NCBI RefSeq assembly: GCF_964355755.1
Contig: NC_092680.1
Span: 18,453,001-18,517,000, forward strand
DNA: 64,000 nucleotides
Direction: 5' to 3'
Origin: Antedon mediterranea
Taxonomy: Eukaryota > Echinodermata > Crinoidea > Comatulida > Antedonidae
In this document: in pieces, positions 1-64,000 of the stretch
Layout of the letters: the number at the start of each line of letters is the position of its first letter
Numbering within the stretch: the first letter of the stretch is position 1
Program-made: the position numbers and the translations under genes
Notes under the pieces: generated by a model
Database searches by the model: none
Told to the model about the DNA's origin: nothing
What the model saw: the letters and a program-made list of their open reading frames with translations, nothing else

Positions 1-1961
1 GATATGTTTTAAAATAAACATTATTTTGTATGATTTATAAATATTTGTAAAATAATGTAGAATATAGAAGGGTTGCATGATCCAATATATTACATAGAGA
101 TGTTATATTATCTCTATGTATATAGTTGTAGTGTTGTTATTAAACTTACTCGTATATTTCCACAGGAAAAAATATATTTTCAGTTTATCATTCTTATTAC
201 TGGATATTCTGATTATTACTAAGTAGAACAATTCAATTCATCACAACTTGCAAAGTACAAGGAATGGAATTGTATTAAATGGTTTTATGATTTAAATTTA
301 TTCTTGTTTACATTCAAAAACAGGACTCTGTATGCGTCTATGCGACTTCCGAAAACAACTCGATTGATTCCAGCAACACAGTCTTTCAGAAAGTAAATAT
401 ATTCTAATAAAATGGCTTGAAAAATTGACTTGTTAAAACTAGTACAAACTGGTTTGAACTAGTTAAACAAATAAATACATGTATACTAGTTTAAACCAGA
501 TAAAACTGGTTTTAACTGGCTAAACTAGATGGCACAATCTACATTACTGTATACTCATTAGAGTTACTGTCACCTTACATTGTAGATGTTCACTGCACAA
601 TCTTATACCTAGCAACAAAATGGTTTAAAACATTTGGTGGACTAATTTTTAAATTAATACAACAGGTTATTTTTCTTGCCATAAATGATCATGTACGCTT
701 AAAGAAATGTTATTCGCATGAAAAAAAATGATTGTTTACCCTGCATCTTATGAATAACATCATTCCAAAACATTCGCTTAACTTGTGGATTCAACTATCA
801 GGAATGAAAATATAAACAAAAATATGAATGTTTCTTTAATGCATGTTTATAGCTGTTTATTCTCCTTACTGCATAGGTGAATGAGTCAGATTGAACTGAA
901 CGACATAACATAGCATAATACTGCATATGTTTTCAGGTCAACAACAATGTTACATTCCATTACACTGTTATGTTTCAAACAACAGTGTAAAAATCTCATA
1001 ATTGTTTACTGTACAATATCACTATGTTTGTTTGTTCACTTAAAAAGCACATAGACCTGAGCTTGATGTGACATGCACAGCATCATATTCTTTCTCATAA
1101 AACAAAATTTTGTTCTTATTTTCTGGGGGGAAAAAACAAAAATTATTATTTATATGATTCTATCACTCTTGTTTGTTGATGAAATAATTATATTAATTGA
1201 AAATCTCATTCATATTTTATTAAAATAAATTTATCCAAACTATTAATAAATATTTGTCTTATAATACCTTCAACTCAACATTGTTTACACTGTACAAAAT
1301 AGCCTTAATAATATAATTTTAAAAATATATATACACATAAATAAGTAATTTCATTTTTAGTCGGTCTATATCTATTTTGACGATTTCTAAAAACAATTGG
1401 AAGAATTCCTGAATTATGCAAATAGGAAAATGTTCAGATTTGATTATATTTTTTTATTAGAATTTTAAAACAAAACAATTATGTGTTCTTTTTGCTTCCT
1501 GCCACAAAATATATTTCTGTTTTGCAACAACTCAGTATTCTGTTTCTTCCTGCATCATTATACTCTTTATCTAAAATGTGTTGATGTTCCTTTTCTTTTT
1601 TGTAATACTAATTCCTCCAAGGTAATACAAATCTACACCATGGATATTATTTGTTTCAACACCGGAACTAAACCTCAAAGCTTTTTTAAGTGGAATTTAG
1701 CCTAAACCTTATTTTCGTTTCACCATGGATGTAATACTTAATTTGATATAAACACAATTGAAACAAAATTAATATAAAAACGATTTGGACTATGATGTTT
1801 ATATTATGAACTCATCAAGGAAATTTCACTTTCTGTTGTCAGTGAAAATCTTTCAAGCTTGTGATCTGAGTGTTATACTATGGCCTGTCCATGATATCAC
1901 TATCTGCACAGTACCTTGTCTGTCGATTAACACCTATATTCTAATTATTTATAATGTAAAA

Positions 1962-2045
1962 CCCCTATTAAGAGGACACCCTCAGGAACCAACAGAGTGT
2001 CACCTGAAGAGGGTTGGCTGCAGTGGTCCCCTTAATAGGGTTTCC
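1962..2045. repeat. Dispersed 'ccctattaagagg' repeat copy
   Basis: The element has inverted ends: cccctattaagaggacacc on the left and ccccttaatagggtt on the right. Related copies lie near 36655, 48620, 49955, 55930, 60585 and 61360. The last one carries a long internal tandem expansion. No coding potential is seen. Confidence 0.6.
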
Positions 2046-2221
2046 TCTGAATTGCGGTGTCTTCTTTGATTTCCTTATATCATTCATTCATAATGTTGTT
2101 CTTTCATTCTGCTTCTTTTCTGCCATGTTTCAATTCATTTTCGCTTACTAAACGAATCATGCAAAAACAGTGAAATGTTATGGAATGTATTTGCAAGGTG
2201 TAATGTCTGCTATAGGAAAAT

Positions 2222-2493
2222 CAGGACGGTACTGGGTATGGTCAGCTGTTCTCAAAATTAGGCCTACACATAGAAAGAAAGTGATGAATTAATATTCCCA
2301 TGGATGAAATATATATATATTTTCTCCATCATATTCCTAATAGGAAAAACATTTTGGCATACATGGCGTGCCATAACTTTAACTGAAATTGCTGTAAATT
2401 TGAGAGACTTGTGGTGAACAGTACCTTTGAGACCCTTTTCACAGGTTAAAATATTTGTTGACTTTTAGCATTTGACCATATCCAGTACCGTTT
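2222..2493. repeat. Inverted-repeat element, MITE-like
   Basis: The left end, aggacggtactgggtatggt, is matched in inverted orientation by accatatccagtaccgttt near 2475-2493. The interior of about 230 bp is non-coding. The structure fits a small non-autonomous DNA transposon. No target duplication was confirmed. Confidence 0.5.
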
Positions 2494-3144
2494 TAATTTT
2501 TTTTATCATTCAGTATATTTTTGTATTGTCTTGAAATGTTTACAAAAATCAAATAGTTATAAATTTGTGTTGATTTTAAATATTCTATAAAACTATGACT
2601 GTAGTTATTTATGTTCAAATGGCGCCTTATTGTATGAATTTCTGACTTAATTTAATTGAAATAGTCTGTATGCACCTTGCTTTTGTATGTTTTAATGATG
2701 TTATAATATTATGTATAGATATTTATTTCACATTTAATGATTACATCTCTATAATATTATCTATAATTTAACCGTATATCATGTGAAGAATAAGTATATA
2801 TCTTTTTTTTGTGATATATTTAATTAATTCTTGAGCATATTCTAATAACAAAATGTCCACAAAAATGTTTTTTAATAACAATGCTTTTAGTTTGGTAACT
2901 ATCTCAAAACAAGCAGTATACAGTTTCTTTTATTTTTATAACATCAAAGAAAACTGTTATTTGTCAATTGTTGAGCAATTTCTAATCGGACTCAAAGTAT
3001 GGTAGTACGCCGGCTATGTTTAAATGATAATTATAGACAAACATACATGTTAAATTTAGCAAAAATTATACCCTTCAGCAACAAACAGCATGCTGCAACT
3101 TTGTTTGTATTAAATAATAACTGTGAACAGAACAATGATTTCAT

Positions 3145-3262
3145 TGGTTGCTACTGGACACAATGCCACAACATGAGTAATTGTACAAGTGACAGTTTGG
3201 ATAATCTATCACATGTGATTGGTCAAATATCTTGTGTTGTGTCCTAGTTAGAACCAAGCTGA
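3145..3262. mobile_element. MITE fragment, 'ctaggacgcaa' family
   Basis: The sequence resembles the better-preserved copy at 30475-30628. It shares the internal segment with 'tgtgattggtc' and the end gtcctagttagaaccaag. The left terminal repeat is degraded. It is non-coding. Confidence 0.5.
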
Positions 3263-3378
3263 TGTACTTACAATTATGTTATTCAAGTTGAGAAAATGTT
3301 GTGACCTCATTTGCATAATTCGTAGCTGTATTGAAAACTCATGGATTTCAAAGTTTAGACATGCATGTTTACATTCAG

Positions 3379-3500
3379 AATCTTGTTAGATGATCTTGTT
3401 AGATATACTCTTGTTAGATAATCTTGTTAGATATACTCTTGTTAGATAATTTTGTTAGATATACTCTTGTTAGATAATCTTGTTAGATATACTCTATAGG
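3379..3500. repeat. 28-bp tandem repeat
   Basis: About four copies of a 28-bp unit are present. Each unit is itself two variants of 'cttgttagata' separated by 'tact' or 'at'. This is a simple minisatellite with no coding potential. Confidence 0.8.
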
Positions 3501-5111
3501 TGAAAGCTTTAAGTTAATGCAATTCCATTCCAGTTAGACCTAAACATAGGTTATCATTCCATTGATAAATAGAAATTCTGTAATAATGTTGTAAATTAAA
3601 TACTTTATATAATGTATCTGATAGCAATACACAGTGGTTGCAGGACTGATCACATCTTCTATGTTCGTCAAAGTAAAGTAAAAGTGTACTAATTCCTGGT
3701 TGAATCATCCACAAACTGGTTTGTCATACCTTCCCCTATCATCGCAATAATTTCATTATATAATCTGAAATACATTGCTGGTCTATGATAATTCAGTTGA
3801 GTGTTGTTATGTCGTCAGTGACGTCAACGGGTAGCTGGCTCATTTGGGTTACAGCGATATATTTTGCTTAAGCTGCCCCTGCCCAACATTTTTCATTTGT
3901 GTATGTTACATTATATGTATGGTTTTGACATGTTGGTAATTAAACAAAACATAGCGATATTTTCATAATCGTTTGATGGACGTTTTTGTACACATTCATT
4001 AAGGTAGTGTTTGTGGTCTCACTGACAATATCATAAGCTGGAATATGAAAGAAAGAGTTAAATGTCTTTTAAATACGAAAAATGTATTTTGTAGGCGTTA
4101 TCGCCAAATATATCACTATTTTCTCAATATTGTATTTACTTTGTGATTTCTATGATATTATATGCCATTTGTAACAAAGAAATGTATTTAAGTTACTAAT
4201 TTTGTATTTATTGGATCAGAAATCATATTAGATATTGTACTTGAGTGTGTGTGTGAGTGAGCAAGAGCTCAATGTACAGTAACATTCACACTCTAATATA
4301 TATATATATATAAACTTTGTAGATAGCTTATTACAAATATTTAATTTAGTGTTCAAATCAATTTGTATTAAACAAAATGTTTAATTTATAAACTCGTTTT
4401 ATGCAATTAACTTTCCTTATTATAATTTGTAAAATAAATATATAAAAGCCTTGTTTAGAGATTAGAATTGCTGCACCAGACGTCAATTAGTAAGGGTACA
4501 TATTAGACTTAATTTCCAGATGTCTTCCAATTCATTCTGATATGGAATACATTCAATTGTCCATTGTTTTATCCCACCACCATTTTGAAATAAATTTTTT
4601 CACCGAAAAATATCTAATTTTTTTTAATATTTAAAAAAATAATTGGGTCATAATGGGTGCTTCTAAGTACATAGCGTTGGATTTAGTTTAGTGTTTTTTT
4701 AGTTGTTAATTTCATAGTTTGATTTTTCACATTTATTTACTATGGAGTTGCAACAAAACTGAACACAAATTTTTGAAGTCGTTTGAAGTTATTTAGTCCC
4801 ACGTTTTTACAGCATTTAGATGAGTAATATTAAGTAATGGAAGTTTGTTTTCTAATATTACTTCTGTAAATAATATAGGCCTTGCTCGGATATATTTGTA
4901 TTGTATGTATTTCTACTCTTATATAAAATTTAACAGAATGTATCAATCAAGATAAATTTGTTTTCCCTTAACAGTTAATACTTAAGTTCCTAATAAAGTA
5001 TTAATTTAAAGGTTTTAATTAGGCTTAACAAAACTGTATGTGATATATGATTAAATGTAAACATCTTCTAAGTTTACAAGTGTCATTAAGAAACATAATT
5101 TGTTTATAATA

Positions 5112-5475
5112 GCCAGCCCAGTCTACACTTCAAACTTTGTTTTCAAACTCGAGCAAGCTCTAAGCATGGAGTAACTCCAAGTTTGCAAACACACATTTGA
5201 GTAAAGTTTAGATTCTTTGCCAGGCAATACAAAGCCTGGTCTACACTGGAAAACTTGACAGAACTTTGGTTTGCAACAATTGAAGAAGTATTTGGTGCCT
5301 GTTTACACTAGTTATTGGGAGACTATCTTACCATCAGGTCATTACAAAGACTATTTTCATTTGTTGTGTTGACAAATTAGTTTGTGAAGAACATACTTTT
5401 GCAACCTCTCCAGATTTGTTGAAAACAAAGTTCTTTTCCAACTCTGAGTTTTCCAACCATAAGTTTGCTAGTGTA
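5112..5475. repeat. Possible MITE with 'gtctacact' ends
   Basis: Segments starting agcccagtctacacttc (about 5112) and agcctggtctacactgg (about 5234) are repeated. An inverted counterpart, 'gctagtgtagtata', lies near 5465. This suggests one or two nested small transposons. Boundaries are uncertain. Confidence 0.35.
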
Positions 5476-6006
5476 GTATACATTTTCATTCACTGTGTTT
5501 CCAGATTTCGAATCATACAAAAATAACATCAAACCTATTACATAACTCTTCTTTCTTTCAGTAGTTATTCTCTGCTTTTGTATTATACATTTCAAACATT
5601 TAGTTTTAATTTATAAACAGTATTGTTAATTGATAAATCTGAAAACCTTTTTTTTTTTTTTGCTTTTTATTACTTGGTTTTCAGGTAGGCCTACATTGTT
5701 TGACCTGTTAGGCTAATGCTTTCAACTCTAGAATTGTATTTTGTATTTTTAAAAAGATTTGTACAAAGTTGAGATCACTAACAAATGCTATTGATAACTG
5801 TTACAAGGTCAGAATTGCCATTTTTTACATCGAACTTGAAGAAAGTAAAGGATATTCGTGTGGAAATAGAAATAAAATGTTTATCGTTTTATTTCTTGTT
5901 TGTGATTTTTTAACAGTTTTTTTTTCTTCAATTTTGTTAATATTCGTAGCAATGAATCAGAGGCAAATATAGTCTCGTGCTCTTTTTTTAAACGTTTTAA
6001 TATCAC

Positions 6007-6012
6007 TTTATT
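6007..6012 (-). terminator. Polyadenylation signal AATAAA
   Basis: AATAAA on the minus strand lies about 175 bp past the stop codon of the TMEM74-like reading frame. It is the nearest canonical signal for that transcript. Confidence 0.5.
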
Positions 6013-6187
6013 TTTCCCAGACTAATCAATATATAAATTAATTGTAGAAGAAGGCTGGAATAATAAAAACATTGGTAGTGCTACGTAAAAAATAGTAACT
6101 AGAGATGGGGAAAGTTCACCTTACACCATACTTCGTCAAACAACAAGCTGTTGTGACAGGCGTAGAATTGATGAGACCTAATCGTCA

Positions 6188-6625
6188 TTAATTTATTGTA
6201 CCATAAGTTGATGTCGGTGTTGGAGTTCTACTTCCGTGTAATTCATGCTCCTCCGGTGATTCATCGCCTAATCCTATAGACCAGATATAATCATATTTAA
6301 AGAACGCCCATAAATGAATTGCGGATAAAGTTGTACCAGCGATACAAATAAAACTCAACCCAACTATTAAAGTTATATCTAGAGACAGTCTGAGACGATA
6401 GAATTTTTCTTCAAGATCCTCGTATTCCCGCGCTGACATCGTTCCGGGATCCATTTGATGTTCTCGCGGCACAATTGAAGCTATTATCGTGAGCACCATC
6501 CCAATTACAAAACACGTGCAAGAAATTGTAATTCCTTTATTGAATACTTGTTGTATTCTTTCAATCGGGTCTTTTTCAATTGTATGACTATCGAATCGTT
6601 CAAGTCGCTGATGAGATGACGTCAT
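6188..6625 (-). CDS. TMEM74-like two-pass membrane protein
   Basis: This is a single-exon frame of 145 residues from ATG to TAA. Two hydrophobic segments are visible, at about residues 31-53 and 84-109. Between them lies VPREHQMDPGTMSAREYEDL, followed by a basic helix and an 'LSLD' entry to the second segment. That arrangement (IVPR..., then DP..(V/M)SARE.E.LE, then RL...LD, then a second membrane span) is the conserved C-terminal domain of the TMEM74/TMEM74B family. Vertebrate TMEM74 is linked to autophagy and lysosomal or autophagosomal membranes. The protein is shorter than vertebrate members (about 250-300 residues) because the long N-terminal region is missing. The cytosolic tail ends in a Thr/Pro-rich stretch. 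No neighbour suggests a pathway. The family call is from motif recognition; cellular function is inference. Confidence 0.75.
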   Translation of the reverse strand: MTSSHQRLERFDSHTIEKDPIERIQQVFNKGITISCTCFVIGMVLTIIASIVPREHQMDPGTMSAREYEDLEEKFYRLRLSLDITLIVGLSFICIAGTTLSAIHLWAFFKYDYIWSIGLGDESPEEHELHGSRTPTPTSTYGTIN

Positions 6626-6869
6626 TTTAATTATGTTATTGTTGGTACGCAGAATATGTTATTCCTTGCTACGTAGAAAATAAAATACATGTGCGTTTGT
6701 AACTTGCCGCCGGAAGTTTCATATGATATGGTAGAATATACCAATAGAAGCTGCAGAGTTTTAATGCGGTGAAATATATAGGTCACATGGACCTCATTTT
6801 CTCTTGCTTTAAAATGACAGTGATTTCCATGATAACAATGTATACAGTATGATCTGGAATACAAAATGA

Positions 6870-9490
6870 TTGTTGTGTTAGCTAGTAGAAGTAGGCCTAA
6901 AGTACTTTATAATAAATACAAGATTAAACGAATACATTCTTACAAAAGACAAAAGACATATGATTGTGTTAAAGAGTGGAAAGAAAAAGACAATTATATT
7001 TAGTTTGTGTTTATGGAAAATAATAAAAGTTACATCTGACGCGTCCGTTGTATTAAATTATTCTTAAAAGTTCTATGTTTGTTTAAGAGAGACGCAAGCA
7101 CATTGATATGAGACAATATACATTTGGTGTATTTGTTTTGTGGGCATTCTATTAGTGTTTATTCATTTTAAATGGAAATACAAACAATGAAGTTGAAAAA
7201 CCAAGTACCTCTTACAACAAATAGGACCTGTATTTGTGGGAAGCCAAACAAACTGAAATTTTACAATTCTTATTCTTATAATTATTCTCAATCTTTGTGG
7301 TATGGATTTAGGTCATATTGGCCCCGGTTGTTGGCCTTAGACATTATTCCGATATTAATTTACATACAGAACAATTTCTACCTGTGATATAATACAAGTA
7401 GTTAATTACTTAGTATGTTTTAAGCCTTTTGGGTCTATCATGCAGAGGCAGTCCGGGCTCTTCTTATAATGACCAGTGATGAGTACCAGTAGTATACCGT
7501 AAAGTGGTGCTATACTGTTGTGGCTTTGAAAGAAAAGGGGTGGTGTTTTTTTTCGTGCATATAGTTTATACCACGCCAGAAAGAGAATTCATACAGTAGT
7601 TAGTAGACTCCCTACTCCTAATGCTATAAACGCCTTGTATATACAATAACTAACTGAACATATTGTTGTATTTCAAATCGACGTGTATACATGTGGTTGA
7701 GGCGGAATTAAGGGACATCCCTTAATACAGACCGTAGACAGTAATAAGTGAGGTACTTGTGGCTTTACCCTCTAATAATTTGTATATGTTATTGATGTGG
7801 CTTATAATTGAAAGTTCACTTACCTGAAATCAGTCGTCTCCGCTCTTCTTATGCCTAAAATCAAGGTAATATGAAGTTATCGTAACACTATGGTTGTAGG
7901 CCTACCATGATAATGTTGGTTTATCGAAAAATCGATTAGTAACAGCTGGCACGATAAAACAACGGACACTGTTACGGTTGATTGCCATGTAGGTTAGATA
8001 TAAATCGATAGAGTATTGCAAACGTGTCAATGTGATTTATATGACCAGTTTGTTTGATGCATCTACAGTACAGCAGGGCCTACAACAGATTCAGAACTTA
8101 TGTTAAACTTTGTCATTTAATCTTCAAGTGCGAGTGTACCTCGCCTATCCAGCCACATGTATTGCAGGAGAATCAATCGAATAAAACATTTATTGTTTGA
8201 ATACATAATAATGGGTATAAGAAAGTTATATTCTGCTTTATTTTTCCTTTTTTTCACGGACGGCAAAAAAAAAACAGACCATAAGAACTAAATCTTCATT
8301 TACAGTGGTATATTGAGTTTAGTTTGAATTATTTTTACAGGCCTCCTATTAAGAAAAAAATCAACTTTATCACTTTAAAATTTAAGTAAAAACCTATAGC
8401 CTAGATTAGGCCTACTTTTTTTTGTAAACTGAATTGAAAATTTAATTTGTAAACCCGATTAATTCTTTTGAATATTTGCCTGGTATACTAGCTAACACAT
8501 ACACACCCTTTCAAGAAGAATGTGATGGTATATATTACAATTACATAAAATAAAATGTTGTTTTTCTGAGATTTTCGCGCGCACCATGAAACGAAATAGC
8601 CTGTCTTGAAAATGAAAATGAGTCGTTTGTAAATTGTCTGTATTTAAAATTAAATAATTATATTGGTAATAGAAACTCTATAATTCGTAGCGGATCCAGG
8701 ATTTTAGAATACTTGGGGAGCGGGGGGGGGGGGCTGAAAATGGTACAGACGTAGTGAACTGAACGTAATGTATCATTTGCATTGTAATGGAGTAACAATT
8801 TATTAAACCATCGCATAACTAATGCCTGTATTATCACATTTTACGACGTGTAGAAAAAAACTGTTTTAATTTCATAATGTAAAAGAAATGATTTTTCGTT
8901 TACGGTAGTAGAATTGGCATTGTAGTAGTAGTAGGCCTCTGAACAATGTTCCGGAAATAGTGACAGTTTTTTGTTTGTATATATAGCAGACGTACCTTAG
9001 AACATGAATGACATGAATGTCCTGCTTACGATGCATTACGTCACATTATGACGTGGTATAGAAACTGTATTCATTTCATAAACGAATTTCGTAACATTGA
9101 AGTATGTTTTCCGGGTAATAAACAATGTTTGAGATGAGACATATACCTTTATTACATTAATGTTCTGTTAGGCCCAGTGCATTACGTGAAATATGCATCG
9201 TGGTCGATCAAATAGCTTTGGTAGACATTATGTAGGATTATGAGAGGTCATTAACCCCCTTACAGACACAAGTCGGATGTGATTGGTTTGAGGTGTATAT
9301 TAATTGTTTTCTATAGGCATATACTGTACTACACAACACACAACACAAATTGAAAATTGGTCATTGATAATTTTAATCAATAAAGAAAAGAACGGAAGCC
9401 TGAATTGAATAAAAAGTAAACATTATTAAAATGCGAATATAAAGAGGCCTATGTATTAATTAACAATTTAAGTGTCGTCATTTACTTTTC
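6870..9490. other. Non-coding stretch between TMEM74-like gene and orphan exon
   Basis: No exon with convincing splice sites or domain was found. The stretch contains many 'taggcctac' palindromes and AT-rich sequence. Near 8690-8730 there is a dispersed repeat piece reading 'ggatccaggatttt' followed by a G-run; a similar piece occurs near 34345. Confidence 0.5.
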
Positions 9491-9498
9491 CTTTCCAG

Positions 9499-9602
9499 GA
9501 AACCGCTTAGAGGAAGTTGGTTACGATGAGTATTCTGAGGCTAGTACAATAAAGCAATACCCTCATAAAGATGATTTCTGGATTCAATTGCTATATTATT
9601 AG
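9499..9602 (+). CDS. Orphan terminal coding exon, unknown protein
   Basis: A strong acceptor (ttttcctttccag) is followed by a frame of 33 residues to TAG. It reads NRLEEVGYDEYSEASTI and then ends DDFWIQLLYY. Two bases complete a split codon, so the incoming phase is 1. AATAAA occurs at 9860, consistent with a last exon. Acidic and aromatic residues dominate and codon use looks coding. No upstream exon was identified between here and the window start, so the parent gene either has a very long intron or begins outside the window. The family is not recognised. A chance open frame behind a good acceptor remains possible. Confidence 0.4.
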
Positions 9603-9859
9603 TTAGTCTTATTTTAAGTAAGATCGTTTTGAATTTAAAATTAACTCATCCGAAACATAATGTTGACCTAATGTTGTAGGAGATTGATGGTATATGACTG
9701 CAAGTACATTAATAAATAAGGATTTTCTCGTATTTTTCATTATATGTTATTATTATTACAGATATTTCTTCAATTAGTTAAAAACTAATAAAGGAAAAGA
9801 TTATTACTACGCCCATGATTTCCTGATCAAACAAACCTTTTACAATCAAATCAAATCAA

Positions 9860-9865
9860 AATAAA
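9860..9865 (+). terminator. Polyadenylation signal AATAAA after orphan exon
   Basis: AATAAA lies 258 bp after the stop codon of the orphan exon. This supports that exon being terminal, but the surrounding sequence is AT-rich. Confidence 0.35.
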
Positions 9866-9899
9866 CATTTATTTCCTTCAAGAACAAAATCAGTAACAA

Positions 9900-11332
9900 C
9901 AATGAAACGTGGTAAGGTTTAAGAATAGAAAATGTAAGGTACAAATCAATCATCAGAGAATCAAAAACGAAAGTCAAAATGTCTGTTCTATTCATGGTAT
10001 TCCCCCAACTCAATACCTACAGGTATTTATTCCTTTAGTAGAAAGTAGAACGGTTTATATCATTTTCCTTTCAGACTATAAATCAAAAACATTAATGTGA
10101 TTTTTATATTGATCTATTAGTTGATGAGTTGCCGTTGGACATAATAATTAAAAACCATCGCTCGTCAATATTCGTGACGATTTATCTAGTACAAAGTTTT
10201 TCTTTTTTTGTTGTCTATGAAAAGAAATTAGTCTCACTGCGTTAGTTCTATACCTACTGTATTAGGCCTATCAGAAGAATTATAGTAGGCCATATATATG
10301 TATACTCGATCGGATCTGATTTAAAAATGGTTAATCGGATAATCTTTTACGGAAATGTTTTGTTAACGACGGTGATGCGTTTTCTATTTTGGCAGTACGG
10401 CACGACTATGATTCTTGTAGTGGAATCATAACATTAATAATAGGCCTATAGGCCTACTATAACTTATACAATAAAAAGACCTGCTGTAAAAGCCACATTA
10501 AAGATATATTGTTCCCTCATTTTTTGTTGGGAATATGCCATTTTAATGTCACATAATAGTTATTCCCTTTGACCAAAAACTGGATCGAAAAAAAAAATAT
10601 TTAGGCCTACCTGAAAAATTTAATATAAAGCAAAAAATACTTGGTTTTTAGTTAAAATCAAACGTTTCTTTTGTGTTTTTATAAGTGAAATACTTGTTTT
10701 TTTGGTTTTTTTTATACAGAAGTGAATAACTTAATTAAAACTGCAAAATGACCTATTTAAAGTCTGATTTTATTAATATTCATTTTTCACGTTTTTGGGG
10801 ACAATATACATCTTTAATAGAATTGTATGTCTGGATATCATTATCATGAAGAAATCCTGCATTTTACAATCACAACATTTATTTTAGAATCAAATTTATC
10901 ATATAAGCCTAAATACTAGCCGCAAATAATAGAACTATTGTTTTTGGATTATATAATCATTCTGTATGCTACATAAAAAAATATTGTGTAAACATATAGG
11001 CCTAAAACTCCAATTGAGTTATCACGCGTCAATAAAAACAGACAGAAACCATACACCTACAATAGGTCAGAGGTTAGAAATTCAATCCTATCATTTTCTA
11101 CCTCGGAAGTTCCAACCGGAGTTTAGTTAGTTATCAACAAGAAACCTGTCGAGAAGGATATTATACACAAGAAACTGTATTCGGAGATAAAACATTCATA
11201 GAAACAGTACATTCAAGCTTATTTTCGTCAATCTTTTGACGAGGCATTAATAATACTCGTGATTTGTCTGCTTGATTACGTGTTTTTGTAGCTTACTACC
11301 TATACGCCCATCTACCAACTTAAAGCATTGGA
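9900..11332. other. Upstream region of the integrin gene
   Basis: No exon is supported. The last 250 bp before the integrin ATG should hold its 5' UTR and promoter. No convincing TATA box or initiator was identified. 'taggcctat' palindromes are frequent, with two in tandem at about 10441-10456. Confidence 0.4.
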
Positions 11333-11517
11333 ATGTTGTTAAGGATGAATTTTCAACTGGCGTTCAACCTTGAAGTCATTATATTTATTCTCTCCCTGTG
11401 TTTAGAATTGTTTTTTTGTTTTAATTTGGACACAGCTACGCCGGTTATTCATTCGGGACCTAACAATAGTCATTTTGGTTTTTCATTGTCAGGATACAGA
11501 GGTTTGAACACTAATTG
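11333..11517 (+). CDS. Integrin alpha exon 1 (signal peptide and mature N-terminus)
   Basis: It encodes residues 1-61 and ends in a split Trp codon before gtaag. The strongly hydrophobic stretch at about residues 12-30 is the signal peptide; cleavage likely falls just before FNLDTATP. A second in-frame Met at residue 5 is an alternative start. A 3.2-kb first intron follows, as is common for a signal-peptide exon. Confidence 0.85.
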
Positions 11518-14500
11518 GTAAGAATTTCATATTTCATTTTTTTTTTAGGAATATTTCATAGATATCACCTGCTGTGTTTATAGATATCAATATATATTAC
11601 ATGTACAGTTAAGGAAATGTGTGCTAATGAATTTTAAACAATAGAAAACGATTCTTGTAATGTATTGAATCATTACATTAATGGGTATATATACATATAA
11701 ATAACTGATGTAAAAGCCACATTGTATCAGGGAGTTGTAAAATAAGACTCCCTGATTGTATTGTCTAAATATAGAATGGATATAACACCATGAAGAAATT
11801 TAAAATGTCATGTCGACAACTCCTTACGTGGTTTTAATCTCCTTTCACACATTGTCCCCTTTGTAACTTTTTCTTTTCTAAAGTATATCTGTTATATTTT
11901 GTACAATGTGTAAAGAAATAAATTAAATGTACGTGTACATTAATTGACGTGTTATGGAGACTGAGGATCCACAGTTATTTCAAATAAACTTACCGATTTA
12001 TGAATAAAAGAAGTATTATGTTGTGACTACCAGTGCAATATTTTAATATAATGTATATCATTATGTAGGCCCATGGTGTATGAACAAAAAATATGTTAGA
12101 AATATATACTCTGTGATCACCCGGGGAGTGCTCGGGTTAAGCTATATGAACTTTAGTATAGAAGAAAAGCGGAGATTAAGATCTTTGCTCATCGTCTCTC
12201 CCTCATCATAAAGCTTGCGGTGTGGTGCGGTTCCAAAATCCGTTTTGTACCTATCCTTGTGTTTTTATTCAACCCCAACCCTTTCCTTAAGAAAACGAAA
12301 TGTCTGGTTGTCATCAGTTATGTGTCATAAATGACGTCGACTCATTAGAACATAAATACTATCGAGAGGTATTTCCTCGACCACATGGGCTTCATCGTTC
12401 TTCGCCCACTTTACAAGTCATATGTTTACTATGATGACGTCCTTGATTGCACGTTGGGAGACGTGTTAAACCCGCAGTAAGAATTTGATAGGTAATGAAT
12501 TAGCTGAAGCCGACTCTCATAAATTATCCCAAAATAATTGCGTTAACAATGCTTCTCACTGTGTGTCATGATAATTCTTTAATTGCATTGACCATTTTAA
12601 TTACATTGACACAGACCGTGTTCGTACGGCGATTGAAATACACGTTTATTTGGTTTTTACCCTTGGGGTAAAACCCATACGACGTTCGTACGAATAAACA
12701 AAGTACCGGTAAGCTGACACGAAACCAATTAAGATCGGAATTCTTAGGTCAAAAAGCGCCCTCTGTGCGTCGACCCATATCAATTGACATGGCGTGTTGA
12801 CAAATTCAACTGGATATTGCATGTCGTTTCGCGCGCGAATCGTTCAATTATTATTTTTCAATCGACAACCAGACCTATATATTTATAATACATCGAATAC
12901 AATTTACTTTTTAAATAAATAATGATCGAAAATCCTGCTAACGTATGTTGTTTGTTGACCACGTGTATTTATCGTGCGAGCCGAACTATTGTTGTGGAAA
13001 TTCCATTTAATGTACACGCACTGTACCCCTCTTGTAAAAATCACCACGTGTATTTATCGTGCGAGCCGAACTATTGTTGTGGAAATTCCATTTAATGTAC
13101 ACGCACTGTACCCCTCTTGTAAAAATCACCACGTGTATTTATCGTGCGAGCCGAACTATTGTTGTGAAAATTCCATTTAATGTACACGCACTGTACCCCT
13201 CTTGTAAAAATCACCACGTGTATTCATCGTGCGAGCCGAACTATTGTTGTAAAAATTCCATTTAACACGCACTGTACCCCTCTTATCGTGCGAGCCGAAT
13301 GGTCGATGTGGTAATTCACAGACACCAGGCTACCACAATACAGAACTCCCTGCCGTTACATGTACATTATAAGCCACCGATTCGCAAGTTCAGGTCACCG
13401 GAAAAAAACCAACGAGTTGATTATTTATATATAATTTTACAAAACAATAGATATACATTCGCATTAACGAAAAAGAACATTTTAAACAATAATTGTTAAA
13501 CAATCAGAAAGCTTATTTGAGGTCGCGATTTGACATGATCCCGTTAACGCTTGATTAATTATACCCCGAGGCAGCGTGTAATTGGAATGGGATTGAAATA
13601 ACCAGTAAAGTTGGTGGATTTTTCGTCCAGATGGTTTTCTAATTTTTTATAGCCAGAGGCGTAAGTTAATTGCCACACGCGACCTCACAGTTGGAAGTAC
13701 ACGGTAGTTTCAGTCCCGTCCGAACGGGCCCACAGTGTATTGTGACGATAACCTGACGATAACCTGACGATAACCTGACGATATACCTGACGATAACCTG
13801 ACGATAACCTAGACGTACGACTGTGGGCAGGGCCGTACTACTGTACATACATGGGCCACTTCTCTGTATGTTAGGCCTATTTAAAATTTAACATAACATT
13901 TAACATGTTTTTGTATTTCTCCCCCAACAACCCCCCGCCTTTCACCTCATCATTGTACAAACAAGAGAGGAGATTGTCAAAATTAACTCCTACAATACCA
14001 TGACCATAGATAAATGATGATGATGATGTCGATGATGATGAGGATGATGAAGATGGTGAATGTGTGCCTTCATGACAGACTAGGGACCTAATTAATTAAC
14101 TAAACACCTAATGCCCGTGATTTACCCACTAAAGTGACATCCAGATTGTTTTACAAATCAACCATTAATAGTACATGAATAGGCCTCTTGTTCACAAACG
14201 TCGGACTCAAGGTAATGTTCTGCAGTCCAACTGAAAACATTTTCAAAATTCCTATAAAATGATAATAATGAACGTGAAGGTCATTATTATGGATGAAAGC
14301 ATTAGGCTTAGTGACACCATAGACACATCGACGACTTGCTGAATGTGTGATGTGTCTACATACTTACAACAAATCATTCAATAAAAGCCTCATTATTCAA
14401 AGTAATGCATTTTAAAGAGTAAATAGCAGCAGTTGCCTTCAGTACCACACAAAATGTCTATTTCAAAATAGCAATTTTGAAGCCCTATTACCAGTGACGT

Positions 14501-17500
14501 GTATCGAAAGAGAGATGGGATGTTCCGAAGTTGCCCTTACCTCACCCCGCCCCCTCCCTCTTTCTAAATTTCAAGCAAAGCGGACGCACTGATTTAAACA
14601 CAAAGATGTTGTTAGATTGAGACATGTACACAATAGGCTATACATATTGATAACTTCGATGCTATCTACAGAAAAGTCGCTTCTGAATTAAACGGGAAGG
14701 AATGCATGACAATTAATGTGTTTATTAATTTACAGGTTGATAATCGGAGCTCCTAAAGCCGAGACCAGCCAACCAGAGATAACGGAAGGAGGATACGTGT
14801 ATAAGTGTAGTCCATCCCAGTCCAATAATTGTACAAAACTTATATTCGACAAGGACAATAACGGTACGTTTAAAACACAAGCTTGTTATAAACCTTTGTT
14901 GTGTTCTGAAATGTGTAGGCCCTAATGTTTCGATTTTACTTTCAAAGGAAATGAACAAGGAAATACTTATAGACAACATCCACGTTCGGACTCTGATCAA
15001 TATCAATTCGATGATAAATCATATCAAATGTTTGGAGCCACAATAAAGAGTTCAAGGGATAAAGGAGGTCCCGTGTTGGTAAGATCATAGCTGTTATAGT
15101 GTGTAGTGACATCGAGACATGTTGAAACGTTAATTAAATTATCTGTGTATGCACCATCACACACCGTATACAAAAAAATAAAAATAAAAGAGAGCCAGTA
15201 GAACAGTAGCCTTCAACAATAAAGTTTGCTCCGAAATGGAAGAAGAAAACTAAAATTCTTTAAAACTTAATTATTGAGAATTTTCCAGGCGTTTGATAAG
15301 TCTAGCATTATAGTCCTACTACAAAAGTTTGTAAAGATACTTTTCAAATGTGTATTTTCAATACTTACCTCTTAGGCGTGTGCGCCAAGATACGTTTGGT
15401 ATGACCTTCAACCCACAAACCAGTATATAATAGGAAAATGTTTTGCTGCTTTAGATGATCTGGAAACGGTGAAGTCATACACTCCCTTATATTCGACAGA
15501 CGGTAAGACAGTAAAGCTCTCATAGGCGAACATCATCGCTGAATAATGGAAGAGACTCTTGATTGGGGGAAACCACATTCAGTGGCGTAAAACGGCTACA
15601 GACAGGGCCCATTTACACTAGGACGATAACGATCGATGATAAATGGAAAAATGTGCATTTTTCATACATAAAACAAAAGAAATATAAACACTTTTCATTC
15701 TAGAACTATAGAATAACCATCTAGGCCTATGCTTCCTTTGATGAAAATGATATTTTCACACGTCCAATAAATTACGTCATGATTAGTAAGAGCAATAATA
15801 TCGTGACAATACATCGATTTTATTGTTCATAACGTCATTTAATTGGAATTTTAAAAATATTATTTTTATCAAAGACAGCATAAATGCTATAGTTATAGAA
15901 CGAAAACCTTTCTAATTCCTTTTGTTTTATGTTTTAAAAATGCATGCTTATATATTTATCGTCGATCGTACACGTTATAAGCGGAAAAGCTTTCACTTAC
16001 GAAACACCCTGGGTTCCGAAAGTGTTCACTTATGAGACACCATTGGGCTGTGAGACACCATGAGTTAGTTTGAACCAAGTGTTCATTTGCAAGATTGGGT
16101 TTTTCGGGAAAAGTGTCTTTGAAAAAACCTCTGGGTTCGGTACAAAATCTGAGAGATGCATACAGTACTAACTTTTGGGTTGAATTTACTTTTCTTTTTA
16201 AAATGTGTAATGTTCTTTAATAATAGTTAATAAGAAAAAAAATACTGGATACATCTATGGCCTAGCAGGTATGAGTGCTGCAATACCAACTGAGGTAAGC
16301 TATTGGTTTTGGTTAAAGTATTAGCTCCTACCACGCTTATTATGTTTATTTCTCATGGGTGGATACCGAAGTAATATCAACTTCAACTTCCGATCGTTTT
16401 TGGAAAATTACCGAATGCATTTGAAGATGAAAAGTGATCCATTATAGGCTTATATGTTAAATGTTAATGGAAGATTGAAAACCCCAAAACCGTCGATATA
16501 AATAATAATGGAAATACTCTAGGGCCTAATCCAAAAAATCCATCCTATTGAGTATTCTATATTCGCGCCTATTGTTTCGTGCCTATTATATTGGAAAACG
16601 ATGATTACGTCCCTCAAAATCTTTTTGTTTACTGGAACCATGTTTCATTCTTTCTGTAGAGTGGCAGAGATGATTTTATACTTGGCGCACCAGGAACAGG
16701 ACACTTTAAAGGTAAGAATTATTTATTATGATGAAGTAACGGTAGAGATAGCTGGAGGAAGAAACCGATTAGCTTTGGTAACATTTAGCGACCGAAAGAG
16801 GGCGCACTTTTTGATATTTCAGCCCATAATGAAGATACAGAAACTCGAGATTTTATTTATTTTACTAAAACAGTACACTATTATAGATTGTCATGTTAAC
16901 TTCGTACGTACTTACAAAGCAAAAGGTATTGGTAGGCCTTTGAAGGAGGAGCAAGGATTAGAAACAGCAAAAGTACAAGTACTGATACCTCGTGGTACTG
17001 CACCAACAGGATGGGTAATTTGTTAGGCGAAGTAATGTAATTTGTCAGATGTGATTCTAACCCTAGCTCAGTCAAGGTCCAGAGGTGGTAGACTAATCAT
17101 CTGGAGGTCGTGGGTTTGATTTAGGCCTAGGCCCTAGCCTACTTTACATTTTTTCGCAAGTGTTCTCAATATGTACTCAGACCTCCCAACTTGAAAAAAT
17201 GGGAGGATTTACGAAAGTGTACCCAAATATAGAGGGCGCTATAATATTTTTTTAAAATCCATCAAACAATTGAGGGCGCTATTGATAATTTAAAGGTACA
17301 GTTATTTAACAGTATAATTGTATATAAGGTGGTGGAAACTAATTATTAAACATACATTAATTTGTTAAACAAACATCTTGCTGACCAGGCCTATATATAT
17401 AGTGCCTAATATTGTAAAACCTCTAAGCGCAAAACATTATTACCCCCAGTCATTTTTTGGATCAAACACGTATGGAAACATACTCTCAAAATGCATCTAG

Positions 17501-20500
17501 TAAATCTGCGCAAAGTTGTCCCCTTCTTACTCTGTCCAAACTTCCTTCAACTCCTTGTTCTAAATTCCTCATCTCTGCCCTCCATCGCCCTATGTCTCTT
17601 TCAAAGTCAGGTCAACACATGGTTAAAATGTAATAATAGACACATCCTATATCATCTAATGTATATTTATTTCAGGCACCGGAATCAAGCTCAATTTTGC
17701 AACAGATGATGCGACTTACACACTGTTGGATGATTTAGACAATCTTCAATACAGCTATCAAGGTATTGTAACAAAGACAGAGTGATGATTCTTGACCAGT
17801 TCATTCTGGTGTTAAGAATGCATATGCCTCACAGTACATGTATATTTGACATCAATGTTTGCTGAGGAAAAATGAGGGGCTTGTCTGAGCCATAAAAAAT
17901 CCCCCACCAATCCTACAGGCCTGATGATGTAACCAATAACAATATTATGCTTATTTTATTTTAGGCTATTCTATGGACTACATACGCATGGATGACATAG
18001 TCCGATATGTCATCGGAGCACCCCGAGCTAAAAATTTGTATGGAGCGGTACGTTTACATCTCTCTGAGAAACATCCATTTGTTTTAACACCTACTTCTCA
18101 ATGTACTGGAACAAATTTATCATAAATATAATTCATATATTCAATTCAATTTCTGCAAATGCCATCAAGGGCTAATATCTGCTTAAACATACTACATCAT
18201 ACAAACATAATATACATATTTACATTTAAAACTGTTGTTATCATTACTATAGCTATTATTATCATTATTATAGTTTGAAAAAAAATAATATCATTTTATT
18301 CAATTTATTCAGTTTATATATGTACCTTTTTTTATTATATTTATTCCGTTTATGAGATTTAATCATTTTAAATGTTGTTAAACAGGTTTATGTGTTTCCA
18401 AATTACATACGTCAATCCCCATTGCTTGAATATGAGGGAGATCAGTTTGGCGCATACTTTGGACAGAGTCTGGCAGTAGTTGACATTAATGGTGATGGGT
18501 AAGTACAGTAGTAGAGCGGTAGCTTGGTGGCTTGCTTTCCAATCCCAAGGTCCAGGGTTCAATCCTGACCTTTAGTAGTGCCAGAGTTGTAACTCACGAC
18601 TCTTTCAACTCCACTCCCTAAGCCTCAAATGAGACTTAGCATGACCAATTATAAAATAGTTTATCCATTCTGTAATTGGCGAGTTACTTGCTGTTGAATG
18701 CGTATGAAATGTTCTTTATATCTTTATCTACAAATGGATTGAACAATATATCTGTTCACATTACTCTATAAAAGTCACATACTGTAACAGTACATTTTGT
18801 GTTTTCTTACCATTTCAATTTCCACTCAAGCTTCTCCATTTTGTAAAGTACTGTATTCATGTGACAATAGTAGCAGTTATGATGTCGTTTGCTTCACACT
18901 ATAACAAGTTGTATTTTTTTTGCTTTTAGGCTTGATGATTTTATTGTTGGTGCACCATTTTATGCCAATGATAAGATATGGGAATGTGGCAGAATTTACA
19001 TTTATTTGCAGGAGCGAGGGGTAAGTTTAGATATCTCTTCGGTCAGTATATGTCCACACGTTAACACACAACAAATTACAGTGATCCTTGATAAAACAAG
19101 AAATATTTCTTACAAAAAATGCTGCTCGCTTATTGACGTAACAGTTTTAAATTATATATTATATATTTTTTATTTCAAATTTGTTTTTGAATGTGTCATT
19201 TTATTGTCACATAATAGTTTTTTTTTTTTTTGGGTTATAATTAAACGTTTCTTTTCGCTTTTTATACGTGAATAAATTTTATTTAAGTACATATGAAACA
19301 GAATAAATTTCTGTCACATTTATGTTATTGCTAAGGTCAAGTCTGGGGGTCACTTCATCAAGCATAGATACTACAAGTGTGAAGTATTTCTATTACAACA
19401 AAAATTGTAATGGACTGTTTTGATAATAATTCAATGATTATCTGACAGCAAATTACAGTATTATATATATCGATTTAGATTGACAGTCAAATGGGACTCA
19501 TTGTAAATACCAGAAATGCTTTGAGATTTGTAATTTTAGCATGACGTGTCCTATTTAACAAAAAAACAAAAACGTTGGTCTCTAGTACTATAACTGCTGC
19601 TTGCTTTCAGCTTCTGAATGAGTAGTCCTCTTGGGATGTACCTGGCTAAAGCAGCAGTGTGAAAAATGTATCATTATCAGTATAGTTGGAACAAGAGTAG
19701 TTAAATCTGTTCAGGCCTATTGCTTGCTCCTGGCCTTAATGATAACATGCTAAATAAATATTATTATAGACTATAATATAAATAGCAATAAAAAGTAAGT
19801 TAAGTTGTACATTATTTTTTTGCAATTGCATTTTATACATTATTAAGTATACTGTTTTACCAAACATTTAGAATGACTTTAGAAAACCAGTGAAGATTAC
19901 CGGTCAGAGTGTACATTCTCGTTTTGGATACGCGCTTGCTGCTCTTGATGACATAAACGCTGATGGTTATAAAGGTATCTGCATGAATATCAATTTTCAG
20001 AATGTGTATTTGAGACATTTTAAACAAGAACTATTTCTTACACAAAAACGTGGCTCGACTTTTGGGCATTACATTTTTCATTATTGTTCTTTCTTCAGAA
20101 ATAATGATTTAGGTTATGAATCCAGTAAACTCTCTCTTGTGCTGGCCTAATATGTCTTGTTTTCCAGACATTCTGATATTCACAATGTGTCTTCAATGGT
20201 TAAAAAGAAATGACCTTTTGGACCTCAAGAAAATTCTGGTATTGGGAGAGTCGACTGTACTATGTTATTATTATGAGATATTATTTCAGCTGTGTTGTTC
20301 AAATCATACCATTGATTGAAAGAACATGAAAAGTGTCCCTGTGTTAAGCTCTGTTTACATTAAAACTTTATGTGACAAAATACAAACAAATCTGATATGC
20401 CAATATATGGTAGAGATATGTCCAAATATGGTAGTGATATGTCCATATATGGTAGAGATATGTCCATATATGGTAGAGATATGTCCATATATGGTAGGGA

Positions 20501-23500
20501 TATGTCCATATATGGTAGTGATATGTCCATATATGGTAGAGATATGTCCAAATATGGTAGTGATATGTCCATATATGGGCACATTACATCTTTTTGTCAC
20601 AGTTTGATAGTGTAGACAGAGCTTTAGGGAGGCAAACAAATCAAAATCTAGCTCTTAAATAAAATTAATTTTAGGAAATACACCATTTAATTTGAAAAGT
20701 AGGAATATCATGAATTCTTGACCTAGCCATAATTTAATTTATCTAGGCCTTCATAAATGTTAGATTTAATGTAAATACCTATATATTTAGATTTTGCGGT
20801 AGGCGCTCCTTATGGTGGTGATGATGGTTCTGGTGTTGTTTACATATACCAAGGCAGTGTACAAGATATTAAGATGATTGAACCATCACAGGTTAGTTGT
20901 AGTTGAAGTGCAACTTATTCATGCAAAGCATATGCTATCAGAGCTCTGAGCTATGTGACAAAAAAAATGTGATGTTCCTATATATGGATATGATGATGTC
21001 ATATCACTACCATATTTGGGCATATCACTACCATATTTGTTCACATCACACTTTTTGTCAAACTAGTTTGATAGTGTAGACAAAGCTTTACACCAGAAGG
21101 TTGAACATAATATAAATGGTGTTTTATTTAAAAGGTATGTGGAACCTCACAGTTAACACAACAAAACAAAAATTATTATTTTCTCTAGAGGTAAAGTTAG
21201 AAATAAACCCACGCTTATGTTTGGTGATGAACAAATTGAGATTGTAGATGATTACATTTATTTAGGGACAACCTTTAATTTTAATAGCAAATTTAATAAA
21301 GCTATTGACAAGCAAGTAACACAAGCCAAAAGAGCAATGTATAGTATGTTAACAAAAGCAAAACAATTAAATCTTTTGTTAGACATTGTGTGTGAACTGT
21401 TTGACCAGCTCGTTTTGCTTGGTGGTTATGATGCTTGACTACCAATCCAAGGTTCTGGGTTCAAGTCCTGTCAGGAATTTTTGTAATGACAAAATTACAA
21501 CTCCACTCCCAAAGACATGTAATAAGACTTTGTTAATGTTTATGTAAGAGCATCTTGTGTATATGTTTATCTTTTGAACGGGCTTGCCACCTTTAAGAAG
21601 GACAGTGAATGAATTCGCTTATGGTTATCCTTGGCAATTTCATACAAATTAAACTGAAAAACTTTTTTTTTTGGTCTGTAGGTTATTACTCCAAATGATC
21701 TGGATCAAAATATGACATCATTTGGTGCTGCATTGTCTGGAGGAATTGATGTTGATGACAATGGTTATCCTGGTAATTATCATTATTGTTAAAATCATAG
21801 TTATACATGCATCTAAAACAAACAGTCACGTGATGGCATTTCGACCAATCAGTTCTAGTATTTACATAAGCTATGTAATATAATTGATTATTTTAGAGTT
21901 CTAGGATGACAATTTTTCTAGTGTAATTCTATCTATTTATCTAAATTCGTTATTATCCAAGTATAACCATTATGTGTTTATCTTTCACGTTTTATTATTA
22001 TTTTAGTTTTTTTATTTTTATTTATATTACTTATTATTTTATTATTTTTTATGTAATATCCTTATTATTTTAACTAAAAACACCTCCTTTCTCATTCTTT
22101 CTCTATCAATCAATCTTTCAGAAACACAATTTTATATATTTACTTTAGATTGAATATTTATTTTATTATTGTCGAAATTGTATACATATATATGTATATA
22201 TATATTTATTTATAGATGTAGTTGTTGGTGCATATCAATCAGACACAGCTGTTTTACTTCGGTAAGATGATTAAAGTCAGATTTTGTTTACATGATATAA
22301 TTACTTCAAATAAATAGACAACCTGTTTACATATTAATAAAAAATTATTTTAAAATAGGTTAATGATTGAAATGACCTAACGTGACCCCAGAAGTTGCCA
22401 TGGCAAGGGGTTTCCTCCCTCAAAATTGTAACAATCTGCTCCTCTTAAACCAAAGATAAATCCAAATTAACAAGCCATAAAAAAAGGATATAACAGAAAT
22501 TAACAAGATAATATTTTCACTTTCAGTTCTAGACCAGTAATTAAAATGACATCATCAGTAGAATCGGAACCAACTGGAGTCGATTTAGACATAAAAGATC
22601 TTCAACTTGAAGGAGGAACTGGGGTAACAAGGTAAAGTTATGTTTTTGTAACATTATCTTTGTTACTACGGTAACAAAGAAAGTTGTGTTGTTTAGATAA
22701 ACCATAGTAACAATATATAAACCTTTTTGTTTTTATAAAACGTTTGAGTTAAGCCTTCATACTCATAATTAAATGAAATGTGCTTATTTAAATGTTTCTT
22801 TAAAAAATAAGTATGCTTGTATAATAAATCACATTTCAAATAATCCACAATGTAACATTTTATCGTCACTTTTCTTCTTGTGTTTATAGTTTCAAGGTTA
22901 AAGGATGTCTGAGATACACAGGTATAGGCTTACTAGATACACAAGGTAAAAATCAACTTTAACTTCTTAAAAACTGTGTAACAGCTATGAGCGCTCATTG
23001 GCTAAATTCAGGTGGCCCCAGAGAAAACAACAGGCTTTAAAATATGGTCCAAATGAAGTGGGCCCTTTCTATGCTCCGAATCAGTCTCAACTTTGAATGA
23101 ATTGGAGAATCGTCCCATGTTTTATCCTACTCACTATTCACAGTGGAACATCTGCTCCATTGGTGTTGATATTAGTGGAGTTGATTTGTCAGTTTGTATA
23201 TATTAGTGGTAGTGGAGTTGATTTGTCAATTTGTATTAGTGGAGTTGATTGGTCAATTTGTATATATTAGGGGAATTAACTGGTCAATTTGTATTCATTA
23301 TTCATAAATTATCTCTTCAGAATTTACAGTAACAATGACACTTGATCCTAACCAGCCAGGCGAGTCAAGAACTGTTTTTATGGAAAACGAACTTTCTGAA
23401 ATTCAAACTTCTGTTACCTTAAATCATGGGGCAGATTATGATTGTATTGAAGAGACAGCCTATATACAGGTAGGAAAAAGTGACAAATTTGGGCTACAGC

Positions 23501-26500
23501 TATGGTTTGTGGAACATCAGTTTATCTGAGTCTTCTCGAATAAGGACTATAAACCATAGGTCCAGTGTACACATCTAGCTCATGTGCACTTTAAAGAACC
23601 TAGTACATCAATCGAGACGAGTAGTGGGTGGGGTTACACCGGTGTACTAGCCACTGATCATAACTGGGCTTTCTGGGAGATCAGTATTTAACTGAAGAGG
23701 TTACCCAGTATAAACAAATAAACAAAAAATATAGTAAGTCCTGTTACTCTGCTTAAATGTTCATATGGGTGTAAATTTCTTCCTGCTCCACGTGTCTCTG
23801 GAAATATTAATTTATTTACATATTTATTTCTTTTTATAGACACATATTGCAGATAAGCTAACCCCTATTGGAATCAGTATGACTTTTTCCCCAAATAATA
23901 AGCAAATCGGCAGTTCTCTTCGTCCTATAATTGATCAAAATGCAGAATTGCCCAGTTCACAGGTAAATATGTGCTAAGATAGATTGTACTATAATAAACC
24001 GTAGGTACACATTTTGCCATGTGCACTTTAAAAAACCCAGTTTATCATTCAAGATGAGTTGTCATGACCCAAAACAATTGATATTCTTATTTTTGTTTAC
24101 GATGTGTATGTTTTTTATATGTGTAATATGTTTTGATATTATATGTAGTGTACAGAAAGCAAATTTGTGATATTTTATATATATTTTATAGACAAATAAA
24201 TGCACATTCATATATAGAAATTAATTAAAATAATTATAATTGAGTTGCTGTATATATAACCCCTCATATCAATAATAAACACCATTCCATCCCACTATGT
24301 ATATTTTTGAGTTTAATCTTTTTTATAACTTAGGTGTACTTCTTGAACAGTTGTGAAAACAATGTATGTATTCCAGATCTGTCTATAATAGCTGTATCGT
24401 AAGTGTCAACAAATAAAAGTTTAATACCCTAGTACTTAGTAGGCTATATACCGATAAAGTATGCATTGGCATATTAGTTCTGCATACCTAGTGTAAAATG
24501 GTATAGATATCGTAAATGCATTAAATTAAATCCCTATGACTGTGATTTCTTTGGAACAACCAAAATGTCCCCAGAATAGCGATTGTCTGTAGCTTTAAAA
24601 TAGTATGTATCCCATTAATAGAGGTGACTTCTGAATAGCAATTGTCTAGTTTTAAAACATACATTATGTATCCCATTAATAGAGGTGAATTCTGAATAGC
24701 AATTGTCTAGTTTTAAAACATACATTATGTATCCCATTAAATTGAAGTGACTTCTGAATAACGATTGTCTGTAGTTTTAAAACATACATTATGTATCCTA
24801 TTAAATTGAAGTGACTTCTGAATAGCGATTGTCTGTAGTTTTAAAACATGCAGTGTGTATCCCATTAAATTGAGGTGACTCCTGAATAATGTTTAATTTA
24901 CTATAGCGCAAAAAATGAATAGGGGTTGTCTGTAGTTTTAAAACATACAGTATGTATCCCATTAATAGAGGTGTTCCCAGAATAGCAGTTGTCTAGTTTT
25001 GAAACATATGTATGTGTCCCAACGAAGTGTTTCTACTGACAGTATCACAAAGGTCGTCTGATCATGTTTAGGCTTGATTAATAAATTATTTTTATATAAT
25101 GTACAGTATATAATTTTTATACCAATAAAAGTGATTATTCTTAAAACCCTTGTAGGCAATTGGACACAGTGACAATTGGTGACAAAGAGGGGCTTGCAAT
25201 CAACATAACTGTGGAGAACAAAGGTGAAAAAGCGTTCAAATCCGTTCTCAAATCTGACTTACCTTCAGGTTTCGGATTGATAAACGTACGCCAATCAAAA
25301 ATCACGGTACGTAGTATCCATAGTATATAACCTGGTATGGGGTACATTTTAAGTAGGGACAAGCTCATAACAGTATGAATGAGACCATTAATTATCCCTA
25401 GAGCACAACATTTTGTGAATATAGTGGAAAGCCTGTATATTGTTTTTGGTGAGAATCCAAAGATTGAAAAAAATGGGCTATGATTTACAGCAATAAGCAC
25501 AACAAGAAATGAAAGCACTCAGAAACTGAGTGAAGTACTTGGCAAAATTTAGCCACAGAGGGCCACATGTTGATATTTCAGCCCATGTTAAAAAAATACA
25601 AATTTTTCTTTTTTTTTATTTGTGAAGTCATTAATAAACAGATTTTCTTGAATTTCAATAGTTCAAGTTCAAAAGTTATGTAAGTATATACTTATTTACA
25701 CCGACAAATTCAAAACTATAACTTCAAAATTGTAGGTTTACATAAAAACAAAGCAAGTACTATATACTTGGCAAAATTAGTAATAAGTAAAAAGCATTTA
25801 AAACAGATAAACCAAAGCAGTGATAGTATTAGTTGCTAGAGGATGGCAAAATTTCGCCCCCAATATATATATATATATATAATCCAATCTGCAGACAGTA
25901 CTGTTTCGATCTTATTAGATCTCGTCATTGGAGCTCAGGTTTCGAAATGAAATCTACCGCAGAACTGGCACAATCTATAGGCTGACCCAGTTATGCGGGA
26001 CATGGTACACCGATTATGAACACAAAGAGTGCACAAGCTCAACAAGCGTGCTCTGCAAAATATGTATATAAATATATATAAATGGAGCGACAAAACTCGC
26101 AAAGACAAAGAAAACCACTGGGAATTACTACTTAAAACTACAAAACCTTTTGTAATTAACTTTAGGAACATACTCCCAGATCGGTAAAATTATTCCATTG
26201 ACTACCTAAATTTAAATTTCAATATTAACCACCATTTAAGCTGTTTTTTAGTTTTATTCCAAAATTGTTTACAGTATATCTACATGTACCAAGCTATCTT
26301 CTACACAATACTATCTACACCCTCTATTCACCAGCCTTATGCCTCTTTTGTTTTATTTCTTTTATTCCTGTCCTCTCAGGCAGCGCTTGTATCTATCTGC
26401 AGTATCTTCACTTGCACTTTCGATTTATAACACATCGGGCATAGAAAATTTATTCTAAACCGCCCGGTACTATACTGAAATTTAATTAATTAATATGATA

Positions 26501-29500
26501 AAGATGAGGAAATCTGTGAGAATGAGAAAAAGTCGCCCCAACCGAGACTCGAATCCGGAACCTTCTGCTTGATATGCAGATGTCCTAACCATTAGACTAC
26601 AGGGGCTTTCATGGTATTGTTCAAACTTGATTGGATAGCGACTCTTTAACATTCTCGGTGTGGTACGGCGGAACAGCACTAGTCCATCAAATGTACGCAC
26701 GAGCACCAGAGATCAAATTGATATGCCCTCATCTATATATACTGTATATATATATCACTTGCACTGATGAAGGGCTAGTGTTGCCCGAAAGCTCTGTTAA
26801 CTTTTCTGGCTGTTTTACTTTATCATTTTGATTTAGCTTTTCGCTTTTTTTTCCATTGTGACACAGCATTGTCATTTTTTCAGTATTTTGCCTTTGGATT
26901 TATATATACTGTATGTATATATAAACACATCAGGCAAAGAACAATATTATAGATGTGTTCCCTATACAGTATATCCAATGGTGCTGATGATTAAAATACT
27001 AAGTACTAAGTAAATAAGTATGTTTGTACAGAAATATAAATTCTCTTTCTATTGTTACATTAATTTAAAAATGTTTTATTTTCAGGATATATTTATAGAT
27101 TGTGGATTTGATGACAATAAATTAGAATGCGATATTGGCAACCCACTGCCAGCTAAGAGGAAGGTATGTTTGTACAGTGCTTAATTACTTATTTTAATTT
27201 CTTGTCTTAAAGATGTAATAATGGTAGCATAATGATATCACCCTAATGGAATACTATTATTATTGGCCTATTTGATTTTTATTTCAGATAAGCATGGTTC
27301 TGTATTTGTCTGTTGATGACTTGAATGGTGATGACGACATGCTTTCTTTAATACTGACTGTTGAAAGGTAAACGAACCATACCATAAAAAAATACTTTGC
27401 AATTATATAAAATGGAAGTTTAACATTTGATTCTTGCATGATAATGGAATGAGATAATATGGCTTAGCTAGGATGACCATGTGTGAGATCATACTCCCGG
27501 TATGAATAACTGTCACTGCTTCCTTTTGCTTGAACCCTTGCCATCAGCGCAACCTCGTTGGCCTAGATGTATGAATGCCAGACTAAAGCTGAGTCCCACC
27601 AGAAAAGTATTCTGATGTACTTAGAGAAAGGCAATTAATTCAGAGTAGGGCGAACAAATTAAAATGTTATTGACTCAAAACTAAACTACTTAACATTATG
27701 AAAATTTACTGTCTGTAATCTGTAATTGTAAAAAAGTTTAGGTTTTAAACTTTTTTAAGATTGATTATGTTATGGTGTTATGTTAATTTGTGTCTTGTGC
27801 TTATGCCAAAACCGGTATAAATTCTCATGGATTTTGCAAAATAACTAACTTCATTTTTCTATTTTTTCCCATAACAGCCAGAATACAGAAAATCAGACCA
27901 CCAGAAACGACAATAATGCACAGATTGATGTAAAGGTAAAAGTTGCTGCTACGATTGAGTTAAAGGGGTAAGTAGCAGCTAAGTAGGCTCCTTAAACGAC
28001 TGCAGTGAACTTGCCTTATATTTCTGGACATTGGTCGCATCACTGACCCTACCTTTACCTTGTTTTAAGGTATTTTTAGGCCAAAATTATTGGACCTGCT
28101 TTATTTAAGCCATGCCTTCACTAACCGTTAAGCTAGGTATTTTATCGCTGTATTTCAAATCCCAAATATCTAACATCTAACACGCACAATTTTTAATTGA
28201 TTCCTTTAGCATCTCTGTCCCAGAACAAGTTACATTTTCTGAAGATCCACCAAAAGATGAGTCAAAAATTATAAGAGAAGAAGACATTGGACCTCTTCTT
28301 GTTCATACATATGAAGTAAGTTAATAAATGAATGCAGAGTGGTGGACATGTCCCTCATGTGATGTGCCCATATATGGACATGATGATGTCATATCACTAC
28401 CATATTTGGGTATATCACTAACATATCTGGGCACATCACTTCGGGCCTGCCTCACTTCGGGCCTGCCTCACTTCGGGCCTGCCTCACTTCGGGCCTGCCT
28501 CACTTCGGGACTGCCTCACTTCGGGACTGCCTCACTTCGGGACTGCCTCACTTCGGGACTGCCTCACTTCGGGACTGCCTCACTTCGGGACTGCCTCACT
28601 TCGGGACTGCCTCACTTAAGGACTGCCTCACTTAAGGACTGCCTCACTTAAGGACTGCCTCACTTAAGGACTGCCACTTAAGGACTGCCTCACTTAAGGA
28701 CTGCCTCATTTCTTAGAGTTTTGTTATATTATTATATGGCCTAATGTAAATACAGATAAATTTGATACTATTTGCTTCACATCATGATTAATTAAACCTG
28801 TAGCTGTACTATTTTAGAAGTTTAAAAATAAAATGTTTTTGTTGATAGGTGTTAAATCATGGACCAAGTAGAGTAGGAGTGACAGAAGTTGAAATCCAAT
28901 GGCCGATGAAAACAACATCTGGAGAATATCTATTTTATCTAACAGAAGTGACAACAAACATGGGTCATATCTGTAGCGTGGCAGGTGGAGTTGATCCTGA
29001 GAATTTAACAGCATCAGTAAGTCGACAATAATTTCGAAAAATTCATACATCCTTGTTGGACCAATGTTACTATTAATATCAGTATTGGATTGTGTAAATT
29101 ACGTATATGTATTAGTATATCTGTCTGTATTGTATTGTCATATTTTATGTTTTATGCATTGTGTTATTTGGTACATTAGGTAAATTGTGTCTCCTTTTTA
29201 AATCCAATTACAACAACATTTATATTGTTAAAGAAAAGGAATTGTAAATTTATGGTGTTTTTTTTTTGCAGATACCAATACTTAATGTGCATGAGGAGGT
29301 ATCCAATAGACTCACAAGAGACGTTGCATTGGAAGTAGCAGAGCCAATCGTTTCACCCAGTGTCATACCGTTATCTGAATGTTCAGAAGGCTCAAGTTGT
29401 GTGAATATCACATGCAGGACCAACACGATCATTGGAACTGGAAGTCTTGTTATATCATTAAATTCTAGGCTATGGCTAAACACGATTTTAAAGGTAAGAA

Positions 29501-30879
29501 TATTATGGGGAAATAAAAATAAGCACTGTGTACATGTGGAGTCATGGAAAGAGACTTCAACAAATATGTTGAAATGTTCTTCATTATTCAAAATCGGTAT
29601 ATTTTATCATTATATGTAAATTAAATACTGTAGTGAATAGGAAAAACATATGTATTTCCATGGTGGTTCTGCGACCTGGTATATTTGGGCTGTTTACATA
29701 TAATTCTGTATTCTCTGTGAATGAATGCCTTAATGTCACATGTTTGCACTTTTGTAAACAGAAGTAATATGATATAAATAATTGTTATTTGTTCCAAAGG
29801 ATTACCTCATTGTTTCTCAAACTGTTTTGTTTTTTTATTTGACAGAATAATATCAAAGAATCATTCGCAACATCATCTGCTTTTGCACGTGTTCTTAGCA
29901 TGCCATATGCAATAGCCCCGGATGTTGTTAGACAAAGTTCACAACAGGTAGTACACAACATTCAGAGGGGTAACCTAAATTTAGAAAAAGATGGATATAT
30001 ATATATATACTTCATTTTACAATTTTTAAGCCAAACTCTACACTATCAAACTAGTTTGACAAATAAGTGTGATGTGCCCAAATATAGTAGTGATATGCTT
30101 AAATATGGTAGTGATATGCTTAAATATGGTATGACATGACATCATCATGTCCAAATATGGGCACATCACATTTTTAATTGTCACATAAAGTTTGATAGTG
30201 CTTTACATTTACATATGTTAATGGATATGGAAAAAACGTTAATTGTATTGTATGTATGTTTGGCTAAGACCTAGCTAATTTATGATTTAATGTTGCCTTT
30301 TTATTTTTCAGATAACTACAGATATAAATCCAGTCATTCCCACAACAGATAGTGGTACTGTTGAAATATGGATAATAATATTAGCTATCATTGGTGGCTT
30401 ATTACTACTGCTACTGATTGCGGCTATTCTCTATAAAGTATGTATATATGGATGAAATCAAATGTATGGGTAAACTTGGTTCCCACTAGGACGCAATGCA
30501 AGGGCGTAAGCACAACGTAAACAAGTTAACCTATCATAAGCGACAGTTCAGATAATCCATCACTTGTGATTGGTCGAATTTCTAATTTTGCACATACGTT
30601 GTTGCGTTGCGTCCTAGTGAGAATCAAGCATTAGGAGGACAGAGCATTTACGGCAAAAAAGAGGAGAGTATATTGAACGAAGAAGATGAATTACTTGGGA
30701 ACAGAATTAATTAGAATTATGTGTCATGCAAACAGATATATATTCACATAGTTATTTTGTTGTTGTTTTAGGTCGGCTTCTTTAAAAGGAAAACGATACC
30801 AAACGAAAATGAAACAGATGGAGAGGCAGGTGACGGTGGTGATGACAGCGATGATGGATGCAAGAACGGTGCCTTTTAA
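11333..30879 (+). CDS. Integrin alpha subunit, 29 coding exons, 1044 aa
   Basis: Exons: 11333-11517, 14736-14863, 14948-15078, 15376-15502, 16227-16294, 16660-16711, 17676-17762, 17965-18047, 18386-18498, 18930-19020, 19872-19974, 20791-20891, 21682-21772, 22216-22261, 22527-22631, 22890-22945, 23321-23469, 23840-23962, 24334-24398, 25156-25306, 27086-27163, 27288-27367, 27878-27967, 28210-28315, 28849-29016, 29272-29493, 29846-29947, 30312-30437, 30772-30879. All introns are GT-AG and phases agree. This is a type I cell-surface adhesion receptor that pairs with a beta subunit. A signal peptide is followed by FNLDTATPVIHSGPNNSHFG, the canonical mature start. FG-GAP blades fill about residues 30-470. 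Blades 5-7 carry cation loops DINGDGLDD, DINADGYKD and DVDDNGYPD. Thigh and calf domains follow, then one membrane span (about 987-1008) and the cytoplasmic GFFKR. There is no inserted I domain. No furin-type dibasic site is seen in the calf region, unlike PS1/PS2-type chains. The subfamily is not assigned. Confidence 0.95.
12956..13290. repeat. 85-bp minisatellite with CACGTG E-boxes
   Basis: About four head-to-tail units of 85 bp lie in integrin intron 1; the last is degraded. Each unit carries CACGTG (12960, 13045, 13130, 13215) followed by tatttatcgtgcgagccg. A truncated piece with 'cgtgcgagccgaa' follows at about 13287. Long open frames across the array are a by-product of the repeat. 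Confidence 0.9.
13738..13812. repeat. 11-bp tandem repeat
   Basis: Seven copies of 'cctgacgataa' or near variants lie in integrin intron 1. This is a simple minisatellite. Confidence 0.85.
14015..14056. repeat. (GAT)n microsatellite
   Basis: This is an imperfect 'gatgatgat' run with 'gtc' and 'gag' interruptions in integrin intron 1. Confidence 0.8.
15606..15985. mobile_element. MITE, 'ggcccatttacacta' family, copy 1
   Basis: The left end reads ggcccatttacactagg and continues with cgataacgatcgatgat. The inverted right end, 'tttatcgtcgatcg', lies near 15958-15971. A second, better-preserved copy is at 51635-51982. Both contain a shared AT-rich core with 'aaaacaaaag' and a near-palindromic centre. 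It is a non-autonomous DNA transposon by structure, inserted in integrin intron 4. Confidence 0.65.
18511..18665 (+). mobile_element. tRNA-derived SINE
   Basis: A tRNA-like head has an A-box-like 'gtagagcggtagcttggtgg' and a B box 'ggttcaatcc'. It is followed by a body with ccactccctaagcctcaaat. Relatives are at 21412-21600 (+) and about 35930-36100 (-). This copy begins only 12 nt after the donor of integrin exon 9. Confidence 0.7.
20347..20623. mobile_element. Palindromic MITE, copy 1, internally expanded
   Basis: The terminal inverted repeats read agctctgtntacann and ...gtagacagagct. They are flanked by TTA on both sides (20344-20346 and 20624-20626). The interior is an array of about eight 21-bp units containing 'atatggtagtgatatgtcc'. 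Other family members have only two to four units. It lies in integrin intron 11. The array produces open frames on both strands that are not genes. Confidence 0.85.
20942..21087. mobile_element. Palindromic MITE, copy 2
   Basis: The left end is agctctgag and the right end reads caaactagtttgatagtgta then agct. The core carries 'catatcactaccatatttg' units. It lies in integrin intron 12. Confidence 0.75.
21169..21413 (+). pseudogene. Non-LTR retrotransposon reverse transcriptase fragment
   Basis: The open frame includes FSRGKVRNKP, then YLGTTFNFNSKFNKAID and AKRAMYSMLTKA. It ends in FDQLVL. This is the typical post-thumb region of LINE reverse transcriptases (YLG..., AKRAM..., LFDQLVLP). Only this segment remains, sense to the host gene in integrin intron 12. 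A tRNA-type SINE abuts it at 21412. It is a dead fragment. Confidence 0.75.
21412..21600 (+). mobile_element. tRNA-derived SINE abutting LINE fragment
   Basis: The head reads tgcttggtggttatgatgc with B box 'ggttcaagtcc', then the body 'caactccactccc'. It is the same family as the copy at 18511. It directly follows the LINE fragment, either by nested insertion or as a mosaic. Confidence 0.6.
23165..23295. repeat. Imperfect 37-50 bp tandem repeat
   Basis: Three to four copies of 'ttagtggagttgatttgtca' plus 'atttgtat' lie in integrin intron 16. The array ends just before the exon 17 acceptor region. Confidence 0.7.
23527..23715 (+). mobile_element. SINE body, tRNA-Leu-type family
   Basis: The segment shares 'ggtccagtgtacacatct', 'gtgcactttaaagaacc' and 'tgaagaggttaccca' with the full-length SINEs at 37612 and 51151. 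The tRNA head is missing here. A small further fragment is at about 23995-24065. Confidence 0.65.
24558..25020. repeat. About 62-bp tandem array in integrin intron 19
   Basis: Six to seven diverged units contain 'cgattgtctgtagttttaaa', then 'tatgtatcccattaa' and 'gaggtgacttctgaata'. The 'cccattaatagaggtg' part links it to the dispersed family seen at 1962 and 61445. It is non-coding. Confidence 0.8.
25862..25881. repeat. (TA)n microsatellite
   Basis: About ten TA units adjoin the hammerhead-like motif. Confidence 0.85.
25883..25932 (-). ncRNA. Hammerhead-ribozyme-like motif (probably inactive)
   Basis: On the minus strand the order is TGACGAG, a perfect 5-bp stem GATCT/AGATC with loop AATA, then CGAAAC, a short palindromic stem ACAGTACTGT and C at the cleavage position. 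These match the conserved core, stem II and stem III of a type I hammerhead. However, the base corresponding to invariant C3 is A, and stem I is only weakly formed. It lies in integrin intron 20, antisense to the host gene. Small hammerheads with very short stem III are known from Penelope-like retroelements. Activity is doubtful. Confidence 0.5.
26534..26606 (-). tRNA. tRNA-like gene or pseudogene
   Basis: A cloverleaf can be drawn on the minus strand. The acceptor is GCCCCTG with TTGGGGC. The D arm is GTCT/GGAC with loop AATGGTTA. The anticodon stem TCTGC/GCAGA is perfect, and the T arm contains TTCGAGT. The seven-base anticodon loop ATATCAA gives anticodon ATC, unusual because metazoan Asp tRNA uses GTC. 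Two mismatches (acceptor pair 6-67 and closing T-stem pair 53-61) suggest a pseudogene or SINE-type head. A T5 run follows, a possible Pol III stop. It lies in integrin intron 20. Confidence 0.5.
26763..26792 (+). ncRNA. Second hammerhead-core-like motif
   Basis: The sequence reads CTGATGA, then GGGC, loop TAGTGTT, GCCC and GAAA, that is box 1, a stem-II-like hairpin and box 2. One extra A lies between box 1 and the hairpin, and no clear stem III or cleavage site follows. It could be a decayed ribozyme from the same retroelement region, or chance. Confidence 0.3.
28349..28431. mobile_element. Palindromic MITE core, copy 3 (no terminal repeats)
   Basis: The segment has 'tgtgatgtgcccatatatgg' and 'catatcactaccatatttgg' but lacks both terminal repeats. 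It runs into the 16-bp array at 28436. Confidence 0.65.
28436..28712. repeat. 16-bp minisatellite
   Basis: About 17 copies of 'cacttcgggactgcct' occur in ordered variant blocks: first ggg-cc, then ggg-ac, then 'cacttaaggactgcct'. The block order shows stepwise expansion from one edge. It lies in integrin intron 24. Confidence 0.9.
30029..30204. mobile_element. Palindromic MITE, copy 4
   Basis: Both arms are recognisable: 'ctacactatcaaactagttt' on the left and 'aaagtttgatagtg' on the right. Four 'aaatatggtagtgatatg' units lie between. It lies in integrin intron 27. Confidence 0.75.
30312..30437 (+). CDS. Integrin alpha exon 28 (stalk end and transmembrane helix)
   Basis: This 126-nt, phase 0-0 exon encodes a Thr/Pro-rich extracellular linker. 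A single Leu/Ile-rich helix of about 22 residues follows, beginning at EIWIII and ending ILYK. That is the usual position of the integrin alpha membrane span directly before the GFFKR exon. Confidence 0.9.
30475..30628. mobile_element. MITE, 'ctaggacgcaa' family
   Basis: The inverted ends are cttggttcccactaggacgc and, inverted, gcgtcctagtgagaatcaag. The interior is about 110 bp and non-coding. A decayed relative lies at 3145-3262. It sits in the last integrin intron. Confidence 0.75.
30772..30879 (+). CDS. Integrin alpha exon 29 (GFFKR cytoplasmic tail)
   Basis: It opens VGFFKRKTIPNE and ends CKNGAF before TAA. GFFKR is the near-invariant membrane-proximal motif of integrin alpha tails that contacts the beta tail and talin-regulated clasp. 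The rest is a short acidic Gly/Asp-rich tail of about 30 residues with no recognised motif. Confidence 0.95.
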   Translation, partial: VGFFKRKTIPNENETDGEAGDGGDDSDDGCKNGAF

Positions 30880-32065
30880 TGTCTCTTCCTCTCCACTTTT
30901 CAACAACTGATTTAAAAGAAATTTTATTCACAAATATTTTGCGAGTTACTGCTGGTGTTTGTTGTAAAAAGAGGGCCATTAAAGCGATAGTAAGAATGCT
31001 ATCACGCAATGCTGTTTATAAAAACATGCAATGATTGCCTTGTCGCCATTGCACTGTGCAATTAAATAGGCCCTATTGAAAAAGAAAAAAGGAGGTGTAC
31101 TTTGATCAAGTAAAAGGGCATGTTTACTGATGATGGATAGGGCTAAAGTGCACAGAAATGATTTTTATATTATATAGTAAAATTTCACTTATCCATATGA
31201 ATCGGAAATGTGCCTGCACAAAAACACATTTTACATTCTGCATTACTTCTATGAGGAGTGTTGGGGGTGGGGCGTTGGCGGTGTTGTGGAGAGAGAGCCT
31301 CTGCATATGCTACCGCGATAATCACCAAACCTGGACGAATTGGAGAATACAGATAACATCGTCGTAGTTGTAATTTAGCGAAAATGTAGAATCCATCAAT
31401 TTTTATTATTTTATAAAAAAGCCAGTTATTTATGTGAATTAGTAACCTGCAGTAATTCCTGTTCAGGGCCGTAGCCAGCATAAGGCAGATAAGGAGCTTG
31501 CCTCATTTGAAATTGTCAAGTTTCACTACCCACCTCAATTCCCCAGCAGAGATCGTCATATTTTATACTTAATAATTAAATTTAAAGCATCTTTGCCTTG
31601 TCTGTTTTTAACCCCACACTACGGCCTTGCTGTTTACATGTTTGTTGTTGTTTATGAATAATATTAATGTGATTTACAGTATAGAGTTTTAATTAAGGAC
31701 ACCATAGCATTCTATTTTCTTCCAAAACTACCAAAAAAGAAGTAATTTATTAACAGTGTAACATTCCGGCAGCATAGCCTATTGAATATCATTTCCAATG
31801 TTATGTTATGTTAATTCCCTTATAGTCCGTCCTTTTCATGTACAGTATAATATTTGTCAAATGTTTCTTACATTTCATTCTATGTAAAATTTGTAGTTTA
31901 TTAATTGTTATTATTAATTGTAAAAAGGATGTTTTGTTTTAATGCACAATTTGCTAAAAATAAGTATTTAAGAACAAAAATCTAAATTAACATAGATTAG
32001 TAAGTGTGTATGTGACTTATCAAGAGAACCACTAATGGTGGTTATTTGATGTTATATAACACCTA

Positions 32066-32071
32066 AATAAA
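32066..32071 (+). terminator. Candidate polyadenylation signal, integrin alpha
   Basis: This is the first clear AATAAA after the integrin stop codon, about 1.19 kb downstream. Earlier variant signals cannot be excluded. Confidence 0.4.
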
Positions 32072-32542
32072 TTCCTGTCATTTGATTGGATGATTGTGGG
32101 TAACATGGCGTGCAATAGTACGCACTATTTGTATAATAATGACTGTTATCAAAGGCCGATGAAAACTTGTTGCACACATTATTAAATGCTGATAATACAG
32201 AGGCCTAATGATAACTTTGATACACTAAAATAAGTACAGGCAAATACAAGCAAGGATTGAGAGCAGTCTAGCAACATTACTTATAAAAACAAACTACAGT
32301 ACAATTCATTTCCTGTTTTTTTTTTATTACAATATCTACATATTTCTAGTCATTTGAAAATTTGGAACTTTACTGTTTTCATATTTAACAGAATTTTGTT
32401 AATATTTAATATTTTATATCCAAATGATTTTCTGTTGAGGACAGCAATTTTACAATCAACCATTCCAAGTACTCAAAGAAATTCTATACTCAATTTGCAT
32501 GAGTGTGTATTTGGTTCATCCCTTTCCTACCTTCTTGGTCCT

Positions 32543-32548
32543 TTTATT
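32543..32548 (-). terminator. Candidate polyadenylation signal, TAF2
   Basis: AATAAA on the minus strand lies 163 bp after the TAF2 stop codon. Confidence 0.5.
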
Positions 32549-32710
32549 GGAAGTGGTCAATGGTCGAACCCAGATTTGTTAAACGGTTTATCTCAACAGA
32601 GTTCATACATAAGCCAAAAAAAATCAGACATTTATCTCATCTGCTTCCTGATGTGATCAATTTCTTATTGAGAGATATCTGAGCATCAATCTGCCATTTT
32701 ACCATTTAAC

Positions 32711-32895
32711 TCAATTCATAGGAGATGGAGTATTCCTCTGGCTTGTCTCTCCCTCTCTTTCCCGTTTGTGTTTATGCTTGTGTTTATTTTTCTTCTTTTT
32801 CTTTTTATGTAAAGCGTCTTTAGAAGCTGAATGGGCGAGTTCTGGTTTTAGCTCTCGGTCTGTAAGAGCTGGAAATGATACCCTTTCTGAATCAC
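32711..32895 (-). CDS. TAF2 terminal exon (Lys/His-rich tail)
   Basis: It encodes 61 residues after a split Gly codon. It includes [18 protein letters not shown] and ends TPSPMN before TGA. A KHKHKHK tract at the C-terminus is typical of animal TAF2. The acceptor is ttctacacag. Confidence 0.9.
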
Positions 32896-35800
32896 CTGTG
32901 TAGAAAAAATAATCACTATTTAATATACTGCTTGGTGACTTCAATACCTGTGGAGTACACTTGGATAGTTTTGCATTTGTGCCTTCCATACCTGTGCACT
33001 TGGATAGTTTTGCCTTTGTGCCTTCCATACCTGTGGAGTGCACTTAGATAGTTTTGCCTTTGTGCCTTCCATACCCATGGAGTACACTTGGGTAGTTTTG
33101 CATTTGTGCATTCCATACCCGTGGAGTACACTTGGGTAGTTTTGCCTTTGTGCCTTCCATACCCATGGAATACACTTGGATAGTTCTTTATATATTGGAA
33201 GACCTCTAAATCCCCCTCTCCCTTCCCCAGAACACAGCATTGTAAATAAAATTACTTTATGTGCCTACAACTAATGACCATTTAATTAATCCTTGCACTC
33301 TTACCTATAACTGGTGATAGGTCTAAATCCTGTTTAATGGAACCACCTGGAGTTGGTGGAGAAACAATATCCGATATGTTACAGCCAGGTGTTGGAGGAC
33401 GAACTTCATCATCGTGTTCATCCATATCATCATGGTGACTAAGTATATCAATGTGCAAATGTTCTTGCTTCATCTGTTTAGAGGGAACATCCTAAAAGAA
33501 ACACATAATAGTATTTTATTCTTTTATTTTCAATGAAATAAACTGAGATGTTACACAGGGGGCATGGACCGAATCATTAGTCTATGACCCATATCATCCC
33601 AGACTACGCACATATACAGAACATTAAATTTAAGAACTATAAAACTATTTACAGTAAAGTAAAGGCGAGTCCCGTATTCATTTTGAACAGGGTAATGAGC
33701 TGTTAGGAACTCATTGTACTAAGCCTTGGCATTGCAGCAAATTGGGATAAAATGTACCTTCATTTCGGCAGAGCTTCCGCTGGATGACGATTCCTTCCTG
33801 AATGATGGCTCTTTCTTGAAAGCAGGTGAATGGCTGTCAGACTTCCTTTTGCGTGTATCACTGGACACAGAGTCTACATGCTCCTGAAAAACATTTAAAC
33901 TGCTATTAAACATTTACTTACAGGAAGGGAGGTGGTATTTATATTTATTAACTCAAAAATCCTATAACATTTCTGTTTTGTGTATTTTCTTTACTGCATA
34001 AAAACAATTTAAGCTTGCTTTTTTTAAAACAAACTTTCTAAAATTATAAATATCCCATACCTATCAATTTGTTTACTTACTGTCTGATGAATAATTGGGT
34101 CTTCTTTAACAACTGAAGGATTCAGTAATGCTCTTTTCTCTCTTAAATTCAGAACCATTCCTAGTTCAGGAATTGGAAGGAAAGATGGTCTGTTACGACC
34201 AAAAAGAGTGTAATAGAAGTCCACTGCATCGCATCTTAACCGAGAATCATGTGATGTACCAGAACTAAGAAGAAAACAGAATATAAAATAAGAAATGCAA
34301 CCAATCAATGGCTGAGCAGATACGACAATGAAGCCACAGTGGCAGATCCAGGATTTTGAAATAGGGGTGGGGTTGCAGGACCTAAATGTAGTGCTGAACT
34401 TAATTTGATGTCCAATCATTTGCATTACAATTTGTGAAATTTAGAGGGGGACCGGGCCGGCTGAGCCCCCATTGAATCTGCCCCAGAGTTGGTAGAGAGA
34501 GAATCTTTCCATAGTTCTTCTCATAGGGACTTTCAACAATAGATCCAGAGAGTACAGTATCAAATTGGTTTCAATTTTACATGTGCAAATATGATGGATG
34601 ATGAAAATCATGGAATCAATGAAGACCATGTTCTAAGCTAAGCACATATTGGGGTAGGGTGTGGGTGATGGGGGCTTAGGGTTAGTGGGAGGGGGTGGTT
34701 AGCTGAAGGAAGAAAGGAAGAGGGAACTGAGGGTTATGTCTCTCTTTAAATGATACATACTTCATCAGTGCCCAGATTCTTTCTACAAGTGCTTCATTGC
34801 ATAAAGGTGAGGTACTCTTGTGTTTGAATGGTGGGTTCTTGATCAGCATCCTTAAAACTTTATGTCTGAAATTGATTAAACATGATTATTGCATGAAACA
34901 ATTGTAACACTTAACAGGGCATGGATGCCCACCCTCATGAGTGCAAAGGCTTAGTTCAAGCATTACATCTTCATATACATCATACAATAAGCTGTACTCA
35001 ATGGGAAACCATTATTGTTACACGAAAAATAAATTATTGTTCAGTCATGTGATATTCTTTAATAAAGAAGATGTATAATAATTACCTAACATATGGTACT
35101 GGGTCTTGCTCGACAATGTCCAATAACCATGAAAATACATCAGCACCGTAATTATTTACACCTTCAACTAAAAAAAACAGTAAAAATTTTAATGTTATTC
35201 ACTTATATCTAATTTTTGTATAAATATTATTAATCTACTATCTGTAACTATCAGAAACCTGGAATACATAAAATAACATAATATTATTATTTTCCAGTTT
35301 TATTTATTTTTATTTTTGGGAGAAAGTTGGTCAGCACAATGTAGGTTGACATTCTATGTGCATAATGTCTTATAAAATCGAACCAACTTTCCCAATCGGA
35401 CCATTTCATTTTCATTTCTTTATTCGACAACAAGCGGTCCAGGGGTTGCGACAGCAACAGAGCGCCATAACACATTTGTGTCCGCAACCATCTTTCCCAA
35501 TCTGACCATCTTTCCAAACCGGACAATCTTTGGGAAAGTTAATCTACACAGTTTAGCCCAGCAGACTATTGTAATTTGCTTAAACAGCCAAGGCTTGACA
35601 ATGGCACTAACCTTTAACATAGTCGACTAATGCCTTCAATGCGGCAACTCGTACATCTAAGAAGTGTCCATACTGCGCGTATGTTTGAAACAGGGTTGAG
35701 TCACTGGGTATGTGACCATTCTTCTGCAGCATCCGAATGGAATTAAGACAACTGATGGTGATTGTGTGATGATAACATGGCAGCATCTTCTCTAGGTTCA

Positions 35801-38800
35801 AACATCTGGTTACTTCTTCTAGAACCAACTGTGGATGAATGAAATAATAGATGCCTAGCCTTGTAACGTTTCTCAGTAGGCTTAATCATGCTTAAAATGC
35901 ATTCTTTATTTTTTTTTCATACGCATCTAACAGCGAGTACAAACTTGTCAATTACAGGATGGATAAACTATTTTATAATTTATCGTGCTTATAAACCAAG
36001 TCTCATTTGAGGCTTAGGGAGTGGAATTGAATTAAGACGTGAATTACAACCCTAGCACTAGCTCAGGATTGAACCACCAAGCTACAGCTCCACTACGTAC
36101 ACCATTTCTGGTTCGCGTACGTTGATCGCATCACATTTGTATGTAGCACAAGGGCATACAGTACTATTCACAAGAACACCAAATGCCCATTTAAAATATC
36201 TAAAGGTAATACATTTATGAAATGGTCAAATTATGTATATAGAAAACTATATGCAAGATTAGGTTCTTTACAGCTTTTCGTTATTGCCAAATACGGTGAA
36301 TGTTGTTACACTATTTTTCTATAGAAAAATGTCAATATATAGACATTTTGATTTTAAATTTTCAGATGTTTAAAAAAAAAAGTTGAAATAAGTGTGTACC
36401 TTAGTTTCAGGAGAAAGATGCTCTACACTTGTAGTAACCATAGCAACAGCTGGGGTTATTGTTTCTGTTAATGCATTAATTAATGATGCGATGTAATAAT
36501 TGTCTGAATACTATAAAAAAAAGATATTAAACATTAAAAAAATTGTTTTGTCAGAGAATCAAAACTATAATGTATACAGAAACAAATCCAGAAATTTCAT
36601 TAGGGATGTAGACATAAAAATATGCATAAATAATAAAACTAGTGTTAACAATACAGTAGAAAACCCATTAAGGGGATCCCTTTCGGGAATCAACAAAGTG
36701 TACCTTTAAAGAGTGTTCCCTGAATAGAGGTTGGTCATGGTCACTAAACATATATTGCCCCAATTTTTGGTGCATAGGAAATTGTTGTTTCATGAATAGA
36801 GGAGAATTGAATAACTTGTGTTTAATAGGTAGGATAAACAAAAATGGCAGATTAGAACAATGGGGTAGGGGGTGGAAGAGGGTAGGGGGTGGAAGAGGGT
36901 AGGGGGTGGAAGAGGGTAGGGGGGTGGAAGAGGGTAAGGGTGGTGGCGTGAGAGAGATATTTAATAATACTTACTCTGTTTGTCCTGTTGTCATTGTACT
37001 TAATAAGATCTGTGAGAAAACTAAGCGTTTCTTTTGGGCATACACGATGGGAATCCCGTATGTAGGCTAATGACATCGGTAAAGCCTGCAAAAAAGCAGT
37101 AAAACTGAATGTCTTTACAAAGTTGCTTAATCTATAATATTTTATTACGTACATTTTGTTTATATTTAAGCTGGATGTTGGTTCTCACAAAAATGTCGGA
37201 ATAAGAATAAATTTAATTGATGAAGAGAAAAACAAATTAATTACTAATACTAAATACATTGATCTTACCTTTTGTAAGAAATAGTCTTGAAAATTTGAGA
37301 AATCATTTTGTTTGACAATCCGCCTGCAATTATAGGCTCCGAAAAGGTCATAGAATATTTCCATAAGTGCTGAGCTACCATTGAATGATGCAAACAGCTC
37401 ATTGGCTACCTGAATAACAGAAGTTGGGGCAAAACATGGTTAATTGAAGTAAGTATTTATATGCCATGATCAAATATCTAGTATATTATACAATTTGGCA
37501 ACACATTTGATTATTTTGTAAACCCGTCAGCCATTGTACCAAATTCATACAGTTTTTGAACCGCAAGAAATAATTGTTTTCCCCGAAAAACCCAATTATT
37601 GTTCGAGTGAGTGGACGAGCAGGTTAGACAGTGGAACCGTATTACATAGACATAACATCAGCAGGGGGTTCGAGGCTCACTCACTCCATGGTTCTTGTGG
37701 TAGACTACAGTATAAACTGTAGGTCCAGTGTACACATCTGGGTTATGTGCACTTTAAAGAACCCAGTATATCTTTTGAGATGAGTAGGAGCTTAGCCCGT
37801 GTACTAGTTCACACACAGCCACTGTCACAAACTCATCATAGTACAATACACAGGGCGCTCTGGGAGAACAGTTATTGACTGAAGAGGCCACCCAGAATAA
37901 ATAATAATAATAATAATAATCCATAAGCTTGCCTTTGACAATTCCTCAGCAGCCTTCACTCTAACCTTGTAAAAGGCTGTCTTATCTTTGATCATACCTC
38001 CCAATGTCTGAATAGTCTCCGTACTTGGGAATTGCCGTAGAGCTTTGATGGCCTACATAATAAAAATTGAATGGATACATAAGAAACAGAAATTTAATAT
38101 TGCTGTCATCATATATTTAACAGGTTTTTGTCATATCACCAAAAGTTAAGCAGTGTTTGGCCCAGTATTGGATGGAAGGCCATCTGGGAATATCAGAAGC
38201 TGTACGATGTTGAACTGCATCCACGAAGGCTGTGTGGGAATTAGTCAGTCCCAGGCTAACATCTTATAATATACATACGTTAAATATGTAGTCAAAGGCT
38301 GTTGTGCAGACGTATGAGAGAATGGCGTCCCAGTGAATTATTAGTCTATACATATTTCTGACATAAAAGAAGAATACAGACTAGTTAAAAAAAAAATAGA
38401 TAGGGCATATAGTACCACTGCACCATGATACAACTTAGTTACAGAATTCTACTATAGACAAGTACAGAACAAACCTCTAACTGTGCAGCAATATCTCTTT
38501 CAAATTTTAGTTGGTACTGCCATTGAAAATCAGGCTGGTCAAAGGTCACCTGACGCAGTAAGGTCATCTCAGTGTCGATCCTGATCCATAGTACAGGTGA
38601 ATCAGCACTGTCAGAAGATAAAGATAATATACATTATTAGGTAAAAAGAACATTTCAGCTGTAACGTTTGACTCAATTAGGATTTTCTACAATTGTTAAA
38701 AATAATGATTTCACTTATAAAAAAAAACAAAAAAAATATTTTTTGAGAGGGCAATATATTGTTTATGTTTGACTTACTCCATTGCACCTAAATCCATGTC

Positions 38801-41800
38801 TACTTCTTCCCCATTTAACAATGGAATTTTCTTCTTTTTATGCCTGAAAAAAATTCATAAAAAGTCTTATAACTTACAATAAAATATATTTTATACACTT
38901 TGTATTTATGTGTAATCAAATAATTGTAGTTAATTTTCTGTATTCGTGACATTAAAGCACTCTTCTTACAAGCAGGCCTGAAAAATGCCAGTGTCGATAC
39001 TTGCATCGTTACTGGCATATAAGTATTCATAGCACTTAAAATATTTCTAGTAAAATTACTAGGTGTTAAGCAGGTCTGGCTGATGCTAAGACCTATTCTA
39101 AGATAAAACCATTACTGCAGTATATTACAAGAACACAGTTCTGTGAGAAAGAGGTGTGAGAGACGTAACAATAGCAAAACAGAAACAGTAATAATAGCTA
39201 CCTTCTACTTTTTGAGTGGCAAGTAATTTCACCTTTGACCAGATTCTCTTCCACTTGGAGAGTGTGTTCAAATGATCCATCCAGCTCTTGTATTGTCACT
39301 TTTAATGGACCCTGAATAACATGAACAAAATCACATACTACTGTATATAAATCTTCATTTCAAAACCTTCTTTAGTGTTCAAATTTGGGCATGTTTGCGC
39401 AGCCAAAACAAAATTGTTGGTTAATTTTTTAATCAATAAAGTGCGCATGATCAGTTATTACCAAACAACCAGGTGGCCAATCATATCCCAACAATTTGTC
39501 CTTTAGGTCAAAGGTTAAAAATTATCGCATTTATCTGATAATTTTTAATAATAAATATATAATTTTGATTTGAATGAGATAATTATCTATTCATTTTTCT
39601 TGAGCGGATTTGGTTAAACCCCATTTCCCATATCGATTAATTTTTGGTCTTTCCTTGCCCCTTTTATAATTGTCTTCTTTGTATTGTATATGGCAGAAAA
39701 TTTAATAAAAAATAATAATAATAATTTTAGCCGTGGAAGCAGTCTTAGCAGTCTTTTTGCAGTAATTTCATGTTACTTTCAATTTCAAGTGGCTCATTTG
39801 CAGAAAGTTGATCCTCTTGTTTTTTGCCATTAAATTTTATTTTAAAGTTATACAATCAAATTTTGCAGTCATACAACAACAACTGTAAACAAAATAAGTG
39901 TGTTTATTATAATCAATCCACATACCACATATTTAAAAACGCCTTTTCTGCTTGGATCTTGTCGTATTTCCAGTTCTACAATGTTGCGTTTACGATTAAA
40001 AATAAAGTTGCCATGGAAACGTACTATTCCACCTTGTGTAACCCATTGCTCAATAAAAGAAGTCAGATCTTTGCCAGACACATTTGACAATGCTTTAAGA
40101 AACTAAAGATTTATATAATGAAAAGGTAAAAAATGCATATATATAATGATTTAGTATGAATTGTATTTGTACTCAAAAATGAGAAGAAGTCATGATATGA
40201 TTTTTGCTTGTGTATCTGCTGCCTCTGTTAATAGTAATAATAATTAATAATGGTGAAGAAAATAATGATGAAAATGGAACTATGAAAAAAAAAAAGAATA
40301 TAACTTTACCCCTGGAGTTGAGAGAAGTAAGTTGTACCAGGCATTGGCTAAGAAAAACTTCTGTTGTGCAGCAGCTGTGGCCAGAGACAGCAACTTGTTA
40401 AAAACCTGGTAGACAAAATAGGAGAATGTAATGGTAAAGCCTTGTCTATACTATCAAACTTAACATAAAGTTTGATAGTCAAACTTAACATAAAGTTTGA
40501 TAGTATAGAAAGAGCTTCAGAACAAATACTGATCATTTAATATTTGATTGATATTACCTGTAACAAAAGTTCTGGGCCAATTCTCAGCTCTATGAGACGC
40601 AATACCAAATGTGATTTGTTAGCCAGCATCTTGGCATACTTCCAAGACACGGTGTGTGAATGATTGCGTGGAAAGTGCAAATGACTCGCTGAATCACCTT
40701 TGTTTGGGGTCAGTGGCTCAGGACAGAGAGTTAAGCCTCCAATGTCCTGCTCATATACACACAAGTCTGTCAATTCCTAAAATAATAGACAATTATCAAT
40801 AATAATCTGATGCATCATTGGATTTTTATATATGACCTCTAGTTTTCTATAGCTTTAACTAGGATAGGAGGTGGTCAATTCTTTAGACCAAACTGGCGCT
40901 CCTTGCAGTTTGAACCTAGGTTATCGACAAGGGTACATACTTGAGGTTGGGTGCTGGCCTAACTTTTGCTTTTTGCTTAATTATCTATCACTTGTTTTCA
41001 TTGTTCATTGTTGTAATTTGTATTTTATAAAAATAATAACCATACAATTGTTTAATCAATAGTCATTTTAATCTAATAGATTATAAATACCTTATAAATA
41101 ATACTTCTATATTCATTCATGCCAAACACCTTCTTGAGGTAGAGTCCAGTTAAATATTTTGAGATTCCTTTGACGAGCCAAGCATCATTCCAGGACTGCA
41201 TGTTGATAAAGCATGTGAAGAACTGCTCAGCTAGTGCCTGCGTAAGAATTGTACGCGTTTCAAATGTCTGGTCGATGACACGTCGCGTGTGAAGGAGGTT
41301 TGTGCTACAATACAAATAGAGAGCAATGATAAATAATAATTACCATAAATACATCATACTAAGGCTACATTTACACTGAGCCCAGATTTCAACATTTAGA
41401 AAGAGCTGTTAGGCCTCCAAAACATGGCAACCTCTTTCAAGATAAATAAATGATTAACTCTAAAAAGATTATTAAAAAAATGTAGATAACAATAAATATA
41501 AAAGAGCAGTTAAATATATATTAAATGAACTAACTTGAAAATGGTCATGGTTGAGTAGGTATCGGCCTGAACAAACGCTTCGTCCACAAACACTTGCTTA
41601 TAACATGAGAATGGATAGCGCGAACTTAGATTCTCTTCAAAAAACTCAAAAACCTGAAAGTAATTAACCATGTATTTTCAATATTTCACTCGAAGGCTGC
41701 AAACAAGATACTGCATTAGGCTCTGTCTACACTATCAAACTATTTTGACAAAAAAGGTGTGATATGTCCAAATATGGCAGTGATATGCCCAATTATGGTA

Positions 41801-44800
41801 GTTATGTGATATCATCATGTCCATATATGGGCACATGGTAGTGATATGCCCAAATATGGTATATGGGCACATCACATTTTTTTGTCACCTAAATAATGAA
41901 GACAGAGTTTAACAAACTGAATCGAATTCAATTGCTCTGGTCATCATGTATTTGACACAAAAGCAGTATTCTCAATGCATACCACATATGTACCACAAAG
42001 TTAAAAACACATAACAAGCTAAATTGACTGTAAACAAGTGCTTACTTCATGAATGAAGTCTGTGGAATGCTCAAGTATTGGTTTGAGTTGAGGCAGGCAG
42101 AAGTGGGTCACCTCAGGCATATATGGATCAACCAGTATCTCAAAAGGTCTAGAAAAAAAGTTATTGGAAACAATTTGGCTGACATGTGGTACAAGATCAA
42201 ATCACTGGGTCACCCAGTAACCAAAGCTTCCAATAAATAAACTAACAATAATATGCAATTGCTAACAGCCATGACTTATTTAGTTTTGTGCACTTTGGTG
42301 GAAAAACATGAAGAAGAAAAAAATTAAATTACCCAACAGCAACTGCTATGTTTGGTGCTGCAGTCGGTATGGTCAATATATAATGAAATGTTTTCTTGCG
42401 CATGTCTGGTGTGTAAACCGTTTCATACAAATCACCGCAGGATACTGCCACCATCGAAGCATCAACTGTGAATTCGAGTTTCCAAGTGCAGGGTTCGGAG
42501 TAGGAATCGATGCACGGAAACCAGAGACGTGATGAATGTTCATAAGCGTATGTGAACAGATGGGCTCCACGCTGAAAAAATTATTCATTCATCAGTGGAA
42601 AATTACTTCCATTTATTGTAATTTGCATATAAAATATACATAGAAATTATGTTTGCTTTGAGATATACAAAAACAGATAAATGAAAAACTAACAAAAATA
42701 ATTACAAAGTTTCACATCACTCTCATACAGTATACTGACAAGCATTCAGTGCCCGAATGGTAGTTGGATAAAAATGCTAACAATCATATTGAAATAAAAT
42801 ACAAATAAATACACTTACTTCTTCCATGGTGCCATCCGTTTCTGGTACCACAAAATGAAGACCACCTTGAGGTCGTTCAAGCGAAAACTCAATGCTAACA
42901 CGCAGAGGTTTTTGTTCTACAAATTAAGAAAATGCAGATTTTAAAAATGTATGCATACCAATTTCTGAGCAAAGAAAACACTTAAAATATAAAATCATAT
43001 TACAAATGATTAAAATTAGAAAATTAATTCCAATATGTGGTCATTTGAATTATCCCCATAAAATTTGCTTTATTGAGAGAAAACAAATCGGCAGGATTTG
43101 AACCCTGCTCATGGCATTTGAAGACAAGTACCTAACCATCAAACCGTAATTTAAAACTCATACAAACCTGATAGAAGGTGAGAAGCACTGTGTGGTATCT
43201 TGATCGTCAACTCGCCATTATTCTTGTCCGTGTCAACTGAACTCACAGCATCATAATGGCATCCAGAAAAGAAGTTTAAATTACGTCTGTAAATAAGAAT
43301 AAAAGAAGTTTAATTTTCCGAAAAGAAGTGTGATGTGCTCAAATATGGTAGCGATATTCCCAAATATGGTAGTGATATGACATCATCATGTCCATATATG
43401 GGCACATCACATTTTTTTGGTCACATAAAGTTTGATAGTGTAGACAAGGTTTTACTGGTTGTGCATTTTTTCGCATCCCAGGAAAAAATAGACTATGCAT
43501 AGTACTAATTGCTGAAAAAAACAAAAACACAAGGAACTGGAATTTGGTACAGAAAGTGATCTGGATAAAAAAATCATGGAATTTCTCCAGCCACCACACA
43601 TTGTGAAGCATAGCTTTAGACATTTTTTATATTATTTACATACTTAAACTTACTGTCTTGAGTCTGACTGACAAATCTCTAATGTTGGATCATTGTACAT
43701 AAATGATGCTTCCCAATAATCATTTATGCATACTCTATAAACACCTATTGACTACGGTTAAGGATCCAAACAAAATAATACATTAAAACAAACCACAAGT
43801 CAAAACCCGACTAAGAAATACCGGAATGGTGTCCGGCGGGGGATAGTTTATTACCATTAGTTAAGGTCCTATGTAAAGCACCTAGAGGGGTCAGTGATCC
43901 ATTAGGCGCTATATAAATACTGTTTATTACCTCCGCCAAGGAGGTTATGTTTTCACCCCTGTGTGTTTGTGTGTGTGTTTGTGTGTGTGTTTGTGAACAG
44001 CCTGGAGGCCACAGTTTTTATCCGATTCTAACCAAATTTGGACACAATGATCTATGCCCAAAAAGCTCGGACGAGTTCGAATTTGAGGGGGAAAGGTCAT
44101 AGGTCAAGGTCACAACTAACAAAAAACTATTTTACTGCCTAGAGACCACAGTTTTGATCCGATTCTCACCAAACTTAGCCACAATGATCAATGACACATC
44201 ATATAATTGTGGTTAAATTTTGAAGGGTCAGGGTCAAAGATCAAGGTCCACAAAAAACAAACAAAAAAGAAATAAAAAAATAATAAAAAAAAAAAAAACC
44301 CTCAGTGGGGCTTGAACCAACGATCTCAACTGTGAGAGGCTGGATACATAACCATTACACCACACTGTCATCCACAACTTTGTAGTGTGCAGTTAACATA
44401 TTTAGACTTAGACCTAATAAAAAAAAATGTTTAAAAAAAAATATTCAGGGGGCATTTTATGTAGGGGAATTTTACAGTAGGCGGAGGTTTGTACTCTCGG
44501 AGTACCCTCTAGTTATTATTCTTAACAAAGTTTTTTATTTACAACTTTATAAGTCAAAGGATACGACATTGTTTACTGTTGATTTTAATCTTGTTCAGAC
44601 CAGGTTTTAGCGGAACTATATGTAGCTCTGTATATCCCTGAAAAAAATATATACTTGTAAAAAATTTTTCTTTTCATTTCATGTAATTTTCATTCAAGTA
44701 ATAATTAACAATTTCAATACAAAGTCAAAGTTAACAAAAGCAAGACCAAAACAGTATTGTGAGTAACTAATTATATGTAAAAATAATTATCTCATTTAAA

Positions 44801-45388
44801 TAAAGAATGTAAAAAAATAACTTACTATTATTGATTTCCTCTGAAAGTTGAAACCAGTCACACACAAAATCTGGTGACTTGTGCAGATAAAAAACAAAAG
44901 AATTTGAATATAGGCATATATATATTTAAATTGATTAAAATATTGAAAATAAAACTGCAATTCTGTACAGTCCACTGATTCATATTAGAATATGAAATGA
45001 AGATTACAATAAATTAATAAATTAATTATCGCTGGCGTTTAATTATTATAAATAATTTATAAATTAAAGTGCTGACGGTTAAATCATATTATCAAAACAA
45101 ACAGAAAATCATATAGGACTATATGACTTTTATATAAGAATTAGAATATAATGTCTAACATAGGCCGTGGCTAGCCTAGGCCTACAATACCCAATTAGAT
45201 TCATTCTCACGCGGACATACCCCCCTGTTTCAACAATTTACTGCAGCTGTATTTTATCAACATGTAGGCCTAGCTTATTTGTTACCGAAATTCTACAATA
45301 AATGCAATATTATACACAAAAAAATAACTTATAATCTAAAATCTCTTGGAGAATCAAATCTATCAAATTTCTTGCTACTTTTCGACAT
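32711..45388 (-). CDS. TFIID subunit TAF2, 27 coding exons, 1178 aa
   Basis: Exons in transcript order: 45333-45388, 44826-44880, 44565-44637, 43654-43744, 43168-43286, 42819-42916, 42333-42571, 42046-42148, 41535-41653, 41091-41304, 40558-40776, 40310-40405, 39926-40102, 39202-39311, 38778-38843, 38475-38607, 37933-38052, 37269-37409, 36975-37085, 36400-36510, 35612-35828, 35086-35167, 34761-34865, 34081-34264, 33758-33883, 33305-33491, 32711-32895. The total is 3537 nt. TAF2 helps TFIID bind initiator DNA. The N-terminal half is an M1-aminopeptidase fold: signature stretches are [43 protein letters not shown] and [10 protein letters not shown]. The zinc-binding HExxH helix is replaced by ALAEQ within TQALAEQFF (about 338-346), so it is catalytically dead, as in other TAF2. 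HEAT-like helices follow ([18 protein letters not shown]), then a Lys/His-rich tail. Length is close to human (about 1199). Two introns are noncanonical (AT-AC and GC-AG). Confidence 0.95.
32941..33190. repeat. About 45-bp minisatellite in last TAF2 intron
   Basis: Five to six units contain ccttccatacctgtggagta then 'cacttggatagttttgc'. The array ends 46 bp upstream (transcript sense) of the terminal-exon acceptor. It generates open frames in several minus-strand phases that could be mispredicted as exon extensions. Confidence 0.85.
35930..36100 (-). mobile_element. tRNA-derived SINE (minus orientation)
   Basis: Read on the minus strand, it has the 'gtagtggagctgtagcttgg' head, the B-box-like 'ggttcaatcctgagct', and the body 'ccactccctaagcctcaaat'. 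It is the same family as 18511. It lies in TAF2 intron 20. Confidence 0.6.
36655..36830. repeat. Dispersed 'cccattaagggg' repeat copy
   Basis: It contains 'aaaacccattaaggggatcc', 'gtgttccctgaatagagg' and 'ttgaataacttgtgtttaat'. It belongs to the same family as 1962 and 60585. It lies in a TAF2 intron. Confidence 0.55.
36862..36945. repeat. 17-bp G-rich tandem repeat
   Basis: About five copies of 'gggtggaagagggtagg' lie in TAF2 intron 19. They are about 30 bp from the exon 19 donor. Confidence 0.85.
37612..37920 (+). mobile_element. Full-length tRNA-Leu-type SINE with (AAT)n tail
   Basis: The head reads gagtgagtggacgagcaggt and the B-box-like sequence is 'gggttcgaggctc'. The body contains 'ggtccagtgtacacatctgg', 'gtgcactttaaagaaccc' and 'tgaagaggccaccca'. 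The tail is (aat)n ending at about 37920. It is inserted antisense in TAF2 intron 17. Its tail lies about 12 bp from the noncanonical GC donor of exon 17. Confidence 0.8.
38132..38215 (+). repeat. 5S rRNA-derived repeat (SINE3-like) or 5S pseudogene
   Basis: The segment reads aaaagttaagcagtg, then ggatggaaggccatctggga and 'atatcagaagctgta'. This follows the 3' half of 5S rRNA: A-box AAGCTAAGCAGGG and C-box GGATGGGAGACCGCCTGGGAATACC...GTGCTGTA. Several substitutions rule out a functional gene. It lies in TAF2 intron 16. Confidence 0.75.
40438..40516. mobile_element. Palindromic MITE, copy 5, minimal deletion form
   Basis: This 79-bp element is made almost only of terminal repeats: agccttgtctatactatcaa at left and gatagtatagaaagagct at right. 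Two 'aaacttaacataaagtttga' hairpins lie between. It occupies half of the 152-bp TAF2 intron between exons 11 and 12. Confidence 0.8.
41719..41909. mobile_element. Palindromic MITE, copy 6
   Basis: The ends are ggctctgtctacactatc and 'gaagacagagtt', next to TTA on the left. The core has 'caaatatggcagtgatatgc' type units. It lies in TAF2 intron 8. Confidence 0.75.
43085..43150 (-). repeat. tRNA-like SINE head
   Basis: On the minus strand it reads 'ggtttgatggttaggtactt', followed by the B box 'gggttcaaatcctgcc'. No body was recognised. It lies in TAF2 intron 5. Confidence 0.45.
43325..43450. mobile_element. Palindromic MITE, copy 7 (left end truncated)
   Basis: The right end 'aaagtttgatagtgtagaca' is intact and is followed by TTTTA. 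The left terminal repeat is gone. The core contains 'aaatatggtagtgatatgac'. It lies in TAF2 intron 4. Confidence 0.75.
43930..44514. mobile_element. 'cctccgcc...ggcggagg' transposable element
   Basis: The element begins cctccgccaaggaggttatg and ends gtaggcggaggtttgtactc then 'tcggagtaccctctag'. The short inverted ends are cctccgcc and ggcggagg. It contains (tgtgtgtt)n, two related 'cagtttttatccgattct' blocks and a tRNA-like minus-strand segment at about 44310-44385 (B box 'ggttcaagccccac'). Similar sequences are widespread in marine animals. It is a non-autonomous element in TAF2 intron 3. Confidence 0.65.
45333..45388 (-). CDS. TAF2 exon 1 (start codon)
   Basis: It encodes [18 protein letters not shown] plus two bases of a Leu codon. 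The FDSPR...L|SHQ order matches the FESPRPYKLTHQ start of human TAF2, so this ATG is the likely start. The exon can only be joined in frame to exon 2 through an AT-AC intron. The next GT lies after an in-frame TAA. Confidence 0.75.
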
Positions 45389-45947
45389 GGTTGGTGTAAA
45401 AACTACAATAACTTCAGATGGTTCGAAAACCTATGTTTTTTTTTACTTTTTGTCAACTGTTTTGAAAGAATAGCGCCACCTACCGCTTATTTAAACTATA
45501 GCCTCATCAAAGACGTTTTAAAACAGATCGATTGTGATCGCCTACTTTTTACATTTGAAGTGCGCCCTTCACGTCTGGATAAAATATTGAACACGTCGAT
45601 ATGTCAAACCTGTAAGTAAGAGAAAAGACGTGTGTAGTGTTTACCTTTTTTAAGACAAAATTCTGGTTTCTGGTAAGATACATTTTCATAATTTATTCAC
45701 AATATATAAAGTTATTATATTCAAGGTAAATTTATATACATTTTTGTTAATTAGTTTATAAATATGACATATAAATAATTTCTTTTAACACTAGGCTAGG
45801 CATCATCATCACGACACAAGAACAAGATTGTTGATTGAAGAGGCAGACAAAATACAATATTTTGCTGGAGTAATTAGGATTCTTCGTGTTAACTGCTGAA
45901 ATAATACCATATAGCTTGCGCGCTGTATCGGTCATTGATTTGGTAAA
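45389..45947. promoter_or_regulatory. Probable bidirectional promoter, TAF2 / ARFGAP1
   Basis: There are 559 bp between two divergently oriented start codons, with no other gene. Both 5' UTRs and core promoters must lie here unless non-coding first exons exist. No TATA box was convincing on either side. The segment at 45470-45620 is locally richer in GC and CpG than its flanks. The regulatory role is inferred from layout alone. Confidence 0.5.
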
Positions 45948-47261
45948 ATGGCAAGCCCAAGAACAAGGCGGGTTTTGAAAGACCTTCGTCTCAAATACAA
46001 TAATAACGTAAGTTATTTTCAGTTAAATTGAAAAACCAGCCAAAAAAAAGTGAGTATATAATTATATATAATTTAATTTAAAACACATTCATTCATTAAA
46101 ATCTATTTAATAAATATATAATATTAACGAGTAGGCCTAGGCGTCCCACTGAATGAAAATGTAAATTTATCAGATTTTGCAGAAAACTTTAAATAAAGGC
46201 AATTGCCCTTCACTTTCACATGAATACATAAATAATTAATTAATTGTCTGTGTTATTTTCACTCTGAATTGCTTTGTTTTTGTCATATTAGAATTGTTTT
46301 GAATGTAATGGCCACAATCCACAATGGGTGAGCGTATCGTATGGAATTTGGATATGTTTAGAATGTTCTGGTAAACATCGTGGCCTCGGTGTTCATCTAA
46401 GGTAGGTCTCTTTTCTTGAGGAACAAAAGTTCCTAAATTCTTTTTTACCATCAAAAGCATACATGGAATATAGCTGAATTTCTGGAAACAGACATTAGGC
46501 CAGCACAGAAGTGTGGTATTGGGAGAGTTGACCGTGGTAGCAAAGGAACATAACTCAATTTTGAAAAAAAAACTCAATTATATCTTTGTGAAAGAGTAAA
46601 TCCATATAAAATGACATAAGTAACATTGATGAAATAAAGTGATTTCTAAACCATAGACAAATTTGATAAATTTAAAATAAATTGCTTAGATACCTTTTTT
46701 AAAAATTAAATTATAACAATTTAATCAACATTCCAAAATCAAAATCAAAACATATACAAAAACAATAAAATGATAATGGAATGGGATACAAAATAAGCGC
46801 TAGTGCTTAAAGCATGTAACCCTAATAAAAGTAAAACTAACATTATTACATTTTGACCAAGGCTAAAAAGACAGCTAAGTTATTGAAATTATGTCGTGTT
46901 TAGTTTTGTAAGATCAGTAACAATGGACAAATGGAAGGATTTAGAACTGGAAAAAATGAAGGCCGGCGGAAACAGTAAATGTCGAACCTTTCTGAAATCA
47001 CAACCAGATTACGATCCAAACTGGAGTATACAGGAGAGGTGGAATAGCAAAGCTGCAGCATTATTTAGAGATAAGGTCAATATTCTTTTTAATCTTTTAT
47101 CTTTCATCAATACATGAAAATTACCATCCTCAAAGAATAGGCATCAAGTTTCTGCAAACTTGTCTTATAAATTGCTCATATGATCCATAGCAGTGGCAGA
47201 TCTAATAAGGTTTGAGGTGCGTGATTCACCTTTGACCTTTTGATAATAGCTGAAATAAAAA

Positions 47262-47293
<32 letters not shown>

Positions 47294-50200
47294 TACAATC
47301 TTATTAATATTGATTAAACGATATAGATGTTTTCATTTCAGGTATCTACAAAGTTAACTTTTTCCTAACCAACATAAGTTTGAAAATTATAACACAATGA
47401 AACAACTATCATCAAATTAGAGCTGACCAAATTTCAAAAGGCTTTGAAAATCATCCAGAAAAATGTATCTTTAGTGATATCTGACAGAACTTCTGAAGCA
47501 AACACCCACATAACTTGGCCTTTCAACTTTAACCAATAGGTTTCCACAGAGGCTGCAGGCAAGACCTGGAATCAGAGCCTTTCACCAGCAAATAACCATA
47601 TAGCTAGGCCGTCAGGTGGTCTCAAGACTGTCCACTCAGCACCCTCATTCTCCTCATCATCGTCTATGAGCAGTTCTAGCAGTAGTCAAAACCATTCAAA
47701 TGAATTTGAAGATTGGTTGAATACGGGAAAGTCAAAGTATGTGTCAATTTCTCATTTCTGTGTGTTAAATTTTTAGTTCTGCAATGTGTGTTTTAAATCC
47801 ACCCGAAAGGTAGGTAGGTACAAATATGTGAAACCACTTTAAAAAACATTTTTACGTTTGTTTGTACTATGCAAACAAATTATAATAGAAATATATTATT
47901 ATGAAGCTACAGTAAACCCAAGTTTATATTAACAATCTGTACTGAGAGATGCCTAGAAAACACTATTTCAGGGCTAAACACATTTTTGTTTAATTTAAGG
48001 CCATAATTAAAATGATAAATGTGTTTAATCGGGTTAAATGGTATATACACATGGCAAGTTGAAAAAATGAAAGATGAATTTGAGAATTTAATTAGAAATT
48101 GTTGTTAGACATGCAATGTTTATCATGGTTTTATTTATTATATAGAAAATCTGTACATGCTGAAAAGGAAGACTTTTTTTCAAGAAAACAGCTAGAAAAT
48201 GCAGATAGACCTGAGTAAGTACGAACATTAACATGTGCTTAAAGCTCTGTCTACACTATCAACTATGTGACAACAAAATGTGATGTGCCCTTATGTGAAC
48301 ATGATGACATCATAGCATTACCATATTTGGGCATATTACTACCATATTTGGGCACATCATACATTTGTTGTCAAACTAGTTTTTTTACATCCGTGGACAT
48401 ATTATGAATGATACTAATCAATTTGTACTACTTAATAGTATACAAAGAATGAATATTTATCAGTTGGATGGTAAGAATATTTCATTTCAATTTTTTTGCC
48501 ATATTATAAATTAAAATTACAAATATTACGCAGAGTAGCACAGTTATTAACAGCATTATAGCACTATATGTGCCATGTTCTGATACTGGGAATAATAAAT
48601 CAAATCAATTCTTATTAAGGAGACACCTACGGTACTCCACAAATTGTCCCTTTAATAGTGTTCCCCGAATATGAGGGTCCCAATGTAGGCGTTATGCTGT
48701 ATTATAATGATATAGAAATACAGTGTTATATAATTTTTGTTCTCTGTGCATTATCATTGTAGTAATTTACCACCGTCACAAGGAGGCAAGTACACAGGGT
48801 TTGGTAGTTCACCAGCTCCATCTGATCAACAAGCCTACGGTGGAGATGAGTTATGGAAAAACCTTTCATCTGTAAGTATTTCATACTTTAAGCTCTGTCT
48901 ACACTATCAAACTATCAAAATGTGATGTGCCCATATATGGACACGATGATGTCATATCACTACCATATTTGTTCATATCACTACTATATGTGGGCACATC
49001 ACACTTTTTTGTCAAACTAGATTGATAGTGAAGACAGAGTTTTAGTCCTAACCAGTTAGAGAAATTACCAGGTGAAATTTTAAAAAAGATAGAATTATTA
49101 AACATATTGTTAATATAAGATTGTATGTCACACCTGAGTGTATACTTGATATCTGGTTAATTGGTTAAAAGTTGTGTGTTAGTTCTACTGCAAATTAAAA
49201 TTTATATTTAAATAATAGTTCTGTTGCACGTTCAGCTTTTGTAAAACTTTTGAGAATATTGTGTGATGCGAGCAGTGACGTAACATAGAGACCTGAGGCC
49301 CCTGGTTTAGGAACCCTAAGTGGCCCTCCAACGCTGGAGGCCTTGGGTGTTTTTAGCCTTTTTTGACATATTTTAATGCCTGGTTTTTTCCTCTGGGCAC
49401 TGCTCAGGGCCCCATAAGCTCCTGGGCCCCTGGGTTTAACCAGTCAGCGTTCTGCCGTGAAACAACTGGATGTGAGACTGGTAACTTTAGTATGTGTTCT
49501 GTGACCACTATTGCCTTCAGTCACACGCTGATCAATTTTTGTTCTTTTCTCATGAATAAACAATTGCCTCATGAGGTTAATAAAGAAATAGTCTACTATA
49601 TATTGCTTCATAATTTTATTTTACAGGGTTGGAGTGCATTCACCATTGGTGCTACAAAGGTTGCTAAGGCAACTAAGGATGGGGTATGTTTTTATTAGTA
49701 TTTATTGATTTTTTAATATTAATCACCCTTTAATATATAATCTTTAATATAATAATATAATCTTGTAATTTAACACTATTCAACAAATTGTTAAGCTCTG
49801 TCTACACTATCAAACTAGTTTGACAAAAAAGTATGATGTGCCCAAATATGGTAGTGTAATGACCAAATATGGGAATGTCCATATATGAGCACATCACATT
49901 TTTTGTCCGTATAGACAAGGCTTTAGATTACAATGAGTTACAAGTAGTAGATAGTAGAACCCATCCTTTAAGAAGACAGTCCTATTCAGGGGACCCATGG
50001 CAGAAACAAGAGCAGTGACACAATATATATTTTCTTACTGTTATGTGTAGAATTTAGTTGTTTTTTATGAGCAAAAAGGGCTGTTGAATCGAAGACACTT
50101 TGGAACATGAACAATGCATAGTAGTAGTACTGCCCTCTATTTGTCTGTATTTCATTACGCAATCATAGTGTGTAGATAGTAAATGTAATCTTTGCATTTG

Positions 50201-53200
50201 TTATTTATAGAATACCCTACAATATTATTAATAGAGTGGGGATTCCCGTTTTATAAGTTAAAATATCTATTCTCAAATGTGTCTTTAGAGTCCTGATTCT
50301 ACTGCAAAAAAAATAACCATGTGAATAAATTAACTCCGATTTCTTGGGAGCAGAAACAGGACAAATTTTCAATAACCAGTTCATTTGCAACCTGAAAATA
50401 ATGATTAAAAACCCCCAATCGATTCTGTGTTAGAACGCCATTTAACCGGTTATTGCTGCAATGCAAAAGAATAGTTATTTGATTGACAGCAGCTGACCTT
50501 GTGTCAACTACACTGCAGTAACGTTTGAATTGACCGCCAGTGCCCATTGCATTTTGGGTACTGCTAACGACTTCCATCGATGACCATTCACTGATTTAGA
50601 ACCTATTCATCTACTGTCCAAACAGTTATTGTCATAGCATTCTCCCTTAAGGTCATATTGTTTCAAAGCTAAATAATTATATTATTTTAATTAAATTTAT
50701 GAAATCAGTAAGATTATGTCAATAGTGATGAAACAGTTGCAATCACTCATCAAAATGATTAATAGTGTACACTACTAGTGCGAATACAAATGTTAAAAAC
50801 CTAGGATATTTAAATTATAAAACATGACTTGTGTTTAATGTATCATTATCAAGCAAATGTACCCCTTGACCAACACATTAAGTATTGTCTACACTATCAA
50901 ACTTTATGTGACAACAAATGTGATGTGCCCAAATATGGACTTGATGATGTCATATCACTAACATATTTAAGCATATCACTACCATATTTGGACACATCAC
51001 ACTTTTTTTGTCAAACTAGATAGTTAGAGGCTAACTTGGTGATGGCGAGGTGAAATAATCCAGAAATAGACCTTGGAATTTTATTGATAAAAACAAATAA
51101 TAATCGTATTTTTTTGTAATTATATGAAGAACCACATAAACAAGAGAAATGTTGGGTAACCTCTTCAGTCAAAGACTGGTCTCCCAGAGGGCCCAGTTGG
51201 TGATCAGTGACTGTGATGTACTAATACACCGGGGTAACCCCCTACTCGTCTCGAAAGATGTACTAGGTTCTTTAAAGTGCACACGAGCTAGATGTGTACA
51301 CTGGACCTACGGTTTATAGTCCTTATCCGAGAAGACTCGCTCTACCACCAGAACCATGGAGTGAGTGAGCCTCAAACCCCTGCCGATGTTATGGCTACGT
51401 AATTACGGTTCAACTGTCTTAACCGCTCGGCCACTCACTCGAGCTTAGTTCTATTGTGAGAATAGCAATGAAATTAATGATTCCTTGCTAAAATTCTTTT
51501 GCATTGAGGATTGGATCGTTCAGGCATGCTGTATATATATATATGTGTGTATAGGTGACGACTGAGTAGGCGGTGTGGCTGCAAATTGATGATATTTGAT
51601 TGATAGATTCATTTATATTAGATAGTATGCCAAAGGCCCATTTACACTAGGTCGATAACGATCGACGATAGATCTAGGATAAATATATATTTTTCTTACA
51701 TAAAACAAAAGGAATCTAAAAAGTTTTTGTCCTTGAACAATAGGATAACCATCTATGGTTCCTTTGATGAAAATAATATTTTCACTCTCCAATTAATATG
51801 ACATCATGATTAGTAAGAGCAATAATATCGTGACAAAACAATGTTTTTATTGATCATGACATCATTTGATTGGATTTTTAAAAATATTATTGTTATATCA
51901 CGAAAATTTTTCTTGATTTATGTAAGAAAAATGTATGCATATTATTTATCTTTGATTGTTATTTTCCTAGTGTAAATGGGCCTCTATGCATGATTCTGTA
52001 TTTATTGGTTTTAAATGTGAATTGACAAAAATATGTCGTACTTTTACTTCAGTATTTCTTTTATAATAAACTTTGACTCTATTTTATCATGAAGGACAAA
52101 AACTTTTATTTGATTCTATTAATCTTCACCTTTGGCTTGGCCTTCATTAAACAAACTATTTATTTTTGGCCATAACTGGTTTTAGTCTTGCTTCAATAAT
52201 TTTATATCTCATTGACTTTGGTTAAGGATTTTTTATTGTAATTTCTAAGCATAAGAATTACTGTAAAATAAATGGACTAGTTCATTTCTCTGAATAGGGA
52301 TGTCAACTATCTTGACTAAATTGTGTGTTTAGTGCAATTTTATTAGTATGCTTATTTGATTAATATTTAAAATTAGATTGTAAAATTAGCTGTTACCTGT
52401 TTTATCAGTAGAATGGTCCTACAAAAATTATTTCAATGGCTTGAATAAGTGTATGTTTAATAGGTGGGTACGATTGTATGGTCTATTGTATTTGTGGTTT
52501 ACTTAAGCTTCAGATGGTACTTATTATTTGAGGTCTTGGACACGTTTATTCATTTGTAGTTTAACAATGATATTGATATTAGTCCCATCGTGATAGTTGT
52601 ACTATGTGTTGTTTAGTGTTCGTTGCATTTTCTTGCTGTTTCTATGGAATTGGTGTTGGTAAGTAGTACTAGGTAGAAGTTGTTGTGTACAGTGTAGTTT
52701 TTCAACCTGCGTATACCCTGCTTATTTTGAAATCTTGAAAAAATGTGATTTACAGTACATGTTCATATCACTACTATATTTGGGCACATCACACATCAAA
52801 CTAGTTTGATAGTGTAGTCAGAGCTTTATGTTGTTTTGTCTCCTAGCTAGGGCCCATCATATAATGCTCTCATTTTCTCTTTGAATTTTTATTTTGTTAT
52901 TATGTCAGTCTTGCCTTGCATTTTTCCTTATTATTGTATATCAAACACATTTATATGGTAAAATTAAGTATTAGGATAAATGATGTGGACGCGAGATGCA
53001 CATTACTACTGGGGTATACTCCCTACCTTCCCCACGTAAATACCAAAATCATTATTTTTTGTTTTTTTTTAAAATTTTCTACAGAAGTGAATAACTTGAT
53101 TAAACTGCAAAACGGCCTATTCAAAGTCTGATTTTATCAATTATTTATTGTTCATGTTTTTGGGGCACAATTCATCTTTAATATGTAAATGGAAAAATAG

Positions 53201-56200
53201 CATAATATTGGAAAAATATTTTATAAAGTGATTAAATATTCCTGAATTTATGGGTTTTATTACCCAAATTTATTATTATGTTAATTTTAAAGATATATTC
53301 TGTTTAAACCACACTAACAATAGCTTAACACCTGTGGTAACTCATAGATAAAAATTCTAAACCAAAAGAATAGAGTCACTGATTGCTATAGTAGTTTTAA
53401 TTGTATAATACTATAATGAGTATTTCACCAAACATTTAGTGCATTGGAACATTATATTTAGTGCAGTAGAAATGTATTTAGTTTATGGGAAATAGATCTT
53501 GAAAAGGATTTGAACCGATAACCTTCAAATATTTAGGCTGGCAAATCATACGTTTTTCAGAAAAAACCAGCTTGGTAATTAATGCACTTGTTTTCATATT
53601 GTATTTTGTACTGGGGCAGTATAAGTCTGTCATGAACAAAAGGTCACTTTGAATTGAATTTTAGCCACTGGTTGTTTTTTATTTTAAAATTTACTTTAAT
53701 AAAGTCTATTCTATTTAATTTTAGGCAGTAAAACTTGGATCCGCAGCTTCACAAAAAGTAAGTATAGTATTAACAATGTTATGTTTCATTACTAAAATTA
53801 ACTAATTGTTTGTTTGCTATATTCAATTAATTACAAGTGTCATCCAACTTGAGGGAGTAAGACTTGGCACAATTAGTTCAGTCAAATCACTTTTTAAAAA
53901 TATGTGTCAATGGGACAGAAGAAGAAATGTACTAATTTTAGATTAATTAAAGATAACAAATTGCATGTATTTTCAGTTGTTAGTGTGACAATAATAATAT
54001 AGTATTATATGAAATCAATAGAGCAATCATTCCATCAGTATCCTGTTCGGAACTGACCTTTGCTCTAATTAGATCCCATACAAAGCAACACCGATTCATT
54101 TACTACTTCAGCCTATTTTGTGCCTTAGCTTACCTGGATAAACAGACATTGGCCTATTCTCTCCGAGAAGAGAGCTACAAGACAACTCGAATATATAACA
54201 TTTTATGAAACACCCCTATTATCACCATATATAATGAAAAGAAATGATGATAGTTGTGTGTTAGGATGCTTCCACTTAAGGGAATTGTGTATGGAATGTA
54301 CCATTATCTGATAGTGATAGGGGTGTTTCATAAAATTTATATATTTAAGTTGTAGCTCTCTTGGGGAGAATAGGCCAATGTCGGTTTATCCAGGTAAGCT
54401 AGCACTAATAGACTATACCAACATCACGTTTGGTTTGTGTACTTTAATCATTCCAAAAGCTGTATCAAAAGAAGGAGCGTGACATCCCTATCCTAATTCA
54501 AGAGCCATCCATTGATGATGAGGTATTGTAGTATGTTAAATATTGTTTGGTTCCGTATCTGTACAGTATATTGTTCAGTTTTGTCATTCATTGTGTCTAT
54601 TCCTTGCAACAATTAGATTAGTGAAGTAAACAATCTCTACCATCCCTTCCATATGATTGGTTGATTACGTATCACATGGCATGCAATATTTCGATATCCA
54701 TCATTACGATTAAATATGTGAGTAATACATTGCAGATTTAGATTTCTGTGTTAAAAAGGTTGAGGCTGGTGACGATTGCATGTTCGAAAAGCCAGTCTTT
54801 AGTGTGCAGGTCTGGATCAAATTTTTGTACTGATTAAGTGAAATCAGTCTACCAAATCCATAATGTTGAAATTTACTACAATTTACATAGTTCAATGGTC
54901 CAATAGGTTCATTGTCATGCTCTTTGAAGAACATTAATTATATAGCATGCAATATACCAAACTGTAATACAATTGTATATTATTTTTGGCATATTCATTG
55001 TAAATTTTGCAACACTTTGACTGGATCGTCTCATTTAAATGGGAATTCAGTCGTCAGTAATTAATACAGCACATTTTTAACTTAGAGTTCAATAGAAGAG
55101 GCTCCATGTCTATTAATAATAAATAATAATAAATTTAAACTTTTGAGCACATAATGCATAAAGCCTCTATGCGCTTCACATAAAAGTAATCCATAAAATA
55201 AAAAAGAGCAATTAACTCTACAACAATTGTCAAATTATCACTGATGAATAAAGAATCATCTTGGTTAAACTAAGCATAACCATGTTGCCCAGTGGTCCTG
55301 GTTGCTACAACCAAACGTAACTTAAATAATCTTATTACCTGCAATGTTTATGTTCTTTTCTAAAGAACTAAATTAATTCACAATGTTATAACTTTATTCA
55401 ATTATGTAATGGTGTAGTCTATAGTTCATGCCTGCTTACCTGGCTATTGTCTGTTTATCCAGGTAAGCTAGGACTCATAGAATACCAACACTACTGTTGG
55501 TTTATCACACTACACTAAAACGTAATCCTACAGTAGTTTATAGGAAGGAAATGATAGTTTCCACACACCTTTCGAGCATGTTACAAAGATAGTAGAACTT
55601 ACATAATCAATCCAATGTATAGTTGAATAGTAAGACTGCCTATTAAATTCTAAAGTTATCATTTGTTGAAATGCCTGTAATATGCATGTTTCTGTAAATA
55701 TAATGTTATTGTTGCATATTCGAATACCGTATCTTGTGCTTACATCTATTTACAAGCATCTTGAGCACTTTGTGGATATTTGAGCTTTATAAATCTTATT
55801 ATGTTATCTTATCTTATCCCACCAATTCTGAAGAAACCGGATTATAAAAATACACACGCTTCATTTTCATTGGAAAAATTCACATTTATTTTGTTTTCAA
55901 GAAGATCAAGTCAATAGAACTGCTATACTATTAAGAGGACACCTTCAGGACTAAAATGTCCCGTTAGAAGAGGTGTCACTAGGAGTTGGCTGCAGTGAAA
56001 AACGTATCTTTTCCTTCACTTCTATGACATAGAATAAGGATTAATTAATCCTATTAAAGAGTGGTTCTTTTGGATCATACATCAAATTAAACAATCTTTA
56101 AAAGCTTTCAGTCAGTGTTTTTGTTACTCTTAGTCTTGTAAACCTTGACTTTATTGTCCATAAATTTGTCAAGGCTACGTATTGGATAAAACATAAAATT

Positions 56201-59200
56201 GCCATTTTATAAACCCTGTTAGCCTTGCTGAACTATCAATGTGTGTTGTGTTAAAAGCTTTTTGAAAATGAACAACCTATCAAACCCAGGCCTTGTCTTT
56301 TGAAAATTGCATGCATGCTACAAATTAGAATCTTAAACAAATTCAGGTGTGTTGTAGGTGTGCTGTTAGACTTGCCCCAAGTCTGTATTTATTGTCTTTT
56401 TTATGTTAGTCCACCAGTCATTCAATTTTTGTCTGAAAATACAAGCTCAAGTAGTATAAGTATGAAATGCCATATGTGCAAAAATATTTATCTTTTTACT
56501 AATATTATGTCAAAACTAATTTGCTGTTTGTATCTTGATCTGTTGAAATTTACCAAATTTAAGTGTGCTGTAAATGGCACACCTCAAGGGCATTTTAGGG
56601 GTGTGTTAGGTGAGTGACTCCACTCCTACGCCTCAAAAGGGCCTGCAAACCGTAACACTTAACAGTTTTTTGTTTGAAGACAATGCATGTTAAGAATGGA
56701 TATGGACCCATGAATTTATAGGTCCATGGACTAAGCATAACTTATTCTTATTCTTTATTGCCAGTAAGTGGCAGGAAACACAAAAGGGAACTAAATCCCT
56801 ATGACAAGAGCCTGTGAATCCTCTTACCAAGTAGCACATAAAGATAAAATATAGCATTTCAAGAAATATATCAGAAAATATCCGCACAAGAAATATCAAA
56901 AAACCATTCATAAAATACAAAAACAAGCAGAAAAGTAAAAACACTTAACCTTTTTAGTTAAAAGACATTGGTCTTTAGATATTGAAATTTGTTATTTGTT
57001 TACACTGGAGGAACCCAAAGGGTGAAGCTCAGCTTAGAACATATTTTGCACCTAATTCGTTTCAAAGAGAATGCGTCATAAGAAGATAATAGGGCGCATT
57101 GGAAACAGGCGATGCGGCAGTACAGTGTGCGACGTGCAACCGAGTGCAATTTACAGTGAGCATGCAGATACAAGAAAACTTGCCTGAACAGGCAATGTTA
57201 TTTGGCCAATATGGCATTGCCTGTAGGGAGGCAACGAGGGGTGTTTGTGACTTGTGTGTTGCACACTGCCGCGTCACCTGTTTCGAAAGCTCCCTAATGT
57301 TCGCTGTTGCAATGTATAGGTTGTATTTTCTACAACACTCCCTCTTAAACATTTCTTGTCATAACGGCAAAGCTATTTGAATTATAATATATAGTCATCT
57401 TTGTTTAACTAACTATTATATAAAGCATTGACATATTTAATGAATAAGTACACTAGATAAACACTTATCTTTATACACACAACCAATGCATAGAATCTAT
57501 AATATTCCTTATGACCATTTACACAGGTCATGGAGCGGATCGGCGGTTTCCACTCAGGATAAATACAGATTATACGTGGGACAAGCTATGCGGTTACTGC
57601 TCGTCTGTGTAAATTGGCTTTTAGTAAAAGCGAAATCATAAAATAAAAGGAAATTACGAGTTTTAACATTTTAACAAAATTGTCATTGTATGCAATTTGA
57701 TAATATAAAAATCAACCTTTTTACAATGGGTTCTGTAAAATAATGATTTTCATTTCACACTGTAGTTGTGACCTAATATTTAAAGGATGATTATCAATGA
57801 ATACCTTACTTGTAGATGATTAGTTTTGTTTCATTAGTAAATCAATATTGTTAATAATAAATTTAATTTATTTTTAATATACATTATTGATTATCATTGT
57901 AATACTCTATTTGCATATTGATTGATTGAATATCCAATTCTAATTAAAAAATTTAAGACATTGATCTTGTAATGTCACAGTAAATTGTCACGTTCATTTT
58001 GGAATACGTTGCCTATATAATTTAAATTTTAAAGATTAGGAAAACTTTTAAACTAGTTCCTGATTGTTGTAAGTATACAGTAATATAATAATATATATAT
58101 ATAATAATGTATGTGATAAAGAATCACAGTCTGTGGATTTTTTAGTGTTGTTTTAGAGATGATCGTTGATTACCATTATTTGTCTCGTCTAGACTCAAGA
58201 GTACGCCGAAAGCATGAACAAGAGTGTGATAGCTCCAACAAAGACCAAAATGAACGACGGGACTCTATGGAGTGATCTGTCTTCCGGCACTAAATCATGG
58301 GCCTCCAAGGTATGTAAGATATGAATTGGATTGTAGCCGCAGAGCTTAAATAGCCTACATTGTCACTATCTGACTAGTCTGACACTCTATTCAGTGAGGG
58401 CATGTGACGCAGTGTGTTGGTCGTTGGATTACTGATCAAGGTTCAAATTCTGTCGCCGCATTGCTTGTATACTTAAGCAAGATACTTTACAATACTTGCC
58501 TCTCTCCACCGAGGTATATAAAATGGGTACCGATTAGATCAAGACACAACTTTGCGCTGATTACTAGCTGCATTATGGGAGTATGTTTCCATACGCGTTT
58601 GATCCAAAAAATGACCAGGGTAATAATGTGCAGCGCATAATGTGCAGCGCATTGAGAGCTTGCTTATATGCGCTATATAAGAATGAACTATTATTAGAGT
58701 CACAAAGTTGTAATGTCTAATTGCCATCTTTACAGGTTGCATCATCAACATCAAAAGGTTGGAAAGAAATGTCAAAGATGTTGACGGACACTGGTGGCCA
58801 CGAAGCTCTAGAGAACACCTCACCAACTGATGACCCCTTGATTGATTTTGGAGATTGGGAAGGCAAAGAGGAACGTGATCGTCTACGGTAAATAATAGAG
58901 ACATTTTTGTTATCTCCAGTCGCCAATCTAGCAAGACTGAAATAAATGTTTAATTTATATCATGATGATATATACTTGTGGCATCCTGCATTTTGAAAAA
59001 TTTGTTATGAATTATTATTACGATATGATGTCAAGCTATTTCCCTTAAATATTTATTTTTTGATTTATTAAACTTTGTTTAATGAGGTAGACTCATAACA
59101 GCCGAGGCTGACAGGCATGCCCTCAACACTTTAAAAAACAGGAACTATACAAACACGAAAACTGAGAAAAAGAAAGACAAATGGGGATATAAATAGACCA

Positions 59201-61034
59201 GAAAGGATGAAAAAAAAAATATATATAGAGAGCCAAACTCATGTATACGCATACCTATCCGTGTTACAACAATTATAACTTTTTTCATTTGGGCAAAATT
59301 ATTTTATGTACTGTTAGAGAAATAAAGTTATGTAGGAGGTAGGCATACCCTACTATATGTTGATCGAATCTGCGTATCTAGCCTCGGTTCATTGCATTGA
59401 CATATCTAGCCTAGATATGTCAATGCAATGAACCTAGGCATATCTAGCCAGGCATAGCCTAGGTTCATCGCATCAGTGTATCTAGCCTAGGTTGATCACA
59501 TCAGTGTATCTAGCCTAGGTTGATCACATCAGTGTATCTAGCCTAGGTTGATCACATCAGCGTATCTAGCCTAGGTTGATCGCATCAGTGTATCTAGCTT
59601 AGGTTCATCACATCGTCGTATCTAGCCTAGGTGTAGCCTAGGTTCATCGCATATAGCCTAGGTTTATCACATTGGCATATCTAGCCTAGGTTCATCGCAT
59701 CGTCGTATCTAGCCTAGGTGTAGCCTAGGTTCATCGCATATAGTCTAGGTTCATCACATCGGCATATCTAGCCTAGGTTCATCGCATCGTTGTATCTAGC
59801 CTAGGCCTAGCCAACATATTTTTACTTCTTGAAATATTTTTATACTAGAACAAAAATAAAAGTTGTTGAATAATTTATGTTTAAGATTTTCTGATAAAAT
59901 GTGATCTGTACAACAATTTTCATCGAATCAAACGATAACCAACTTTCACTTTAAATTCTGTGTCTTTGAAAATTAATGCATCCTATTTATCAACAGATCA
60001 CTGGACTCTCATAAGAATGACACACCTCTTTTGCACAATGAGCCATCGCCTGTGCGACAACAGAGTGACGAATGGAAGACCGATGGCTGGGGAGGCTGGG
60101 ATGATGATGATGACAACATTGATGACAATCCATTTAATCAAAAGAAGAATAAGATGGTTAATGATGGATGGGGATCATGGGAAGAAGAGGAAGAAGGAAA
60201 CCTACTGATAAATAAAAGGTATAGCTTTTATACACGATACACACACAGTATCATGTCTAGCGACAATAAACATCCCGCAGTATCATGTCTAAAGCTGTCT
60301 ACACTATCAAACTAGTTTGACCAAAAAACCGATATGACATTATCATGTCCATATATGAGGCACATCACATTTTCTTGTCACATAAAGTTTGATAGTGTAG
60401 ACAGAGCTTAAGGGCAATAAACATCTTGCATTTATGTCTAGCAACATTAAGCATCCTGCAGTTATCATATCTAGTGACAATAAACATCCTGCAGTATCAT
60501 GTCATCTGACAGCAGTCTTCATCCCATATGTAATACTGTAGTATAGTGAGATTCAAAGGGTAGGATAAGTTGACACAGTAGAACCCCTGTTAATGGAACA
60601 CCTTCGTGACCCAATAAACTTCACCCATAAGGGGTGTCCCCTGAATGTGGGTTGGTCATAGTAAACCATATTTTTTCACAGGAAAGTGTCTCCTTAATAT
60701 ATAGGATTTGCATGAGCGTCCATGCTACACATGAGAATTTATGATAAAAGCTCTCTGATTGGTTGCTATGTTGGGCAGGTCAAAGATATTTTAAGAGAGT
60801 TGAATACAGTATATGACTTTGTAAACCCAAACCATAAATTGATTTTATATCTCGTTTTACTTTAATTAATAATATCTCTATCCTTTATTATTCAGCAAAT
60901 CTAACACAAAATCAAAGAAGACAACACTAGAAGACACGTGGGATGATGCTGGTGGTTGGGATGATGCAGCATGGGAAGCAGTCGAACAAGAGGTCAAGAA
61001 AGCACCAAAGACAAAGTTAAAAAAGGGAGATTGA
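45948..61034 (+). CDS. ARFGAP1, Arf GTPase-activating protein, 478 aa
   Basis: Exons: 45948-46007, 46292-46401, 46904-47075, 47540-47736, 48146-48214, 48763-48871, 49627-49683, 53725-53757, 58193-58309, 58736-58887, 59997-60218, 60896-61034. The total is 1437 nt. It stimulates GTP hydrolysis on Arf1 during COPI vesicle coat turnover at the Golgi. The ArfGAP zinc finger is C22-x2-C25-x16-C42-x2-C45, and the arginine finger R50 sits in [10 protein letters not shown]; these positions equal human ARFGAP1. A Ser-rich linker (exon 4) leads to FEDWLN and [10 protein letters not shown]. Two ALPS-like curvature-sensing segments follow: around [19 protein letters not shown], and around [20 protein letters not shown]. 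The C-terminus is acidic and tryptophan-rich ([23 protein letters not shown]). It is longer than human (406). ARFGAP2/3 are excluded by the ALPS segments. Introns 7 and 8 are about 4 kb each and full of repeats. Confidence 0.95.
46292..46401 (+). CDS. ARFGAP1 exon 2 (zinc finger and arginine finger)
   Basis: It encodes [20 protein letters not shown], then [16 protein letters not shown]. All four zinc cysteines and the catalytic Arg50 are in this exon, so GAP activity should be intact. Confidence 0.95.
47258..47287. repeat. (TA)n microsatellite
   Basis: About 14 TA units lie in ARFGAP1 intron 3. Confidence 0.85.
48243..48381. mobile_element. Palindromic MITE, copy 8
   Basis: The left end is agctctgtctacactatca. 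The core has 'caaatatggtaatgctatga' type units. The right end decays after gtcaaactagttt. It begins 29 nt after the ARFGAP1 exon 5 donor. Confidence 0.7.
48891..49041. mobile_element. Palindromic MITE, copy 9, with TTA duplication
   Basis: The ends are agctctgtctacactatc and 'gatagtgaagacagagt'. TTA flanks both sides (48888-48890 and 49042-49044). The left target duplication starts 17 nt after the donor of ARFGAP1 exon 6 at 48871. Confidence 0.85.
49794..49922. mobile_element. Palindromic MITE, copy 10, with TTA duplication
   Basis: The left end is agctctgtctacactatc and the right end 'gtatagacaaggct'. TTA flanks both sides (49791-49793 and 49923-49925). It lies in ARFGAP1 intron 7. Confidence 0.85.
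50881..51028. mobile_element. Palindromic MITE, copy 11
   Basis: TTA precedes the left end, agtattgtctacactatc. The core has 'catatcactaccatatttgg'. The right end is degraded after 'gtcaaactagatagtt'. Confidence 0.7.
51151..51445 (-). mobile_element. Full-length tRNA-Leu-type SINE
   Basis: On the minus strand the head reads gagtgagtggccgagcggtt then 'aagacagttgaaccg', with the A box well preserved. A B-box-like 'ggggtttgaggctcactcac' follows, then the body shared with 37612. The head resembles tRNA-Leu/Ser. It is the best-preserved copy of the family here and lies in ARFGAP1 intron 7. Confidence 0.8.
51635..51982. mobile_element. MITE, 'ggcccatttacacta' family, copy 2
   Basis: The ends are ggcccatttacactaggtcg and, inverted, 'cctagtgtaaatgggcc'. 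The AT-rich core has an internal near-palindrome around 'aataatattttcactctcc' and 'aaaaatattattgtt'. It lies in ARFGAP1 intron 7. Intact ends suggest relatively recent movement. Confidence 0.8.
52760..52825. mobile_element. Palindromic MITE, copy 12 (right half)
   Basis: It has one 'catatcactactatatttgg' unit and the right end 'ctagtttgatagtgtagtca' then gagct, followed by TTA. The left half is missing. Confidence 0.65.
53725..53757 (+). CDS. ARFGAP1 exon 8, 33-nt microexon
   Basis: It encodes [11 protein letters not shown], with acceptor 'atttaattttag' and donor gtaagt, phase 0-0. It continues the ALPS helix from exon 7 and matches the GATKFGSQASQK order of vertebrate ARFGAP1. Introns of about 4 kb flank it on both sides. 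Confidence 0.85.
54124..54411. mobile_element. Long inverted-repeat (foldback) element
   Basis: The left arm, from 'cttagcttacctggataaac', runs through 'ttggcctattctctccgaga' and 'ttttatgaaacacccctatt'. It is matched in inverted order by the right arm, which ends 'ggtttatccaggtaagctag'. Arms are about 90-100 bp with a short centre. A small relative is at about 55433-55480. It lies in ARFGAP1 intron 8. Confidence 0.75.
54460..54522 (+). CDS. Possible cassette exon of ARFGAP1
   Basis: This 63-nt, phase 0-0 frame lies between a weak acceptor (attccaaaag) and donor gtattg. It encodes [21 protein letters not shown]. Including it keeps the ARFGAP1 frame (499 residues). The peptide has no counterpart I recognise in vertebrate ARFGAP1. 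It could be an alternative exon or a chance frame. Confidence 0.35.
55925..55995. repeat. Dispersed 'ctattaagaggacacc' repeat copy
   Basis: It reads ctattaagaggacaccttca and 'gttagaagaggtgtcacta', matching the family at 1962, 60585 and 61360. Confidence 0.55.
57091..57297. mobile_element. MITE with 'gaaacaggYgaYgcggcagt' ends
   Basis: The left end, ggaaacaggcgatgcggcag, is matched in inverted order by ctgccgcgtcacctgtttcg on the right. The centre carries a second inverted pair around 'gcaatgttatttggccaat'. It is GC-richer than its surroundings. It lies in ARFGAP1 intron 8. Confidence 0.7.
58400..58690 (+). mobile_element. SINE-like element
   Basis: The head has 'gtgacgcagtgtgttggtcg' and the B-box-like 'aggttcaaattctgtcgc'. 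The tail, 'gcgctatataagaatgaact', is followed by 'attattag'. Tails of the form GCGCTATATAAGAA are common in tRNA SINEs of marine animals. It ends about 45 bp before the ARFGAP1 exon at 58736. Confidence 0.6.
59390..59812. repeat. 28-bp minisatellite, 'tatctagcctagg'
   Basis: More than ten units of about 28 bp contain tatctagcctaggttgat then 'cacatcagtg' or variants. Some units are fused into a longer higher-order unit including 'gtgtagcctaggttcatcgc'. It lies in ARFGAP1 intron 10. Confidence 0.85.
60293..60408. mobile_element. Palindromic MITE, copy 13, with TAA duplication
   Basis: The ends are agctgtctacactatc and 'gatagtgtagacagagct'. TAA flanks both sides (60290-60292 and 60409-60411). 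It lies in ARFGAP1 intron 11. Confidence 0.85.
60585..60720. repeat. Dispersed 'cccctgttaatgg' repeat copy
   Basis: It contains 'agaacccctgttaatggaac', 'ggggtgtcccctgaatgtgg' and 'gtgtctccttaatatatagg'. It is the same family as 1962 and 61360. Confidence 0.55.
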
Positions 61035-61359
61035 TGACGGTTTCATCCGGCGGTTATTTAATAGGCAGTTTGTAATTTGTGCGGAATTAGCACAAGAGAG
61101 TTTAAAATCTGGGACATACTGCAGTCATGTCAAGTTTATTTTTATTTATTTTGGATGGTGTTATATTTAGGAATGTTGATAAATTGCCTGAAACGTTTTG
61201 CGACATCTTGTTCCATCATATTGAACATTAAAGTTGTTAAAACCGTCACTGTTATAGGCTTTGTACATGCAAAACTTGGCTGTTTGTTGCATTCAACATC
61301 TCGAAATGAAAACTCCTTATTAACCCTGGATGATTGTTATTATTAAATATTTAATATAC

Positions 61360-61915
61360 GGTAAAACTCCTATTAAAGGGACACTTTTAAAACCTAACAT
61401 GATTAATATGAGTGTCTTCATACTCTTAAAAGATATATTCATTCTGTTTTAAGGAATGCATCCCTTTAATAGAGGTGTCCCTTTAATAGAGGTTTCCCTT
61501 TAATAGAGGTGGCCCTTTAATAGAGGTGTCCCTTTAATAGGGGTGTCCCATTAATAGGGGTGTCCCTTTAATAGGGGTGTCCCTTTAATAGAGGTTTCCC
61601 TTTAATAGAGGTGTCCCATTAATAGGGGTGTCCCTTTAATAGGAGTGTCCCTTTAATAGGGGTGTCCCATTAATAGGGGTGTCCCTTTAATAGGAGTGTC
61701 CCTTTAATAGGGGTGTCCCTTTAATAGGAGTGTCCCTTTAATAGGGGTGTCCCATTAATAGAAGTGTCCCTTTAATAGGAGTGTCCCTTTAATAGGGGTG
61801 TCCCATTAATAGGGGTGTCCCTTTAATAGGAGTGTCCCATTAATAGGGGTGTCCCTTTAATAGGGGTGTCCCTTTAATAGGGGTGTCCCTTTAATAGGGG
61901 TGTCCCAAAGAAAGG
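61360..61915. repeat. 18-bp tandem array inside a dispersed repeat
   Basis: The element starts cggtaaaactcctattaaag. It expands into about 26 copies of 'gtgtccctttaatagggg' with a/g and t/a variants, and ends 'gtgtcccaaagaaaggtttt', an inverted match to its start. Each unit is semi-palindromic (ccctttaataggg). Confidence 0.9.
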
Positions 61916-62498
61916 TTTTACTTTAAATATCCAGAATAACATTCACATAATTGTATTAAAGGCACACTTGATTCAATTATTGTTCCAACCACTTCACCAT
62001 TAACAAGTACTGTAATTCTAATCCATATTCCTCCAGTGAGCATAAATGTCATGCATGTATTGTATAATGCTAAATATGCTATAGGCTATACAGATTTTTT
62101 GTGTCAGATTTCCTGTAAATAAGTATCTTCAGTCAATAAGAAGATCTCAAATATACATGTATGAACATATTGATGTACTGTATTTTTAATATGCAATCAA
62201 TGGGGTTTTTTTTCAGTTGTCACCAACAGACTGTGTACACATATTTTAGCCAATTTAATTGTGTGAAAAAAAAATACTACTGGTATATTTTTGGATGTAG
62301 ATAATTGTATTCAAACACTTTATCTAAAGACTATATTAGCCTGGTTCATGATCTCACTAAAAACTTTTTTCTAAAATGTGTTTTAAAGGAGAGAATACAG
62401 GACCTCTAAAAGCATCTGTGTGAACGATCTGTAAACGGTTCATACTGGACTGGCATCTATATTTTTTCTTCAAGATACTAGCAGTGTTTTAATGAAAA

Positions 62499-62504
62499 AA
62501 TAAA
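62499..62504 (+). terminator. Candidate polyadenylation signal, ARFGAP1
   Basis: AATAAA is followed by a T-rich region, 1.46 kb past the stop codon. Confidence 0.4.
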
Positions 62505-62524
62505 AGCTTTATTTATCAAACCAG

Positions 62525-63400
62525 TTCTTTTTATCTTAAAGAATGGATATTTTCATCTAAGATTTAAGCAGAATATATTCACAAATATTTGATTGGGTTA
62601 TTTTGAAAACTGATTTTTAAGCAAAATATTTTTTTTTATTTTGTTGCTATTAAGAATGTTTGTTATTAATCCAGCCACTTGTGATTATCACTCTCATCTA
62701 CTGACACCTGGCATTGTTGGTATTATTTAAATTAACTGTATTCTAATGTCATTAAGTTTAAAAATCCTATATTTTCCTCAATTGTAATTTTCTTTAAATG
62801 ATTGATATATTGTCAATAAAAAATATGTATTGCCTAATAAGATATTATACTGTATAAATAATAAATGTCAATAATTATTTTAAATTATGTGGCAATACAT
62901 ATTTAGTGTTTAGATTTAGTTCCATGATGTTAGCATGTAATACAGTAATAATTATAAATTTAATGTTATTTATTAATGAAATTTATTTTTTTCTGTGTTT
63001 TATTTACATGCTTGATAACATTTATTTTAACTAATTATCATAATAAATCATAGGCACCAAAAGAGAGGGATGAACGAAGATGTGCTATACAGAGCAAATA
63101 ATTCCAGATAATATATGATTATGCTATTTATTATAAGATTTGTAAAGACTTTACAAATTATTAATCTAAATTTCAACCCCCTCTTCCAAAAATTCTGTTG
63201 TCCCCTAATGTATTTTCCCCAATATGTAGGTTAATTAAATGTCATACTCATATTGTTATTTGTTATTGTATGTAAAGCAATCAATGAGACGATTTTAATC
63301 AATTATTTTGGTCAATGTGTAATAAATTGGTTATATACAAGATTATGATTATTATTATATACAAGATATTCATAGACTACAGTACTTTGAGGCATTCGAA
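62525..63400. other. Non-coding AT-rich stretch
   Basis: No exon, RNA gene or recognisable repeat was identified. The sequence is AT-rich with several AATAAA-like hexamers. Confidence 0.5.
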
Positions 63401-64000
63401 TCGGTCATTCATGTTAAACTGTGAAATGACAGAAATGGGCCTCACTGTTGCATTCAGAGAGAGATCAGATGGAATGGTGATGACATGGATGGAGGAATTC
63501 AGCATAACAAAAAGTGTGAGACAAGGGTAGCCTCATCATATCTCTTTGTGACATGCACAGAGAAAGCAGCGGGATGCCAGTGTGGATCATTATGGTGTCA
63601 AAATAGGAGCCATACCAACTTCTAACCACCGTTATGCTGATGACACGAAAGTTTAACATCAGCGATAAAAGAGACCAGTAAAAAGATGAATCAAACTCAA
63701 TGTGAAGAAAACAAAACTTCTTGTTGCTATGGGAGATGCAAAGAAGTATAATATCTTGATAGATGGATGAGAAGAAGTTAAACAGGTCAACAACTTCTAG
63801 ACTCAATTAAAACTTGCACTGCAAACTGCACAAATCGCAAGGATCGCAATGGCCAAAAGAAGGATGATATGAAGATGAAATTAACCAAAATCCTTGTACG
63901 GCTTGGAAGGCTGGACTGTTAAGAAAGGAGATGAGAGCTGAAATGTGGTTCTGGAGAAGATTGCTAAACATCACATAGAAAGAGAAAAGAACAAACAACA
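63400..64000 (+). pseudogene. Broken non-LTR reverse transcriptase (runs off window)
   Basis: Frame-shifted pieces show the expected order. FSITKSVRQG is the LINE 'GVRQGCPLSP' region and is followed at once by a stop. Then come HYGVKIGAIPTSN and the catalytic RYADDT, then TKLLVAMGDAKKYNILIDG and EEVKQVNN. The last is EMWFWRRLL, the C-terminal 'E.W..RR.L' segment. Stops and frameshifts, plus a gap where the thumb should be, make it inactive. It continues beyond the window edge. Confidence 0.75.

Follow-up and report, generated by a model that had tools for sequence, protein, structure and literature searches.

AT-AC introns of the U2-type class are rare, accounting for 0.01% of human U2-type introns (PMC7367187, Table 2). 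As characterized in the text of Lin et al. (2010, PMC2831892), they carry G at +5 together with A at +4 or T at +6. One case is intron 21 of SCN4A, from the sodium channel genes, whose removal was demonstrated to depend on the major spliceosome (PMC2831892). The case closest to the present one comes from human HeLa cells, in which TAF2 intron 1 was listed as a major (U2-type) AT-AC intron and tested by RT-PCR (PMC8280824, Figure 5E legend). According to the text of the same study, no major AT-AC intron that was tested responded to the loss of CENATAC. U12-type AT-AC introns have the same terminal dinucleotides, with a reported consensus of ATATCC and CCTTAAC (PMC3033335).

We analysed a stretch of 64,000 nucleotides from the crinoid Antedon mediterranea (contig NC_092680.1, positions 18,453,001 to 18,517,000), here called the window, in which all positions are counted from its first letter. 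TAF2 lies on the minus strand. Its first 23 exons were modelled, giving 951 codons without stops; the positions of exons 17 and 18 were set by visual inspection, and the exons further 3' are known as open frames only. Residues 1-589, encoded by exons 1-14, matched the TFIID subunit 2 chain, which is found in 30ff and in 28 further entries, with an E value of 7.6e-248. We take this chain to be the human protein.

Among the 22 introns modelled, 19 were GT-AG introns without U12 donor signals. The remaining three were intron 17 (37410-37932, minus strand), which is a GC-AG intron with GCAAGC following an exon end of AAG, intron 3 (43745-44564, minus strand, 820 nt), a U12-type GT-AG intron with the donor GTATCCTTTG, and intron 1, with AT-AC ends. 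From its sequence, the gene appears to hold four kinds of intron: U2 GT-AG, U2 GC-AG, U12 GT-AG and AT-AC.

The coding part of exon 1 runs from the ATG at 45388 down to 45333 (56 nt, minus strand) and ends in phase 2, after 18 residues and two bases of a Leu codon. Exon 2 occupies 44880 to 44826 (55 nt, minus strand) and begins with AAGTCACCAG at 44880. Between them lies intron 1 (45332-44881, minus strand, 452 nt), which reads ATAAGTTATT...ATCTGCAC and has U2-type signals. Its donor, ATAAGT (45332-45327), differs from GTAAGT at +1 only, and its 3' end, CTTTTGTTTTTTATCTGCAC (44900-44881), is rich in pyrimidines and terminates in AC. Direct reading confirmed the coordinates and the letters given for this intron in the original prediction. 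Within the window, ATAAGT has a frequency of 3.67e-4 and AC of 0.0562, so that both would occur at one fixed junction with a frequency of ~2e-5. Introns 1 and 2 (from 45332 and from 44825 downwards, minus strand) have donors that are alike: the 14 bases after the first, TAAGTTATTTTTTT, are common to both, and over 15 bases only +1 differs (A vs G). This likeness is perhaps due to chance in AT-rich introns.

The AT-AC join links the exon 1 end TTAGATT to AAGTCACC. Its product aligned without gaps to the TFIID subunit 2 chain, from FDSPRDFRL through FNFQRKS; the stretch of that chain across the junction is FESPRPYKLTHQVVC. The Taf2 chain of 6hqa has NFKIAHQ with the same spacing across the junction, in a weakly scoring stretch (9.4 bits). 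Read-through past exon 1 gives TTA and then an in-frame TAA formed by intron bases 2-4, and exon 1 must therefore end before this TAA. All frame-keeping, stop-free pairs of donor and acceptor (n=2,846) were scored, regardless of their dinucleotides, by similarity to the N-terminal part of the TFIID subunit 2 chain. The AT-AC junction had the joint top score of 103. The only pair to equal it has TA-CA ends and yields an identical protein, so the two readings are indistinguishable by protein.

Exon 1 itself was recognizable as part of TAF2. Compared with FESPRPYKL, its FDSPRDFRL segment scored 32, the highest among the 70,192 stop-free nine-residue stretches that the window holds in its six frames, with the next at 24. 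Random peptides with the composition of exon 1 reached this score once in 200,000. Exon 1 is therefore coding sequence. At the junction fixed by homology the first two bases of the intron are AT and the last two AC, with TA-CA equal by protein, and at the level of the genomic sequence the AT-AC observation was confirmed as real. A processed copy displaying the junction was sought in the genome by searching for the AT-AC product with up to three mismatches, and gave no matches; exon 1 with its flanking sequence matched the genome once, at the window's own place, so no second copy was found.

The signals inside intron 1 are those of the U2 class. The donor has A at +4, G at +5 and T at +6, that is, the U2-like pattern described in the text of PMC2831892, in which G at +5 is accompanied by A at +4, T at +6 or both, and it is without the U12 signature TCCTT at +4 to +8. 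For the U12 comparisons we used donor and branch consensus strings that agree with those given in the text of PMC3033335. The donor of intron 1 shared 5 of 9 positions with the U12 consensus, compared with 2 to 6 for the other 20 non-U12 introns of TAF2. Intron 3 served as the yardstick for U12 signals: its donor, GTATCCTTT, matched at 9 of 9 positions and its branch site, ATCCTTAAC (43765-43757), at 8 of 9, with 13 nt from the branch A to the intron end. The best branch-like match in intron 1 was 6/9, 28 nt from the end, although the branch score alone separates the classes poorly (intron 5 reaches 8/9, at 7 nt). Intron 1 was thus found to have neither a U12 donor nor a U12 branch site near its 3' end, and the U12-type AT-AC combination of a ATATCCTT donor with a CCTTAAC-like branch close to the 3' end was not present in it. 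In the open-licence literature we found no mention of TAF2 intron 3 as a minor intron.

Minor snRNAs were detected in the genome, namely U12 (125.7 bits), U4atac (97.6 bits) and U6atac (136.6 bits); a second U6atac match, at 33.7 bits, was barely above the cut-off of 33. A U12 intron would therefore have its machinery in this animal and should resemble intron 3. The U2-type reading of intron 1 is sound because its donor is without the U12 signature, intron 3 shows textbook U12 features, and the genome contains U12, U4atac and U6atac. The assignment of the intron to the major rather than the U12 class, made in the original prediction, was supported by positions +4 to +6 of the donor, by the U12 scores and by the independent report on human TAF2 intron 1, to which that prediction did not refer.

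Antedon and human TAF2 intron 1 are alike in gene, in being the first intron, in their AT-AC termini and in U2 class, whereas splicing of the human intron was seen by RT-PCR and the Antedon intron is known from sequence. On the basis of gene, ordinal number and class, the Antedon intron is most likely orthologous to the human one, and the two would then occupy the same position. SCN4A intron 21 shares with it the AT-AC termini, G at +5 and U2-type signals, but belongs to another gene, and the dependence on the major spliceosome that is described for SCN4A in the text of PMC2831892 would be a prediction for Antedon TAF2. With the U12-type AT-AC introns described in the text of PMC3033335, the Antedon intron has the terminal dinucleotides in common; their ATATCC and CCTTAAC consensus is not matched. 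TAF2 intron 1 therefore belongs to a rare kind that is already known, and for which a counterpart in human has been reported, and does not represent a new kind. PMC8280824 was the only article found to combine TAF2 with AT-AC introns in the open-licence literature, supplements aside, and within that scope no report of TAF2 intron 1 outside human was found. TAF2 is not named in the available text of PMC4176328 or PMC6717393. A supplementary list that already holds TAF2 intron 1 in other animals may exist.

We consider it very probable that the major (U2) spliceosome removes TAF2 intron 1 as an AT-AC intron, and that this intron is orthologous to intron 1 of human TAF2. Against this, the end of exon 1 is ATT, without the usual AG, and an AT-AG junction three bases downstream is also in frame, with a score of 87 vs 103. 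The latter junction would join ATAAGT to the acceptor AAG (44880-44878, minus strand), and its product, RDFRFHQILC, could be either the main one or an alternative. It was the best of 14 AT-AG pairs, and AG acceptors are the norm, being found in 21 of the 22 TAF2 introns modelled. Nevertheless, it is one residue short at a place that reads KLTHQ in the TFIID subunit 2 chain and KIAHQ in the 6hqa Taf2 chain (the latter in the weak stretch of 9.4 bits), the text of PMC8280824 classes the human counterpart as AT-AC, and intermediates such as AT-AG are said to splice poorly, in a review passage on U12 introns (PMC3584512). We regard AT-AG splicing as unlikely. A conventional junction within exon 1 would use a donor at 45378 or 45375 and an AG upstream of 44880. 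The original prediction rightly placed an in-frame TAA past the end of exon 1, but its statement that no GT-AG pair keeps the frame did not hold, as two such pairs (donor 45378) do so, together with two GC-AG pairs (donor 45375), each with a score of 67. The statement was wrong in letter, not in effect: all four delete FDSPRDFRL, which is too TAF2-like for chance, and insert a hydrophobic stretch that is not homologous to the TFIID subunit 2 chain. Alternatively, the donor could reflect a base error or a private mutation, given that a single assembly was available and exon 1 has no second copy for comparison; yet a one-base error would leave both the AC at the other end and the human AT-AC counterpart unexplained. 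Taken together, splicing within exon 1 and a donor error or mutation are very unlikely.

The remaining alternative keeps the AT-AC ends and assigns the intron to the minor spliceosome, as a U12-type intron with a decayed donor. Most AT-AC introns are recognized by the U12 spliceosome, as stated in the text of PMC7072748, and both a U12 intron in TAF2 and the minor snRNAs in the genome fit with this. Against it are the donor without TCCTT at +4 to +8 and the branch-like site of just 6/9 lying 28 nt from the end, as well as the classification of human TAF2 intron 1 as major, in a study whose text has the tested major AT-AC introns unresponsive to CENATAC loss (PMC8280824). Removal by the minor spliceosome is extremely improbable.

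If TAF2 intron 1 is removed by the major spliceosome, its donor would be recognized by U1 and U6 through +2 to +6 (UAAGU), and its 3' end would be defined by a U2-class branch site and the pyrimidine tract. The A at +1 and the terminal C would act as a compensating pair in place of G...G. Under the model of Lin et al. (2010), as set out in the text of PMC2831892, a change at either end alone would break splicing once both ends are non-canonical, and the intron would therefore be trapped. For Antedon TAF2 intron 1, use in RNA, spliceosome class, a position identical to that of the human intron and the trap are all predictions.

The interest of this intron lies in the depth of conservation of its AT-AC ends. 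These odd ends would be very old, because human TAF2 intron 1 is reported as the same rare kind, and probably date back to the ancestor shared by the Antedon and human lineages. Tektin exons of the genome scored highest against a chain of PDB entry 8snb, from sea urchin sperm, with 290.4 vs 155.8 bits for the next chain in one comparison and 182.4 vs 138.9 in another; no protostome chain was recognized among the comparators, and the scores agree with an echinoderm or ambulacrarian placement. On balance, we favour a trapped U2-type AT-AC intron whose doubly non-canonical ends have been kept since at least the ambulacrarian/chordate ancestor, and which may have originated as a U12 AT-AC intron. 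In the proposal of Lin et al., U2-type AT-AC introns derive from U12 AT-AC introns and became trapped as both ends must change together (PMC2831892). TAF2 intron 1 may have followed this rare route, from an AT-AC U12 to an AT-AC U2 intron; the gene retains a U12 intron, intron 3, two introns further downstream. Persistence of the ends is likelier than a U12 origin, because all 87 U2-type introns involved in U12DB conversions have GT-AG ends, according to the text of PMC2831892, and we infer a U12 origin of TAF2 intron 1 only in this tentative sense. TAF2 is a natural place to test the idea of a U12 origin and a trap, given its U12 intron 3, two introns on from intron 1, and an exon 1 that does not end in the usual AG. 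If the human and ambulacrarian introns are truly an orthologous pair, they would provide a clean test of the evolutionary trap presented in the text of PMC2831892, from which there is no one-base-at-a-time return to GT-AG. They also carry a warning for annotation, in that a gene finder restricted to GT-AG introns would miss or misplace exon 1 of the gene for TAF2, a subunit of TFIID.

As controls, the genome was also searched for other genes known to have AT-AC introns. A back-translated sodium-channel motif gave no matches. With a 69-residue sodium-channel III-IV linker as query, one weak match was obtained (C7:9987400-9987537, 43% identity, E 4.3e-4), and no ordinary sodium-channel linker was found in the genome with this query; judged by its sequence, the match comes from a diverged voltage-gated channel and is not clearly a sodium channel. 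With the SYCP2 model PF18581 there were no matches in the genome and none in the control genomes either, so the model may miss such genes. The sodium-channel and SYCP2 searches neither help nor hurt the AT-AC reading, and absence of these genes is not implied. Elsewhere in the window, at 20360-20660 (minus strand), open frames made of short-unit tandem repeats encode GHITTIYGHI-like peptides in three frames. By its sequence pattern, this region is a simple tandem array, not a gene.
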